Below, in pieces: positions 1-39,850 of a stretch of 39,850 nucleotides of DNA. Below the pieces are notes generated by a model, which saw only the letters and a list, made by a program, of their open reading frames with translations, had not been told where the DNA came from and did not search any database. The translations under genes and the position numbers were made by a program. Every line of letters starts with the position of its first letter. The stretch's first letter is position 1. Source of the DNA: Bacteroidales bacterium (lineage in GTDB: Bacteria > Bacteroidota > Bacteroidia > Bacteroidales > UBA932). Where the stretch lies: assembly GCA_017630215.1 (NCBI GenBank), contig JAGBVR010000016.1, positions 1 through 39,850 of the forward strand. Direction: 5' to 3'.

Positions 1-2
1 TT

Positions 3-365
3 ATGGCATTGAATAAGATTGAAAGAAGAAAAAGAATTCACTACCGTATCCGCAAAGTCGTTAATGGTACTGCTGAAAGACCAAGAATGGTTGTTTTCAG
101 AAGCAACAAGCAGATTTACGTACAGGTTGTTGATGACTTGAAGGGCATGACACTTTGTGCAGCCGCTTCAAATGACAAGGCACTTGCAGCAGAGTGCAAG
201 GGCAAGAGTGGTATCGAGGCAGCAGCTATCGTTGGAAAGGCGATCGCAGAGCGCGCTCTCGCAGCAGGAATCACTACTATCTCTTTTGACCGTGGTGGTT
301 ACCTTTATCACGGAAGAGTTAAAAGTTTGGCAGACGCTGCCCGCGAAGGTGGCTTAATTTTCTAA
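3..365 (+). CDS. rplR: 50S ribosomal protein L18 (uL18)
   Basis: The 120-residue protein is full length for uL18, which binds 5S rRNA in the large subunit. The N-terminus is rich in Lys/Arg ([12 protein letters not shown]) and the end has the family pattern [23 protein letters not shown]. The gene is directly followed, 7 bases later, by rpsE, the normal spc-operon order. The window begins only 2 bases before its ATG, so upstream genes (expected rplF, rpsH) are not visible. Identification is secure from sequence and synteny. Confidence 0.97.
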
Positions 366-372
366 GAGAACT

Positions 373-891
373 ATGGCAAATACAAATGTTAAAAGAGTAA
401 AGACATCTGACCTTGAGCTTAAGGACAGATTGGTAGCCATCCAGAGAGTGACAAAGGTTACTAAGGGTGGTCGTCACTTCAGCTTTGCAGCAATTGTTGT
501 AGTTGGTGACGAGAACGGCGTTGTAGGCTATGGTCTTGGAAAAGCTAATGAGGTTACAACTGCTATTTCAAAGGGTATCGAGGATGCAAAGAAGAACCTC
601 GTAAAGGTTCCTATCCTCAATTCAACTATCCCTCACGAGCAGGAGGCAAAGTTCGGCGGTGCCCGCGTATTCATGAAGCCAGCTGCTCCTGGTACAGGAG
701 TTAAGGCCGGTGGTGCGATGCGTGCTGTATTCGAGTCAGTAGGTGTTCACAACGTGCTCGCTAAGTCAAAGGGCTCATCTAACCCTCACAACCTTGTGAA
801 GGCTACTGTAGCTGCCCTTGTAGAGATGAGAGACGCTTACACTGTTGCCGGTCTCCGTGGTATTCCTATGAGCAGAGTATTTAAAGGTTAA
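373..891 (+). CDS. rpsE: 30S ribosomal protein S5 (uS5)
   Basis: The 172-residue protein matches uS5, which acts at the mRNA entry channel and in decoding fidelity. An N-terminal double-stranded-RNA-binding fold is suggested by the [18 protein letters not shown] stretch at about residues 32-49, and the C-terminal half has the typical [15 protein letters not shown] and [15 protein letters not shown] blocks. It lies between rplR and rpmD in the spc order, and its stop codon overlaps the Shine-Dalgarno-like AGGAGG that precedes rpmD. Confidence 0.97.
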
Positions 892-905
892 GGAGGACAG
901 AAGAA

Positions 906-1085
906 ATGGCAAAAGTTAAGATAACTCAGGTCAAGAGCAAGAATGGAGCTACTGAGAGACAGATTGCAAATCTCGTTTCACTCGGAATTCACAGACTCCA
1001 TCAGACAGTTGAGGTAGAGCTTACTCCAATTACCAAGGGTATGATCGAGAAGGTTCGTCACCTCGTAGTAGTTGAGGAAATTTAA
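906..1085 (+). CDS. rpmD: 50S ribosomal protein L30 (uL30)
   Basis: This 59-codon gene begins MAKVKITQVKS and ends VVVEEI. The length and the central LGIHRLHQTVE block fit bacterial uL30, a small single-domain protein of the large subunit. It sits between rpsE and rplO as expected. An unusually clear Shine-Dalgarno-like AGGAGG lies at 891-896, 9 bases before the ATG, which is uncommon in Bacteroidota. Confidence 0.95.
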   Translation: MAKVKITQVKSKNGATERQIANLVSLGIHRLHQTVEVELTPITKGMIEKVRHLVVVEEI

Positions 1086-1101
1086 TTTGGAGGACAGAAA
1101 G

Positions 1102-1548
1102 ATGAAATTACATAATCTTACACCTGCTGCAGGCTCAAAGGGCCGCGAGAAGAGAATCGGTCGTGGTGAGGGTTCAGGTCACGGTGGAACATCTACACGT
1201 GGTCACAAGGGTGCTCAGGCACGCTCTGGTTACTCTCGCAAGATCGGCTTCGAGGGAGGTCAGATGCCTATCCAGAGAAGACTTCCTAAGTTCGGTTTCA
1301 CTAATCCTACAAGAGTTGAGTACAAGGGTATCAATGTTGCGACTCTTCAGACTCTCGCAGAGGCAAATAACCTTACAGTGATCACTATCGAGACACTTCG
1401 CGAGGCAGGATTCATCAACAAGAACCAGCTTGTGAAGATCCTTGGAAACGGTGAGCTCACTGCAAAATTGGAAGTATCTGCAAATGCATTCTCAAAGTCA
1501 GCGATCGCTAAGATCGAGGCTGTGGGTGGCACTGCAACAACAATCTAA
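1102..1548 (+). CDS. rplO: 50S ribosomal protein L15 (uL15)
   Basis: The 148-residue protein starts MKLHNLTPAAGSKGREKR and carries the glycine/arginine-rich N-terminal extension (RIGRGEGSGHGGTSTRGHKG) that threads into 23S rRNA in uL15. I place the start at the ATG at 1102 rather than the in-frame TTG at 1072. GGAGG at 1089-1093 lies 8 bases upstream, and the TTG lies inside rpmD. It is followed 5 bases later by secY, as in other spc operons. Confidence 0.96.
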   Translation: MKLHNLTPAAGSKGREKRIGRGEGSGHGGTSTRGHKGAQARSGYSRKIGFEGGQMPIQRRLPKFGFTNPTRVEYKGINVATLQTLAEANNLTVITIETLREAGFINKNQLVKILGNGELTAKLEVSANAFSKSAIAKIEAVGGTATTI

Positions 1549-1553
1549 TAAAG

Positions 1554-2894
1554 ATGAAAAAACTTATCCAGACAATCAAGAACATCTTTAAGATTGAAGA
1601 GCTCCGTACGAGGATTCTTTATACCCTCGGACTGCTCGTGATCTATCGCCTTGGAAGCTTTATCGTGCTTCCGGGCATAGATTCAGCGCAGCTCGCAACT
1701 CTCCAGCAGTCCTCTTCAGAGGGTCTTGTAGGCCTCCTGAACATGTTCTCTGGTGGTGCGTTCGGAAATGCTTCTATCTTTGCGCTGGGAGTGATGCCTT
1801 ATATCTCGGCATCAATCGTTATCCAGCTTCTTGGTATTTTCGTCCCTTACTTCAGGAAGCTCCAGATGGAGGGCGAAAGTGGACGTCGCAAGATGAATCA
1901 GTACACAAGATTCCTCACAATTGCGATCATCTGCATCCAGGGTCCTGCCTATATGGCGAACCTTCACCAGCAGATTCCTGCATCGGCATTCGTAGCTGTA
2001 AACCAGCTCGGCTGGAGCAACTTCTGGTTTAACCTTGTATCGACATTCATCCTTCTCGGAGGTACAATGTTCGTAATGTGGCTCGGTGAGCGCATCACTG
2101 ACCGTGGAATCGGCAACGGTGTCTCTCTCATCATCATGGTGGGTATCATTGCACGCCTTCCTTTCGCTTTCACAGCTGAATTCCTTGAAAAGGTGTCTTC
2201 AAATGTTGGCGGCGGTCTCCTCATCTTCATCGTTGAGCTCGTTATCCTCTTCTTCGTGTTCATCGCAGGTATCGCTCTTCTCCAGGCTGTGAGAAAGGTT
2301 CCTGTACAGTATGCAAAGAGAGTGATCGGCAACAAGCAGTATGGTGGTGTACGTCAGTACATCCCTCTCAAGCTCAACGCTGCCGGTGTGATGCCTATCA
2401 TCTTCGCTCAGGCGCTTATGCTGTTCCCGCTTATCTTCTCGCAGTTCGATGCGACTAGAGGTTTTGCGGCAACAATGAGCAACTATACCGGCTTCTGGTA
2501 TAACATCACATTCTTCATCCTCGTAGTACTTTTCACATATTTCTATACAGCTGTCACTGTAAATCCTACAATGATGGCAGAAGAGATGAGAAAGAACGGC
2601 GGCTTCGTTCCAGGAGTAAAGCCAGGCAAGAAGACTGCAGAGTACATTGACACAATCATGTCAAGAGTAACTCTTCCAGGTGCTATCTTCCTCGGTTTCA
2701 TCGCTATTCTCCCTGCATTTGCAATGCTTTGCGGAGTGAACAACCAGTTTGCAAGCTTCTACGGAGGTACATCCCTCCTTATCCTTGTGGGCGTTGTTCT
2801 CGATACTCTCCAGCAGATTGAGAGCCACCTTCTCATGCGTCACTATGACGGACTGATGAAGACCGGTCGTCTGAAAGGACGTTCCGGAATGTAA
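1554..2894 (+). CDS. secY: Protein translocase subunit SecY
   Basis: The 446-residue integral membrane protein has the ten hydrophobic segments of SecY, the central pore of the Sec translocon, which exports unfolded proteins and inserts membrane proteins. Family blocks visible include YRLGSFIVLPGID near residue 31, the plug region GLLNMFSGGAFGNASIFALGVMPYI (about residues 60-85) and WLGERITDRGIGNGVSLIIM near residue 175. The C-terminal LLMRHYDGLMKTGRLKGR is also typical. It is transcribed with rplO and map, with no adk between secY and map. Confidence 0.97.
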   Translation: MKKLIQTIKNIFKIEELRTRILYTLGLLVIYRLGSFIVLPGIDSAQLATLQQSSSEGLVGLLNMFSGGAFGNASIFALGVMPYISASIVIQLLGIFVPYFRKLQMEGESGRRKMNQYTRFLTIAIICIQGPAYMANLHQQIPASAFVAVNQLGWSNFWFNLVSTFILLGGTMFVMWLGERITDRGIGNGVSLIIMVGIIARLPFAFTAEFLEKVSSNVGGGLLIFIVELVILFFVFIAGIALLQAVRKVPVQYAKRVIGNKQYGGVRQYIPLKLNAAGVMPIIFAQALMLFPLIFSQFDATRGFAATMSNYTGFWYNITFFILVVLFTYFYTAVTVNPTMMAEEMRKNGGFVPGVKPGKKTAEYIDTIMSRVTLPGAIFLGFIAILPAFAMLCGVNNQFASFYGGTSLLILVGVVLDTLQQIESHLLMRHYDGLMKTGRLKGRSGM

Positions 2895-2915
2895 TCTCGA
2901 TAAAGTTCTTTGAAG

Positions 2916-3689
2916 ATGGTCAAGCCTAAGACAGAAGAAGAAATAGCGCTGATGCGCGAGAACGCGATAATCGTCTCGAAAACATTAGCTGAGGTCGGTA
3001 AGATTGTTGCCCCTGGTGTGACAACTCTTGAGTTGAATAGGGTAGCAGAGACCTTCATCCGTGACAACGGAGCTATACCAAGCTTCCTCGGTTATGACGG
3101 CTTTCCTGCAGCGCTCTGCATCTCTGTTAATGATGTCGTAGTTCACGGTTTTCCATCAGACTACGTCCTTAAGGAAGGAGACATTGTTTCAGTTGACTGC
3201 GGTACGTTATATAAAGGATACAATGGTGATTCAGCCTACACCTTCCCTGTAGGGGAGGTGGACGCTGAGACCCAGTGCCTCCTTGATGTGACAAAGGAAT
3301 CTCTTTATAGAGGTATAGCTGCAGCAGTAGCAGGAAACAGGATTGGCGATATAGGACACGCGGTGCAAACGTATGCAGAGTCATTCGGGTTCTCCGTTGT
3401 CCGCGAATTGGAAGGACACGGAATCGGAAAGCACCTCCACGAAGCTCCGGGCGTACCGAACTACGGACGCAGAGGGCAGGGTGCGAGACTGACCGATGGA
3501 ATGACAATCTGTATCGAACCGATGATCAATGCCGGTGCCAGAAATGTGTATTTAGCTAAAGATGGTTGGGCAGTACGCACTTCGGACCACAGGAAATCAG
3601 CGCACTTCGAACTTACGGTTGTTGTCAGAAAAGGCCAGGCTGAGTTACTCTCCACCTTCGACTTTATAGAGAATAATGTTAAATTTTAA
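2916..3689 (+). CDS. map: Methionine aminopeptidase, type I
   Basis: This 257-residue enzyme removes the initiator methionine from nascent proteins using two metal ions. Family motifs run in order: EGDIVSVDCGTLYKGYNGD (first metal-ligand aspartates), ELEGHGIGKHLHEAPGVPNYG (ligand and catalytic His) and MTICIEPMIN (ligand Glu). The start is the ATG at 2916; a TTG two codons upstream is less likely. Its place between secY and infA is normal for Bacteroidota. Confidence 0.95.
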   Translation: MVKPKTEEEIALMRENAIIVSKTLAEVGKIVAPGVTTLELNRVAETFIRDNGAIPSFLGYDGFPAALCISVNDVVVHGFPSDYVLKEGDIVSVDCGTLYKGYNGDSAYTFPVGEVDAETQCLLDVTKESLYRGIAAAVAGNRIGDIGHAVQTYAESFGFSVVRELEGHGIGKHLHEAPGVPNYGRRGQGARLTDGMTICIEPMINAGARNVYLAKDGWAVRTSDHRKSAHFELTVVVRKGQAELLSTFDFIENNVKF

Positions 3690-3700
3690 AGTGATTATTG

Positions 3701-3919
3701 ATGCCAAAACAATCAGCAATCGAGCAGGAAGGCGTAATCGTAGAGACCCTTCCTAACGCAATGTTCAAAGTAGAACTAGAGAACGGACACGTCATCATTG
3801 CCCACATCTCTGGCAAGATGAGAATGAATTACATCAAGATTTTGCCCGGAGACAGAGTTAAGGTGGAGATGTCACCTTATGATTTAACAAAAGGAAGAAT
3901 TTCTTTCAGATACAAATAA
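3701..3919 (+). CDS. infA: Translation initiation factor IF-1
   Basis: The 72-residue protein is a single S1/OB-fold domain that binds the ribosomal A site during initiation. It shows the IF-1 series [20 protein letters not shown], then [13 protein letters not shown], and ends [13 protein letters not shown] chose ATG 3701; the in-frame TTG at 3698 would add only one residue. It lies 11 bases after map and 12 bases before rpmJ, the usual order. Confidence 0.96.
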
Positions 3920-3931
3920 AAAGATAAAGAA

Positions 3932-4048
3932 ATGAAAGTAAAAGCATCCATCAAGAAGCGCAGCGAGGACTGCAAGATCGTAAGACGCAAGGGTCGTCTC
4001 TACATCATTTGCAAGAAGAATCCTAAGTTCAAAATGCGCCAGGGATAA
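3932..4048 (+). CDS. rpmJ: 50S ribosomal protein L36 (bL36), partly degenerate zinc ribbon
   Basis: This 38-codon gene begins [10 protein letters not shown] and ends KFKMRQG, the full length of bL36. The classical zinc-binding form has Cys11, Cys14, Cys27 and His33. Here position 11 is Ser, 14 is Cys, 27 is Cys and 33 is Phe, so two of the four ligands are lost and tight zinc binding is unlikely. It lies between infA and rpsM as expected. Confidence 0.95.
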
Positions 4049-4083
4049 TTTTTAGTTGTATAACAAATTAAGTTAAGATAATT

Positions 4084-4461
4084 ATGGCAAGAATAGCCGG
4101 TGTTGATTTACCTAACAACAAAAGAGGAGAGATAGGTCTTACCTATATCTTCGGTATCGGCCGCAGCACTGCGAGAAAGATCCTTTCTCAGCTCGGTATT
4201 GATTTCGATACAAAGGTTGGAGAGTGGAACGACGAGCAGATCGCTGGTATCCGTAGCGTTATCGCTAACGAGTACAAGATCGAGGGTGAGCTCCGTTCAG
4301 CTATCCAGATGAACATCAAACGTCTTATGGATATCGGTTGCTACAGAGGAATCCGTCATCGTATCGGTCTCCCTGTACGCGGTCAGAGCACCAAGAACAA
4401 TGCCCGCACAAGAAAGGGTAAGAAGAAGACTGTTGCAAACAAGAAGAAGGCGACTAAATAA
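4084..4461 (+). CDS. rpsM: 30S ribosomal protein S13 (uS13)
   Basis: The 125-residue protein begins [20 protein letters not shown] and carries the helix-two-turn-helix block [19 protein letters not shown]. Its basic tail ([17 protein letters not shown]) reaches the tRNA sites at the subunit interface. This is full length. It is the first gene of the alpha-operon part, after a 35-base gap from rpmJ, and is followed 11 bases later by rpsK. Confidence 0.97.
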
Positions 4462-4472
4462 TTAGATGAATT

Positions 4473-4862
4473 ATGGCAAAGAAAACAACATCAACTAAGA
4501 AGAGAGTTGTCAAGGTTGAAGCTTATGGCGAGGCTCATATTTCATCAACCTTCAACAACGTTATCGTTACCCTTACTAACAATATCGGTCAGGTAATCAG
4601 CTGGTCATCTGCTGGTAAGAGCGGTTTCAGAGGTTCAAAGAAGAACACTCCATACGCAGCTCAGGTAGCAGCTGAGGATGCAGCAAAGACTGCATACGAT
4701 CTTGGTCTCCGTAAGGTTAAGGCTTATGTAAAGGGTCCTGGTGCTGGACGTGAGTCGGCAATCAGAACTATCCACGGTGCAGGTATCGAGGTTACAGAGA
4801 TCATCGACGTTACTCCAATGCCACACAATGGCTGCCGTCCTAAGGGCCGTCGTAAAGTTTAA
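4473..4862 (+). CDS. rpsK: 30S ribosomal protein S11 (uS11)
   Basis: The 129-residue protein is full-length uS11, part of the small-subunit platform near the E site. Recognisable blocks are [36 protein letters not shown] and the C-terminal [17 protein letters not shown]. It lies between rpsM and rpsD in the standard alpha-operon order. Confidence 0.97.
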
Positions 4863-4894
4863 TTTTTGTAACATTTAACTAAGGAGATAATACT

Positions 4895-5497
4895 ATGGCA
4901 AGATATACTGGACCAAGTACAAAGATCGCACGTAAGTTCGGCGAGCCTATCTTCGGAGCAGACAGAGATTTCGAGAAGAGAAATTATCCTCCAGGACAGC
5001 ACGGTCTCGCAAGCAAGCGTAAGAAGAAGTCTGAGTATGGTACTCAGCTTAAGGAGAAGCAGAAAGTTAAGTATACTTACGGTCTTCTCGAGAGACAGTT
5101 CCGTAACCTTTACGAGAAGGCTTCTCGTATGAAGGGTCAGAAGGGTGAGAACCTTATCATCCTCCTTGAGTCACGTCTCGACAACATTGTTTACCGTATG
5201 GGTGTAGCTCCAACAAGAGCAGCAGCGCGTCAGCTCGTTTCTCACGCTCACATCACTCTCAACGGTGTAGTTTGCAACATCCCTTCAGCTCAGGTTAAGC
5301 CAGGTGACGTTGTAGCAGTAAGAGAGCGCTCTAAGAGCCTCGAGGTTATCACTAACAGCGTGGCTTCTGCAGCTAAGTACTCTTGGATCGAGTTTGATGC
5401 AAAGGCTCTTACAGGTAAGTTCATCAACGTTCCTGTACGTGCTGAGATCCCTGAGACAATCAACGAGCAGCTTATCGTCGAGCTCTACTCTAAGTAA
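4895..5497 (+). CDS. rpsD: 30S ribosomal protein S4 (uS4)
   Basis: The 200-residue protein is uS4, a primary 16S rRNA binder that nucleates the small-subunit body. It has the N-terminal block [20 protein letters not shown] and an S4 RNA-binding domain at about residues 90-155 ([20 protein letters not shown], then [15 protein letters not shown]). The gene has a clear AAGGAG Shine-Dalgarno-like sequence at 4881-4886, 8 bases before the ATG. In many bacteria S4 represses its own operon; nothing here shows that directly. Confidence 0.97.
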
Positions 5498-5524
5498 TAG
5501 TTAACACCTTAATAAAGAATTTAT

Positions 5525-6532
5525 ATGGCAATCTTAGCATTTCAGAAACCGGACAAGGTGATAATGCTCGAAGGAACCGAGACCGTAGGCCGTTTCGAAT
5601 TCAGACCGCTCGAGCCTGGATATGGACAGACTATCGGAAACGCACTCCGTCGTATCTTATTGTCTTCTCTGGAAGGTTTCGCTATCACATCGATCAAGAT
5701 CTCAGGTGTGGACCAGGAGTTCGCAACTATCCCGGGAGTGATCGAGGGTATGCAGGACATCATCCTCAACCTCAAGCAGGTACGTTTCAAGAGAATGGTG
5801 GAGACTGTAGACTCAGAGGTGGCAAATATCGTGATCAGCGGCAAGCAGGAGTTTACCGCAGAGGATATCTCAAAGGGATTGTCTTCTTTCAAGGTGCTTA
5901 ACCCTGAACTGCACATCTGTTCTCTCGAGCCTTCAGTGAAGCTTGAGATTACTCTCTCAGTGTCAAAGGGCCGCGGTTTCGTGCCTGCTGACGAGAACAG
6001 AGATCCGGAGGCTGTCATCGGAACTATTCCAGTTGACGCTATCTATACTCCAATCAAGAATGTGAACTGGACTGTAGAGAACTGGCGTGTAGAGCAGAAG
6101 ACCGACTATGAAAAGCTTAACCTGGAGATCGTAACTGACGGTTCGATTACTCCTAACCTAGCTCTTCAGGAGGCTGCAAACATCCTCATCTATCACTTCA
6201 AGCTGTTCACCGACGATAAGAAGCTTTCACTTGAGAGCACTATCGAGGCTGAGTCAAAGGAGCTTGATGAGGAGTCACTCCGCATGAGGCATCTGCTCCT
6301 TACCAAGCTTTCGGATATGGGTCTCTCTGTAAGAGCCTACAACTGTCTGAAGGCTGCGGATATCGATACATTCGCTGATCTGGTTTCATACTCAAGAGCT
6401 GAGCTCATGAAGTTCAGAAACTTCGGTAGAAAGTCACTCAACGAAATCGATCTCCTCGTGGAGAAGATGAAGCTTTCATTCGGAATGGATGTCACCAAGT
6501 ATAATATTGAACCTAAGAAAAAGAACGTTTAA
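5525..6532 (+). CDS. rpoA: DNA-directed RNA polymerase alpha subunit
   Basis: The 335-residue protein has both alpha domains. The N-terminal assembly domain includes [20 protein letters not shown], the dimerisation/beta-binding motif, at about residues 24-43. The C-terminal domain (about residues 255-320) contains [20 protein letters not shown] and FGRKSLNEI, which contact DNA UP elements and activators. It lies between rpsD and rplQ, as is universal for the alpha operon. Confidence 0.97.
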
Positions 6533-6537
6533 GCAAT

Positions 6538-7002
6538 ATGAGGCACAATAAAGCAATCAACCATCTTGGTCGTAAGAGCGGTCACCGCAAGGCCCTTCTT
6601 GCTAACATGGCTACCTCACTCATTCTCCACAAGAGAATTCAGACTACTGTAGCTAAGGCAAAGGCTCTCAAGATGTATGTAGAACCTCTCATCACTAAGT
6701 CAAAGGAGGATACTACTCACTCTCGTCGTGTTGTATTCAGCTACCTCAAGAATAAGGAGGCTGTTACAGAGCTCTTCCGCACTGTTGCTCCAAAGATCGC
6801 AGACCGTCCAGGCGGATACACTCGCGTGTTGAAGACTGGTTTCCGTTACGGTGACGGAGCTGACATGGCTCTCATCGAGCTCGTAGACTTCAACGAGGCG
6901 GCTCTCGCTGCGGCTCCAAAGGCAGCTAAGAAGACTACTCGTCGTAGCTCGAAGAAGGCCGCTGAGGCTGCTCCAGCAGCTGAGGCACCAGCAGCAGAGT
7001 AA
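6538..7002 (+). CDS. rplQ: 50S ribosomal protein L17 (bL17) with Ala/Lys-rich tail
   Basis: The first 120 or so residues are standard bL17 ([20 protein letters not shown], then [20 protein letters not shown]). The 154-residue protein then continues with a low-complexity Ala/Lys/Pro/Glu tail of about 30 residues, longer than the E. coli protein and probably disordered. It closes the alpha operon and is followed by a terminator hairpin at 7047-7077. Confidence 0.96.
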
Positions 7003-7046
7003 TCATCTGACGCAATTACAGGCAGGAATTCCCTGCCACATCATAA

Positions 7047-7077
7047 ATCCGGATACCGCCAGGTGTCCGGATTTTTT
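7047..7077 (+). terminator. Rho-independent terminator after rplQ
   Basis: The arms ATCCGGATACC and GGTGTCCGGAT pair around a short GCCA loop and run straight into TTTTT. A smaller GGCAGG/CCTGCC hairpin lies just upstream at 7021-7037. The position, 45 bases after rplQ, fits the end of the ribosomal operon. Confidence 0.85.
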
Positions 7078-7174
7078 ATAGTAATATACAGAAAACGGGA
7101 ATTAGCCATGCGGCAAAAGAGATTTTGACGAAATACAGTAATATATTCAGGAAAAGTCATAAATTTGAAGAATT

Positions 7175-8107
7175 ATGAGAAAGATTTTATCCATTATGAT
7201 GTCTGCCATTGCTGTGTTTATGGCAGTATCTTGTGCTCAACAAGAGCAGTACGCCAGCCGGGCAGAAAAGATTCTTGCTCAGATCAATGATCCGAATTCT
7301 GAATACGTAGTAGTAATCTCCCATAGAGGGGACTGGAGAAACTTCCCGGAGAATTCAATTCCGGCGATTGAGTCAGTCATCCGAATGGGTGCGGATATGA
7401 TGGAGCTTGATGTCAAGATGACAAAGGACAGTGTCCTTATCCTTATGCACGACAAGACCATAGACCGTATGACCAATGGTAAGGGTCTTGTAAGCGACAT
7501 CACGTATGACTCCCTGATGACTTTCAATATGAAACGGGCTCACAATGTGGTGACTGACTCCATCAAGGTCCCGACTCTTCGGGAGGCTCTTCTTTGCTGC
7601 AAGGACAGGATTCTTGTGAATGTCGACCACGCATACCCTTATTATAAGGAAATTGTCGAGCTTGCCGATGAACTCGGTGTGACCGGACAGGTGCTTATGA
7701 AGGGTAAGAGTACTCTTGACAAGGTTAACGAAGATATGTCCAAGCATGAGAATAATCTTCTTTATATGCCGATAATCGATATCAATAACCCTAAAGGGCA
7801 GGCCTTGTTCGCAGAATATCAGGAAAGAGGTGTTGTTCCAATGGCGTATGAGGTGTGCTGGAAGTATCCTGGTGAAGAAGTTGACAGTTGTTTTGAAAGA
7901 ATTCTTGAGACAGGATCGAAGATCTGGGTGAACACGCTCTGGCCATCGCTCTGCGGAGGCAGCGGCAATGACGATGATGCAGCCTTCGCTGCTGCAGATC
8001 CGGCTGATGTTTATGGGCAGTATCTTGATAGGGGAGTATCCATGATTCAGACTGACCGCCCTGAACTGCTTATAAATTATCTCCGTTCGGTAGGTCGACA
8101 CGAATGA
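7175..8107 (+). CDS. Glycerophosphodiester phosphodiesterase family lipoprotein
   Basis: The 310-residue protein has a lipoprotein signal ending in the lipobox AVSC (Cys20), so it is likely anchored in the periplasm or at the surface. The GDPD fold is shown by ISHRGDWRNFPENS (His50, Arg51, Glu59), MELDVKMTKD (Glu77, Asp79) and LMHDKTIDR (His92), the catalytic and metal-binding set of the family, which hydrolyses glycerophosphodiesters to glycerol 3-phosphate and an alcohol. The C-terminal TDRPELLINYL is also typical. Bacteroidota often carry secreted GDPD members whose true substrate is unknown. A TAAATTTG box at 7160-7167 precedes the ATG closely, but I see no matching -33 element. Confidence 0.88.
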   Translation: MRKILSIMMSAIAVFMAVSCAQQEQYASRAEKILAQINDPNSEYVVVISHRGDWRNFPENSIPAIESVIRMGADMMELDVKMTKDSVLILMHDKTIDRMTNGKGLVSDITYDSLMTFNMKRAHNVVTDSIKVPTLREALLCCKDRILVNVDHAYPYYKEIVELADELGVTGQVLMKGKSTLDKVNEDMSKHENNLLYMPIIDINNPKGQALFAEYQERGVVPMAYEVCWKYPGEEVDSCFERILETGSKIWVNTLWPSLCGGSGNDDDAAFAAADPADVYGQYLDRGVSMIQTDRPELLINYLRSVGRHE

Positions 8108-8138
8108 TTCCGGATCTGATATCATATCATATTATATG

Positions 8139-8158
8139 TCCTATTGCATAAGATAGGA
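8139..8158. promoter_or_regulatory. Inverted repeat inside the promoter of the 8233 lipoprotein gene
   Basis: TCCTAT (8139-8144) and ATAGGA (8153-8158) form a perfect 6-bp inverted repeat with an 8-base spacer. It overlaps the -33 element of the promoter at 8143-8174, so it could be a regulator site. It is short, and this is inference. Confidence 0.3.
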
Positions 8159-8174
8159 AAATAATATATGTTTG
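8143..8174 (+). promoter_or_regulatory. Bacteroidota-type promoter for the 8233 gene
   Basis: ATTG at 8143-8146, a 20-base spacer and TATGTTTG at 8167-8174 match the Bacteroidota housekeeping promoter (TTTG / TAnnTTTG, spacing about 19-21). Transcription would start near 8181, about 50 bases before the ATG. Confidence 0.7.
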
Positions 8175-8232
8175 TGATTAGATTATAATTTTTAAAAATA
8201 ACTTATTTTATAAACACTTAAACTACTGATTT

Positions 8233-10452
8233 ATGAAACGAATTTTAATGTTAATGGCTATGACTCTCGGTCTTGCCCTTATCTCTGGATGTGAAAAGCC
8301 GGCTCCGTCCCCAACTCCAGATCCGAAGCCAGAACCCCCGCAGCCTGCTCTTCAGTCTTTTGAAGTGGCAGTAAATGCGGTTACGGAGACTTCTATGACA
8401 TATACAGTTACTCCGTCTGTATTGGATCAGGAGTATATCGCTGTTGTTAAGACTAAGGAAAGCCTTGCTGCCCTTCAGGACGAGCAGATAGTCGAGACTG
8501 TATTCGAAGATATTAAGGCAGCTGCGGCTTCAGCCGGGATAACATTCAATGAAAAGATGACTGCAATTGCTGTCAAAGGAGTATCTGAGAATATTGAGAT
8601 TACCGGTCTTGCAGTCGATACTGAGTACTCATTGGTAGTATTTGGAGTAGATCCTGCAAAGGATTGGGAGTACACAACTTTCCCAGTAGTGAAAGATTTC
8701 AAGACAAATGCAGTGGAAGTCATAGAGTACACTTTCGACGTTACTACAACTGTAGAGAATAACACTGTTACATTCCAGGTTGTTCCTTCTGACAACACTG
8801 TGGCATGGCATCTTATGACTGTGACCAAGGATATGTATGATTACTATACAGATCCGGCAGGTGAAAATGCATGGACAAAGGATGTTTTCTATCAGGCATA
8901 TGTAGAGAGCGAGATTCAGTCATATGCTGAAGCTGGTTATACAGAGGATCAAATCCTTGCAGCTATGTTCCTTACAGGCGAGCAGTCTCTTTATGCTGAG
9001 GGCCTTAATGCAAACACAGAGTATGTTTATTTCGTGGCGGCATTCAAGATTGAAGGAACCCAGCTTTACATAGCTTCTGAAATTGCAGAGGGTGCATATA
9101 CTACAGGTGAGGCTCCTAAGACAGAGCTTACATTTGACATTTCAGTGACTGACGTCGATCAGATGAGAGCAGCTATCAAGATTACTCCTTCTGATCTCGA
9201 GGCACCTTTTACTTGGATAGTTCAGCAGTATGACGGTGTTTCAACTCCGGAAGAAGTGATGAACGCTGTCATTGATGCAAACAAGATGTTCCTTGATATG
9301 GGATTCATGTCGTCTTATGGCGTACAGGATTATACCGGAGGCCCTGGTAGCCCATACAAATACAAGGTTGGTTCTCCAGATACCGACTTCTGTGTGATAG
9401 CATTCGGATATGCAGGTGGTGTGACCTCCGATCCTGAGATGGTGACATTCCGTACCCTTCCTGGTGGAAATCCTGCAGACTGTACATTTGAAGCACAGGT
9501 TCAGGATGTAACAACCTATGGCTTCTCGTTCAAGGTGACCCCTTCAGATCCTACTACATATTTTACAGGTGATGTATGCCTTGCTTCCGAGTATGATGAG
9601 GCTAGGATTGCAGAAGAGATTGAGGCAGGTATTCAGGAACTGTATGATATGCAGGCAATGTTCGGTTCCCCTATGGAAATGTCTGATCTGATTGCTAATT
9701 ATTTCTGGAACGGAGAGAGTGTGATGGATGCTCAGAACCTCACTCCTGACACTGAGTACACAATGTACCTCGTTGCTCTTGACCAGAAGACCGGAAAGGT
9801 TGCTAAGATTCATGTGTTCCCGGCATTTGCAAAGACAAAGCCTGTAGGAACAGTAGTCCCTGAACTTGAACTTATAGGTTACTTCTCTGGTGACGATGAG
9901 AATGGTGCTGTATTCGGTCAGCCAGCTGCAACAGCAGGTATGTGTATTGCGGTTGTGAAGTATAACGCAGATCCGACAGCAACAGTATATAGCAGTATCC
10001 TTGAGGGTAATGGTATGGATACTGAACAATATCCTGATGCAACAATCATGGACAATGCCTATTGGCAGGAGGTCAATATGAATGAGCCATATTCATTCTT
10101 CCTTATAAACTGGGATGCCGATAATACGGCATTCGCATATGCTGTTGACGCAAACGGTGGTCAGGGCGGTGTCAGCCGTCTCCTCCTTAACTGCTCAGAG
10201 GCCAATAAGAATAACATAGACGAGCTGTTTGCATTGATCGATCAGGTGTACGGCCAGACATCAACAACTACATCAGTTGCACCGTTCAACATCTCTGAGG
10301 TAAAAGGCGAGCCTGTCGTGACAGTAAGAGAGAAAGCCAAGACAGTCTCAGTAGAGCCAAGCCCTATGGTAGCACGTCCGGTTGAGCAGATGGCTCTCAG
10401 AGCAGGAAACCTCATGCAGCTTAACTATGTTCCATCTTTCTGGGTTAAATAA
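8233..10452 (+). CDS. Large secreted lipoprotein with four fibronectin-like repeats
   Basis: The 739-residue protein starts with a lipoprotein signal (lipobox LISGC, Cys20), followed by a Pro-rich linker (about residues 23-39). Four related units of about 115-130 residues follow, starting near residues 43, 165, 297 and 416. Each opens with a pattern like TFDVTTTVENNTVTFQVVPSD or TFEAQVQDVTTYGFSFKVTPSD and contains an NTEYVYFVAA-type strand, suggesting beta-sandwich (fibronectin III-like) modules. The last 200 residues are different. No catalytic motif is seen, so binding or adhesion is likeliest. The next gene, 9 bases downstream, also encodes a beta-sandwich lipoprotein, and the two are probably one operon. 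Confidence 0.8.
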   Translation: MKRILMLMAMTLGLALISGCEKPAPSPTPDPKPEPPQPALQSFEVAVNAVTETSMTYTVTPSVLDQEYIAVVKTKESLAALQDEQIVETVFEDIKAAAASAGITFNEKMTAIAVKGVSENIEITGLAVDTEYSLVVFGVDPAKDWEYTTFPVVKDFKTNAVEVIEYTFDVTTTVENNTVTFQVVPSDNTVAWHLMTVTKDMYDYYTDPAGENAWTKDVFYQAYVESEIQSYAEAGYTEDQILAAMFLTGEQSLYAEGLNANTEYVYFVAAFKIEGTQLYIASEIAEGAYTTGEAPKTELTFDISVTDVDQMRAAIKITPSDLEAPFTWIVQQYDGVSTPEEVMNAVIDANKMFLDMGFMSSYGVQDYTGGPGSPYKYKVGSPDTDFCVIAFGYAGGVTSDPEMVTFRTLPGGNPADCTFEAQVQDVTTYGFSFKVTPSDPTTYFTGDVCLASEYDEARIAEEIEAGIQELYDMQAMFGSPMEMSDLIANYFWNGESVMDAQNLTPDTEYTMYLVALDQKTGKVAKIHVFPAFAKTKPVGTVVPELELIGYFSGDDENGAVFGQPAATAGMCIAVVKYNADPTATVYSSILEGNGMDTEQYPDATIMDNAYWQEVNMNEPYSFFLINWDADNTAFAYAVDANGGQGGVSRLLLNCSEANKNNIDELFALIDQVYGQTSTTTSVAPFNISEVKGEPVVTVREKAKTVSVEPSPMVARPVEQMALRAGNLMQLNYVPSFWVK

Positions 10453-10461
10453 CAAGACCTT

Positions 10462-11856
10462 ATGAAAAGGATAACAATAGCTTTAATTGCAATTCTATCT
10501 GTCTTCTCTGCCTGTTCTCCGGTTACAGGCGGAGAGGAGGATGGACCTGTCGGACAGATCGAATTGGCCTCAAGCAGCAAGGATAATATTGAATTGCCAT
10601 CTGACGGAGGATCTGGAAGCCTCAGGTTCACGTCGTCTCTGAACTGGACAATCGAATGTTCTGAGGGCTGGGTCAAGATCAATCCTATGGAGGGTGAGGC
10701 CGGCATGGCAAGGCTGACAATCTCTGCTGATGCAAATGATACTCCGCAGACAAGGACGGCGGTCGTGAACATATGTGCCGGAGTTACAAAATTCCCGATT
10801 ACTGTAAGTCAGGATTCATTCATTCCGACTTTCGAACTGCTGGATACGGAAAAGGAAGTGTCTTCACGTGGAGGCGAGATCATCGTGCGTGTCCGTGCTG
10901 ATGTGGATTATGAGTTCCATTGTGATGCAGACTGGATAAGTGGTGCATCTACCAAGGCTCCTCGTACCCGTGAGCATAAGTTTGTTGTCGAGCCGAATAC
11001 TTCTGCTGAGGAACGTACAGCTATGATTACCTTCTGTGCTGACCAGACATGCAAGGCTTTTACTGTCAAGCAGAGACCTGCCGGCACTGAAGCTGATGAC
11101 TGGAAGAATGATGCGTTCGTTCATCGTTCTCTGGCGATGAGATTCACAGCGACCTGGTGCGGATATTGCCCTTATATGGGTACTGCCTTTGATTCTGCCA
11201 AATCGCAGATGGGCAGTGGACTGGAACTTGTGAGTCTGCATGGTGAAGAATCCGATCTTGAGTTCTCCGGAACAAACGAACTCGCAAACAGATTCCGTGT
11301 ATCAGGATTCCCGACAGGAGTCGTTGATGGTAGAGCTTCAATCCCGAACTACAACTCTACAGCTACTACTGCAACAGTCACTGTAGGAGTGGCGCAGGAA
11401 ACGCAGCAGGCGTATCCGGCAAAGACAGGTATAGAGCTTGAAAGCTCGCTGGATGGAACCAGACTGACAGTGGACCTGGGGCTTTATATAAAGGAGGCTG
11501 ACTCATACAGAGTGACTGTTCTTCTTCTTGAGGACGGTATTTACGGCTATCAGAACGGAGGCTCCAACAACTATGAGCATAAGGATGTAGCACGCCTTGC
11601 TCTGACATCAATGTCTGGAGAGACTGTAAGAATATCTGAGGATAATCAGATATGGACCAAAACATATACTGCTGATATCAAGTCTTCATGGAAGGCTGAA
11701 AACCTTGAGATTCTCGTCTATGTCGAGAAGCCGTATGGCGATCAGTCAAAGGTTGCTGAAGTGGAGGGAGCGGAGTATGGAAGATATGGCGACACTTACA
11801 TCGACAACTGTCGTGTAGCAAAGGTCGGAACAGAGGCTCCTCTGGAACTCAAATAG
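10462..11856 (+). CDS. Lipoprotein with two BACON-like domains and an Omp28/thioredoxin-like domain
   Basis: The 464-residue protein has the lipobox VFSAC (Cys18). Two BACON-type beta domains follow, at about residues 35-115 (with LNWTIECSEGWVKINPMEGEAG and TVSQD) and 118-205 (YEFHCDADWISG). At about residues 215-320 a thioredoxin-like domain contains FTATWCGYCPYM, with Cys233 and Cys236 in a CxxC arrangement, and FRVSGFPTGVVDG with the cis-proline context. This order resembles Omp28-related outer-membrane proteins of Bacteroidota. The CxxC may give redox activity, but many family members have no known reaction. It is probably co-transcribed with the gene 9 bases upstream. Confidence 0.82.
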   Translation: MKRITIALIAILSVFSACSPVTGGEEDGPVGQIELASSSKDNIELPSDGGSGSLRFTSSLNWTIECSEGWVKINPMEGEAGMARLTISADANDTPQTRTAVVNICAGVTKFPITVSQDSFIPTFELLDTEKEVSSRGGEIIVRVRADVDYEFHCDADWISGASTKAPRTREHKFVVEPNTSAEERTAMITFCADQTCKAFTVKQRPAGTEADDWKNDAFVHRSLAMRFTATWCGYCPYMGTAFDSAKSQMGSGLELVSLHGEESDLEFSGTNELANRFRVSGFPTGVVDGRASIPNYNSTATTATVTVGVAQETQQAYPAKTGIELESSLDGTRLTVDLGLYIKEADSYRVTVLLLEDGIYGYQNGGSNNYEHKDVARLALTSMSGETVRISEDNQIWTKTYTADIKSSWKAENLEILVYVEKPYGDQSKVAEVEGAEYGRYGDTYIDNCRVAKVGTEAPLELK

Positions 11857-11876
11857 ATAGGTCGTATATAATATGA

Positions 11877-11912
11877 AGAGCGGAAGGCATCGAAATGGAT
11901 GACTTCCGCTCT
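11877..11912. terminator. Shared terminator hairpin between convergent genes
   Basis: AGAGCGGAAG and CTTCCGCTCT form a 10-bp stem between the stop codons of the plus-strand gene ending at 11856 and the minus-strand gene ending at 11931. The T-tract is weak on both strands (TCTTGATTT on plus), so efficiency is uncertain. Confidence 0.65.
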
Positions 11913-11930
11913 TCTTGATTTCAGCCTTGT

Positions 11931-12806
11931 CTATCTGAGATAGATTTTAAAGAATTCCCAAATCTCTTTGCAGGTGTCCATGTCATTGAGAGCCCAGGTG
12001 TGCTTTCCGCCGATAACCTCGTATAGACGTACTTCTACAGCCGGTCCTCCTTCCCAGGCAGGCTCGCCGCCATTGTATTTGTGCAGGATGACCTTGTTTC
12101 TTACCAGCGGCATCTCGATTGTCTCTTCATGAGTGCAGCGAGCCTGAGCCGCCCAATATCCCACGGCCTGAGGAACAGCCAGGTATGAGCCCCATCCGCC
12201 TTCATTGAATGGATCTCCTTCCCATCTGGATGTCTTGTCCATTGTTCCGTGGACTTCCATAAGAGGGACTGGTTTCTTTGCATCGTATTTCTTATATGAC
12301 CATTGCATCGAGAGACCGGCTATAGGAGCGAAGGCTGCAAAGAAGTTAGGCTTGAGGTAAGCCATCAGATAACACATCTCACCTCCGTTGGACATGCCGG
12401 TCAGGAATGTGTTCTGGCGGCTCAGCCCGTGCTCTTTCTGAAGATGTCTGGCCAATGAGCAGAGGAAATCCACATCGTCGGTCTTGAGATCTTCCTGGAA
12501 AGGATAACCTACATTCCAGCAGGTCTTGCCTCTTCCGTCCAGTGCTCCCTGAGGATAACAGAGTGCGAATCCGTTCTCTTCGGCAACCTTGATCATTTCA
12601 GGACGATAGCCCTCTGCACTGGCCTTGTAGCCGTGAAGAAGGAGTACAAGGGGAGCGTCCTGCGGGAGATTGTCCGGTAGATAAAGCCAGTATTCCCGAT
12701 CCATTCCCTGATGCTTGTAAGTGTGTTTTACGGCTTCCTGTGCGGATGCCATCAGAACAAATGATGCACAGATAAGTGTCAGTGCGGTGCGTAAGATTGT
12801 CTTCAT
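11931..12806 (-). CDS. Secreted alpha/beta-hydrolase esterase (PHB depolymerase / feruloyl-esterase-like, CE1-type)
   Basis: The 291-residue protein has a signal peptide (cleavage likely after VLMASAQ). The alpha/beta-hydrolase elements are the oxyanion-side strand APLVLLLHGY, the nucleophile elbow TGMSNGGE with Ser139, VHGTMD with Asp190 as the likely acid, and GGKHTWALND with His269. This layout is that of the LpqC/PHB-depolymerase group, many of which are acetyl or feruloyl esterases acting on plant polysaccharides. Substrate cannot be read from the sequence. Its start lies 1 base after the stop of the HTCS regulator gene, so the two are one operon. Confidence 0.85.
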   Translation of the reverse strand: MKTILRTALTLICASFVLMASAQEAVKHTYKHQGMDREYWLYLPDNLPQDAPLVLLLHGYKASAEGYRPEMIKVAEENGFALCYPQGALDGRGKTCWNVGYPFQEDLKTDDVDFLCSLARHLQKEHGLSRQNTFLTGMSNGGEMCYLMAYLKPNFFAAFAPIAGLSMQWSYKKYDAKKPVPLMEVHGTMDKTSRWEGDPFNEGGWGSYLAVPQAVGYWAAQARCTHEETIEMPLVRNKVILHKYNGGEPAWEGGPAVEVRLYEVIGGKHTWALNDMDTCKEIWEFFKIYLR

Positions 12807-12807
12807 A

Positions 12808-15800
12808 TTATCTTTTCTTGTTTTGCTGTTTATATTGACTTGGAGTTAGTCCTGTACTGGCCTTGAAAGCGGTGCTGAAGTAACTTTGGCTTGTAAATCC
12901 TGTCTTTTCCGCAATCTCTGCTATTGACATATCCGTATTTTCCATCAGTGACTTTGCCTTCTCTATTCGGATTCTGGTTATGTATTCCTTCGCTCCGGCT
13001 CCTGTTATGTTTTTCATCTTATTGAACAGGGAGGCTCGGCTCAGCCCCATTTCCCTGCATAGTAGCATCTGATCCAGCTCAGGATTGCCGAGATTGTCGG
13101 ATATTATCTTATTCAATCTGATGATGAATCCTTCTTCATTGGAACCATATTCAGTGGTGAGTGTCCCTTCATTGTCCAGATATTTCTTTTTTATCTCATG
13201 TTTTTTACGAAGCATGCCTTTGAGAAGTTCCAGGAGGGTGTCCACTTCGAATGGTTTGGCCATGAAGGCGTCTGCTCCTGCCTTGTAACTGTCGATCTGG
13301 CTCTGGCCGTCACCTCGTGCTGTCAGAAGAACAATAGGGATGTGACTGTATTTTTCATTGCTTTTGAGTGCGGAACAGAGTCTGTATCCGTCTCCGTCAG
13401 GCATATTGACATCGCTGACTATTATGTCCGGAAGTTTTCCATTGTTCAGGATTGCCAATGCCTTGTTACCGCTGGTGGAGGTGATGATTTCTGTGAATTC
13501 CCCTGTCAGGGCTTCCCGTAGGAAATCCAGAAGATCCTGACTGTCGTCCACCAGCATAAGTCTGGTGCCCGAAGTGATGAGGGTTTCAGTGTCCGGTGCA
13601 GAGAATACGTCAGCGGAATTATCATCAATGATTTCGTTCAGATAGGCCTTAGACGGGATCTCCGATGTCCCTCCGAATCTGACAGGTATTTCCCACCAGA
13701 AGGTTGCTCCTTTGTCCGGATTGTTTTCTGCTCCGATCTGTCCTCCCTGGAGTTCCACGAGGATTTTCGAGTAGGATAGTCCTATACCGCTTCCGTACTG
13801 TTCGTTGGTGCTTTGGTAGAAGCGGGTGAATATCTTGGATTTGTCGATATCTCCGAGTCCCGGACCTTCATCACTGATGCTCACTCTTACATTCCCGTTT
13901 TCCAGGAGAGATGTTCTGATGTGAATGTGGCTGCCTTTTGTGCTGTGTTTTACAGCGTTCATCAGGATATTCATCAGAATTGTCTCGCATTTCCTGAGGT
14001 CGAATTCCACCTCTTTCACGTTGGTGTCAGGTTCGATATCTATCATGATACCTTCGGCATCCTCTTCCTTTATGATGTCATCAATGGTGTTGCCAAGCCA
14101 CTGGTTGAAGTCGGCCTTCTCTATTCTCAGTCCGCTCTTTCCTTCCTCAAACTTCCTTAGGTCAAGGACCATGTCCAGCAGGATCTTCATACGTTTGGAC
14201 TGTCTGTAGATGCGTTGCAGAGTCGTAGTCTGAGGCTGCTGAGGGTCAGCTTCTCCCAACAGTCTTTTCAGAGGAGCCATGATCAATGTCAAAGGGGTTC
14301 TGAGCTCATGGCTGATGTTTATGAGCATACGCACCTTCTCCTCATATATTGTCTGCTCCTGTTCCTTCAATGCCAGCTGGAGACGGCTTGTCTTTCTGAA
14401 CATCAGGCCTATGACCACGCTGGAGCAGATAATCGTCATGAACACAAGGACTCCTGCTATGAACCATCCGCTCAGATACCAAGGTCTTGGAATCTTAATG
14501 GTCATTATCTTCGACGGTTCTGTCCACTCTCCGTTTCGTTTCGTACACGATACCATTACTTCATGTCTGCCAGGCTGAGGAAGATCTCTGATTTCCAGTG
14601 TCGGTGACATGGTGCGATATTCCCTTCCGCTGCTGGGAATTGTAAATCGGTACATCTTCTGTCTGAATATATCAGTCTCTTGTGTGGAAACGCTTATGCT
14701 TAGGATTTTGCTGTCGCGGGGTACTTTGTATATGCCATCCTTTCCGGAATAGATTCTTTCCTTGTCTGCTGAAATGTCATACAGGCTTAATGCCGGAATC
14801 TCCGAAGCATCGATTGTGTATTCGGAGTCAATGCGCAGCAGACCTTGTACTCCACCGATGTATACGTCCCCGTTATCGGAGAGCAAGCGTGGCTTGCTGA
14901 GATATTCGTTAGGAGAGGCTCCGTCGGATTCGCCGAACATGGCGAAGCTATTCTTTTCCGTAAGGTATGCATACAGGCGGCTTCCGGCACCGATCCATAC
15001 CTTTGACTTGCCATCCCATACGACAGTGGATGTTCCCGTGAAAAGGTTTGTCTCGATGTGATGAGCGCTCCTGCTGTTCTCGTTGAAATGGCAGAGTCCT
15101 TTGCTTGTAGCGAGCCAGATGTCTCCCTGCCCGCCCAGATATCCGCTGTTGATTCTGTATCCCTCAGCCGTGCCTATTTTCTCCAGTTTGTCATCATTGA
15201 CAATGTATATGCTGAAAAGATCGTGTACATACAGGCCTTTTTCTCCGGCTCCGATGACGTAGAAGGCTCCGGAAGTTCTACCGTCCCCCTCTAATGCTAC
15301 AGGGGAGCATAACCCGGTATTTCTATCGTATATCTTTATGAAATCGGCGAGGAAATACAATTCTCCGTTCTTTCCATTCGAAGTAAGGAGGCTTCTTCCC
15401 GTGTATTTCATAAAATAACAAAGCGCTTCATCCTTTATCTCTAGCGGACGTACCGACCCTGTGTGTTTGTTGAAAATCCAGATTCCTCCTGAATAAACAG
15501 AAAGGGCCAGCTCAGATTCCGAATAGGTGGAAATCGTTATTATCTTGGTTCCCAGTGTTGCGGGATAATGGGTGAACTTTTTAGTGACGGGGTCGAATCT
15601 GTTCAGCCCTCCTCCATCTGTGCCGATCCATATCTCGTCATTTTCATCTTCTTGGAACAGACATAGCACGGTGTGATTGGTCATTCCGTCGGAAAGGCCG
15701 ATGTGACTGTCTGAATATGTCTTCATTCCGCTTGAACTGACCTTGATAAGACCGTCTCGTGTGCTTCCTGCCCAGATGTTGCCGTAATTGTCTGTGTATA

Positions 15801-16680
15801 TGCTCTTGATGGAATGCGCAGGGAATGAAGATGAGTCTCCAGGTATGTATGAAAGTACATCGAGTCTGTCATTTTCCATGTCTATGATGTTGATGCCTCC
15901 GCCATCTGAGCCAGCCCAGATCTTTCCATCCTTCTCTGTGAGGCATATGATCAGATCGCTGCTGATCGAAGAGTTTCGTGTGCTATATGACCTGAGTAGT
16001 GTCCAGTCCGTGTCATAAACCCAGATTCCTTGATTATAACAGGCTATCCATGACCTGCCCTTGCTGTCGATAAGTACCGCCGATACTTCTTTTGGAGAGT
16101 CTGTCGGGGCATCTGTGACTTCTCCGGTCATGGTATTTACCAGAATACAGCCCTTGTAGGAACTGCACATCAAGGTATATGCGTCGATCTTATTTATTAT
16201 CGGGCATTGTCTGCCTTCCAGAGTGCAGAAAGGGAGTAGCAAGTCTTTTTTATAAGTATACCTGTAAATGCATCCGGCCCCGCCGAACCATATTCCTTCA
16301 TCATCTTGGCACATACTCATTAAAGAAGGCGTTTCGCTGCTTTGTGCAGTGACAATCCTGAAGGCTTCCTCCCCTTTTTTTCTGTGCATTACCCAGCTGT
16401 CTGTAAGAATCCATATTCCTCCCTTCCGATCCTCTTCTATATCGTAGACGGCTCTGCCGATGAACAGTGAGTCGTTGAAATGCTTGATGCTGTATCCGTT
16501 GAGTGAATAGAGCCCGCGCGGAGTGCCCAGCCATACAGCTCCGTCTTTTTCTTTATATATGCAGTTTACGGTAGAAGTCAGGCCGTTCTGGTTTGATATC
16601 TTGGTGTATATGAATTGCTCGCCTGCTGTCAGATAGAAAGCGGAGAACAGTATGTAGAGACAGATAATCAGTCGTTTCAT
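12808..16680 (-). CDS. Hybrid two-component system sensor/regulator (HTCS)
   Basis: The 1290-residue protein combines a whole signalling pathway. After a signal peptide come two-component-type propeller repeats (many WIGT/IWAGS units, about residues 40-620) and a Y_Y_Y-like beta domain. A membrane segment follows at about 735-757 (WFIAGVLVFMTIICSSVVIG), then the kinase H-box FSHELRTPL-like block (ISHELRTPLTLI) near 788, and the ATP-binding N box (NILMNAVKH) near 907 with DEGPGLG. A receiver domain has the phospho-acceptor in VSDVNMPDGDG near 1088, and an AraC-type DNA-binding domain forms the last 110 residues (MSIAEIAEKTGFTSQSYFS). Such proteins sense periplasmic oligosaccharides and activate glycan-utilisation genes. 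The only co-directional partner here is the esterase. Confidence 0.95.
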   Translation of the reverse strand: MKRLIICLYILFSAFYLTAGEQFIYTKISNQNGLTSTVNCIYKEKDGAVWLGTPRGLYSLNGYSIKHFNDSLFIGRAVYDIEEDRKGGIWILTDSWVMHRKKGEEAFRIVTAQSSETPSLMSMCQDDEGIWFGGAGCIYRYTYKKDLLLPFCTLEGRQCPIINKIDAYTLMCSSYKGCILVNTMTGEVTDAPTDSPKEVSAVLIDSKGRSWIACYNQGIWVYDTDWTLLRSYSTRNSSISSDLIICLTEKDGKIWAGSDGGGINIIDMENDRLDVLSYIPGDSSSFPAHSIKSIYTDNYGNIWAGSTRDGLIKVSSSGMKTYSDSHIGLSDGMTNHTVLCLFQEDENDEIWIGTDGGGLNRFDPVTKKFTHYPATLGTKIITISTYSESELALSVYSGGIWIFNKHTGSVRPLEIKDEALCYFMKYTGRSLLTSNGKNGELYFLADFIKIYDRNTGLCSPVALEGDGRTSGAFYVIGAGEKGLYVHDLFSIYIVNDDKLEKIGTAEGYRINSGYLGGQGDIWLATSKGLCHFNENSRSAHHIETNLFTGTSTVVWDGKSKVWIGAGSRLYAYLTEKNSFAMFGESDGASPNEYLSKPRLLSDNGDVYIGGVQGLLRIDSEYTIDASEIPALSLYDISADKERIYSGKDGIYKVPRDSKILSISVSTQETDIFRQKMYRFTIPSSGREYRTMSPTLEIRDLPQPGRHEVMVSCTKRNGEWTEPSKIMTIKIPRPWYLSGWFIAGVLVFMTIICSSVVIGLMFRKTSRLQLALKEQEQTIYEEKVRMLINISHELRTPLTLIMAPLKRLLGEADPQQPQTTTLQRIYRQSKRMKILLDMVLDLRKFEEGKSGLRIEKADFNQWLGNTIDDIIKEEDAEGIMIDIEPDTNVKEVEFDLRKCETILMNILMNAVKHSTKGSHIHIRTSLLENGNVRVSISDEGPGLGDIDKSKIFTRFYQSTNEQYGSGIGLSYSKILVELQGGQIGAENNPDKGATFWWEIPVRFGGTSEIPSKAYLNEIIDDNSADVFSAPDTETLITSGTRLMLVDDSQDLLDFLREALTGEFTEIITSTSGNKALAILNNGKLPDIIVSDVNMPDGDGYRLCSALKSNEKYSHIPIVLLTARGDGQSQIDSYKAGADAFMAKPFEVDTLLELLKGMLRKKHEIKKKYLDNEGTLTTEYGSNEEGFIIRLNKIISDNLGNPELDQMLLCREMGLSRASLFNKMKNITGAGAKEYITRIRIEKAKSLMENTDMSIAEIAEKTGFTSQSYFSTAFKASTGLTPSQYKQQNKKR

Positions 16681-16700
16681 ATCTGATGATATTAGGGTAA

Positions 16701-16730
16701 CAAAGATAAGAAACTGCTTGGATTTTCAAA
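16701..16730 (-). promoter_or_regulatory. Promoter of the HTCS-esterase operon
   Basis: Read on the minus strand, TTTG (16727-16730) and TATCTTTG (16701-16708) are separated by 18 bases, matching the Bacteroidota consensus. Transcription would start near 16694, 14 bases before the HTCS start codon. Confidence 0.65.
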
Positions 16731-16830
16731 AATGTCTATGATTCTTTTGAAAATCGCTTGCAGAAAGCCTTGTTGGACAAAATCGAAAATCTAATGTTCA
16801 AATACTGAACCGGGAAATCTGCTCTGCATC

Positions 16831-16838
16831 TAATTTTG
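16831..16838 (+). promoter_or_regulatory. Possible -7 box for the small lipoprotein gene
   Basis: TAATTTTG matches TAnnTTTG and lies 29 bases before the ATG at 16868. No clear -33 element is seen at the right distance, so this is tentative. Confidence 0.4.
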
Positions 16839-16867
16839 CAGTGCGATCAAATCTAAATTACACTTGT

Positions 16868-17152
16868 ATGAAAATGAAACTGACAGCCGCTTTTCTCATC
16901 ATGCTGCTTCCTTTGATGACAGGTTGCAGCGCAGAGGTAAAGTCCGAAACCGGATCCGCATTCATTATAACTCTTCCGTCTCAGAATATGTCCGGTGATA
17001 CCAGCAGGATAAGGTTCAATCAGATAAAGAAAAAAGACGAGAAGGCCCTTGCGATGGAGAAGGCTGCGGGGCACTGGAACCGTAATCTGTATCTTATGGG
17101 AGGAAACGTGTCTCTGGCTGATTATGCCGATTCATGCGGGTCGGAAAAGTGA
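16868..17152 (+). CDS. Small hypothetical lipoprotein
   Basis: The 94-residue product starts MKMKLTAAFLIMLLPLMTGC, a good lipoprotein signal with lipobox LMTGC. The remaining 75 or so residues are charged and contain KKKDEKALAMEKAAGHWNRN, followed by LYLMGGNVSLADYAD. I do not recognise a family. I chose ATG 16868 because it places the signal peptide at the N-terminus; an upstream in-frame start at 16841 would add nine unrelated residues. The gene is divergent from the HTCS gene (187-base shared region) and could be regulated with it. It could also be the truncated start of a longer secreted protein. Confidence 0.5.
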   Translation: MKMKLTAAFLIMLLPLMTGCSAEVKSETGSAFIITLPSQNMSGDTSRIRFNQIKKKDEKALAMEKAAGHWNRNLYLMGGNVSLADYADSCGSEK

Positions 17153-17276
17153 AGTTCGAAGTCCAACCATATTCCGGAGTTTTGCAAATATAATAAAAAG
17201 GTCCTTTAGTAGTGTCATGAAATTTAACAATCTTTATTTTAAGCGCTTTTTAGCTTGAAAATTAATTGTTAAAGGC

Positions 17277-17307
17277 GTTGTGTTTTTAGAAAATTTAAAT
17301 AATTTTG
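17277..17307 (+). promoter_or_regulatory. Promoter of the pyrophosphatase gene
   Basis: GTTG at 17277-17280, a 19-base spacer and TAATTTTG at 17300-17307 match the Bacteroidota promoter. The start would be near 17314, leaving a leader of about 60 bases before ATG 17375. Confidence 0.7.
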
Positions 17308-17374
17308 TCAACCCTTCCTCTGCAAAATGGTATCAGGAATGGATGAAACGACACATTTATTAATAACAACTAAT

Positions 17375-19564
17375 ATGAATTACCTATTCTATCTTGTGCC
17401 GGCGGCAGCAGTAATTGCACTGATGTTCGCCTACATTTTCTTCCGTCAGATGATGAAGGAAAGCGAAGGAACTGTGACAATGAAGCAGATTGCGCAGTAT
17501 GTCAGAGAGGGAGCTATGGCTTATCTGAAGCAGCAGTACAAAGTCGTTATAATCGTCTTTATCGTACTCGCTGCTCTTTTTGCATTATTGGCTTTCCTTG
17601 GAGTGCAGAACAGCTGGGTGCCGTTTGCATTCCTTACAGGTGGATTCTTCTCTGGCCTTGCTGGCTTCGTGGGTATGAAGACCGCTACTTATGCTTCTGC
17701 AAGAACAGCAAATGCAGCTCAGAGATCGCTCAATTCAGGACTTAAGGTCGCTTTCCGAAGCGGTGCCGTGATGGGTCTTACAGTGGTTGGTCTCGGACTT
17801 CTTGATATTGCTCTCTGGTGGATTGTCCTCAATGCATTCGTTGACATCGAAGGAACCCAGAAGCTTGTATTTATCACCACTACAATGCTTACATTCGGAA
17901 TGGGTGCCTCTACACAGGCCCTCTTCGCACGCGTAGGTGGAGGTATTTACACTAAGGCAGCCGATGTGGGAGCTGACCTCGTAGGTAAGGTGGAGGCCGG
18001 TATCCCTGAGGACGACCCTCGTAACCCTGCTACCATCGCCGATAACGTAGGTGACAATGTAGGTGACGTTGCTGGTATGGGTGCAGACCTTTACGAGTCT
18101 TACTGCGGATCAATCCTCGCTACTATGGCCCTCGGTGCCGCGGCGTTCAGCGGAGTCGGAGTCGATGCCCAGATGAAGGCTATCCTCGCTCCAATGACAA
18201 TTGCTGCAATCGGTGTGGCTCTTTCTATCCTCGGTATCTATGTGGTACGCACGAAGGAAGGTGCGGGTATGGATGACTTGCTGAAGTCTCTTGGTCGTGG
18301 AACCAACCTCAGCTCTATCCTTATCGCTGTCGCTACATTCGGCATCATGTACCTTCTCGGAATGGATAACTGGTGGCAGCTTTCGCTTTCAGTAGTTACC
18401 GGTCTTGTGGCAGGTGTGATCATCGGTCAGGCTACAGAGTACTATACATCACATTCTTACCGTCCTACTCAGAAGCTCGCAGAGTCAGCAGAGACTGGTC
18501 CTGCTACAGTCATCATCTCTGGTGTGGGTCTCGGTATGCTTTCTACAGCTATTCCTGTAATCACTATTGCAGTGGCGATTCTTCTTGCATATCTCTGTGC
18601 TAACGGATTCGATCTCTCATTCTCGGCTGAAAGCCTCTCGACAGGTCTTTACGGTATCGGTATCGCAGCTGTCGGAATGCTCTCGACTCTGGGAATCACT
18701 CTCGCAACAGATGCATACGGCCCTATCGCTGACAATGCCGGTGGTAATGCTCAGATGAGCGAACTCGATCCTGAGGTACGCAGACGTACAGACGTTCTCG
18801 ATGCACTCGGAAACACTACAGCAGCTACAGGTAAGGGATTCGCAATCGGATCTGCAGCCCTTACAGGTCTCGCTCTCCTCGCTTCTTATATTGAGGAAAT
18901 CAAGATCGGTCTGACTCATCTCGGAAAACAGATCGTCGATGTAGCCGGTAATACTATCGATGCAGCTCAGGCGACTATCCCTGATATCATGGCATATTAT
19001 CACGTTGATCTCATGAACCCAGTGGTTCTCGTAGGTGTTTTCATCGGTGCAATGATGTCATTCCTCTTCTGCGGTCTTACAATGAATGCAGTAGGCCGTG
19101 CGGCTCAGAGCATGGTGACAGAAGTACGCCGTCAGTTCCGTGAGATCAAGGGTATCCTTACACGTGAAGCTACTCCTGATTATGCTCGTTGCGTAGAGAT
19201 CTCCACCAAGGGTGCTCAGCGTGAAATGCTTCTTCCTTCACTCATCGCTATCATTGTTCCTGTACTCGTAGGTCTCATCCTCGGTCCTGCAGGTGTGATG
19301 GGTCTTCTGATCGGAGGTCTCGGTTCGGGCTTCGTTCTCGCAGTGTTCATGTCCAATTCAGGCGGTGCTTGGGACAATGCGAAGAAGTATGTTGAAGAAG
19401 GACATCTCGGAGGAAAGAACTCAGAGGCTCACAAGGCTACCGTTACAGGTGACACTGTGGGTGATCCGTTCAAGGATACATCAGGACCATCACTCAACAT
19501 TCTCATCAAGCTTATGAGTATGGTGTCTATCGTAATGGCAATGCTTACAGTAGCGATCCACTAG
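17375..19564 (+). CDS. hppA: Membrane-bound ion-pumping pyrophosphatase, K+-dependent type
   Basis: The 729-residue multi-pass enzyme couples hydrolysis of pyrophosphate to pumping of Na+ and/or H+ out of the cytoplasm. Key blocks are ADVGADLVGKVE (substrate and Mg2+ binding, near residue 197), ADNVGDNVGDVAGMGADLYES, ADNAGGNAQMS and DTVGDPFKDTSGPS. In GNTTAATGKGFA the residue at 483 is Ala and at 486 Gly, the K+-dependent pattern (Lys and Thr in K+-independent enzymes). Some Bacteroides members pump both Na+ and H+; ion choice here cannot be read safely. I prefer ATG 17375, which starts directly at the first membrane helix, over the upstream in-frame start at 17327. It is a single-gene unit with its own promoter and terminator. 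Confidence 0.95.
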   Translation: MNYLFYLVPAAAVIALMFAYIFFRQMMKESEGTVTMKQIAQYVREGAMAYLKQQYKVVIIVFIVLAALFALLAFLGVQNSWVPFAFLTGGFFSGLAGFVGMKTATYASARTANAAQRSLNSGLKVAFRSGAVMGLTVVGLGLLDIALWWIVLNAFVDIEGTQKLVFITTTMLTFGMGASTQALFARVGGGIYTKAADVGADLVGKVEAGIPEDDPRNPATIADNVGDNVGDVAGMGADLYESYCGSILATMALGAAAFSGVGVDAQMKAILAPMTIAAIGVALSILGIYVVRTKEGAGMDDLLKSLGRGTNLSSILIAVATFGIMYLLGMDNWWQLSLSVVTGLVAGVIIGQATEYYTSHSYRPTQKLAESAETGPATVIISGVGLGMLSTAIPVITIAVAILLAYLCANGFDLSFSAESLSTGLYGIGIAAVGMLSTLGITLATDAYGPIADNAGGNAQMSELDPEVRRRTDVLDALGNTTAATGKGFAIGSAALTGLALLASYIEEIKIGLTHLGKQIVDVAGNTIDAAQATIPDIMAYYHVDLMNPVVLVGVFIGAMMSFLFCGLTMNAVGRAAQSMVTEVRRQFREIKGILTREATPDYARCVEISTKGAQREMLLPSLIAIIVPVLVGLILGPAGVMGLLIGGLGSGFVLAVFMSNSGGAWDNAKKYVEEGHLGGKNSEAHKATVTGDTVGDPFKDTSGPSLNILIKLMSMVSIVMAMLTVAIH

Positions 19565-19611
19565 TGGCTTCTGGTAGCGTATATTGCGCTGATACTCAAT
19601 GATATATATTG

Positions 19612-19641
19612 TATGCCTGCTGTCATTTGACAGCAGGCATA
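19612..19641 (+). terminator. Strong terminator hairpin after hppA
   Basis: TATGCCTGCTGTCA pairs with TGACAGCAGGCATA across a tight loop, a stem of about 13 bp, 48 bases after the hppA stop. Only a weak T-run follows, so it may act as a terminator or as an mRNA-stabilising 3' hairpin. Confidence 0.7.
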
Positions 19642-19735
19642 TGCTTTAAGTGAATGTGTACCAGTCGTTTACGTGCCATCTTTCTCTGTGAATAGATGCA
19701 TTATCTGCAGGGACGTGCTATTCAAAATATATAGT

Positions 19736-19743
19736 TATATTTG
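19736..19743 (+). promoter_or_regulatory. Possible -7 box for the TonB-plug gene
   Basis: TATATTTG is a perfect TAnnTTTG match 22 bases before ATG 19766. The -33 region (GTG near 19715-19717) is weak. Confidence 0.5.
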
Positions 19744-19765
19744 CTGTACTGAAATTGATCCGGTC

Positions 19766-20293
19766 ATGAGAACTTTTATTGTCGTTTTATTGATACTTTT
19801 TGTCTCTTTTTCTGCAGATGCCCGCGACAGGAAGGCAGAGCGCCAGGCTCGCAGAGAGACCCGTCGGGAACTCCTGCGCATGGAAAGGGCCATACGGGAT
19901 TCATTGCGTCTGCGCAGTCAGGAGGAAGACTCCGTCAATGTGGGGTACGGATATATCAAGAGCAAGAACCTGACCAGCTCTGTGTCCAAAGTTTCTATGG
20001 ATAACGTGCATACGAGCAGCTATACGCATATCGGAGAATATCTGGCCGGACGCGTACCCGGTCTGGTCGTTCATAAGACCGGTAGCGGATATAAATATAC
20101 GATACGTGGGGCTACATCCATATATGCATCAACTGATCCGCTTTTCATTGTAGACGGGACCGAAGTGATGGATATCGATTATCTTAATCCAAGCGATGTA
20201 AAATCGGTCGAAGTGCTGAAAGACTCCTCTGCGTCAATATATGGAACCAGAGGTGCCTGTGGAGTCATACTGATAACTACGCGCAAGAGATGA
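19766..20293 (+). CDS. Stand-alone TonB-dependent receptor plug-domain protein
   Basis: The 175-residue protein has a signal peptide (MRTFIVVLLILFVSFSADA) and a highly charged Arg/Glu helix (about residues 18-50). A SusC-type plug domain follows: GEYLAGRVPGLVVHKTG, IRGATSIYASTDPLFIVDG, then DVKSVEVLKDSSASIYGTRG and ILITTRK. It stops exactly where the outer-membrane beta-barrel would begin, and no barrel follows because the next gene is on the opposite strand. It could be a truncated receptor or a free plug domain, which is known as a small class in Bacteroidota. I chose ATG 19766 because it begins the signal peptide. Confidence 0.85.
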   Translation: MRTFIVVLLILFVSFSADARDRKAERQARRETRRELLRMERAIRDSLRLRSQEEDSVNVGYGYIKSKNLTSSVSKVSMDNVHTSSYTHIGEYLAGRVPGLVVHKTGSGYKYTIRGATSIYASTDPLFIVDGTEVMDIDYLNPSDVKSVEVLKDSSASIYGTRGACGVILITTRKR

Positions 20294-20297
20294 TTTC

Positions 20298-20909
20298 TTA
20301 CAGGTCTTCCCCTGTGAGTTCGAGAGCGATAAGCTTTCTTTTCATTTCAGGCCCCCATGCGTAGTTTCCGAAATCGATTGTTTCGTTTTTGAGGATCGAG
20401 CTCAGGCATAGGTCCACACCTTTGAATATGGTGGCTTCTGCCTTTCTGTTTATTTCCTTCATTTTATCGATGGATTCCTTAGGAATTACCAGATGGCATG
20501 GGATTACGATAGAAACCGGGTTGAGGCTGATAGCATGAGCCACTGCGCGTACGCCAGCACGGTTATGACATAGTTCGGCAAAGTCGGTATAGCTGATGAG
20601 TCTGGCGGCGCTGTCTTCCCGATGTGTCAGGTCGTAAAGCTTTCTCCAGACTTTTTTCTGGAAATCGGTACCGAACAGAAGAAGGTCATCCCAGGATGCA
20701 TCCTGCCGTAGCTTCCATATCTGGTCGAAGCCTACTGCCTCTGCTGAAATGTTCTGATAAGGGATATTGTTTCTCTGATTGTTCTTTTTCCCCTGCTTTG
20801 CAGGTGATGCGATTCGGGCGGAGATTTCCGCCAGCAGCCTGTAGTCAGTCGATATCGCCGCAATCTTCCCATCAATGCGGACAATTATCCATTTCCGGTC
20901 GGTTTCCAT
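20298..20909 (-). CDS. Methylated-DNA--[protein]-cysteine S-methyltransferase-like protein (variant)
   Basis: The 203-residue protein resembles O6-alkylguanine-DNA alkyltransferases, which transfer the alkyl group to an active Cys. The C-terminal domain has FGTDFQKKVWRKLYDL, then SYTDFAELCHNRAGVRAVAHA with the helix-turn-helix Arg121, and SLNPVSIVIPCH with Cys138. Two features are unusual. The residue after PCH is Leu140, where the family nearly always has Arg. A stretch of about 25 residues is inserted before the GNYAWGPEMKRKLIALE segment, which replaces the usual GYxxGxxxKxxLL. It could be an active repair enzyme, an alkyltransferase-like protein or a former Ada fragment. Confidence 0.8.
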   Translation of the reverse strand: METDRKWIIVRIDGKIAAISTDYRLLAEISARIASPAKQGKKNNQRNNIPYQNISAEAVGFDQIWKLRQDASWDDLLLFGTDFQKKVWRKLYDLTHREDSAARLISYTDFAELCHNRAGVRAVAHAISLNPVSIVIPCHLVIPKESIDKMKEINRKAEATIFKGVDLCLSSILKNETIDFGNYAWGPEMKRKLIALELTGEDL

Positions 20910-20931
20910 AGCAGTTTTTAGTCACAACGCT

Positions 20932-20962
20932 CAAATTTACAAAAACTTATCAACATCTCAAA
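20932..20962 (-). promoter_or_regulatory. Promoter of the methyltransferase gene
   Basis: On the minus strand TTTG (20959-20962), a 19-base spacer and TAAATTTG (20932-20939) match the consensus exactly. It starts about 22 bases from the divergent rpsL promoter, so the two polymerases' sites nearly touch. Confidence 0.75.
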
Positions 20963-20983
20963 ATACTGAATTTCAATAATATT

Positions 20984-21014
20984 GTTGATAAATAAAAAAA
21001 TATTCGTATATTTG
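20984..21014 (+). promoter_or_regulatory. Promoter of the str operon
   Basis: GTTG at 20984-20987, 19 bases, then TATATTTG at 21007-21014. Transcription would start near 21021, giving an AT-rich leader of about 45 bases before rpsL. Confidence 0.8.
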
Positions 21015-21065
21015 CAGCCCCAAAAATATGGGTAATAAACATAAATTATTTATTTACAAACATTT

Positions 21066-21449
21066 ATGCCTACAATTCAACAATTAGTTCGCAAAGGACG
21101 CGAGGTTATCGTCGAGAAGAGCAAATCTCGCGCGTTGGATGCTTGTCCTCAGAGAAGAGGCGTATGCGTACGTGTGTACACAACTACACCTAAGAAGCCT
21201 AACTCAGCAATGCGTAAGGTTGCCCGTGTACGTCTTACTAACTCTAAAGAGGTCAACGCGTACATCCCAGGCGAGGGCCACAACCTCCAGGAGCACTCAA
21301 TCGTGCTTGTACGTGGCGGTCGTGTAAAGGACCTTCCGGGTGTGCGTTACCACATCCTTAGAGGAGCTTTGGATACTGCAGGTGTCGATGGAAGAACACA
21401 GTCACGTTCTCTCTACGGTACCAAGAGACCAAAGAAGTCTAAGAAGTAA
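21066..21449 (+). CDS. rpsL: 30S ribosomal protein S12 (uS12)
   Basis: The 127-residue protein is full-length uS12 of the decoding centre. The streptomycin-relevant loops [18 protein letters not shown] and [15 protein letters not shown] have the ordinary wild-type residues: Lys of KKPNS, and Lys of GRVKDLPG. It is the first gene of the str operon and has its own promoter. Confidence 0.97.
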
Positions 21450-21488
21450 TTTTATTAATTAATTCATCACCTAATTTTTTCTAAAAAA

Positions 21489-21965
21489 ATGAGAAAAACG
21501 AAGCCTAAGAAGAGGATTCTACTTCCTGATCCTAAGTTTCACGATGTAAACGTAACACGTTTCGTGAACAACCTTATGTTGCAGGGAAAGAAGAGTATCG
21601 CGTATTCTATTTTTTACGATGCCATTGATATGGTAGGCGAGAAGATGAAAGATTCTGACAAGGCTCCTCTAGATATTTGGAGGAAGGCCCTCGAGAACGT
21701 AACTCCTCAGGTTGAGGTTAAGTCACGTCGTATCGGTGGAGCTAACTTCCAGGTGCCAATGGAGGTGCGTCCAGAGAGGAAGATTTCACTTTCTATGAAG
21801 AATATGATCAACTTCGCCCGCAAGCGCTCTGGCCGCTCTATGGCAGAAAAGCTCTGTGCTGAGATCATCGCAGCATATAACTGCGAGGGTGCAGCATTCA
21901 AGAGAAAGGAAGATATGCACAGAATGGCAGAGGCCAACAAGGCATTTGCACACTTCAGATTCTAA
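21489..21965 (+). CDS. rpsG: 30S ribosomal protein S7 (uS7)
   Basis: The 158-residue protein is uS7, the nucleator of the small-subunit head. Blocks visible are [39 protein letters not shown] and the tail [18 protein letters not shown]. It lies 39 bases after rpsL and 24 bases before fusA, the common str-operon order. Confidence 0.97.
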
Positions 21966-21989
21966 TTTTATCCCTAGACCAGACGAACA

Positions 21990-24098
21990 ATGGCAAGAGA
22001 TCTTAAATTCACAAGAAACATCGGTATCATGGCTCACATCGATGCCGGTAAGACCACAACTTCAGAGCGTATCCTCTACTATACCGGTAAGACACACAAG
22101 CTCGGTGAGGTACATGAAGGTGGTGCCACTATGGACTGGATGGTTCAGGAGCAGGAGCGCGGTATCACTATTACATCTGCTGCTACCACTGCATTCTGGA
22201 ACTATAACGGGGACACTTATCAGATCAACTTGATCGACACTCCGGGCCACGTTGACTTTACAGTCGAGGTAGAGCGTTCACTCCGTGTGCTCGATGGAAC
22301 AGTCGCTACCTTCTGTGCGGTAGGACGTGTACAGCCACAGTCTGAGACTGTATGGCGCCAGGCTGACAAGTATGGCGTTCCAAAGATTGCTTACGTTAAC
22401 AAGATGGACCGTGTAGGTGCTGACTTCTTCGCTGTAATCGATGAGATGAAGGAGAAGCTCGGAGCACGTGCAGTTCCAATCTGTATTCCAATCGGAGCAG
22501 AGGATAAGTTCGATGGTATCATTGACCTCGTAGCTATGAAGGCAATGATCTACGACCACAACTCTGACGCTCTCGTTAACTATCAGGTTACTGACATTCC
22601 TGAGAAGTATGTTGATGAGGCTAACGCTTGGAGAGAGAAGCTCGTAGAGGCTGCTGCCGAGTACGATGAGAATCTCATGGAGAAGTTCTTCGAGGATCCT
22701 GACTCAATCACTGAGGAAGAGGTAATCGCAGCTCTCCGTGCAGCTACCATCGATATGGCTATCGTTCCAGCTTGCTGCGGATCTTCATTCAAGAACAAGG
22801 GTGTTCAGTTCCTTCTCAACGCTGTAATGCGTTACCTTCCATCACCACTTGACAAGGGTGCCGTTAAGGGTACTGATGCAAACGGTGAGGAGGCAGTACG
22901 CCAGCCAAGCATCAAGGAGCCATTCGCAGCCCTCGTGTTCAAGATCGCTACAGACCCATTCGTAGGCCGTCTTGCATTTATGAGAGCATACTCAGGTAAG
23001 CTTGATGCAGGTTCATATGTTCTTAACACACGTACTGGCAAGAAGGAGCGTGTATCACGTCTCTTCCAGATGCACTCAAACAAGCAGAACCCTATCGAGT
23101 TCGTTGAGGCTGGTGACATCTGCGCAGCAGTAGGTTTCAAGGACCTCCGTACAGGAGATACAATCTGCTTCGAGCAGGCTCCTATCACTCTCGAGTCAAT
23201 GGAGTTCCCAGATCCGGTTATCGGACTTGCAGTAGAGCCTAAGACTCAGAAGGATCTTGACAAGCTCGGTATCGCACTTGCTAAGCTTGCTGAGGAGGAC
23301 CCTACATTCACAGTTAAGACAGACCACGATACAGGCCAGACTGTCATCAGCGGTATGGGTGAGCTTCACCTCGACATCATCGTTGACCGTCTCCGTCGTG
23401 AGTTCGGCGTGGATATCAACCAGGGTGCACCACAGGTTAACTACAAGGAGACTATCACAGGTACTGTCACTCACCGTGAGGTATTCAAGAAGCAGACCGG
23501 TGGTCGTGGTAAGTTCGCTGATATCATCGTTGAGATCGGACCAGCTGATGAGGGCGTAACAGGCCTCCAGTTCATCGACGAGGTGAAGGGTGGTAACGTT
23601 CCTAAGGAATTCATCCCATCAGTTGAGAAGGGCTTCAAGTCAGCAATGGCAAACGGTGTTCTCGCTGGATACGAGGTTCCATCACTCAAGGTTACTCTCA
23701 AGGATGGTTCATTCCACCCAGTTGACTCTGACCAGCTTTCATTCGAGCTCGCAGCTCGTCTGGCGTTCCGTCACGCTTGCCCTAAGGCTAAGCCGGTTCT
23801 CCTCGAACCTATCATGAGCCTCGAAGTAGTTACTCCAGAGGATTACATGGGAGATATCGTAGGTGACCTCAACCGTCGTCGCGGACAGATCAACGCAATG
23901 GACTCAACTCTTGGTGCACGTATCGTTAAGGCATACGTTCCACTCGCAGAGCAGTTCGGATACGTTACTATCCTCCGTACCATCTCTTCAGGTCGTGCAA
24001 CCAGCACAATGACATTCGACCACTATGCAGAGGTTCCAGCAGGACTCGCTAAGGAGGTTATCGAGAAGAGCGGTTACAAGGCCGATGATGACGAATAA
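21990..24098 (+). CDS. fusA: Elongation factor G
   Basis: The 702-residue GTPase drives translocation on the ribosome. G-domain motifs are present and intact: AHIDAGKTT (P loop), the switch region around [17 protein letters not shown] and NKMDR. Domains II-V follow, with [14 protein letters not shown] and the C-terminal [17 protein letters not shown]. Position after rpsG supports the main housekeeping EF-G rather than the second, divergent EF-G copy found elsewhere in some Bacteroides. Confidence 0.97.
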
Positions 24099-24127
24099 TT
24101 GTTTAACTGAATTCAACGAATTTTGAT

Positions 24128-24436
24128 ATGAGCCAGATAATTAGAATTAAACTCAAATCATTCGATCACATGCTTGTTGACAAGTCAGCAAAGAAGATCG
24201 TTGAGACAGTATCTGCTACAGGTGCTCGTGTGAACGGACCTATTCCGCTCCCTACTCACAAGAAGATCTTCACTGTAAACCGCTCGACTTTCGTAAACAA
24301 GAAGTCACGTGAGCAGTTCGAGCTCAACTCTTTCTGCCGTCTTCTTGACATTTACGATTCAACTCCTAAGACTGTGGACGCTCTTATGAAGCTCGAACTT
24401 TCTTCAGGTGTTGAGGTAGAAATCAAGCTCAACTAA
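24128..24436 (+). CDS. rpsJ: 30S ribosomal protein S10 (uS10)
   Basis: The 102-residue protein is uS10 of the small-subunit head ([19 protein letters not shown]-like block present as [19 protein letters not shown], then [17 protein letters not shown]). It follows fusA by 29 bases. In Bacteroidota rpsJ is normally followed by rplC and the rest of the S10 operon; here a tRNA follows instead, so the operon ends at rpsJ. Confidence 0.96.
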
Positions 24437-24458
24437 TCGAAGATATCGAAAAAAGTAT

Positions 24459-24466
24459 TATATTTG
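24459..24466 (+). promoter_or_regulatory. Possible -7 box for the tRNA
   Basis: TATATTTG lies 54 bases upstream of the tRNA. No convincing -33 sequence is present at 19-20 bases. Transcription would begin near 24473, inside the left arm of the hairpin at 24469-24496. Confidence 0.45.
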
Positions 24467-24468
24467 CA

Positions 24469-24496
24469 GTACGGTTCAGAACCGTCTGAACCGTAC
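24469..24496. repeat. 12-bp inverted repeat between rpsJ and the tRNA
   Basis: GTACGGTTCAGA (24469-24480) and TCTGAACCGTAC (24485-24496) are perfect complements around the loop ACCG. The centre also allows ACGGTT/AACCGT pairing, so GAACCGT is directly repeated. No T-tract follows, so it is not a classical terminator. It may protect the rpsJ mRNA end, act as an operator, or fold at the start of the tRNA precursor. Confidence 0.75.
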
Positions 24497-24520
24497 GCAA
24501 ATTAGTTCTTTAATAAGTTT

Positions 24521-24595
24521 GGTCCCTTAGCTCAGTTGGTTAGTAGCACCTGACTCATAATCAGGGGGTCGCAGGATCATGCCCTGCAGGGACCA
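24521..24595 (+). tRNA. tRNA with CAT anticodon (Met-type), atypical D and T arms
   Basis: The acceptor arms GGTCCCT and AGGGACC pair perfectly with discriminator A24595. The anticodon stem CCTGA/TCAGG encloses the loop CTCATAA, giving anticodon CAT at 24556-24558. That is elongator Met, or Ile if the C is lysidinylated. The T stem GCAGG/CCTGC is good, but the T loop is ATCATGC rather than TTCnAnn, so T54 and A58 appear exchanged to A54 and T58. The D arm has one extra T (GTAGC instead of GAGC) that breaks one stem pair. No CCA is encoded. It may be a functional variant or a decaying copy. Confidence 0.85.
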
Positions 24596-24597
24596 CG

Positions 24598-24630
24598 AAA
24601 GCACTTGCAAAAATTGCAAGTGCTTTTTTT
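24598..24630 (+). terminator. Terminator after the tRNA
   Basis: AAGCACTTGCAA pairs with TTGCAAGTGCTT across AAA and is followed by a run of T (to 24630). It lies directly after the tRNA 3' end. Confidence 0.9.
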
Positions 24631-24705
24631 TGTATGTAATAGTCAACTACCGATATATTTTCCTATTTTTACGAAAATTAACCACTTATAACTAATAACT
24701 TGATT

Positions 24706-26193
24706 ATGGAAAAGGAGATTTCAAGGCGTTCATTCCTAAAAGTAGGTACGACAGCCGCCCTTGGACTTGCCGTCGCTCCATCGATGCTGATGGGAAGGTC
24801 CAGAAAGAAAGATGCAGTGCCAAAGCCTCTTGATAGAAAACTCAAGATCCTGGGAGTTGGAGTCGGAGGACGAGGGGCATCTGTGCTCAAGGAACTCGAA
24901 ACAGAGGAAATCATCGGTCTGTGCGATGTGGACTGGAAGTACGCAGCTCATGTTTTCGAGCGTTATCCTAATGCCAAAAGGTACAATGATTACAAGGTCA
25001 TGTATGCAGAGCTTCTTGAAGAGGCTGATGCAGTGGTAGTCGCGACTGCAGATCATACTCATGCCGTCATTGCTGCCGAAGCTATTGTGGCAGGAAAGCA
25101 TGTATATGTGGAGAAGCCATTGACTCATACTGTCTATGAGTCGCGTCTACTCACCAAGCTTGCTGCTAAGCATAAGGTGGCTACTCAGATGGGTAATCAG
25201 GGGGCGTCCGGAGAAGGTGTAAGGCTTGCCTGCGAGTGGATCTGGAATGGAGAGATAGGAGAGGTAACTCGTGTCGAGGCATTTACTGACCGTCCGATCT
25301 GGCCACAGGGACTTGAGCGTCCAGCCGAGGTGCAGCCAGTTCCTTCTACATTGAATTGGGAAGCATTCATCGGTCCTGCTCCGATGAGACCTTACAACGA
25401 AATCTATACTCCATGGAACTTCAGAGGATGGTGGGACTTCGGAACGGGAGCCCTCGGCGATATGGCATGCCACATCCTCCACTGCGTTCACAAGGGTCTT
25501 AACCTGGGATATCCTACCAAGGTACAGGGTACATCTACACTCCTTCTCAACGAATCCTGCCCTAACGCGCAGAAGATAAAATTCGTATTCCCGGCACGAG
25601 ACAATATGCCTAAGGTAGCGATGCCTCAGGTGGAAGTGCACTGGTATGACGGAGGTCTGAAGCCGCTTCGTCCGGAAGGTATTGCTGACGGAGTCGATCT
25701 AAATATCGACGGTGGAGGTGTTATATTCTATGGTACCAAGGATACAATGGTCGTAGGCTGCTACGGTAACAGACCGTATCTCCTTTCAGGAAGAGTTCCG
25801 GAGGCTCCAAAGGTTCTCAGAAGAGTGGAACTTGGTCACGTTCAAGACTGGGTGCGTGCCTGCAAGGAGGATCCTTCAGTGCGTGTGCCTTCAGCATCAG
25901 ACTTCAGCGAAGCAGGCCCGTTCAATGAAATGGTCGTGATGGGAGTGCTTGCAGTACGTCTGCAGGATCTCAATATGGAGCTTGACTGGGACGGTGAAAA
26001 GATGGAATTCACCAATATTCCAGAGGATGCGACCATCAGAAGCGTCATCAGCGACGGCTTCACCATCAAGGACGGTCATCCGACATTCAACAAGACTTAT
26101 ACAAAACCGGTGAATGCCCGCGAATTCGCAAAGGAACTCATCAGACATACATATCAGAACGGCTACAGCCTTCCGGATATGCCAACAGAATAA
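24706..26193 (+). CDS. Tat-exported Gfo/Idh/MocA family oxidoreductase
   Basis: The 495-residue protein begins with a twin-arginine signal (SRRSFLKVG, Arg7-Arg8, then a hydrophobic stretch to about residue 30), so it is exported folded with its nicotinamide cofactor. A Rossmann motif GVGVGGRG lies at residues 50-57, and the family catalytic signature VEKPL with Lys137 follows. The C-terminal half (RGWWDFGTGALGDMACHILH) fits the substrate domain. It probably oxidises or reduces a sugar hydroxyl. The DUF1080 gene 11 bases downstream is the usual partner in 3-keto-glycoside pathways. ATG 24706 is preferred over TTG 24700 as it gives a normal Tat n-region. Confidence 0.9.
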   Translation: MEKEISRRSFLKVGTTAALGLAVAPSMLMGRSRKKDAVPKPLDRKLKILGVGVGGRGASVLKELETEEIIGLCDVDWKYAAHVFERYPNAKRYNDYKVMYAELLEEADAVVVATADHTHAVIAAEAIVAGKHVYVEKPLTHTVYESRLLTKLAAKHKVATQMGNQGASGEGVRLACEWIWNGEIGEVTRVEAFTDRPIWPQGLERPAEVQPVPSTLNWEAFIGPAPMRPYNEIYTPWNFRGWWDFGTGALGDMACHILHCVHKGLNLGYPTKVQGTSTLLLNESCPNAQKIKFVFPARDNMPKVAMPQVEVHWYDGGLKPLRPEGIADGVDLNIDGGGVIFYGTKDTMVVGCYGNRPYLLSGRVPEAPKVLRRVELGHVQDWVRACKEDPSVRVPSASDFSEAGPFNEMVVMGVLAVRLQDLNMELDWDGEKMEFTNIPEDATIRSVISDGFTIKDGHPTFNKTYTKPVNAREFAKELIRHTYQNGYSLPDMPTE

Positions 26194-26204
26194 CCCCAAT
26201 TGCT

Positions 26205-27104
26205 ATGAAAAGAACAATAATTTTCGCATCAGCCCTGGCACTTATGACTGCCTGTGGCGCTAATCAGCAGGAACTTGTTATCGGTGATCCTGTGTATGTA
26301 GGTGAAAAGACAGTGGTGGAGGTCAGCGAACCTGTAACTCCGAATTGCCCTGCCTATGTAGTAGTAAGTAATCCGGAAGTGGATCTTTCTGCTTTCCCAA
26401 TCGATGCAGATGGATTCCATGTTATCTTCAACGGCAACGAGAAGATGCAGGGCTGGAGAGGCTACGGAAAGGACGGAATCCCGTCAAGATGGATAGTAGA
26501 AGACGGAGCCATCAAATTCTGCGGTACAGGACTGGGAGAAGGCCAGCTTGCAGAAGGTGGTGACCTGATCTTCGAACATCAGTTCCAGAACTTTATTCTT
26601 GAACTTGAGTGGAAAGTCTCAAAGGGAGGAAACTCAGGTATCTTCTATCTTGCAAAGGAAGTTGCGACAAAGAATGAAGATGGAACTCTCAGATACGAGC
26701 CTATCTATCTTTCATCACCTGAGTATCAGGTACTTGACAATGCAAATCACCCAGATGCAATGCTTGGAGTGGATGGCAACAGACAGTCAGCTTCCCTCTA
26801 TGATATGATTCCGGCAAAACCGCAGAACCAGAAGCCTTTCGGCGAATGGAACAAGGCAAGAATCATGGTTTACAAGGGGACAGTGGTTCACGCTCAGAAT
26901 GATGCAAACGTACTCGAGTATCACCTCTGGACTCCGAAGTGGACTGAAATGCTCCAGAACAGCAAGTTCAGTGCAGAGGCATGGCCGATCGGATTTGAAC
27001 TCCTGAACAATTGTGGCGGAACCGAGCACAAGGGTTACATCGGTATCCAGGATCATGGCGATGACGTGTGGTATCGTAACATCCGTGTCAAGGTAATGGA
27101 GTAA
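26205..27104 (+). CDS. DUF1080 lipoprotein (3-keto-disaccharide hydrolase-like)
   Basis: The 299-residue protein has the lipobox LMTAC (Cys17) and then a short linker. A DUF1080 domain occupies most of residues 70-299: FHVIFNGNEKMQGWRGYG, the jelly-roll core FILELEWKVSKGGNSGIFYL, SPEYQVLDN and the end GYIGIQDHGDDVWYRNIRV. Some members cleave 3-keto-glycosides after C3 oxidation by a Gfo/Idh/MocA enzyme, and the upstream gene encodes exactly such an oxidoreductase. The reaction here is inferred from that pairing; the sugar is unknown. A strong hairpin terminator follows. Confidence 0.88.
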   Translation: MKRTIIFASALALMTACGANQQELVIGDPVYVGEKTVVEVSEPVTPNCPAYVVVSNPEVDLSAFPIDADGFHVIFNGNEKMQGWRGYGKDGIPSRWIVEDGAIKFCGTGLGEGQLAEGGDLIFEHQFQNFILELEWKVSKGGNSGIFYLAKEVATKNEDGTLRYEPIYLSSPEYQVLDNANHPDAMLGVDGNRQSASLYDMIPAKPQNQKPFGEWNKARIMVYKGTVVHAQNDANVLEYHLWTPKWTEMLQNSKFSAEAWPIGFELLNNCGGTEHKGYIGIQDHGDDVWYRNIRVKVME

Positions 27105-27119
27105 TAAATATTGATATGA

Positions 27120-27153
27120 GAAGCCCCGAATGTCTGATGACTTTCGGGGCTTC
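27120..27153. terminator. Bidirectional terminator hairpin
   Basis: GAAGCCCCGAA (27120-27130) pairs with TTTCGGGGCTTC (27142-27153), an 11-bp GC-rich stem between convergent genes. T-rich bases follow weakly on the plus side. Confidence 0.75.
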
Positions 27154-27176
27154 TGTCTATACGTCATCGTACGGCA

Positions 27177-29618
27177 CTAATTCTTCTGAAGGATTACCTG
27201 CGCAAGTCCGTTAAAGGTGGTTATTTCGATTGTACGGGCCTTGTGGTCCGGCGCTGGTGTTCCGTTATCTCCCGAGGCAGAAGGGCCGTAAATGACCGGT
27301 CTTTCGATGTGTTGGAAGGCAGGATCGCCATTGCCCCATCCCAGGATGCTCCAGCTGCCGTCCGTATTGAAATTGATCTTTTCATTGGCAGTAGGTACGA
27401 AGCGTCCCTTTTCATCTACCATTCTGATGGTAGCTATCGAGATGTCTCCGACTGTTTCGTATGTGGTCTCGGACCTTACGGCTTTTCCGGTAGTTTCGAT
27501 ACGCTCTTCCATTACCTTGCGTCCGTTCTTGTAACCGACGGCCTTGACATAGCCAGGCTTGTATGTTGCGGTCCATTCCAGATGGCCGTTCACAGGCATT
27601 TTCTTACGTTCGAGGCGGCGTCCGTTGACGGTCAGCTGAACCTCGTCGCAATTGCTGTAAACCCAGATTGATACTTTCTCTCCCTCGTGGCCGTCAAGAT
27701 TCCAATGAGGCAGGATGTGCATTACCGGTTCTTCTGTCCACCATGACTTCAGATAGTAAGCCTCGTCCTTAGGGAAACCGCAATAATCGAGGATTCCGAA
27801 CTCGGAGTTTGTAGCAGGGAATACCATCGGGTTAGGCTCACCGCGGTAGTCGAAGCCGGTCCAATAGAAAATTCCTGCGAGATAAGGGCGCTCAGCGTAG
27901 AACTTCCAGCCTCTTTCAATGCAGTTATATACACTGTCGGGACCGTGCTTGCTGCGGTTCAATGCCACCATACGGCCGTTTCCGCTGTCGACGGCAGAAG
28001 GCTCACGGCCATCTGTGATGTCGAAATATACTCCTCTGGTTCCGCATCCGGTGGTCTCCTCCGAACCAAGGGCACGACGTTCAGGATAATTGGCACGATG
28101 CTCTTCCACAGGGTTCTGGAGGATATAATTGTATCCTGCCACGTCAGCCGGGATGAGGATATGAGGTCCGCTGCTGGAAGCCACTGTCATCAGACGGGTA
28201 GGGTCGAAGCGGTGGCAGTACTCGCGCATTGATTCGGCGACACGTGTGCCGAAATCATTCCACTCCAGTCCCCATTCTTCGTTTCCGACGCTCCAGAGGA
28301 TGATCGACGGATGATTTCTGTCACGCTTAATCATACGGCCCAGAAGCTCGGTGTGCTCCTTATTGATACCAGTGAGACGATTCTCTTCGATTACGAGGAT
28401 TCCGAGACGGTCGCAGATGTCCAGAAGGGCTGGAGTCATCGGATTGTGGCTTGAACGGTATGCGTTGCATCCGAATTTCTTCAGCTGAAGAAGTCTCCAT
28501 TCCTGGAGGGCGTCAGGGATTCCAGAGCCCACTCCCGCGTGGTCCTGATGCATGTTTACTCCTTTGAGTTTCACTACCTGTCCGTTCAGAAGGAAACCTC
28601 GGTCAGCATCGAACTCGATATGTCTGATACCAGTGGTGGTATTGTATGAATCAGTCAGTTTTCCGTCTGTATATACTTCAGTGATAATGGTATAGAGATA
28701 TGGGTCATCGTTGCTCCAGAGATGTGGGTTCTCCACTGATATTGCCCCGATGGTGTGGTGGTTGTCCTTCGCAAGAATGAGTCCGCCTTCCACGTCGCAT
28801 TCGCCTACTATTATTCCTGCTGCGTCAACAAGTTTGTGACGGAGAGTGTAGGAAACTGGCGCATTACCGCTATTCTGGACAGTTGTTTCAATGTGCAGGA
28901 CTGCTTGTGAGAAGTCCGGTCCGGTACTGCCGCGAAGGCTGAATGGGGCTGCGAACTCCGAGTATGCGAAAGTGCCCCAAGGAGCGACATTGACCTTGGA
29001 AGCCTTGCCGAGCCATACATGCCTGTAGATGCCGGCTCCTTCGTAGAACCATCCCTCTTCGAGAGTAGCGTCAACGCGTACGCAAAGAAGATTCTCTCCG
29101 CCGTAATTCAGGTATTCCGAGATATCGTAAGTCTGTGAGGCATAGCCGCTTTTCTCGTGTCCAAGGTAGAATCCGTTCACCCATAGCTGAGCATCGCGGA
29201 AGATACCGTCGAACTCCAGCCACAGGTGTTTTCCGTAGTCCTCTGCTGGAATCGTGAATGTCTTCCTGTACCATCCCACACTGGTCTGAGGATATTTGAA
29301 TCCCACCTGTTTGTAGCCGTGGCTATGGCTGGCCTCTTCGGCGTATGGGAGATCCACCACCCAATCGTGTGGAAGGTCTACCTTTAACCATCCGGAAGCA
29401 TCAAACTTCGCTGCATACGGGCCCTCATTGTGTATCGAAGCAGCCTTTGTGAAATAATTGAAATATTCGGTTCCACAACCAAAATCCTTCGCAGGAGATG
29501 ATGCGTCGCCGAAAGCGAACTTCCAGTCTTTGTCGAAATTGATGCGCTCGCGCTGATTCTGTGCTGATGCTCCTATTGTTATCAGGACAAGCAGGATGGT
29601 TATCAGATTTTTTCGCAT
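27177..29618 (-). CDS. Secreted GH2 family beta-galactosidase/beta-glycosidase
   Basis: The 813-residue protein has a signal peptide (MRKNLITILLVLITIGASAQ). It then has the GH2 order: N-terminal sugar-binding domain (LPHDWVVDLPY, WLEFDGIFRDAQLWVNG), immunoglobulin-like domain, and TIM barrel with YRSSHNPMTPALLDICDRLG. The acid/base is Glu in WSVGNEEW near residue 446, and the likely nucleophile is Glu in GSEETTG near 519. The barrel ends at YWTGFDYRGEP. The C-terminal part (VDEKGRFVPTANEKINF) resembles the extra beta domains of Bacteroidota GH2 enzymes. Beta-galactosidase is the commonest activity of this subgroup, but others are possible. I chose ATG 29618, which begins the signal peptide, over an upstream start at 29639. 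Confidence 0.92.
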   Translation of the reverse strand: MRKNLITILLVLITIGASAQNQRERINFDKDWKFAFGDASSPAKDFGCGTEYFNYFTKAASIHNEGPYAAKFDASGWLKVDLPHDWVVDLPYAEEASHSHGYKQVGFKYPQTSVGWYRKTFTIPAEDYGKHLWLEFDGIFRDAQLWVNGFYLGHEKSGYASQTYDISEYLNYGGENLLCVRVDATLEEGWFYEGAGIYRHVWLGKASKVNVAPWGTFAYSEFAAPFSLRGSTGPDFSQAVLHIETTVQNSGNAPVSYTLRHKLVDAAGIIVGECDVEGGLILAKDNHHTIGAISVENPHLWSNDDPYLYTIITEVYTDGKLTDSYNTTTGIRHIEFDADRGFLLNGQVVKLKGVNMHQDHAGVGSGIPDALQEWRLLQLKKFGCNAYRSSHNPMTPALLDICDRLGILVIEENRLTGINKEHTELLGRMIKRDRNHPSIILWSVGNEEWGLEWNDFGTRVAESMREYCHRFDPTRLMTVASSSGPHILIPADVAGYNYILQNPVEEHRANYPERRALGSEETTGCGTRGVYFDITDGREPSAVDSGNGRMVALNRSKHGPDSVYNCIERGWKFYAERPYLAGIFYWTGFDYRGEPNPMVFPATNSEFGILDYCGFPKDEAYYLKSWWTEEPVMHILPHWNLDGHEGEKVSIWVYSNCDEVQLTVNGRRLERKKMPVNGHLEWTATYKPGYVKAVGYKNGRKVMEERIETTGKAVRSETTYETVGDISIATIRMVDEKGRFVPTANEKINFNTDGSWSILGWGNGDPAFQHIERPVIYGPSASGDNGTPAPDHKARTIEITTFNGLAQVILQKN

Positions 29619-29636
29619 AGTGAATTGTGTTTTGCA

Positions 29637-29644
29637 CAAACTTA
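29637..29644 (-). promoter_or_regulatory. Possible -7 box for the GH2 gene
   Basis: On the minus strand TAAGTTTG matches TAnnTTTG, 18 bases upstream of the start codon. A -33 TTTG is not found at the expected spacing, so support is partial. Confidence 0.4.
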
Positions 29645-29692
29645 CGAAAAATGCGGGATTTTTATGATATTTGTATCGTTAAATCTATTTTT

Positions 29693-30433
29693 ATGAAAAG
29701 GATCTATTGTGCTTTGCTGATATCTTTCGCTGTGTCGGTGTCCTTGACTTGTGCGCAGGAAACTCCGGAAGTAGTCGATTCTCCCGACATTCGGGAAAAT
29801 GTAATCAAGACCTTCTCCGTTCTCGGAGATTCGTATTCCACATTCGAAGGATATATCCCCGAGGGTAATGCCTGGTGGTACTCCTCACGTCCGCAAGGCC
29901 AGAATGATGTGGTGAAAGTCGAAGATACCTGGTGGCGTCAGTTTAGTTCCCTAACCGGATATGAACTGCTTCTGAATGAAAGCTGGAGTGGCTCGACTAT
30001 ATGCAACACTGGCTATGACGGCGTACCTTGCCCGACATGGTCGTTCATAGCACGTATGAAAAATATCGTAGCTGGGGATTGTGACCCGGATCTGATATTG
30101 ATCTGCGGAGGTACCAATGACTCCTGGGCTAATTCGCCAATAGGCCAGTTGAAATTCAGTGACTGGACTGAAGAGGACTTGGCCTCCTATCTTCCTGCCT
30201 GCTGTTATATGCTTGACTATCTTCGTCGTGAGGCTCCTCAGGCTGCAATCGTATGTGTTGTGAATTCCGAGCTGAAACCCGAGATTACTCAGGGACAGTT
30301 CGATGCATGTGAGCACTATGGCGCACATGCTCTGCTGCTTAAGGATATTGACAAGATATGGGGACATCCCAGCGTTGCCGGCATGACTTCCATGTGTGAG
30401 CAGGTGGGTGCCTTTGTATCTGAATTGAGATAA
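29693..30433 (+). CDS. SGNH/GDSL hydrolase lipoprotein
   Basis: The 246-residue protein has a signal with a possible lipobox SLTC (Cys20). SGNH blocks are in place: SVLGDSYST with nucleophile Ser47, ESWSGSTICNTGY (block II Gly), CGGTNDSWA with Asn142, and KDIDKIWGHPSVAG with His225. Such enzymes are usually acyl or acetyl esterases on carbohydrates. It is a paralogue of the minus-strand protein at 31095-32426, sharing NDVVKVEDTWW, TICNTGY, GGTND and NSEL. I chose ATG 29693 since it starts the signal peptide. It is divergent from the GH2 gene and 3 bases upstream of the DUF1847 gene. Confidence 0.88.
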   Translation: MKRIYCALLISFAVSVSLTCAQETPEVVDSPDIRENVIKTFSVLGDSYSTFEGYIPEGNAWWYSSRPQGQNDVVKVEDTWWRQFSSLTGYELLLNESWSGSTICNTGYDGVPCPTWSFIARMKNIVAGDCDPDLILICGGTNDSWANSPIGQLKFSDWTEEDLASYLPACCYMLDYLRREAPQAAIVCVVNSELKPEITQGQFDACEHYGAHALLLKDIDKIWGHPSVAGMTSMCEQVGAFVSELR

Positions 30434-30436
30434 TCT

Positions 30437-31066
30437 ATGGAAGAAAAGACTTTAAGCTGCGTGGACTGCGGCACCCAGAACTGCAAATTCAAGACAAGGA
30501 CATATCCGGAATTCTGCCTCACTACCAATCTTTCTCACGAGGATTCGGCCTGGGCTTTGGCACGTTATGACGAGGATAGGAACAAGGAGATAATGATTGC
30601 CAGCGCTGAAGTCGAATACGAAGGCTATTGCAAGTGGACCCGTGTTCAGGAGATAATGGAGTTTGCAAAGAAGATCGGTGCACGAAAGATCGGTATTGCT
30701 AACTGCATAGGATTGATAAATGAAGCCCGTGTCTTTGCCAGGATTCTGAGGGCCAATGGTTTCGAGCCTTATGCCGTTATCTGCAAGGTTGCCGGACAGG
30801 CTAAAAGTTCAATGGGCATACCGCCGCAATGTGAGGAAATCGGCCCGGCAATGTGCAATCCTATCCTTCAGGCAAGGCTGCTGAACCAGGCCGGTACCGA
30901 TCTGAATGTGGTGATCGGTCTTTGTGTCGGACATGACAGCCTGTTCTATAGATATTCAGAGGCTTACGTGACTACGCTCGTGACCAAGGACAGGGTCACC
31001 GGCAATAATCCTGCTGCAGCGCTTTACACTGCGGGATCGTACTATAAGCAGAAGTTCGGAGTATAG
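30437..31066 (+). CDS. DUF1847 putative metal-binding protein
   Basis: The 209-residue cytoplasmic protein resembles the DUF1847 family. The N-terminus is rich in Cys: SCVDCGTQNC (Cys8, Cys11, Cys16) and Cys27, a likely metal site. It continues with VQEIMEFAKKIGARKIGIANCIGLINEA and the C-terminal CVGHDSLFYRYSEA block of the family. The biochemical role is unknown. It starts 3 bases after the SGNH hydrolase stop, so the two are co-transcribed. Confidence 0.85.
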   Translation: MEEKTLSCVDCGTQNCKFKTRTYPEFCLTTNLSHEDSAWALARYDEDRNKEIMIASAEVEYEGYCKWTRVQEIMEFAKKIGARKIGIANCIGLINEARVFARILRANGFEPYAVICKVAGQAKSSMGIPPQCEEIGPAMCNPILQARLLNQAGTDLNVVIGLCVGHDSLFYRYSEAYVTTLVTKDRVTGNNPAAALYTAGSYYKQKFGV

Positions 31067-31094
31067 TATCCGGGGGAGGCTGGAACCCATACGG

Positions 31095-32426
31095 TCAATG
31101 TACGTCGATTCCGTCGAAATATATTTCTGAAATGACGGTGTCTTTATGACGAGTGCCCGGGTATACCTCAAGTATTTCGAATTTCAGCGTCCATACTGCT
31201 GTTTCCTTCGCAGAAAGACCATTGCCGAGAATTCCTACATCGAACCACTGCAAGGTGCGGCTGTCCTCTAATTCGAGTATGCCGATAGGCGTGTCATTGT
31301 AGTATAATTTCAATTTCCTGACACGTGAATTCTCCCTCCAAAGCTTCTCGTTCCTAACATAGCCGTTGAGGATCATGACAGTAGTCACCCTAGGGCAATT
31401 TCCGGGAAATTCATATATGATGTATTCGCCGATTCCATTTCCTTTCACCCCTTCTGCCCATGCGGATTCGTGGTTGAAATCATGAAGGTTTTCAGCGTCA
31501 TATGTCTTTGTTCCTTGTGGCTTGAGGCAGCTTGATGCGGTTATGTTGTTTACCGAGCCGCCGCAGTACCAGCTGCAAGCAGGGGTGTAGAATTGTTCGT
31601 ATATGGGATTGGTCTCAAGAAACTGGTCGATATCAGAGTTTCCATTGTCTATATCTTTATACATTATCTCGTATTCCGCCTTGCTGATATCAGGGACTTT
31701 CCAGGTTCCTGCAGGCTTGATGAGCCTTTCGCTTCCTATTGCCTGGATCAGCTGGTCGCAGATACTCTTCATTCCTTTTATGGAAGGGTGGCCGTTCTGC
31801 TTTTCAATATCATGAAGCTCAATCAATTGTATTCCGTAATGCTTGCAGATTGTCCGGCTCGATTCATTGATTTCCTCGCGGAGTTCAGAGTTGAGGATGG
31901 AGTAGATCTGTGCTTTGGGGTACTTTTCACGGAGCTGGTCAAAAAGGCAGGCGAGTGCCGGCCTGAAACTCTTGCAATCCTCCTTTGTCCATCCTTCATA
32001 CTGATATTCACCAATTGGAGAGCCGGCCCATGCGTCGTTTGTACCTCCGAACACGAAAATTATGTCCGGGTTGCCTAACATATCCACTCTGGAGGTAAAT
32101 GCGGAAGATGAAGAATCCATTCTTCCGTATCCTGTATTGCATATTGTAGTACCTCCCCAGGAATTATTAGCCTCCAGTTCATAACCCATGGCATTGATGT
32201 AAAGATCCCACCATGTCTCCTCCACTTTTGTTACATCATTCCTGTCATTGGGATAGAAAGGAGCGTATCCTTCCGGATTGTGTCCTGCAAAAGTCGAATA
32301 TGAATCTCCTAATATAGAGACCTTTTTGGCTTCAGCCTCTTTTGTGTCGTTGTTCTGTGCTGCTGTATTGAATGTTGCTACCAGCGAAACGACTGCTGTG
32401 ACCATAAGTGTAAAGATCTTTTTCAT
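31095..32426 (-). CDS. Secreted SGNH hydrolase with C-terminal discoidin-like domain
   Basis: The 443-residue protein has a signal peptide (cleavage near TAAQ). An SGNH domain follows at about residues 35-235: VSILGDSYST with Ser42, NSWGGTTICNTGY, FGGTNDAWA and NGHPSIKG. A C-terminal domain at about 300-440 has ASSCLKPQG, ESAWAEGVKGNGIGEYIIYEF, MILNGYVRNEKLWRENSRVR and VISEIYFDG. That pattern is the discoidin-like, NADase-type glycan-binding fold. The enzyme probably de-esterifies a glycan held by its own binding domain. It is a paralogue of the plus-strand SGNH protein 660 bases away. I use ATG 32426, the start of the signal peptide. Confidence 0.88.
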   Translation of the reverse strand: MKKIFTLMVTAVVSLVATFNTAAQNNDTKEAEAKKVSILGDSYSTFAGHNPEGYAPFYPNDRNDVTKVEETWWDLYINAMGYELEANNSWGGTTICNTGYGRMDSSSSAFTSRVDMLGNPDIIFVFGGTNDAWAGSPIGEYQYEGWTKEDCKSFRPALACLFDQLREKYPKAQIYSILNSELREEINESSRTICKHYGIQLIELHDIEKQNGHPSIKGMKSICDQLIQAIGSERLIKPAGTWKVPDISKAEYEIMYKDIDNGNSDIDQFLETNPIYEQFYTPACSWYCGGSVNNITASSCLKPQGTKTYDAENLHDFNHESAWAEGVKGNGIGEYIIYEFPGNCPRVTTVMILNGYVRNEKLWRENSRVRKLKLYYNDTPIGILELEDSRTLQWFDVGILGNGLSAKETAVWTLKFEILEVYPGTRHKDTVISEIYFDGIDVH

Positions 32427-32856
32427 ATCAGATGTCGGTTTTGTCCGAAATTTACAAAAAATCTTTATATGCAATATCGTATGACTGATAGAAATTAGAG
32501 TTTTTCATTTCTGCCCCGCTCGGGGTTAGGCCTGAGCGCTATGATAAGATCACCGACTGAAAAATACAACATAACTATCCTTAGCGAAGAAGGTAGAAGA
32601 TTTAGGCCGTATTTATCAGTTGAGGAAGTTTTTTCCGTCGTTTTATGATGAAAACAGAGGGGACAAAACAGTCTGCCGATTAAGGCACGGACGTTCTCTT
32701 TCTTACCGAGGCGGATACGTGTGTATGCTCTTACCTTGATAAGTGTCGGGTAAACCATCTTGATAGTAACCCGAATCTCCGCATAATTCGTTTTCTTTAT
32801 CATTGATTAAATTGTTTGCTACTTGTGAAAACGATTTGGGGAGGTTCAGAGTACGC
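32427..32856. other. Gene-free region left of the IS256 element
   Basis: No convincing gene is seen. The stretch contains a CCCCG/CGGGG palindrome (32514-32525), one copy of a dispersed repeat (from 32552), and a copy of a sequence (32801-32822) that recurs inverted at 35666-35685. A 102-codon open frame on the minus strand covers much of it but has no signal of being real. Confidence 0.6.
32552..32572. repeat. Dispersed repeat, copy 1
   Basis: These 21 bases, beginning ACCGACTGAAAAATACAACA, recur exactly at 37716-37736. After them both copies continue with a related GAAGA-rich stretch. Copies of the family lie only in the accessory region. Confidence 0.8.
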
Positions 32857-32864
32857 CCCTCTGT
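32857..32864. repeat. Left target-site duplication of the IS256 element
   Basis: CCCTCTGT (or CCCCTCTGT from 32856) lies directly outside the left inverted repeat and is repeated at 35598-35605 outside the right one. IS256-family elements make 8-9 bp duplications. Confidence 0.7.
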
Positions 32865-32890
32865 GAGAGTGTAAAATGAACTGTGTCAAG
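32865..32890 (+). repeat. Left terminal inverted repeat
   Basis: Starts GAGAGTGTAAAA and ends TGAACTGTGTCAAG, a sequence style common at IS256-family ends. It pairs with 35572-35597. Confidence 0.75.
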
Positions 32891-32904
32891 CAAGAATAAA
32901 GTTT

Positions 32905-32912
32905 TATTTTTG
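32905..32912 (+). promoter_or_regulatory. -7 box for the transposase
   Basis: TATTTTTG matches TAnnTTTG, 16 bases before ATG 32928 and just inside the left end. A -33 element would fall within the inverted repeat, but none is clear. Confidence 0.45.
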
Positions 32913-32927
32913 TAATACACAGTAACG

Positions 32928-34142
32928 ATGAAAAAAGAAGTAGATTTCAACATCTTCAAGGCACAGATCCTTGAGGAGATCAAAGCGGTTAAGCCGCTAT
33001 TCGGTAAAGATGGAGCACTTGCTCCGATGATTGAGAACATAGTCAATGCGGTCTTGGAGGGAGAGATGGATGCTCACCTTACTCAGGAGTCACGCGAGTC
33101 AGGCAATCGTCGCAATGGCAAGATGCAGAAACAGGTTCAGACACCTGTAGGCGACATCACAGTTACAACTCCGAGAGACCGTGACGCCTCATTCGATCCC
33201 CAATTCATTAAAAATAGAGAAACTATGCTGTCCGAGGGTATGGCAGACCGTATTATCGGTCTGTATGCTCTTGGAACAAGCACTAGAGACATCAGCAGTT
33301 GGCTTGAAGAGACAGTTGGCATATCTGTATCTGCTGAGACTATAAGTTCCATAACAGATAGAGTTCTGCCTGAACTTGAGGCCTGGCGTAACCGTAGCCT
33401 TGATGAAGTCTATCCTATCGTATGGCTCGACGCTCTGCATTACAAGGTAATGGATGAAAAGAATAGAGTGGTCTCCAGGGCTATCTACAATGTGCTTGGC
33501 ATTGACAAAGATGGTCATAAGGATCTGCTGGGTATGTATGTTTCAAAGAGCGAGGGTGCAAACTTCTGGCTATCTGTTTTAACAGACCTTCAGAACAGAG
33601 GAGTGAAAGACGTAATGATTGCCTGCATAGATGGACTGAAAGGCTTCCCAGATGCCATCAAGAGCGTATTCCCTGACACGGCTGTACAGCTTTGTGTCAT
33701 CCATCAGATACGCAACTCGATGAAGTATGTGGGCAGCAAGTATCAGAAGGAGTTCATGAAGGATCTGAAGCCAGTATATGGTGCGGTGACGAAAGATGCT
33801 GGCGAGATGGCTCTTGACAAACTTGAAGAGAAGTGGGGCGAGCAGTATCCAATAGTCATCAAGTCATGGCGTGGCAACTGGGACCGCTTAAGCGAGTTCT
33901 TTCAGTATTCCGAGCCCATCAGGAAGCTCATTTATACGACCAATACGGTGGAAGGCTACCATCGCCAGATCCGTAAGGTCACAAAGAACAAGGGTGTTTC
34001 CCCGAACGACACTGCCTTGGTCAAACTCGTCTACCTTGCATATCGTAATGCCCGCAAAAAATGGACTATGCCTGTCCCTAACTGGGGCATTATCTCACAA
34101 CAGCTTGCGATAAAGTTCGAAGACAGATACAATTTGCTATAG
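32928..34142 (+). CDS. IS256 (Mutator-like) family transposase
   Basis: The 404-residue protein appears intact. The DDE catalytic residues are visible: Asp168 in VYPIVWLDALHYKV, Asp235 in ACIDGLKGFPDAI, and Glu342 in TTNTVEGYHRQIRK. VQLCVIHQIRNS between the last two is the family's Cys/His block. The N-terminal part (NRRNGKMQKQV, TPRDRDASFDPQ) is the DNA-binding region. The frame is uninterrupted, so the element may be active. It is followed, within the same ends, by a serpin gene. Confidence 0.96.
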   Translation: MKKEVDFNIFKAQILEEIKAVKPLFGKDGALAPMIENIVNAVLEGEMDAHLTQESRESGNRRNGKMQKQVQTPVGDITVTTPRDRDASFDPQFIKNRETMLSEGMADRIIGLYALGTSTRDISSWLEETVGISVSAETISSITDRVLPELEAWRNRSLDEVYPIVWLDALHYKVMDEKNRVVSRAIYNVLGIDKDGHKDLLGMYVSKSEGANFWLSVLTDLQNRGVKDVMIACIDGLKGFPDAIKSVFPDTAVQLCVIHQIRNSMKYVGSKYQKEFMKDLKPVYGAVTKDAGEMALDKLEEKWGEQYPIVIKSWRGNWDRLSEFFQYSEPIRKLIYTTNTVEGYHRQIRKVTKNKGVSPNDTALVKLVYLAYRNARKKWTMPVPNWGIISQQLAIKFEDRYNLL

Positions 34143-34180
34143 ATTTGTTATATTTACACCGACAAATCGCATTTAAGCGT

Positions 34181-34211
34181 CACGATAGATGTGGATTTAG
34201 CATCTATCGTG
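34181..34211. repeat. Hairpin between transposase and serpin genes
   Basis: CACGATAGATG (34181-34191) and CATCTATCGTG (34201-34211) form a perfect 11-bp stem with a 9-base loop, 38 bases after the transposase stop. There is no T-tract. It may insulate the serpin gene from transposase transcription or be a regulator site. Confidence 0.7.
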
Positions 34212-34252
34212 GAAGTATTACAAGATATGGTACGTTATTAAAATAAAAGCTT

Positions 34253-35548
34253 ATGAGAACTGCCCTTATTCTTGGTATTATTGCAGGATTTACGTGTATT
34301 ATTTCCTGCTCAGATATTGATACAGTCAAGGTAAAGGATCCGATTACCATTTCATCCCCATCTCCTACAGAACAAATCACAAAAGTTACCCTGAGTGATA
34401 TGCAATCGGGTTATGTGGAAGCTGGGAATACTATGTCATTCAAATTCCTCAAAGAAATATACTGTGGAGAGAATCTGATATGTTCACCTCTGAGTCTTCA
34501 GTATGCCATTGCAATGGCTGCAAATGGAGCTAGTGGCGAAACTCTTCAGGAAATCATCGATTTTCTGGGTTATGGCGAAGAAGGTATAGATGCATTGAAT
34601 GAGTATAGTAAAACTTTGCTCGAGCAGTTACCTGCTGTTGATCTCGATGTAACTTTGAAAGTGACAGATGCTCTTTTAGTTAATGATGATTTCCCTCTTC
34701 TGCCATCTTTCAAGAAGACTGTCGAAGAAAGCTTTTACGCCGCTGTTGACAACATGGATTTTTCTGATCCTCAGCAGATTGCTGCGCGAATTAATGAGTG
34801 GGCGAAAAGAAATACCAATGGTTTTATCGATAAAGTAATTGAACCGTCTGAGATATCGGCTGATGCAGTAGCATATATTATGAATGCTTTATATTTTAAA
34901 GCTAAATGGGCTGGAGATGAGTATAGCCCTATGTTTAGGGAGGAAGGGACAAAATCTGAGAATTTTACGTTAAATGATGGCAAAACTATAAAGGCAGCCA
35001 TGATGAGAAATACACGATATCATGAGTATGCTGAAATGGATGGTTATAAAGTCTTAGTATTGCCATATGCAAACAGAAAATTCAACATGTATATTCTTCT
35101 CCCTGACGAAAACAATATTGAAGGACTCATTGAAAAGCTGCAGACATCATCTTGGACAGATATTCTCGCAAACTTGAAACAAGATGCTGAAGTACATGTC
35201 AAACTTCCAAAGTTCAATATAGAAAATAAACACAATCTGAATGATGCTCTCAATGGGCTTGGCGTCAGAAAAGCATTTGAGCCCGCGTCTGCAGAATTTA
35301 ACGGAATGTTTACCCCAAAGGATGACTATTATTATTGGATAAGCAAGGTCATCCAGAAGTCTCGTATTTCAGTTTCAGAATGGGGTACAGAAGCTGGTTC
35401 CGTCACTGTCGTTGAGATGGATGGCGCCACTGATGCTGGCCCAGGTCCAAAAGAGGTTTATTTCTATGCTGACCACCCATTTGTGTTCATTATAGGAGAA
35501 GAAACCTCAGGAACTATCCTTTTCGAAGGAGTTGTAATGCAACCTTAA
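34253..35548 (+). CDS. Serpin-family protease inhibitor, lipoprotein
   Basis: The 431-residue protein has a lipoprotein signal with lipobox IISC (Cys19) and a full serpin fold: NLICSPLSLQYAIAMAANGA, INEWAKRNTNGFIDKVI, MNALYFKAKW, and the end DHPFVFIIGEETSGTILFEG. The hinge SEWGTEAGSVTVV keeps Thr at P14 and mostly small residues at P12-P8, which favours an inhibitory mechanism rather than a dead substrate. Counting from the hinge places P1-P1' near Ala-Thr, but the loop is about six residues longer than in alpha-1-antitrypsin, so the cleavage bond is uncertain. It lies inside the inverted repeats of the IS256 element and is AT-richer than the core genes. Confidence 0.93.
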   Translation: MRTALILGIIAGFTCIISCSDIDTVKVKDPITISSPSPTEQITKVTLSDMQSGYVEAGNTMSFKFLKEIYCGENLICSPLSLQYAIAMAANGASGETLQEIIDFLGYGEEGIDALNEYSKTLLEQLPAVDLDVTLKVTDALLVNDDFPLLPSFKKTVEESFYAAVDNMDFSDPQQIAARINEWAKRNTNGFIDKVIEPSEISADAVAYIMNALYFKAKWAGDEYSPMFREEGTKSENFTLNDGKTIKAAMMRNTRYHEYAEMDGYKVLVLPYANRKFNMYILLPDENNIEGLIEKLQTSSWTDILANLKQDAEVHVKLPKFNIENKHNLNDALNGLGVRKAFEPASAEFNGMFTPKDDYYYWISKVIQKSRISVSEWGTEAGSVTVVEMDGATDAGPGPKEVYFYADHPFVFIIGEETSGTILFEGVVMQP

Positions 35549-35571
35549 AGTATTCCAATTTATCTAACAGC

Positions 35572-35597
35572 CTTGACACAGTTCAGCTGACGCCCCC
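35572..35597 (-). repeat. Right terminal inverted repeat
   Basis: Begins CTTGACACAGTTCA, the exact complement of the inner left repeat, then GCTGACGC and a C run. It lies 24 bases after the serpin stop. Confidence 0.7.
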
Positions 35598-35605
35598 CCC
35601 TCTGT
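35598..35605. repeat. Right target-site duplication
   Basis: CCCTCTGT, matching 32857-32864; one further C upstream also matches, giving 8-9 bp. Confidence 0.65.
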
Positions 35606-35617
35606 AGTATGGTTCAG

Positions 35618-35685
35618 AAAAAAAGAAAAGACATCATTGGGGTGATGTCTAATCTGTAAAAGGTTGTAGCAAACCTTAATCAATG
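35618..35685 (-). ncRNA. Candidate small RNA (about 68 nt)
   Basis: On the minus strand a full promoter (TTG at 35719-35721, 19 bases, TACCTTTG at 35692-35699) points at a start near 35685. The transcript would have a 5' hairpin, AAGGTT/AACCTT (35660-35677). It would end in an 8-bp hairpin, AGACATCA/TGATGTCT (35629-35650), followed by TTTCTTTTTTT. There is no open frame in it. Promoter, hairpin and terminator in correct order make a small RNA plausible. It could also be the attenuated leader of a lost gene, or a remnant of a mobile element end, since its first 20 bases recur at 32801-32822. Confidence 0.5.
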
Positions 35686-35691
35686 ATGGGA

Positions 35692-35721
35692 CAAAGGTAC
35701 AAACATTTTCCATATTTCCAA
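35692..35721 (-). promoter_or_regulatory. Promoter of the candidate small RNA
   Basis: On the minus strand: TTG, 19-base spacer, TACCTTTG. It matches the Bacteroidota consensus and has no gene but the short terminated unit downstream. Confidence 0.6.
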
Positions 35722-35767
35722 TGATCCAGAGGAAATATCCACTTCCATAAGCCCATCCCTGTGGGGA

Positions 35768-35792
35768 TCCTCCACAGAGAAGAGGAACATGA
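35768..35792. repeat. Dispersed repeat, copy 2 (partial)
   Basis: Twenty-three of 25 bases match 37742-37766 (TCCTCCAC, then GAGAAGAGGAAC), but the ACCGACTG part is missing. The rest of the 35606-35945 interval shows only the candidate small RNA and its promoter. Confidence 0.7.
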
Positions 35793-35945
35793 GATTTTGA
35801 GGTGTTTTGAGGTCACCTTATGCATTGCGGTGACCAAAAGTGACCAACGCTAAATCTTTGCGTGAAAACGAGGGATACTGCGTGATAGTCATCAGTGGGA
35901 GATATCAAGAAATAATATCATTAATTGAATTGCGGGCATTAAAAA

Positions 35946-35975
35946 AGTGTATTCAAATTGTTTTTTGAATACACT
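35946..35975 (-). terminator. Terminator of the gene at 35996-36703
   Basis: AGTGTATTCAAA pairs with TTTGAATACACT (12 bp). On the minus strand the stem is followed by TTTTTT, 20 bases past the gene's stop codon. Confidence 0.85.
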
Positions 35976-35995
35976 CCGTTTAGTTAAATTGAGAT

Positions 35996-36703
35996 TTACT
36001 TAATAGGAATCAACTCTAATTTCAGGAAAATAGGACGAGTACACCACTTTCCGTTTTCATCATCATAATTTTCTACGCCAAAACAATAGAGTGAATCTTT
36101 ATGCCATACCATCGCATTATTAAAGTCCAGTCCTTCAAATTCAGGGAAATCTTCGTACCAAGGTAATTTCCACTTGTTGTTGATATATACTGCCATTTCT
36201 TCCATTCGGGCAAGGTTGCCGTCTTTATGTCGGTAAAAATGAAGCCACGCAATATGATCACAGTCAAAACCTCTGCAGCCAACATATATACCTGTTTTGG
36301 AATATGCAGCACGGTTGCTTCCATTGATTTGGGTGGAATCTGCTTGAAAGTTTTCATCCACAAAAATTGCCCCACACCAGTCGGCATACCCTAAATCCGC
36401 GATATACTCACCAGTAGGATATTGTCCAATGTTATCAATTATATAATCTGTCCATATATATGCTTCCTTTTCTTCATCGGTAAGCGTGCGGAATACTGCA
36501 ACTTCAATCTGTTTCTTCTTATGCCAAGACAGTGTTGTGTCTCTGACCTGATTGTACTCGAAGCGATGCTGATACGCATCAATATAATCATCTCGAGTAA
36601 TCCTTGTTTCCTTAACACTGAACTGATGCTCTTGTGCTGAAATGTCTAGACAGAACATAAGAGATAACAACCATAATGTTGTAAACAATGATGCTCTTAA
36701 CAT
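35996..36703 (-). CDS. Secreted hypothetical protein
   Basis: The 235-residue protein has a clear signal peptide (hydrophobic LFTTLWLLSLMFCLDISAQ). The mature part is rich in Asp, Tyr and Trp (DLGYADWCGAIFVDE, GIYVGCRGFDCDHIAWLHFY, AVYINNKWKLPWYEDFPEF) and has four Cys that could form disulfides. I do not recognise a family. The repeated W/Y-D patterns suggest a beta-rich extracellular fold. It has its own terminator, and no clear promoter is seen. It lies in a region of mobile-element remnants, so horizontal origin is likely. Confidence 0.7.
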   Translation of the reverse strand: MLRASLFTTLWLLSLMFCLDISAQEHQFSVKETRITRDDYIDAYQHRFEYNQVRDTTLSWHKKKQIEVAVFRTLTDEEKEAYIWTDYIIDNIGQYPTGEYIADLGYADWCGAIFVDENFQADSTQINGSNRAAYSKTGIYVGCRGFDCDHIAWLHFYRHKDGNLARMEEMAVYINNKWKLPWYEDFPEFEGLDFNNAMVWHKDSLYCFGVENYDDENGKWCTRPIFLKLELIPIK

Positions 36704-36730
36704 AACGTGGTAACTTTAATATACAGTAAC

Positions 36731-36738
36731 TATGTTTG
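36731..36738 (+). promoter_or_regulatory. Possible -7 box upstream of the IS110 remnant
   Basis: TATGTTTG matches TAnnTTTG, with only a weak -33 (GTGG at 36707-36710, 20-base spacing). A transcript would start near 36745 and run through the structured region at 36756-36800. Confidence 0.4.
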
Positions 36739-36755
36739 TAATCTATTGAAAGACG

Positions 36756-36800
36756 CTCTCAGGGGCTTGTCGGCCCCTGCCGCTTGGCAGCCCCCCGAGA
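36756..36800 (+). ncRNA. Structured leader of the IS110 remnant (candidate bridge-RNA segment)
   Basis: Two adjacent GC-rich hairpins, AGGGGC/GCCCCT (36761-36778) and CTGCC/GGCAG (36777-36790, overlapping by two bases, so a minor register shift is needed), are enclosed by TCTC/GAGA (36757-36760 and 36797-36800). This lies in the non-coding leader 81 bases before the IS110-type start codon, the place where the IS110 group encodes its bridge RNA. The role here is inference. Confidence 0.35.
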
Positions 36801-36880
36801 AGTTTTTCATATAAAAGTTAAGCTACTGATATTTTTGCTAAATTTATTTGGCATCAATTATTATCAAAAATACAGTAGCT

Positions 36881-37222
36881 ATGGGTACACAAAGAAAGGA
36901 ATTTTCCTTCAAAGGTCAAAAGATTTTTGTCGGATTAGATGTGCATTTAAAGAGCTGGACAGTAACGGTTCTATCTGAGCAGTCAGTTCTGAAGAAGTTT
37001 ACTCAGGATCCTAGTCCTGCCGCCTTGTACAAATTCCTCAGCAACACCTATCCTGGTGCAGAGTATTATTCTGTCTACGAGGCCGGTTTTTGCGGATTTT
37101 GGATACACTGGGAACTCCACAACCTAGGCATCAATAACATTGTGGTCAATCCAGCAGATGTCCCTACCATGGGAGGAGAGAGATTGAGAAAAACTGACGC
37201 TGTGGATAGTGGAAAGTTGTAA
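36881..37222 (+). pseudogene. IS110-family transposase, truncated N-terminal fragment
   Basis: The 113-codon fragment starts MGTQRKEFSFKGQKIF and has the RuvC-like DEDD features of IS110 transposases: Asp in FVGLDVHLKSW, Glu in SVYEAGFCGF, and the block GGERLRKTDAVDSGKL with the later Asp pair. Full-length members are about 300-350 residues with a C-terminal Ser domain, so two thirds is missing. The frame ends at 37222 and an unrelated minus-strand gene ends 18 bases later. The fragment cannot transpose by itself. Confidence 0.85.
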
Positions 37223-37239
37223 TTTACTTACCGAAGTTT

Positions 37240-37659
37240 CTAATATATCCATTCATATTCAACATAATCCACAGAGGCATCCATAATTATTGCACTGTCT
37301 GAATACATTTTTATAATAATGGATTCATAACCTACAAAATGATCTAGATATTCCAATTTTACATCAGGCAGTCTGAATAGAGCATCTTGTGGCAAACCTT
37401 TATAACCACCTTCCCTAAAGAATATCTTACCACATTTAAAGGATTTATATAGCCAATAAACATCATCTATAAGGTGGTAACGAATAGTTAGTGACTTGGC
37501 ATTTGGTCTGAGATTGCGCACTGAGTCATACCTGCTGATGTCGTTTATAAACGAAAATACTAGAGACTGTTCCTCTAACATAATTTTATTTATTATGCAA
37601 TCGTGAGGGACAGGCATTGCTGGTAATGTGTCTTGATTCAGATAATATATTTCCTTCAT
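37240..37659 (-). CDS. Hypothetical protein
   Basis: The 139-residue protein has no signal peptide and no recognised motif. It is rich in Tyr, Asp and Ile (SFINDISRYDSVRNL, SLTIRYHLIDDVYWLY, ending DASVDYVEYEWIY), a composition seen in many small cytoplasmic immunity-type proteins, but no toxin gene is nearby. The low GC content and the setting next to an IS110 remnant suggest acquired DNA. The call as a real gene rests on length and composition only. Confidence 0.6.
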   Translation of the reverse strand: MKEIYYLNQDTLPAMPVPHDCIINKIMLEEQSLVFSFINDISRYDSVRNLRPNAKSLTIRYHLIDDVYWLYKSFKCGKIFFREGGYKGLPQDALFRLPDVKLEYLDHFVGYESIIIKMYSDSAIIMDASVDYVEYEWIY

Positions 37660-37715
37660 AACCTCGTATTTATCCTATCTACTAAGTACCGATTTGTCGG
37701 TATAAAGTTATGCAA

Positions 37716-37766
37716 ACCGACTGAAAAATACAACATTACTCTCCTCCACGGAGAAGAGGAACTTGA
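37716..37766. repeat. Dispersed repeat, copy 3 (most complete)
   Basis: The first 21 bases equal copy 1 (32552-32572), and 37742-37766 match copy 2 (35768-35792) at 23 of 25 positions, so this copy joins both halves. On the minus strand one frame reads SSPWRRVMLYFSVG and copy 1 reads SSLRIVMLYFSVG, hinting at descent from a coding sequence. Confidence 0.75.
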
Positions 37767-37820
37767 TTCTTTTGAGCGATATTGAATTTGGTTCGCTTTT
37801 GGCTTGAGACAAAATGTGAT

Positions 37821-39071
37821 TTAAATGAATCTCAAAGAACCAATTGCGTTAAATTCTATTCCTTTTATGCCAGCCTCTCTAAAGGCTTTGATAAGCCGCG
37901 CTGACATATATGTTTCCTTGCCATTCTGTATGTATATCAGATCACGCTTTGCATATTTCTGTGGAAGAACAGGAAATGCAATAGTGTAACTTTCTGTGGA
38001 ATCAGAAAATTCGGAATACGAGGCGAATTTTCGGTACTCATCATCACCAATAATCTTTTTATACAATGAGTTACTGAAGTTGATTTCATTGTGTCCTATA
38101 GACTTTATGAACATCAGGTAGTATTGGGTATTGGAATCCTTTATACGGATAGGTATCAGAGTGTATTCTTCTTTGGAGATATTCATGTCTTCAAGAATTT
38201 CCTTTACTTTCATACTTACAGCAGCAACCATTCCTGACCTGTAATAATAGGCACTCATAAAGTCCCAAGAGTCGTCTTTATAATCCAAGGTACCTTCAAT
38301 GTTGTTCGGTATATTGTCAAATATCCAACTCTGATTTTCTTGATACAATAAGTCTGTGCTTGCATACTTTGACATATGCTCATCCCATTCCTTACTGAAT
38401 ATTTTCACTCCTTGCGACGCAGCACGTCTGCCTAAAAGACTGCTGTCCCACGAAACGGAGAATCCTCGATGACCTGTATCTCCTTGACAAAGTTCCTTGT
38501 GTTTTTCTACCCAAAGAGTGGAAATGCTCCAGTCACTTCTTCTTTCTTTTTCTTTACGGATCAGTTCCTCTGCATATCCCCATCTTTTGGTAAGAAGTGA
38601 GTACTTGATGATGTTGTTGCAGAAAAATGGCTGATGTCCTGAACCATTTTCAAGTATGCATTGAAGTAAAGTGTCAATGTCTAAAATGGATTTGAAGAAG
38701 TCGTCCAGATTAATCAATGCCTTTCTGATGAAGTCAGAAAGCAAGGATTTGTCATATTCCTTGATGCATATTGAATTGCCGCCATTCAAATCCACAATAT
38801 CCTTGTGATACAAAGTGTAATGGTTCCCGTGCAAATCTTTGGGATTCATTGAGTTTGACAGGTATCCAGTTACATTCGCTATATCAAATGAGAATATACT
38901 TGCGCATATACTGAATGTGTCATTAGTAGCAGAGTGAGGTGTGAAGAACTCGACTGTATAAACAAAACTTTCGTTTTGCCTATGGAAAAGGCCTCCTGCC
39001 TTACGATAGCCCAGTTGTTTCATCATTGGGCGGATCTCAATATCCAGAAGATCTTTTATACTACTATTCAT
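37821..39071 (-). CDS. DUF4304-like protein
   Basis: The 416-residue protein has an N-terminal part like DUF4304: IKDLLDIEIRPMMKQLGYRKAGGLFHRQNESFVYTVEF, where a short helix leads to a beta-sheet. The remainder (SDWSISTLWVEKHKELCQG, the end FREAGIKGIEFNAIG) is not recognised. There is no signal peptide, so it is cytoplasmic. Function is unknown; DUF4304 proteins are common in accessory regions. It starts 80 bases downstream of the HipB-like gene on the same strand, so both may be one transcript, in the place where hipA usually lies. Confidence 0.65.
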   Translation of the reverse strand: MNSSIKDLLDIEIRPMMKQLGYRKAGGLFHRQNESFVYTVEFFTPHSATNDTFSICASIFSFDIANVTGYLSNSMNPKDLHGNHYTLYHKDIVDLNGGNSICIKEYDKSLLSDFIRKALINLDDFFKSILDIDTLLQCILENGSGHQPFFCNNIIKYSLLTKRWGYAEELIRKEKERRSDWSISTLWVEKHKELCQGDTGHRGFSVSWDSSLLGRRAASQGVKIFSKEWDEHMSKYASTDLLYQENQSWIFDNIPNNIEGTLDYKDDSWDFMSAYYYRSGMVAAVSMKVKEILEDMNISKEEYTLIPIRIKDSNTQYYLMFIKSIGHNEINFSNSLYKKIIGDDEYRKFASYSEFSDSTESYTIAFPVLPQKYAKRDLIYIQNGKETYMSARLIKAFREAGIKGIEFNAIGSLRFI

Positions 39072-39151
39072 AAAGTTTGCGTTATACTATTGCTTATCCT
39101 TTCCCTCAAAGGATTTGAAATTTGCAATTACATATAATTTGTCCATATCCA

Positions 39152-39469
39152 CTACTTCTTAGATGCTCGTTCGCGGTTAATCAAGGCTATATCCTGGAGT
39201 TCCTTGCCAAGCTTATCTTCCTTAGCAATGAATAATATGTCGTCTTCAAGCTGCAAGGCATACAAGACGCGCAGATATATTCCGATAGCTACAGTCGGAC
39301 TTCCTTTCTCAACTCGAGCTTCGGTCAGTTCAGAACACATAGCACGTTCAGCGACCTGTGCTCTGCTGAGGTTGCGTCTGAGTCGGGCAAGCTTGATTTG
39401 CTCACCTACAATCTTCATATTTTCTTCCAATCTTCTCGGAAGACGTGTTGCCATAGTACTTTTGCCCAT
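39152..39469 (-). CDS. HipB-like XRE-family regulator without a HipA partner
   Basis: The 105-residue protein has a helix-turn-helix of the XRE/HipB type: IVGEQIKLARLRRNLSRAQV, then AERAMCSELTEARVEKG. It continues IYLRVLYALQLEDDILFIA, a pattern common to Bacteroidota antitoxins that precede a HipA-type kinase. Here the next gene on the strand is the DUF4304-like gene, and no HipA motif is seen in the window. It may be an orphan antitoxin or regulator. A later in-frame ATG at 39454 is an alternative start. Confidence 0.85.
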   Translation of the reverse strand: MGKSTMATRLPRRLEENMKIVGEQIKLARLRRNLSRAQVAERAMCSELTEARVEKGSPTVAIGIYLRVLYALQLEDDILFIAKEDKLGKELQDIALINRERASKK

Positions 39470-39498
39470 AATGGATGCTTAACATATCATATAATATG

Positions 39499-39506
39499 CA
39501 AATATA
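39499..39506 (-). promoter_or_regulatory. Possible -7 box for the HipB-like gene
   Basis: On the minus strand TATATTTG matches the consensus, 29 bases before the start codon. The -33 element is not clear. Confidence 0.45.
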
Positions 39507-39605
39507 GTAATATTTCTTAATTTTATGATAGGTTGATTCGTTTTGTTCTACAAAATCAGATAAAAATACGTTGAATTCTCGGTTTTAGTATCTTAACTGC
39601 CAAAT

Positions 39606-39622
39606 ATGTGAAAATTTCACAT
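39606..39622. promoter_or_regulatory. Palindromic operator-like site
   Basis: ATGTGAAAATTTCACAT is a perfect 17-base palindrome with a single central A. It lies between the HipB-like gene and the promoter at 39675, about 100 bases from either promoter element. It resembles an XRE-type operator, but binding is inference. Confidence 0.45.
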
Positions 39623-39674
39623 AAAAGTGAGTTGATATTGCGATTTCGCTCTTGAAAGAAGTTGCCTGGAGGTG

Positions 39675-39704
39675 TTTGAGATAAGGAAAAAGTCTCTACA
39701 TTTG
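39675..39704 (+). promoter_or_regulatory. Strong promoter at the right edge
   Basis: TTTG at 39675-39678, an 18-base spacer and TACATTTG at 39697-39704 match the consensus fully. Transcription would start near 39711, before the short ORF at 39727. Confidence 0.7.
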
Positions 39705-39726
39705 CATCCGCAAACAAAGAAAAACC

Positions 39727-39825
39727 ATGAGATATTCAATGAACATAATTACACTTGAACCGAAAGTCAGCACAGGATGGATCCTGGGTTGTAGAGTGCG
39801 ATATGCTCATTGTAGTGGTAACTGA
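39727..39825 (+). CDS. Short ORF (32 codons), possible leader or gene fragment
   Basis: It starts MRYSMNIITLEPKVSTGW and stops with TGA at 39823, 16 bases after the predicted transcription start. I do not recognise the peptide. Its strong promoter and well-placed start suggest a real transcript, but the ORF could equally be the broken start of a longer gene that continues out of the window. Confidence 0.3.
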   Translation: MRYSMNIITLEPKVSTGWILGCRVRYAHCSGN

Positions 39826-39850
39826 TAGATAGATCTGTCAAGACTATATA

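Follow-up and report, generated by a model that had tools for sequence, protein, structure and literature searches.

A transporter-type IS256-family element with a serpin passenger and a probably exchangeable cargo slot in a Bacteroidales genome

Integrons and integrase-less cassette clusters combine a promoter-proximal first joint, co-oriented single-gene cassettes, and a common core, and attC sites have lengths of 57–141 b. Transporter insertion sequences (tIS) are insertion sequences (ISs) with passenger genes (PMC3129680, PMC9330008; portions at hand), and recombinase-associated acquired interbacterial defence (rAID), as set out in the available parts of PMC12247911, involves a tyrosine recombinase, co-oriented short orphan-immunity genes, and conserved intergenic motifs. 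A literature search on ISs with cassette-type cargo found no such element in the accessible portions of PMC3129680 and PMC9330008, and the accessible portion of PMC3942029 contained no IS256 element with passengers. The present study concerns a 39,850-nucleotide stretch of DNA from a Bacteroidales bacterium (contig JAGBVR010000016.1; hereafter the window), whose genome is 58% complete and holds one transposase match. The window contains a unit that resembles a miniature vehicle for gene delivery in which the cargo can be exchanged, and we hold with good confidence that it is a transporter-type IS256-family element with swappable cargo, whose cassette pool is common with chromosomal arrays.

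The unit occupies positions 32,865–35,597 (2733 bp) in the order left end, transposase, serpin, and right end, and is bracketed as a whole by an exact 8-bp duplication, CCCTCTGT, at 32,857–32,864 and 35,598–35,605; random 8-bp flank pairs drawn from the window matched in 12 of 200,000 draws. The left end (IRL, GAGAGTGTAAAATGAACTGTGTCAAG; 32,865–32,890, + strand) is identical in L054, L055, L069, and L112 and has one mismatch in L056, and the right end (IRR, about 35,571–35,597, − strand; the + strand reads CCTTGACACAGTTCAGCTGACGCCCCC) is common to L054, L055, L056, and L122 and is also present, as in the window, on contig C1 of the same genome. The two 26-b ends (32,865–32,890 and 35,572–35,597) differ at 6 positions, with the inner 14 bases, TGAACTGTGTCAAG, matching exactly at 32,877–32,890 (+) and 35,572–35,585 (−); with up to two mismatches, TGAACTGTGTCAAG was matched three times in the window against an expectation of 0.36. 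The intact 404-aa transposase (IS256 family, Mutator; 32,928–34,142, +) is free of internal stops, matches PF00872 over nearly its full length (5e-101, profile positions 10–377 of 379), and is 93–94% identical to those of L054–L056. Directly 3′ of its stop lies a promoter-like leader (34,151–34,176, +) that ends in the 5′ cassette joint and has 4 of 26 mismatches to the consensus TATTTACACCGATAAATCGGAATTTA, and the 431-aa serpin that forms the passenger gene (34,253–35,548, +; PF00079, 1.2e-89) is followed by a trailing cassette core, TATTCCAATTTATCTAA (35,551–35,567, +), with three mismatches to the consensus TAAATTCSRATTTATCT (counted from L103). When 2.5 kb past the transposase stop were scanned with one mismatch allowed, the earliest right-end-like sequence stood at +1434, behind the serpin.

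These features include the hallmarks of the IS256 family, the prokaryotic Mutator group (a PF00872 transposase, imperfect terminal inverted repeats of about 26 b, and an 8-bp duplication), and that of a transporter IS, in that the serpin lies inside the ends, between transposase and right end. A sequence-only reading of this DNA had proposed an IS256-family element with a serpin passenger, a transposase that lacks a nearby right end, and an inverted copy of the left end beyond the serpin (14 inner bases exact, 20 of 26 overall), and all of this was borne out; its target duplication of 8–9 bp narrows to 8 bp, the ninth base being part of the right end's C-run, and its mobile unit of about 2.7 kb stands at 2733 bp, the claimed span of 32,857–35,605 having taken in the duplications. 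A composite transposon was ruled out by the single transposase copy with one left and one right end, and a chance right end behind the serpin was ruled out by the end-match counts, the duplication, and the position of the first right end.

Sister units bear on movement. A duplication was present in all four units that have a transposase and both flanks (three exact, L056 off by one base), among them a 4150-bp unit with GAGAAATG (L047) and units with TTATTCCT (L055) and with GTTTTTTG plus one extra G (L056); at L112, both ends are present, yet transposase and duplication are missing. The L054 and L055 units, from two metagenome-assembled genomes (MAGs), hold a transposase and two lipoprotein genes and are identical at 2233 of 2235 positions, yet the right flank of L054 has no match in L055, which argues that whole units move. 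Movement is in this way shown for the sister unit, and for the window copy the anatomy suggests the same. Recurrence at a second place, which the sequence-only reading had put forward as a check on the 2.7-kb unit, was seen for this sister unit; the serpin-bearing unit itself was found in one of 101 genomes, its own. The stretch left of the unit (30,437–32,860) was matched in parts by 52 of 300 genomes of the genus. Spread on phages is unsupported, viral_contigs having yielded neither a relative of the transposase nor an exact match to the right end or the leader.

The serpin has a full domain (PF00079 positions 4–370 of 370) and, by eye, a lipoprotein-like N-terminal signal (MRTALILGIIAGFTCIISC); it is probably surface-anchored and would shield the cell from serine proteases of the host or of rivals. 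Its best match by phmmer against the PDB was conserpin (5cdx, 2.9e-48). Miropin is a serpin of Tannerella, and the window serpin resembles it in the full domain and in a hinge, EWGTEAGSVT, that by eye is of the inhibitory type, but differs in being IS-borne and only moderately similar (5nct and 5ncw, E about 1e-35), with conserpin scoring better. Serpins 60–78% identical occur in five other species, where the fetched stretches contained neither IS nor cassette motifs, and a comparison with window positions 30,001–39,850 found the serpin as the only shared part, the flanks being unmatched; in this non-exhaustive set, the refuting case named by the sequence-only reading, in which relatives would have the serpin at the corresponding site but no transposase, was not encountered. 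It is extremely improbable that a dead IS merely lies beside a resident serpin gene, with a right end that is there by chance or as a solo copy: right-end-like sequences do occur without an adjoining transposase, notably by the fumA gene, but the exact duplication spans the whole unit, three further units share its architecture and have duplications, and the window flanks match none of the five serpin loci, which together contradict a resident serpin hit by a dead IS. The idea that the right end is a dispersed junction repeat beside a truncated IS was likewise overturned by the sister units and the duplications.

Carriage of cargo follows transposase relatedness in the elements measured. In all five both-ended elements whose transposases are at least 87% identical (the window, L054, L055, L056, and L047), the right end lies behind other genes, 384 to about 2850 b past the transposase stop, whereas all 11 measured relatives at about 67–79% identity end 86–200 b past the stop without cargo (for L065–L067, whose genes are broken, the distance is counted from where the tblastn match stops), and two Bacteroides plasmid copies end 84 b past it. 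This sub-group, with its right end at about 0.4 to 2.8 kb, differs in this respect from the measured compact IS256 relatives, whose right ends lie no more than 200 b past the stop, and the condition that would have refuted the sequence-only reading, copies of this transposase with a right end about 100 bases or less past the stop, is found in distant relatives only. In a transposase tree, the four passenger rows grouped with weak support (48/86); 12 of 16 rows were kept, L056, L065, L066, and L067 being left out for stops in their translations, and most of the genomes compared are fragmentary MAGs. Cargo behind close transposases or their tails comprises the serpin, TfoX_N, a PF00144 hydrolase, an FGE-sulfatase, unknown lipoproteins, and a Lipocalin_4-like protein just below the cut-off.

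The cargo slot has recurring borders. A promoter-like leader ending in ATAAATCGGAATTTA lies 3′ of the transposase in seven of ten distinct transposase-linked loci, behind the stop or the transposase tail (the window, L056, L069, L070, L073/L141, L113, and L161), and is missing behind the stop at L054/L055, L105, and L047; since three of ten loci lack it, cassette exchange is not the sole way in. The core TAAATTCSRATTTATCT precedes most right ends, and conservation at its position climbs from about zero to near the maximum in 11 right-end rows. With up to two edits allowed, the 320 kb of selected loci gave 37 rows with this core against 1.5 expected (about 34 separate sites after removal of a twice-entered locus and two palindromic double counts, in loci partly picked by related motifs); the window gave no match at this threshold because its core has three mismatches.

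Recurring cargo genes are found both in IS units and in IS-free arrays, and their homology stops at or near the core; neither this sharing of joints nor the variation of the slot was part of the sequence-only reading. A barstar gene occurs in five genomes at 93–98% DNA identity, the shared stretch beginning at the AATTTATG joint or a little ahead of it and stopping at the TAAATTCSAATTTATCT joint, with the leader as upstream neighbour in L177 and L144 and another gene's core in L139, L106, and L178. A second gene keeps such joints in three contexts and two more do so in two contexts each, with exceptions. Beside the unit and outside the IS, a gene for a 235-aa protein of unknown function (35,996–36,703, −; no Pfam match above the cut-off) is followed by a core variant, TAAATCTCAATTTAACT (35,982–35,998, −), just past which a 747-b match to L161 at 93% identity stops; in L161, from another species, the same gene sits between a transposase tail and a right end. 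The joints have exceptions, the 5′ side of this neighbouring gene being without a core and one gene ending in half a core. Four genes have shared stretches whose ends coincide with the core or fall close to it, these exceptions apart, and from them we infer gene exchange at a common core.

An ordinary transporter IS, in which a far right end is occasionally used and cargo becomes trapped while leader and core are inherited from a founder without exchange, is distinctly unlikely: such ISs are already known from the available parts of PMC3129680 and PMC9330008, and L054/L055, L105, and L047 hold cargo without a leader, but one gene has varied upstream neighbours and also lies in IS-free arrays, breaking at the same few bases, and differing genes adjoin one common right boundary at the fumA locus. 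Cargo exchange might instead need no recombinase of its own, if right ends, transposase genes, and leaders, being repeated, recombined through homology or short homology; we regard this as rather unlikely. Repeats of 20–50 b, in the form of leaders, cores, and ends, do lie at many places, and a motif scan of seven loci flagged no recombinase (the same scan overlooked one in L177 that was found by Pfam); the stretch shared at joints between unrelated neighbours is, however, only about 10–17 b by eye, and RecA-type exchange needs longer homology.

That the cassettes are acquired interbacterial defence of the rAID type, one site of which was simply captured by the IS, appears unlikely. Arrays do hold immunity-type genes, namely barstar (PF01337), which in L106 adjoins an IS right end with no transposase seen, and a WapI-like gene (PF24716) in the C26 array, and the co-oriented short genes with a common intergenic motif fit the Bacteroidales rAID features in the accessible text of PMC12247911, a likeness by description. 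Against this, no recombinase was seen at the array head in the seven loci scanned (by the scan that overlooked the one in L177), the window unit has no immunity-type gene, the cassettes lie inside a transposable element, and the IS-borne cargo is broad, the serpin, FGE-sulfatase, TfoX_N, and hydrolase not being immunity-like. The tyrosine recombinase of L177 (PF00589, 2.9e-11), about 600 b past the array end on the opposite strand, is the only one identified, and no recombinase was linked to the core; our likeliest guess for the exchange enzyme is a tyrosine recombinase that acts in trans.

Under the exchangeable-cargo reading, the transposase would recognise both ends, the right one lying past the cargo, judging from the biochemistry of its family, and everything between would move as one unit and give an 8-bp target duplication. 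The stretch from transposase stop to right end would form the cargo bay, which in the main sub-group opens with the promoter-like leader and closes with the short near-palindromic core, and comparison of the joints suggests that single genes swap by recombination within TAAATTC|SRATTTA, present in both joints. Because the same genes occur in chromosomal arrays with the same joints, the IS would load from and deliver to a common cassette pool, and because the homology of recurring cargo breaks off at the core or close to it, the slot behaves like an integron-type cassette bay. The resemblance to integrons lies in the promoter-proximal first joint, the co-oriented cassettes, the common short core, and the presence of the same gene at varied positions; the difference lies in a near-palindrome of about 14–17 b, by eye too short for attC, and in the lack of an integrase tied to the core. 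With transporter ISs, units of this group share one transposase, two ends, transposition-unrelated passengers between them, and movement as a whole, but here the passenger changes from one close copy to the next at fixed joints, and some of these genes also lie in IS-free arrays. What we infer to be new is a transporter IS whose cargo is exchangeable in an integron-like manner.

We also suggest, tentatively and with less than even expectation, an undescribed site-specific cassette system of the Bacteroidales, with a 14–17-b palindromic joint (TAAATTC|SRATTTA), a recombinase, and IS256-family elements as self-mobile carriers. How arrays gain and lose members is called open in the available text of the rAID paper (PMC12247911), and the present reading makes such gain and loss in Bacteroidales gene arrays testable. 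It would offer a concrete vehicle for the loading, swapping, and transfer between gut species of single accessory genes, i.e., protease inhibitors, immunity proteins, and lipoproteins, and, if true, the cassette system would act much like an integron at IS scale, shuttling surface lipoproteins, protease inhibitors, and immunity genes across species.

The serpin-bearing unit is 2733 bp long and comprises an IS256-family transposase gene (32928-34142; PF00872, 5e-101) and, downstream of it, a serpin gene (34253-35548; PF00079, 1.2e-89), bounded by a left end, GAGAGTGTAAAATGAACTGTGTCAAG (32865-32890), and its inverted partner, the right end GGGGGCGTCAGCTGAACTGTGTCAAG (35572-35597). The two ends differ at 6 of 26 positions and match exactly over the inner 14 bases, as the sequence-only reading had described, and CCCTCTGT stands at both flanks; the direct repeat of 8-9 bp in that reading is kept at 8 bp, the ninth base belonging to the C-run of the right end. 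Chance agreement of 8-bp flank pairs arose in 12 of 200,000 random draws for the window. The serpin domain is full-length, and inspection by eye shows a signal of lipoprotein type and a hinge of inhibitory type. The same genome has another perfect right end at a contig edge (C1), where it follows the tail of a different gene. By its anatomy the element is both a member of the IS256 family and a transporter IS, and its transposase would work like those of other IS256 elements.

Scanning one genome per species yielded 32 loci, with transposases 93-94% identical in three Horse_feces MAGs (loci L054, L055, and L056) and pieces of 98-100% identity in others. The L055 unit measures 2235 bp from end to end, consists of the transposase and two small lipoprotein genes, and has TTATTCCT at both flanks; L054, from a different MAG, carries this unit at 2233 of 2235 identical bases. 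The left end of L054 is the contig start, so that only a right flank is available for comparison, and this flank has no match in the L055 locus. Judged by this comparison, the whole sister unit has passed between genomes. L056, the transposase of which has one internal stop, carries a TfoX_N-domain gene between duplicated flanks GTTTTTTG with one extra base at the left, and L047, from the same genus (transposase 87% identical), is a 4150-bp unit encoding a cargo protein of 616 aa, with GAGAAATG duplicated exactly at its flanks. All four units with a transposase and both flanks have the target duplication (three exact, one shifted by a base). The proposal of a single mobile unit is thereby upheld in its ends, its duplication, and the passage of its sister. 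The serpin unit itself turned up in its own genome only: among the 101 genomes searched, the sole whole match was that of the window. A fifth two-ended unit, of 1591 b in another genus of the family (L112, 5195-6785), carries a cargo gene between the same pair of ends, with neither transposase match nor duplication, and is possibly a non-autonomous derivative.

The sequence-only reading had also asked whether other copies of the transposase end about 100 bases after the stop, which is the case for distant relatives (84-200 b) and not for the cargo-bearing sub-group. A right repeat lies 86-200 b past the stop in 11 of 11 measured more distant relatives (L057-L060, L063-L067, L012, and L028; L061, L062, L071, and others whose right sides were cut or masked did not enter the count) and 84 b past it in two Bacteroides plasmid copies, the end being less regular in L181. 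The cargo bay, i.e., the space from transposase stop to right end, is thus a feature of the sub-group, the four usable rows of which fall on one side of a weakly supported branch (48/86) in a 12-row tree.

Transposases or their remnants are followed by further cargo besides the serpin, the TfoX_N gene, the L054/L055 lipoproteins (no Pfam match), and the L047 protein (LRR_5 similarity below threshold). L069 carries a PF00144 hydrolase and, after it, part of an adenylyltransferase family gene that the contig end truncates. In L070, which L122 extends via a shared end, the cargo is an FGE-sulfatase lipoprotein. Genes of unknown function stand in L073 (two, the same in L141), L105 (two others), and L161 (one). 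At L105 (4442-6083), two cargo units, each a transposase tail, cargo, and right end, lie head to tail as if joined end to end, the second holding a lipoprotein just below the Lipocalin_4 cut-off. The G+C content was measured for the serpin and for eight more genes from cargo or cassettes: seven of these nine have 37-42%, and the other two 47.1% (TfoX_N) and 51.2% (FGE-sulfatase), versus 45.9% for the window.

Two short motifs recur around the cargo. A promoter-like leader, of common form TTATATTTACACCGATAAATCGGAATTTA, is present behind the transposase stop or remaining tail in 7 of the 10 separate loci linked to a transposase (window, L056, L069, L070, L073/L141, L113, and L161; absent from L054/L055, L105, and L047), with 4 mismatches of 26 in the window and, in L113, no evident gene behind it; it would serve as the cargo promoter. 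The core, a near-palindrome TAAATTCSRATTTATCTAACAG, precedes most right ends (3 mismatches in the window). In the 11 right-end rows that do not belong to the fumA site, columns upstream of the core carry little information, and those from the core through the C-run are close to the maximum. With up to 2 edits allowed, 320 kb of fetched loci gave 37 rows for the core, where 1.5 would be expected; discounting a locus entered in duplicate and two sites hit on both strands leaves about 34 sites, many of them the leader read backwards. The loci were partly chosen by related motifs, and the window itself had no such match. Leader and right end are rare in the family as a whole: 8 of 398 genomes have the leader (up to 3 mismatches) and 9 the right end (up to 2).

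The same genes recur beside different neighbors. A barstar gene in five genomes (93-98% DNA identity) follows a leader in two and another gene's core in three; in pairwise alignments the shared stretch starts at AATTTATG or no more than about 20-30 b from it, stops within or shortly past TAAATTCSAATTTATCT or its local variant, and is longer where neighboring joints resemble each other. A second gene (97-99% identity) occurs on contig C26 of the window's genome, in genome G106, and behind the transposase tail in L073/L141, each time with a different upstream gene. It breaks at a full core on the 5' side and ends at half a core on the 3' side, and the match extends into the beginning of the right end in C26 and G106. 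Over 747 b the gene neighboring the IS (35996-36703, minus strand) shares 93% identity with the L161 cargo; its 3' side stops at the core, and its 5' side starts behind the leader in L161 and lacks a core in the window. At the fumA locus of two genomes, a fourth gene has cores at both ends. On the evidence of these alignments, changes of neighbor occur at the joints, and leader and core thus look like equivalent joints with crossover inside TAAATTC|SRATTTA. A recombinase acting in trans would make the exchange, a candidate being a tyrosine recombinase (L177, 6656-7564, minus strand; PF00589, 2.9e-11) some 600 b past the end of a barstar cassette array; short repeated stretches recombining by themselves could also produce it.

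A decayed right end lies at or near fumA in 12 loci, with differing genes adjoining it (beside fumA in L139, L144, L151, L157, L158, L162-L165, and L049); fumA was inside the fetched stretch in 9 of the 12 (tblastn) and in L049, and not in L159 or L168, and L139 and L158 retain only the right half of the core. The site looks as if an ancient cargo unit had turned into a fixed cassette site. To the left of the IS, the window has a lipase gene (31095-32474, minus strand) with a NADase_transloc domain (PF25302), a domain also present in a fumA-locus cassette gene (L172, 17700-18410).

Right of the IS, a second promoter-like leader (37683-37766, minus strand) precedes an ORF (37240-37659, minus strand) and is 97% identical over 74 b (37689-37762) to the leader of an IS-free cassette array on C26; this region may constitute a further minus-strand cassette array. 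A 41-b dispersed repeat (32552-32592) recurs at 37716-37756, in C26, and partly in G039 and G629. The repeat at 35767-35877 has matches at the two borders of the C26 cassette island (L040, 8809-8888 and 11145-11193). By eye, this island is framed by a tRNA 3' end and its partial copy, so the repeat may be of att type.

A limited literature search found no description of an IS with such a cargo bay. Its cargo variation resembles that of integrons, no integrase being tied to the core, and that of the rAID arrays of Bacteroidales (tyrosine recombinase, co-oriented short immunity genes, and conserved intergenic motifs; PMC12247911), and neither likeness is taken to imply membership; barstar and WapI-like immunity genes are present in arrays with these joints. 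The serpin itself would protect the cell surface from serine proteases.
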